NCBI GenBank assembly: GCA_913040875.1
Contig: CAJWHX010000074.1
Location: 1-10,940 of the forward strand
Reading direction: 5' to 3'
DNA: 10,940 bases
Source of the DNA: an uncultured Pseudomonadota bacterium
Lineage (GTDB): Bacteria; Myxococcota; UBA796
The notes beneath the pieces were generated by a model, which was not told where the DNA came from, did not search any database, and saw only the letters and a list, made by a program, of their open reading frames with translations. Position numbers and translations under genes: made by a program. Positions 1 through 10,940 of this stretch are shown here, piece by piece (positions within the stretch are counted from its first letter, which is position 1; the number at the start of each line of letters is the position of its first letter).

Positions 1-2854
1 CCTTGATCGTCAATTCGTACGGACCAGTACCATCTGAGCCCACAACCAAAATGTACTGCTGACCACCTGTCAACTCCAGATCGAGATACGCGCCTTCTTC
101 TTCATCAACCGATACACCACCCAGATTGAGCTTTCTATCCAAAGAAACAGCATTATCATCATCCACTTGATCTAGATCGAGCACCTCAGTACCAATCGGC
201 ACGAATCCACTCGGATCATTTCCTGCCAACGTGCACTGCATGACTTGCATCTGACCAATGAAGGTTGACGGAGTCGGTTCGTTGACATCAAGGACGCCAT
301 CTCTATCCCAATCTTCATCGCAGGTTGTGACATCTTCTTCCTGTGTTCCACACGGGTCAAACACATCTGTCGTCCCAGCTGTATCCTCGACTTCCAAGGA
401 GAACATCTCGGACTCGTCATAGGATATGGATGACAGCAACACTTGAGAAGACAAATGCTCAAGCAGCATAAATGGATAGCCGAAACTCACCCCATCAGTA
501 CAGGCACCTGTCTGTGTACCGGCTACGGTTGGTACAGGAACATAGGACCGAGGCACCATCGCCATCCAAGGATCGGAAAGCCCTACAGTTCCGCCTATAT
601 CTTCATAACGATAGTCCAACCAAGCCACCACGCGAACTGTTGCACCATTCGTAAAGCTACTCAGATCCACTAGCCAACGATCTGTATCGTAAACTGTTAG
701 GCTACTTTGTGAACCATCTGAATCTACAGTGACTGTAGCACCCTCAACAGAAATCTCCCCAATCCCATATACTGGAGTTCCGTCTGTCGGAAGCATCGGG
801 AGAATGGTATTGTTGACATCCGTGGGTGAATACAGAACGTCTCTTGCAAAATTAACAGCCGGTGCATCTCCCCCTCTAATCACAGCCACCTTATAGGCAG
901 AACTCGGAGAACGAACCTCAATTTGAGTCGCATCAAATGGAATATCTGTCATTCGAATGATTTGAGCACCATACCCTGGGGTGACATATCCATAAAAGTC
1001 TTGACCAAATACAGCTGTGGAAAAGTCACTGTGGGCTAAGCGCACACGACTGTCTTCATTTTCTACGGGGACGTCTGTACCACCAAACATATATACATTG
1101 TCTGAGCCAACATCAATCCCGAGCTGATAGCCATTTGCACCATACAAATCGCCACTTGTTGGACTCGTTGTGGGAGCCGTAATCGTACTGACAGGGGCAT
1201 ACGGAGGATAGGAAGCACCATCAACATCGAGGCCTCCATCTCCTTGGGTAGATTCAGCGCTCATGAGGGCTATCTGCCATTTCAGAACCAAATCCTCCAT
1301 CCCTTCGCCAACTACGGCTTCAATATTCTCTGTTCCAACATCCGCAGACTGAACCAATCCAGACAATACGGAATCACCATAAGCGTCGACGAGCCATCGG
1401 AAAAACAAATACTGTCCACCAAACGGTGATGTACTGATCGCTCCACTATCCTCTGTATCTGTCAGAGAACTTAAATGTGGTGCATCCAAATAATTCCACG
1501 CCATGACATGATTGGAAGCCCCAAATCCTGTTAAGTCCGCTGCCAAAGCACTCAACCCCAAAGAAACCCAAGTGTCTTCTTCGTCACTCTCATTCAAAAT
1601 GACGTGCTGGTTGTAGGAGATCAACTTATAAAATGCGCTGGCGATTTGAGCACTGAGGTTTACACTAGTGTAGTCTTCAATCGTAGTTCTAGCATAGGGG
1701 TTGTGATACCCGTATGGATCTGGAGCGAAAACGTAAATCACTTCTTGTTCATCTGAAACCGGATTTTGATCTGGATCAAAAGCCGCCAAGTCAACGGTTG
1801 GGTCCGTATAAGAACTAACGAACTGAATCTCTGAATCCTCATCCGTGTTTCGAGTCATCTGATTGAGCACCGGTGTAATGACTACAGAAACCATCCCATC
1901 CCCATTTTCATCGGACTCATCACCAAAATAAGCGCGCAGATTTGGAAAGGTGTTGTAGTCTACGATATCGGCAATCTGTTGAAGATCACAGTTGTCAAAC
2001 CCATAGGCCTCAGTAGCCGCTGGGACGTCGATCGTTCCATCGCAATTTTGGTCCCAATCCACCGCAACGGCTTCATCCACCCAAATAGACACACTGGATC
2101 CGATGGCCCATAGAACTGCACCTGTTCGCTCATAAGAGGTTTCATCATCAATCGAATCACGAACCTTAAAGTCTTGTCGGGCTATTCCAATATGGGCGGT
2201 GGTGTACGTATTTGGTGGTGCAACTGGACCGGAGGTCGGAGTGACTTGAGTTTGGGATGACTGTCCGCCAGTTAAACTGTTCTTGCCTCTACGAATATTA
2301 GAACCCGTGTTCTCAGATGCATTTTGAGATTCATTCATATGAGGGGCTACCGGCAGAGACGCAACTTCCTCCGAACCCGAAGCCTCATCCCCATCCTCAT
2401 CCGCAGCCGGATTGCCTTCTCCAGCACTCAAGTGGTACTCCAGTGCAAAACCAACTTCTTCCTCTTCTTCACTGGTATTGACAACGATGAGATAAAAATC
2501 TTGATCTGTGTTGCTATCGCCCGATGCATCGGTCAGATCAACCGTAGCAACCCCATCCGAAGACTCAACGATGACAACATCCCCTGGATCATCGAAGGTT
2601 TGTCCCTCTCCGCTAGGTTCCATGGCTCCGGTATCTTCACCAGTGTCCATACCGGTATCCGGATTTTCTGTATCATCCGTATCAGTGTCCTCTGTGTCTG
2701 TATCATCCGTATCAAAGATATCTGTATCTTCAGAGTCAGAATCCCCGTCGGTACCAGTATAAATTCCGAAACCATCCTTACCATCACCTGTACATCCAAT
2801 GGACAAAGTGAGGGCCAATACTGCTGAGGTAGACAAGAAACTTTTGAATGTCAT
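1..2854 (-). CDS. Giant lipoprotein, M30 (hyicolysin)-like pseudopeptidase, 3' end beyond window
   Basis: An uninterrupted frame runs from ATG at 2854 to the window edge (951 codons, no stop). The start follows GGAGAA by a normal distance. Residues 1-20 look like a lipoprotein signal ending S-I-G before Cys21; Ser at -3 is not canonical. Thr22 follows, so outer-membrane retention is likely. Residues about 36-76 are a D/T/E/S-rich linker. From about residue 215 the protein follows the M30 layout: GDESDENGDG (311-320), a helix at 404-416, WVSLGLSALAADLTG (429-443), FFRWLVDAYGD (484-494), then NIEAVVGEGM and WQIALM. The usual HExxH is S406-A-F-Y-K410, and the Glu expected in W-L-N-E-G is Leu432, so zinc proteolysis is unlikely. 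A D-rich calcium-type segment (CDEDWDRDG) and a PPC-like strand pattern (TGGQQYILVVG) close the visible part. Family assignment is from remembered motifs; a non-enzymatic surface role is inference. Confidence 0.85.
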   Translation of the reverse strand, partial: MTFKSFLSTSAVLALTLSIGCTGDGKDGFGIYTGTDGDSDSEDTDIFDTDDTDTEDTDTDDTENPDTGMDTGEDTGAMEPSGEGQTFDDPGDVVIVESSDGVATVDLTDASGDSNTDQDFYLIVVNTSEEEEEVGFALEYHLSAGEGNPAADEDGDEASGSEEVASLPVAPHMNESQNASENTGSNIRRGKNSLTGGQSSQTQVTPTSGPVAPPNTYTTAHIGIARQDFKVRDSIDDETSYERTGAVLWAIGSSVSIWVDEAVAVDWDQNCDGTIDVPAATEAYGFDNCDLQQIADIVDYNTFPNLRAYFGDESDENGDGMVSVVITPVLNQMTRNTDEDSEIQFVSSYTDPTVDLAAFDPDQNPVSDEQEVIYVFAPDPYGYHNPYARTTIEDYTSVNLSAQIASAFYKLISYNQHVILNESDEEDTWVSLGLSALAADLTGFGASNHVMAWNYLDAPHLSSLTDTEDSGAISTSPFGGQYLFFRWLVDAYGDSVLSGLVQSADVGTENIEAVVGEGMEDLVLKWQIALMSAESTQGDGGLDVDGASYPPYAPVSTITAPTTSPTSGDLYGANGYQLGIDVGSDNVYMFGGTDVPVENEDSRVRLAHSDFSTAVFGQDFYGYVTPGYGAQIIRMTDIPFDATQIEVRSPSSAYKVAVIRGGDAPAVNFARDVLYSPTDVNNTILPMLPTDGTPVYGIGEISVEGATVTVDSDGSQSSLTVYDTDRWLVDLSSFTNGATVRVVAWLDYRYEDIGGTVGLSDPWMAMVPRSYVPVPTVAGTQTGACTDGVSFGYPFMLLEHLSSQVLLSSISYDESEMFSLEVEDTAGTTDVFDPCGTQEEDVTTCDEDWDRDGVLDVNEPTPSTFIGQMQVMQCTLAGNDPSGFVPIGTEVLDLDQVDDDNAVSLDRKLNLGGVSVDEEEGAYLDLELTGGQQYILVVGSDGTGPYELTIK
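2641..2750 (-). repeat. Low-complexity repeats coding the acidic DTD linker
   Basis: The plus-strand 18-mer TCTGTATCATCCGTATCA occurs at 2667-2684 and again, exactly, at 2697-2714, a 30-base period. Degenerate copies of GTATC/GTGTC flank both. The repeats lie in frame in the lipoprotein and encode the Asp-Thr linker just after the lipid anchor. Such linkers usually act as flexible spacers. The DNA repeat could allow in-frame length change by slippage or recombination. Confidence 0.7.
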
Positions 2855-2860
2855 CGCATT

Positions 2861-2864
2861 CTCC
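2861..2864 (-). promoter_or_regulatory. Ribosome binding site of the lipoprotein gene
   Basis: The minus strand reads TGGAGAATGCG directly before ATG at 2854. GGAG sits six bases from the start, a standard Shine-Dalgarno distance. It supports this start for the long frame, which is confirmed by the signal-like sequence that follows. Confidence 0.6.
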
Positions 2865-2877
2865 ATACAATTTAGGG

Positions 2878-2916
2878 ATACAAACCGATGCTTGGATCTG
2901 TACAAGATGTTTGTAT
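2878..2916 (-). repeat. Inverted repeat in the leader of the lipoprotein gene
   Basis: ATACAAAC (2878-2885) and GTTTGTAT (2909-2916) are perfect 8-base inverted arms with a 23-base centre. The centre holds a further short inverted pair, CTTG (2891-2894) and CAAG (2903-2906). On the minus strand the 5' arm would begin almost at the predicted transcript start, so the RNA could carry a 5' stem-loop ahead of the Shine-Dalgarno. It could instead be an operator. No T-run follows the 3' arm on the minus strand, so it does not look like a terminator for the upstream glycosyltransferase gene. Confidence 0.4.
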
Positions 2917-2941
2917 TTTAGCAAATTTCGTACCAAAACAA
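2915..2941 (-). promoter_or_regulatory. Possible extended -10 promoter for the lipoprotein gene
   Basis: On the minus strand TGCTAAAAT (2923-2915) has the form of an extended -10 element. A TTGTTT -35-like hexamer (2941-2936) lies 15 bases upstream, slightly short. It sits in the 97-base gap between the glycosyltransferase stop and the lipoprotein start. That gap is much longer than most of those upstream, so a separate transcript is plausible. The match is weak and AT-rich sequence gives many such hits. Confidence 0.3.
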
Positions 2942-2951
2942 CAGTCAAATG

Positions 2952-4088
2952 TCATGATTTCAGAAGATTACTGTAAATATCGACAAGGCTCTCGGCTTGA
3001 ATTTGATGAGTGCAAGACTCTAAAATGCCTGAACGAGCCTGTTTTCCGAGGGTCAATCGGTGGTCATCATCACTCAATAGTTCAGTAAGTTTCTGGACCA
3101 AAGATGGGACATCTCCATTCGGAAATGAAATGGCCCCCGGTAAAGCAACAAAACTACCCTCGGACACCAATGTCACACATTCAAGTGCCAAATAATTCAA
3201 CAACTTCATCGGAAAACCTGCGCACTGTATTCTTGGAATCACCGCCAAATCCGCATTTGCAATCACCCGCTGAACCTCTGTAAAGTCCGTCGTCTGAATT
3301 CTCAGTATCTGCCCCTGCTCTCTCTGCCATTGCTGAGTATCAGATGCAGACACCATCACCAGTCCAATCTCAGGAATACAATCCATCGCCTTCATCAAGA
3401 TCTCCAAGTTCTGATACGCATCTGGATTTCCTGCGTACACAACCCACTGTCCACACTCCATTCCCTTGGGTTTATGTTGCCTCAGTGTTTCGATATCCAA
3501 AAACTCATCGGGAGAAATTCCAGGTACAATGGACAACACATTTTGACATCCTAATTGCCTCAGCCTCGAAATCGATTCTGGACGCAGCACCAAGGTCTGA
3601 TCTGCCAGCCTCGGTATCGTTTTATCTAGAAACAGTCCAAATCGTGTCATCCACTTCTTCGTACGAACCCCTGTAAAATACGTTGAAAGTTCCTCCTCCA
3701 TTGTATTGTGAGCAGAATATACAATTGGAACCCCTCTCAACTGTCTTGATAGGGCTTTACCAAGTGTAGCGACGATGGGGGCCTCATAATTGTGTACGTG
3801 AATAACGTCTGGGCGAATTCGGCGTAGTTTCAATACCATCCACGCATCCAACCACGGTTTGACAGCATCGGGCCCGGCGCGCATATTGCTATATCCAAAC
3901 AAGGATGGTGTTCGATGAATGTGAATACCCAAGGATTCTTCAAACTCCGTAGCTCCAACTCCATGACCGTAACAGAGCAAGTGTACTTCGTGCCCCAGTC
4001 TGGCCAATCCAAGCAGTATACTCTTTACATAAACTTGAGAGCCTTGAGGACTGGGATAGGGAAAGGTTCCAATCTGCAACACTTTCAT
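2952..4088 (-). CDS. GT4-like glycosyltransferase (GT-B fold)
   Basis: This 378-residue soluble protein has the two-domain GT-B layout. The N-terminal acceptor domain opens with MKVLQIGTFPYPSPQGSQVY, the beta strand plus glycine-rich loop of GT4 enzymes. IRPDVIHVHN (91-100) and VPIVYSAHNT (120-129) are typical inner strands. The nucleotide-sugar domain runs from about residue 213 (QWVVYAGNPDAYQNLEILMKA) through ADLAVIPRIQCAGFPMKLLNY (279-299) to a C-terminal helix. It probably transfers a sugar to a lipid-linked or surface glycan; donor and acceptor cannot be read. The usual second Glu of the E-x7-E motif is Asn298 in KLLNY; whether that matters for activity is open. The ATG follows the preceding TAG with no gap, which points to translational coupling with the phosphodiesterase. 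Length is normal for the family. Confidence 0.85.
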   Translation of the reverse strand: MKVLQIGTFPYPSPQGSQVYVKSILLGLARLGHEVHLLCYGHGVGATEFEESLGIHIHRTPSLFGYSNMRAGPDAVKPWLDAWMVLKLRRIRPDVIHVHNYEAPIVATLGKALSRQLRGVPIVYSAHNTMEEELSTYFTGVRTKKWMTRFGLFLDKTIPRLADQTLVLRPESISRLRQLGCQNVLSIVPGISPDEFLDIETLRQHKPKGMECGQWVVYAGNPDAYQNLEILMKAMDCIPEIGLVMVSASDTQQWQREQGQILRIQTTDFTEVQRVIANADLAVIPRIQCAGFPMKLLNYLALECVTLVSEGSFVALPGAISFPNGDVPSLVQKLTELLSDDDHRLTLGKQARSGILESCTHQIQAESLVDIYSNLLKS

Positions 4089-5756
4089 CTACAAATACCC
4101 CAACTGCTCAAGTCGTTTGTGAATTGCGTCATGTTCAACCGTACTGTTTTCACGATCACCCATAGATGCTGGAGATGCTGGAGAATACTCTACACGGAAC
4201 TGACTCTTGGGAGTTCCTAGAACTTCCAGTACTCTACCCTCCATATAAGATGGTATGGGTTCTTCAAGTATGTAGAGTAACGTCGGTGCGATATCTGCCA
4301 TATCGGCTTGCAATCGTTGAGTCTGAATGCCTTTTCCTGATAGTATGACAACCCCAAACTGACGATGGCTCCCATTCATTCCGAGCCCCTTACCGCCTTG
4401 ATACTCTTCTGGTGTAAACCGTCTCCACGTCTGAGAATCTTCTGACCGAATGGACGGCAACAATGTATAGGTACACCCATCTCGAAGGTTCAACTCCAAA
4501 ACCAACTCAGGTGACTTGTGCACCATCTTTCCACTGTATACATCCTCTCGATACAATACCGATTTTACAGGGTTGTGCCCATCGACAGTCCAGGAGAGTA
4601 AATCCTGCCTCAATTTATCGATAGTATTGTCCAAATCGTGCACGCCAATGTTGCCCATATTCAATCGAATGGTCGCAGCATAATTCATCTCATCGGACAA
4701 CGCGATGGTTCTCTCAAAGTCGACAGTTCCAAAACGACTGGAGGTTTCAAGTTTGGATTTCAGTCCGGCTGGCAGTGCCCTAAACAATCCACCTTGCAAC
4801 CTAGACGGAATCTGACTGAGTCCCACTCTACGTGACCAGTCCATCACCTTTCCCATACGGGTGTCTTTACCCTCTTTCAATGTCAACCAACCCTTCGAAA
4901 TTAAAAACTGATTGAGGTAAAGCGCATAGTCACCGGCCCCACCAAAGCCATGATCACTGCAGATACACACCACATCCGCAGCTGCAGACTCAATTAAGGT
5001 CCCTACAGCCTCATCCAGTCGCTCATAGACATCTCGTATGGTGTTTCGAATATCCGCATCCACGGCATCATCATAGCGCGGGGAGGACGAATCAAAGAAC
5101 CGCCAAAAATGGTGACTCGCTGTATCAGACTCACCGAACAGCAACATGAAACAATCCCAATCGTCAGACTCAAGAAGCCATTGCCCTATGGCCTCTTTGC
5201 GTTCCACTTCTTTCAACAGCAACTGTCTTGCATCATGAAGCCATTCATCATCAATGGAGGTCTCTTGAAAATCGGCAAAATTCAGACCGCCAAACCGAGA
5301 TTGGAGCTCCGCATAAAGTTCTGGTGGGTGGCAAAAGGAACCGTCAATGCCTGTGGATACAGGACTGTCAAATCCAGACACCATAACTCCATTCACCGAT
5401 GATGGTGGCCATGTTGTGGGAACCGCAATCGAAGCCACTCTCTTACCACACAAACTGAGCCATTCATGTATGGTCGGTACAGCACGATGAGTCGAATTTG
5501 TGAATTCCAATCGCCAGTCTTTGTCTGTCGAATCCCGATGAACAAAGTCAAAGATGCCATGCGTGCCAGGGTAACACCCCGTCAGCATACTTGACCATGA
5601 TGGGAGAGTCATCGGTGGAGTAGTAGAATTAAGTGGACCAGAGGCGCCAGTATCGATCAGACGAGTGAGATTTGGTAGCAACCCTTCGCTCTGCAAGCGA
5701 CGAATCACGCTCCATTCCGCCCCATCCAAACCAATGATTAGTGCTCTTGCGCCCAT
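4089..5756 (-). CDS. Alkaline-phosphatase-superfamily phosphodiesterase (type I PDE/NPP-like), apparently active
   Basis: The 555-residue protein opens with ALIIGLDGAEWSVI, whose Asp11 is a metal ligand. The nucleophile loop is TPPMTLPSWSSMLTG with Thr50 as probable nucleophile, followed by H66 in PGTHGIFDF. Further ligands are D211 and H215 in GESDTASHHFW, D268/H269 in CSDHGFGG and H464 in GSHRQFG. ADMADIAPTLLYIL and the following M-E-G-R match the usual C-terminal end. All expected two-metal residues therefore appear present. The family hydrolyses phosphodiester or phosphate bonds; the substrate is unknown. There is no signal peptide or membrane segment, so it is predicted cytoplasmic. Its ATG lies 11 bases after the sulfatase-like gene, and its stop abuts the glycosyltransferase ATG. 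Similar genes often occur in glycan clusters, so a phosphoglycan or lipid-linked sugar is possible. Confidence 0.85.
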   Translation of the reverse strand: MGARALIIGLDGAEWSVIRRLQSEGLLPNLTRLIDTGASGPLNSTTPPMTLPSWSSMLTGCYPGTHGIFDFVHRDSTDKDWRLEFTNSTHRAVPTIHEWLSLCGKRVASIAVPTTWPPSSVNGVMVSGFDSPVSTGIDGSFCHPPELYAELQSRFGGLNFADFQETSIDDEWLHDARQLLLKEVERKEAIGQWLLESDDWDCFMLLFGESDTASHHFWRFFDSSSPRYDDAVDADIRNTIRDVYERLDEAVGTLIESAAADVVCICSDHGFGGAGDYALYLNQFLISKGWLTLKEGKDTRMGKVMDWSRRVGLSQIPSRLQGGLFRALPAGLKSKLETSSRFGTVDFERTIALSDEMNYAATIRLNMGNIGVHDLDNTIDKLRQDLLSWTVDGHNPVKSVLYREDVYSGKMVHKSPELVLELNLRDGCTYTLLPSIRSEDSQTWRRFTPEEYQGGKGLGMNGSHRQFGVVILSGKGIQTQRLQADMADIAPTLLYILEEPIPSYMEGRVLEVLGTPKSQFRVEYSPASPASMGDRENSTVEHDAIHKRLEQLGYL

Positions 5757-5761
5757 ATTTT

Positions 5762-5766
5762 TCCTT
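5762..5766 (-). promoter_or_regulatory. Ribosome binding site of the phosphodiesterase gene
   Basis: The 11-base gap after the TAG of the sulfatase-like gene reads TAAGGAAAAAT on the minus strand. AAGGA is well placed before ATG at 5756. The spacing suggests reinitiation or coupling between the two genes and supports this start. Confidence 0.55.
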
Positions 5767-5767
5767 A

Positions 5768-7219
5768 CTATTTCCGAATTGTTCTTAGCACTTCAGGATG
5801 CTGACCCACGACATTATTTTTCATGTTCGGGTCTGTAGACAGATCATACAATGCTTCCTGAGATTGATGACGAATCCAACGCCAACTGCCTTGCTGTCGC
5901 CAGATCCAGTCAGGTTGAACCACCTCTATAACATGCTGATCATGCATGGGGGGTAAACGAAGAGCATTCCGTCCCTCCCAACGTTCGGATGTCGGTAATC
6001 CAACCAATGACGTCAATGTTGTCGCAACATCACTCAACAATACATTGTTGTGAATCACCCTAGGCACAGAATGGGGCACCCAAATCAGCAACGGTACCGG
6101 TAACCTATTGAATGTTTCTCCCGAACTATATTGAAACGATCCAGTGAATACAACAATCGTTTGATCAGATACAGAGCGCATCAATTCACCAATTGAACGG
6201 TCCATCAATCGCAATCCTTCCGGCGTTGGATCTGGCTGTGGAAGTAAATGCAACCATCCAAACCAAGGTGCCTGAACATGTGCGTGCAGATCATTCTCAA
6301 ACAACCGGACCACTTCATGAACGGGTCTCCAGGTGGGAGGAAATTGATTCAAGATATACCGAGCCAGTTTTAGATGCTGTGCCCCTTCATTGCCCAATCC
6401 CCAACGCAAAACCTCTGCTGGCATCTTGGGCGGAATGTATCGAAACCGATCAAATCCTTGATGAAGATTTGCAAATCTCCCAACCGCCAAATGACTGACC
6501 ATCCCATGCGTTTGATACCCTTCGTAGGCCAGTCGCTCGGTGATCGTTTCCATGGATTCCACCAACGGACTTTGACCACTCTTTGTTGTGGACGCCATCA
6601 ACGATACAACACCACCAAATCGGTCTGGTGAATTTGAGAATGCATTCACAAAACGCCAGGCTGACTTCTCCATAGCTGTCAGATTTGGGGTGTGACCACT
6701 CGACAACCATGATTCAGACAGACCATCTACAGTAATCAACAACACATTGGGTTTACCAACCGCTGAATGTTGGTGTATTGGGGGCGAATAAATTCGCTGA
6801 CTTGGAGTCAATGAAAATGTGGTGAGCAATACAAACCACAGTATCGTAATGCCCAATGCGCCTTTAAATCTCAACAACACTCTGAGGGGTGTTTTCTCCA
6901 TCAAGACACCCATCAACCAATACGTCACCAGTATTCCGAACCCAAATCCAAGATGCGGCTCAAATATCCACCAAACAAGAATTGTGCCGATGGTGATAAA
7001 CACTCGAACGAAGACTTGAAGGTCTGTCCAACGCCACGACAAGGTGCAAAAAATGACTGCAAGAGCGGACCCCAAAATCCCATAACCGACCCCACCCCAC
7101 AGTAAGGCATCGTATTCTCCGGCACCAACAGCCAATAAAAGCTGTACAGCCTCTACAACACCAACAAGGCTACCTGCTGCGAGCCCTGTAAACACAACCA
7201 AACCGAAGTTTTTCCACAT
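5768..7219 (-). CDS. Membrane-anchored sulfatase-fold protein, catalytic residues lost (pseudoenzyme)
   Basis: The first 137 of 483 residues hold about five membrane helices (roughly 5-30, 38-60, 68-86, 90-106, 118-136). Basic residues after helix 4 (EKTPLRVLLRFK) suit a cytoplasmic loop, placing the C-terminal domain in the periplasm. That domain starts with PNVLLITVDGLSESWL (157-172), keeping the first metal Asp165. The other sites fail: the nucleophile loop reads SPDRFGGVVSL (197-207), with Arg200 where Cys, Ser or Thr is expected; HLLPQPDP (324-331) replaces HLLDPHDP; VVFTGSFQ (356-363) replaces VVFTSDHG. The frame around each motif and the C-terminal ALYDLSTDP signature are intact, so the fold is kept and this is not a decayed gene. 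A binding, scaffolding or regulatory role is inferred. It sits directly upstream of an intact member of the same superfamily. ATG at 7219 follows AAGG by eight bases. Confidence 0.8.
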   Translation of the reverse strand: MWKNFGLVVFTGLAAGSLVGVVEAVQLLLAVGAGEYDALLWGGVGYGILGSALAVIFCTLSWRWTDLQVFVRVFITIGTILVWWIFEPHLGFGFGILVTYWLMGVLMEKTPLRVLLRFKGALGITILWFVLLTTFSLTPSQRIYSPPIHQHSAVGKPNVLLITVDGLSESWLSSGHTPNLTAMEKSAWRFVNAFSNSPDRFGGVVSLMASTTKSGQSPLVESMETITERLAYEGYQTHGMVSHLAVGRFANLHQGFDRFRYIPPKMPAEVLRWGLGNEGAQHLKLARYILNQFPPTWRPVHEVVRLFENDLHAHVQAPWFGWLHLLPQPDPTPEGLRLMDRSIGELMRSVSDQTIVVFTGSFQYSSGETFNRLPVPLLIWVPHSVPRVIHNNVLLSDVATTLTSLVGLPTSERWEGRNALRLPPMHDQHVIEVVQPDWIWRQQGSWRWIRHQSQEALYDLSTDPNMKNNVVGQHPEVLRTIRK

Positions 7220-7264
7220 GGATGTACCTTATCCCCATCCAACGATTCACACAATCCTAGGACA

Positions 7265-7276
7265 GTGCAATTGCAC
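7265..7276. repeat. 12-base perfect palindrome in the gap before the sulfatase-like gene
   Basis: GTGCAATTGCAC is its own reverse complement. It lies in the 75-base gap between the ABC gene stop and the sulfatase-like gene start, the longest gap among the first six genes. On the minus strand it falls between TTGCAT (-35-like) and TAGGAT (-10-like) with 18 bases between them, so it could be an operator over an internal promoter. The promoter match is weak. Confidence 0.35.
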
Positions 7277-7294
7277 AATGCAAAACCAAAGACC

Positions 7295-9835
7295 TCAATC
7301 CATCTTTCGCGTCACAACCCTTAAATAAGTCAGACCGAGTAAGAACATCACAATCCCAAACAAAATCCAATTGAGTTCAATCAACGTAAGACCAATGTCA
7401 TCCGCCTCATCACTCATTTTGAGCCCAAGCTTCCAAAGTGTTCCGTTAATCAACTGGGGCTCGAAATCCCCACGCCTTGATCGGACCGCTATTTTCTCAC
7501 CACATTTTAAAAATGCATCGAAGGTATAGCGCTGAATGATCACCCACGTCACCGCTTTGGAGACCAACCCCATATCTCGAATGGCAAATACGAGGGAGGA
7601 AAATGCAATGTTGGGGATCAAGATTATCGGCAAAAAACCTACAGCCGCTTCGGAAGATTTCCACAGAGAAGAAACAAACAACCCCAGAGCCATACCGACC
7701 AATCCTGTTAAGGTAGAGACCATTAGCAAGTCTGATAGGATGAAATTATAGCTTTCAGCATCCCCCATGTTCATGAGCCAATACATCGAACCCGTTAAAA
7801 ATATCGTTTGCAAAGAAACGATGGCTCCCAAAACAACGACTTTACTCAACACATATGGCAATACGCCAACACCAACACGCCGTTCACGTCTGAAGATGAC
7901 TTGATCGGAAATCAGTTCGCGAACAGCAGCCGACATTCCAAACCACAAACAGGATAATGCCAACATAAACAGCATTGACTCAGTCGGAACAGAAACACCT
8001 TCTTCTTGAAATACAATCCATATCACCGCAGCCAAAAACGGTGGCTGCAAGGCTAGCACAGCCATTCCAGTCCTATCCCTGAGTTTCACTTTGAAATAAC
8101 GTTCTATCAACGTTGTGAACTGACGTTTAAAAGCTCTAAACCGACCCACATTTCTAGGCGGTATTGGTGGCTCTGTTTCACTCACCTCACAATTGTCAAT
8201 CGCCAGTTGTCGAATGTTGTAATCTGTACGTTCCTTAAATTGACTGGCCCATTTGGATTGGTCATCCCCAAACTGCTGAAAGATTTTATCGGTCGTTGGA
8301 ACTTGAAAGAACTCTAAGGCATCGTTCTTCTTACCAAAGAACGCGATCTTCCCTCCCTTCACCATGGCAAGGAGATTGTCCACTTGATTGATGATTCCAT
8401 CGGTCAAATCGTGCGTAACCAAAAATACAATCCGTCCACGATCTGCCAGTCCACGAACCAATTTCACAATTTCTTGTGAGGCTCGAGGATCCAATCCACT
8501 GGTGGGTTCATCCAGAAATAAGATCTTGGTATTTTGCGAGAGCAGTTCTTGCCCCAAGTTGACGCGTTTTCGTTGCCCTCCAGAGATTCCTCTTTTGAGC
8601 GCATCTCCAATACGAGAGCTTCGAATGTGTAGGATATCAAGTTCTTGCAAAACGCGTTCAACCTGCTTCTGAATCTCTTCCTCTGTACTGTCGGCAGAAA
8701 GTCTGAGACGACCTGAATAATACAGGGCCTCTTCTACGGTCAATTCTGGCAACACCAAATCATCTTGAGGAACAATCCCAATCAGTGAACGATCTTCTTG
8801 AAGCAGCTTGTGAAAGCTCTGTCCATTCAGCATCACGCGACCAGAATCAGCCGGAGCCACACCATTGATGGCGTTGAGCAAGGTGGTCTTCCCACATCCT
8901 GATGGACCAATGAGGGCGATGAGCTCTCCACCAAAGATACTGAAGTTCACATCTTCGAGTAGAGTCACACTACCGATCTGTCGCTGAATATCTTGAACGC
9001 TCAGCGTCAGCATCGTAGAAGGTTCCGACAATGCCAACGAATCCCGTTCGACTGTCAATTCGACAGAACCAATCTGAAACTTGTCGTCTTGAGAGAGGAC
9101 CATTCTTTGAATTGGCACATCTTTGTACCACACTGGTCGTTTGGACTGTTCAGCAAGCAACACCAACTTACCACCTTCCTTTTGGATGTAGGCATGTAAG
9201 GGCTCCACCCTTGGATCAAACAACACCAAGTCACAGGCACCACCCGAACCAATAAGGATGAGTTCGTCATCGTGTGTGCTGAGCCGACCATTTCCGGCAC
9301 TGGAAAAGAAGCCGTACTTATAAAAGAAGGATGATGCCAACCACTTGTCGATCCCAATTAGTTGACACACTTCATAAATCCGAAGCAGCTGCATATGTCG
9401 TCGACTTGGCTCGGATTCATCTCGGACCAAAGAGAGCAGGACTTCGATGAGGGATAAACTCAATTCTTGGCCATGACTTCCCATGAAATCTGAGAGACTT
9501 TCAACAGACCAATTCTCAGCATATTTACTGCGGATCTCTTCAACTTTGCTTTCAGACTCCAATGCCAACATGTTCAACTGAGTACGGTTGAAAATGGCAC
9601 CTTCAAACGCGACTCGCTCCTCAAAAGAAAGAACATTTCTAAACTTTGGATGCAGCTCTCTTTGAACCACGTCTTGAACACGCTCTAGTGTCAGATCGAC
9701 CGTATCGTGAAGAAAGGAGACCAACGTTTGCTGCTGACGACTGGTCAACTGACGCGTTTGTAACACAAAAAGAGCCGTATCCGTAATCCGGGATGCCAGC
9801 TCTTCGTGGGTTTCTTTCTGTCCTGCCATTTGCAC
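7295..9835 (-). CDS. ABC transporter ATPase-permease fusion (ABCG-like order) with TerB-like and FHA-like N-terminus
   Basis: The 846-residue protein has four regions. Residues about 85-175 are helical and resemble TerB-like domains (SLIEVLLSLVRDE, then LLRIYEVCQLIGID); this is tentative. Residues about 190-265 look FHA-like (LILIGSGGACDLVLFDPRVE, His214) but lack the usual Arg after Gly196, the Ser of S-x-x-H and an N-G motif. The ABC ATPase follows: Walker A GPSGCGKTT (310-318), Q357, signature ISGGQRKRVN (417-426), Walker B ILFLDE (438-443), SGLD (446-449) and H475, all intact. About six helices (592-612, 620-637, 664-685, 702-725, 733-752, 822-840) form an ABC2-type permease. The order ATPase then permease is that of ABCG exporters, so it probably works as a dimer in the inner membrane; cargo is unknown. 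The start is probably GTG 9835, nine bases after AAGGA; ATG 9829 would be 15 bases away. Confidence 0.88.
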   Translation of the reverse strand: MQMAGQKETHEELASRITDTALFVLQTRQLTSRQQQTLVSFLHDTVDLTLERVQDVVQRELHPKFRNVLSFEERVAFEGAIFNRTQLNMLALESESKVEEIRSKYAENWSVESLSDFMGSHGQELSLSLIEVLLSLVRDESEPSRRHMQLLRIYEVCQLIGIDKWLASSFFYKYGFFSSAGNGRLSTHDDELILIGSGGACDLVLFDPRVEPLHAYIQKEGGKLVLLAEQSKRPVWYKDVPIQRMVLSQDDKFQIGSVELTVERDSLALSEPSTMLTLSVQDIQRQIGSVTLLEDVNFSIFGGELIALIGPSGCGKTTLLNAINGVAPADSGRVMLNGQSFHKLLQEDRSLIGIVPQDDLVLPELTVEEALYYSGRLRLSADSTEEEIQKQVERVLQELDILHIRSSRIGDALKRGISGGQRKRVNLGQELLSQNTKILFLDEPTSGLDPRASQEIVKLVRGLADRGRIVFLVTHDLTDGIINQVDNLLAMVKGGKIAFFGKKNDALEFFQVPTTDKIFQQFGDDQSKWASQFKERTDYNIRQLAIDNCEVSETEPPIPPRNVGRFRAFKRQFTTLIERYFKVKLRDRTGMAVLALQPPFLAAVIWIVFQEEGVSVPTESMLFMLALSCLWFGMSAAVRELISDQVIFRRERRVGVGVLPYVLSKVVVLGAIVSLQTIFLTGSMYWLMNMGDAESYNFILSDLLMVSTLTGLVGMALGLFVSSLWKSSEAAVGFLPIILIPNIAFSSLVFAIRDMGLVSKAVTWVIIQRYTFDAFLKCGEKIAVRSRRGDFEPQLINGTLWKLGLKMSDEADDIGLTLIELNWILFGIVMFLLGLTYLRVVTRKMD

Positions 9836-9844
9836 GGATATACG

Positions 9845-9850
9845 TCCTTA
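9845..9850 (-). promoter_or_regulatory. Ribosome binding site overlapping the upstream stop codon; decides a GTG start
   Basis: TAAGGA on the minus strand contains the TAA of the small exported protein gene. AAGGA lies nine bases before GTG 9835 and 15 before the in-frame ATG at 9829. The spacing favours GTG, although either start gives the same protein from residue 3 onward. The overlap with the stop suggests translational coupling. Confidence 0.5.
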
Positions 9851-10279
9851 TCGATAGGTTACAGCCAATGCAACACCTGCATCCTCTGCATCTCCATCCA
9901 AATCAGCGGCTTGAACAGCAACATAGTATGTCTGCGTTTCTTCTGGCTTATACAACACAGTAGGTTCACGTGAAGAGGATTCATCTCGCAACAATTCCTT
10001 TCCATCTAAGTCATGTAAAATCAGATCAACATTCTTCGCACCTTTGTCAGCACAGACTTGAAGTTTATACTCGTTGCCAGCATACAAAGTGAGCAGGTAG
10101 ACCCGATGCTCATCTTGCTTTAGTGTCGTAGTCGTGGCAGTACGAACCGCCCAACCATCACTGTACCCAGACCAAATTTTGTCGGTTAAGCAGCTCTCGG
10201 CGGCCTCTTCAGTGGCGTATGCCGTGGCGGTAAAAAGCACACCGGCCGTGGCAAATAATGTGGAAAATGACAAGCGCAT
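9848..10279 (-). CDS. Small exported beta-rich protein, PPC-like
   Basis: Residues 1-22 form a clear Sec signal peptide: a short basic start, a hydrophobic core (LFATAGVLFTATA) and A-Y-A as probable cleavage site before Thr23. The mature part is about 121 residues with two cysteines (C30 and C76) that could pair in the periplasm. The strand pattern HRVYLLTLYAGNEYKLQV, NVDLILHDLDGKEL and TYYVAVQAADLDG resembles bacterial pre-peptidase C-terminal (PPC) beta-sandwich domains; this is a pattern match, not a family identification. It ends in a strand. It is sandwiched between the helical protein and the ABC fusion, eight and 12 bases from each, so it may be a periplasmic partner of that transporter. 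A PPC-like segment is also seen at the far end of the large lipoprotein in this window. Confidence 0.75.
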   Translation of the reverse strand: MRLSFSTLFATAGVLFTATAYATEEAAESCLTDKIWSGYSDGWAVRTATTTTLKQDEHRVYLLTLYAGNEYKLQVCADKGAKNVDLILHDLDGKELLRDESSSREPTVLYKPEETQTYYVAVQAADLDGDAEDAGVALAVTYR

Positions 10280-10283
10280 ATGG

Positions 10284-10289
10284 CCTCCT
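10284..10289 (-). promoter_or_regulatory. Strong ribosome binding site of the small exported protein gene
   Basis: AGGAGG on the minus strand overlaps the TAG stop of the preceding gene and lies four bases before ATG at 10279. It is the best Shine-Dalgarno in the window and implies efficient, coupled translation of this small exported protein. Confidence 0.65.
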
Positions 10290-10940
10290 ACAACATTGAG
10301 AGTACTTCAGACGTAGAACGATTGATTTCTTTTACATCTTCGGCACTCATCGCGGGTTTTTCAGCGATTTTTTTCAGATTGTTCAACACCTCAGTCAACT
10401 TAGCGACAACTTGATCTGGGGCCTTAGACTTTCCTTCACGTTCTACGTATTTCAGGAAATATTCAACCACTCTAGGTTGCTTCAGCAGCTGCCCAGCGAC
10501 ATCAAACTTATTTTCTTTTACAATAGCAGCAGACACTAAATTGGCACCCTCGAGCCATGAACCAGCCTGAATGAGTGGGACAACCCATTCTCCTGCTTCG
10601 TACTCCAATTCTGAAACCATAACTCCAGACAATTCATCCATCTCTTTAAGCAAATCATCTTCATTGATGGCGTCATTCGTAATCTGTGTACCCAAATCTT
10701 TGATGGTAGCCTGGATATCATCTCCAGCACCCAACGCCTTAAATCCAACCTTTAATTTTTCTAGGCGATCCAATTTAGACTCTTTCGAAGCCGTCTTGAC
10801 CGTAAGCACCAAATCCGCCAAAACAACGCCAGTGCGCACTGCCATGTTGTCTTTGTCTTCAACATCCATTCCAATCTTGCGATCTGCAGAGACCAAACTA
10901 GCCAAATCACTGGTCAATCCAGCATTGCTGAGTGATTTTT
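10288..10940 (-). CDS. Unrecognised helical protein, 5' end beyond window
   Basis: The frame is open to the window edge, giving 216 visible residues, so the true start is upstream. TTG at 10917 is not needed as a start, because coding sequence continues without a stop before it (KSLSNAG). The visible part is almost entirely amphipathic helix, with no cysteine and two tryptophans (GEWVVPLIQAGSWLEGAN). It has a charged segment ASKESKLDRLEKLKVGF and a C-terminal helix from SAEDVKEINRSTSEV. I do not recognise the family. The absence of cysteine would fit an exported protein, but the N-terminus that would show a signal is missing. It is followed after eight bases by the exported PPC-like protein and then the ABC fusion, so these three probably work together. 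Confidence 0.75.
   Translation of the reverse strand, partial: KSLSNAGLTSDLASLVSADRKIGMDVEDKDNMAVRTGVVLADLVLTVKTASKESKLDRLEKLKVGFKALGAGDDIQATIKDLGTQITNDAINEDDLLKEMDELSGVMVSELEYEAGEWVVPLIQAGSWLEGANLVSAAIVKENKFDVAGQLLKQPRVVEYFLKYVEREGKSKAPDQVVAKLTEVLNNLKKIAEKPAMSAEDVKEINRSTSEVLSML

Follow-up and report, generated by a model that had tools for sequence, protein, structure and literature searches.

What has become of a peptidase-like domain whose zinc-binding residues are gone? The question is raised by the window, the whole 10,940-nucleotide stretch of DNA analysed here, which carries at one end the gene of a lipoprotein-like protein (P0001) that resembles M30-type zinc peptidases and has other residues at the positions of the zinc site. 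Such a protein might be a decaying enzyme, an enzyme with a new active site, a chance resemblance, or a member of a family that kept the fold and gave up its chemistry. Our analysis argues for the last of these. P0001 is probably a pseudopeptidase, that is, an M30-like domain that has lost the zinc ligands, the general base and a candidate active-site Tyr, and that is kept as a lipid-anchored protein of the cell envelope.

The features of P0001 are as follows.

2..2866, minus strand: reading frame of P0001, the putative pseudopeptidase lipoprotein, unbroken over 955 residues if counted from the ATG at 2866, with an alternative ATG at 2854
2792..2806, minus strand: lipobox LSIGC with the predicted lipidated Cys25 (sequence pattern)
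2582..2791, minus strand: linker rich in Asp, Thr and Glu behind the lipid anchor, residues about 26-95 (sequence)
1244..2206, minus strand: M30-like domain derived from a zinc peptidase, residues 221-541 (profile match to 7bb8/7bb9 and hhalign)
1895..1924, minus strand: acidic loop GDESDENGDG, aligned with FGEPSDVDNNGK of 7bb8 and common to the peptidase relatives
1607..1645, minus strand: IASAFYKLISYNQ, the helix that bears HExxH in relatives, with Ser410, Ala411 and Lys414 replacing His, Glu and His
1526..1570, minus strand: WVSLGLSALAADLTG, the stretch that bears Glu in relatives, with Leu436 in its place
1421..1423, minus strand: Phe482, opposite Tyr315 of lugdulysin (profile alignment; Tyr315 placed via the E242 numbering in the entry title)
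1373-1405, minus strand: FFRWLVDAYGD, in the same frame as the replaced motifs
1262-1279, minus strand: WQIALM, in the same frame as the replaced motifs
2..1243, minus strand: C-terminal region, residues 542-955 (about 400), conserved in the family, with conserved Cys 789, 839, 849 and 878

The frame is still open at the window edge, and the C-terminal end of P0001 lies beyond it. Residues are numbered from the ATG at 2866 (MENAMTFK); the original prediction counted from the ATG at 2854 (MTFK), a difference of +4. The N-terminus has a signal-peptide-like start followed by LALTLSIGC at residues 17-25, and by this pattern of signal peptide and lipobox Cys the protein is a predicted bacterial lipoprotein, as had been proposed. 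In the family alignment of 161 rows (121 proteins and 40 genome loci, the window included), column 25 is Cys in 149 rows, and a lipobox-like pattern occurs within the first 45 residues of 97 of the 121 proteins. The protein may reside at the outer membrane. The acidic loop may bind calcium. No named domain was found in the C-terminal region.

HExxH is absent from the motif position of P0001, where SAFYK stands instead, and all five former catalytic positions are altered (Ser410, Ala411, Lys414, Leu436 and Phe482). The Glu of the WLNE or W-x-x-E (or T-E-G) stretch is taken here, in line with the alignment, to be the third zinc ligand. The Tyr position was located with the help of the 7bb9 entry title, which gives Tyr315 as mutated together with E242. 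The original prediction that both zinc motifs are replaced thus agrees with our reading, in which all four zinc-site positions are changed. The peptides it quoted were all found on the minus strand in one frame, with the motif helix and the second stretch in their assigned places; its interval, 1553-1645, covers the first motif completely but the second only in part, as that stretch starts at 1526.

Profile comparisons indicate that the homology of this domain to zinc peptidases is real. A single-sequence search of P0001 against solved structures gave no match, and a profile was needed. Profiles of 75 members (alignment A1) and of 25 domain sequences matched lugdulysin (7bb8/7bb9) at E 4e-7 and E 2e-7, respectively. 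In both alignments the zinc motifs line up: the lugdulysin segment AHEYQH is placed on the family helix IARSxxKL, and its WLNEALS on WLSEGLG, which reproduces the motif alignment originally proposed. Lugdulysin, which we take to be a member of MEROPS peptidase family M30 (hyicolysin), matched over about 240 positions, and no other solved protein came below E 0.5 in these searches. A second link runs through relatives with an intact motif. In hhalign, 25 degenerate sequences aligned with 16 intact ones at probability 100 and E 1.4e-43 over 279 columns, placing the family helix on AHEFNHLI and the second stretch on ITEGTSALAQDLTG, and the intact group itself matches lugdulysin at E 2e-20. Together, the two comparisons bear out the proposed relationship to M30-type peptidases. 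P0001 has in common with lugdulysin the domain over about 240 positions, the acidic loop, the zinc helix, the W-x-x-E register and the YLF segment. It differs at the catalytic positions, with Ser, Ala, Lys, Leu and Phe in place of His, Glu, His, Glu and Tyr, and it has in addition a lipobox and about 400 further C-terminal residues.

The Pfam check suggested with the original prediction turned out differently. PF10460 matched neither P0001 at E 10 nor any of the 25 domain sequences, which, taken literally, is one of the refuting outcomes named with the original prediction, but the five HExxH relatives that were tested were without a match as well. Likewise, a genome search with PF10460 gave 0 of 31 genomes but also 0 of 14 controls, and so says nothing on absence. 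Full-length P0001 matches nothing in Pfam and comes near no NCBIfam cut-off, so that the family escapes the usual annotation. Peptidase_MA_2 matched 2 of the 25 domain sequences weakly (best E 0.035). Several other matches were taken as noise, namely two transketolase chains (E 0.98, at profile positions 28-70, away from the zinc helix), Transketolase_N in 2 of the 25 members (best E 0.01), other Pfam matches of single members among the 25 domain sequences (best E 0.015), and an NCBIfam repeat model at E 0.89 to full-length P0001.

Active-site loss is the rule in a large family and not a peculiarity of the window protein. At least 120 homologues were found among the matches listed, of 166. Of the 161 aligned rows, 0 have the first His, 6 the Glu, 11 the second His, 58 the third Glu and 17 the Tyr, and 81 have none of the five catalytic residues. 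Arg is the commonest residue at the first His position (108/161) and Ser at the Glu position (91/161). Five rows retain both the Glu and the second His (L008, P0097, P0101, P0105 and P0121), six further members have just the second His and one has just the Glu, and the combination of Glu, second His and third Glu occurs in 0 of the 161 rows. The HExxH string is present in one of the 161 translated frames, at residue 153 of L028, an over-long frame in which the domain starts at residue 952. Because the loss is common to the aligned family, the replaced motifs amount to more than chance. The frame is open across the match in all 40 family loci. One protein, P0144, has 532 residues and shares 95% identity with the window domain over the 26% covered; immediately ahead of this stretch, near the second motif (window about 1450-1600), its opening residues are unrelated, possibly owing to a frameshift in that assembly.

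The phylogenetic tree agrees with a loss common to a clade, which the original prediction had put forward as a check. It was built from 82 of the 161 rows (representatives under 72% identity with 250 residues or more, together with rows of the AExxH clade that were forced in), three further strong matches (L088-L090) and 24 HExxH sequences; L097, L098, L100, L101 and L103, for which no frame was chosen, were left out. The 85 degenerate and 24 HExxH sequences are fully separated, with a split support of 1.0; that all 24 are intact is by construction, because they were picked for carrying HExxH. The degenerate node is labelled 0.638 after re-rooting and 1.0 on the same branch as built, and we read the former value as a label moved by re-rooting. 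Members with AExxH, AQxxH or SQxxH (L008, P0093, P0097, P0101, P0105 and P0113) form one nested clade with support 0.999, and the deepest degenerate branches (L089; L038-L040, L088 and L090) keep none of the three motif residues. This arrangement disfavours the AExxH members as survivors on the way to loss. Outside the nested clade, the second His alone occurs in P0032, P0046, P0070 and P0115, and the Glu alone in P0073. The simplest reading of the tree would be a single loss of the zinc site in the family ancestor, and the topology is also compatible with several losses.

The domain around the former active site is strongly constrained. A single residue occupies at least 150 of the 161 rows at 60 domain columns. 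In the motif helix itself, Leu415 is found in 160 and Tyr418 in 158 of the 161 rows, and Trp433, Gly447, Asp319, Glu375 and Asp383 in all 161. The conserved shell comprises the acidic loop, NPxSDEQE...APDPxG, the helix end SYN, Trp433, and the GFG and QYLF segments. Ranked by variability among the 321 domain columns, the first His position exceeds 60% of them, the Glu 57%, the second His 98%, the third Glu 86% and the Tyr 93%. By these ranks drift is free at three of the columns (second His, third Glu and Tyr), and the first His and Glu columns lie in the middle of the range; the commonness of Arg and Ser at those two perhaps reflects a new role there. Across the domain, dN/dS is 0.06-0.41 among the pairs listed, the 25 closest locus pairs (Nei-Gojobori counts, own script), which supports the purifying selection that the original prediction had asked about. 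A catalytic loss that is shared, in a domain kept under purifying selection, is what characterizes a pseudoenzyme.

As far as seen, the family is found in Myxococcota, usually with one copy per genome. Whole-genome searches covered 31 genomes taken from the 40 family loci, and each of them, chosen because it holds a family locus, has exactly one strong copy. All 31 belong to the phylum of G005, the genome of locus L005, whose record reads Myxococcota. The order of G005 was represented by 63 genomes, of which 37 have one strong copy (28 of the 37 being among the 31); of 282 genomes sampled from its phylum, 36 have one (26 of the 36 among the 31). The phylum sample thus places 26 of the 31, and the order search the other 5. 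By record label, 19 of the 40 loci are Myxococcota, Myxococcales or Deltaproteobacteria, 16 are given as proteobacteria or Pseudomonadota only, one as Oligoflexia, and four carry improbable species names. These four (L018, L022, L027 and L028) are labelled Klebsiella pneumoniae or Bifidobacterium breve and are probably mislabelled assemblies.

Intact paralogues accompany the degenerate copy in some genomes. Both kinds occur in 8 of the 31, and the 10 weaker matches from those 8 genomes (L071-L080) all have AHExxH and T-E-G; no such paralogue was found in the other 23 at E 0.01, with a distant profile and draft assemblies. Weak matches from 13 other genomes of the phylum, drawn from 23 genomes with weak matches only, carry HExxH in 12 cases; in the remaining one the match starts within the motif region. 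A second weak match of G025 (E 0.0096, one stop) was left out of the motif reading. The strong matches L088-L090 are without HExxH. Among 13 of the 24 proteins from one protein search, for which the motif status was read, six have HExxH and seven do not. P0135 and P0137-P0141 carry HEVQHAISYNQHVL or HEFQHMISYNQHVL, followed by WLNEAMSH or WLNEGLSH/Y; P0135 carries HEVQHAISYNQHVLVNGGSTE, and P0140 is named from Gemmatimonadales. These six proteins and L071-L080 are the closest intact relatives found. They keep HExxH and the third Glu, whereas the window protein has neither, and after the motif the frames of L071-L080 run for about 250 residues, that of the window protein for about 545.

Several other explanations were weighed against these results. 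A merely accidental likeness of short motifs to M30, on some other fold, might be suspected from the missing Pfam family of P0001 and from the failure of PF10460 on all 25 domain sequences, but this is extremely unlikely given lugdulysin as the sole solved protein below E 0.5, the hhalign result with the intact relatives and the weak Peptidase_MA_2 matches. Ordinary decay, with a peptidase gene turning into a pseudogene, is just as improbable in our view. The odd start of P0144 could be read that way, but the window frame is open for 955 residues, every family locus is open across the match, the first His is missing from every aligned row, and dN/dS is low. Because homology, shared loss, a complete tree split, the paralogues and low dN/dS coincide, a pseudopeptidase family is favoured over decay.

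It is also unlikely, though less so, that P0001 is still an enzyme whose new metal site or metal-free catalytic site is built from Asp or Glu and His464 in the old cleft. A large number of carboxylates vary little or not at all (D264, D270, D272, D294, D319, D359, E375 and D383) and might support a different chemistry, the columns of His421 and His464 have His in 113 and 116 of the 161 rows, and the frequent Arg and Ser at the first two old catalytic columns would also suit a new site. Against this, the columns with 90% conservation across the 75 sequences of alignment A1 include no His. Moreover, the HExxH relatives also conserve the acidic-loop Asp, the Asn335 column, Glu375 and Asp383-Pro384, and these residues therefore look like a structural shell. 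A special case of the pseudopeptidase reading makes the protein a regulatory partner or decoy of an intact M30-like paralogue, binding its substrates or the enzyme itself. The 8 genomes that encode both kinds would allow this, and the regulation of active cousins is a role given for pseudopeptidases in a review (PMC11266112), but the 23 genomes without such a paralogue at E 0.01 (draft assemblies, distant profile) speak against it, and we consider it unlikely.

We prefer the pseudopeptidase reading in its general form. The zinc ligands, general base and candidate active-site Tyr would have been lost, most simply once, in the ancestor of the Myxococcota family, and the domain would then have been retained as a lipid-anchored envelope protein, usually single-copy. 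The old substrate cleft or its rim may hold a protein, peptide or glycan ligand; alternatively, the domain may serve envelope partners as a scaffold. The fold would be kept by calcium in the acidic loop. P0001 would accordingly bind a ligand or partner rather than cut it.

This family-level pseudopeptidase falls within an already known kind. In PMC11266112, pseudopeptidases include M12 ADAM, M14 and other metallopeptidase families, which resemble the present family in having lost catalytic residues, kept the fold and taken binding or scaffold roles; the passages concerned deal mostly with animal proteins, whereas the window family is bacterial. The term M30 has no occurrence in that review, and among the titles and abstract openings listed, with most subscription papers outside this scope, no M30 pseudopeptidase family was found in the literature. 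One odd protein has in this way become a family-level case, with the active site lost, the domain still constrained across many genomes and intact paralogues in some of them. The role of the domain without zinc is now directly testable.

The gene neighbourhoods of the family are only partly shared among the 40 loci. The two nearest upstream neighbours of P0001 both recur.

2952..4088, minus strand: glycosyltransferase, the directly upstream neighbour, with a relative in the same position next to the family gene in 7 of 40 loci
4089..5756, minus strand: type I phosphodiesterase, a relative of which precedes the glycosyltransferase in 2 of 40 loci

Further upstream on the same strand lies a sulfatase-like protein (with a sulfatase match below the cut-off), which has relatives in 4 of 40 loci, not always next to the family gene. 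For the three window genes that follow, the 40 loci contain no relative; several of their contigs end near the family gene. Downstream of the family gene, outside the window, an M50-type peptidase follows at a distance of one or two frames in 9 of 40 loci (L002, L007, L012, L014, L019, L020, L023, L036 and L037; Pfam names M50 for the two tested), and a cluster of proteins of about 340 residues, without a Pfam name, occurs in 21. Because many long frames in the contigs look like antisense readings, the neighbourhood clustering is noisy, and the clusters used were those backed by Pfam or tblastn plus the one unnamed protein (21 loci). These surroundings hint at the cell envelope. It is possible, though short of probable, that in a large Myxococcota lineage the dead peptidase has become a conserved single-copy envelope receptor or scaffold whose vestigial cleft binds a glycan or peptide of the envelope or of prey, with glycosyltransferase and phosphodiesterase genes adjoining in some members. 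If true, it would be M30's first described clade-wide pseudopeptidase family. Elsewhere in the window, the frames at 9848-10279, with a signal-peptide-like start, and 10288-10917 gave no Pfam match at E 0.01, and 7295-9835, on the same strand as P0001, encodes an ABC transporter that has both an FHA domain and an ABC-2 membrane part in a single protein.
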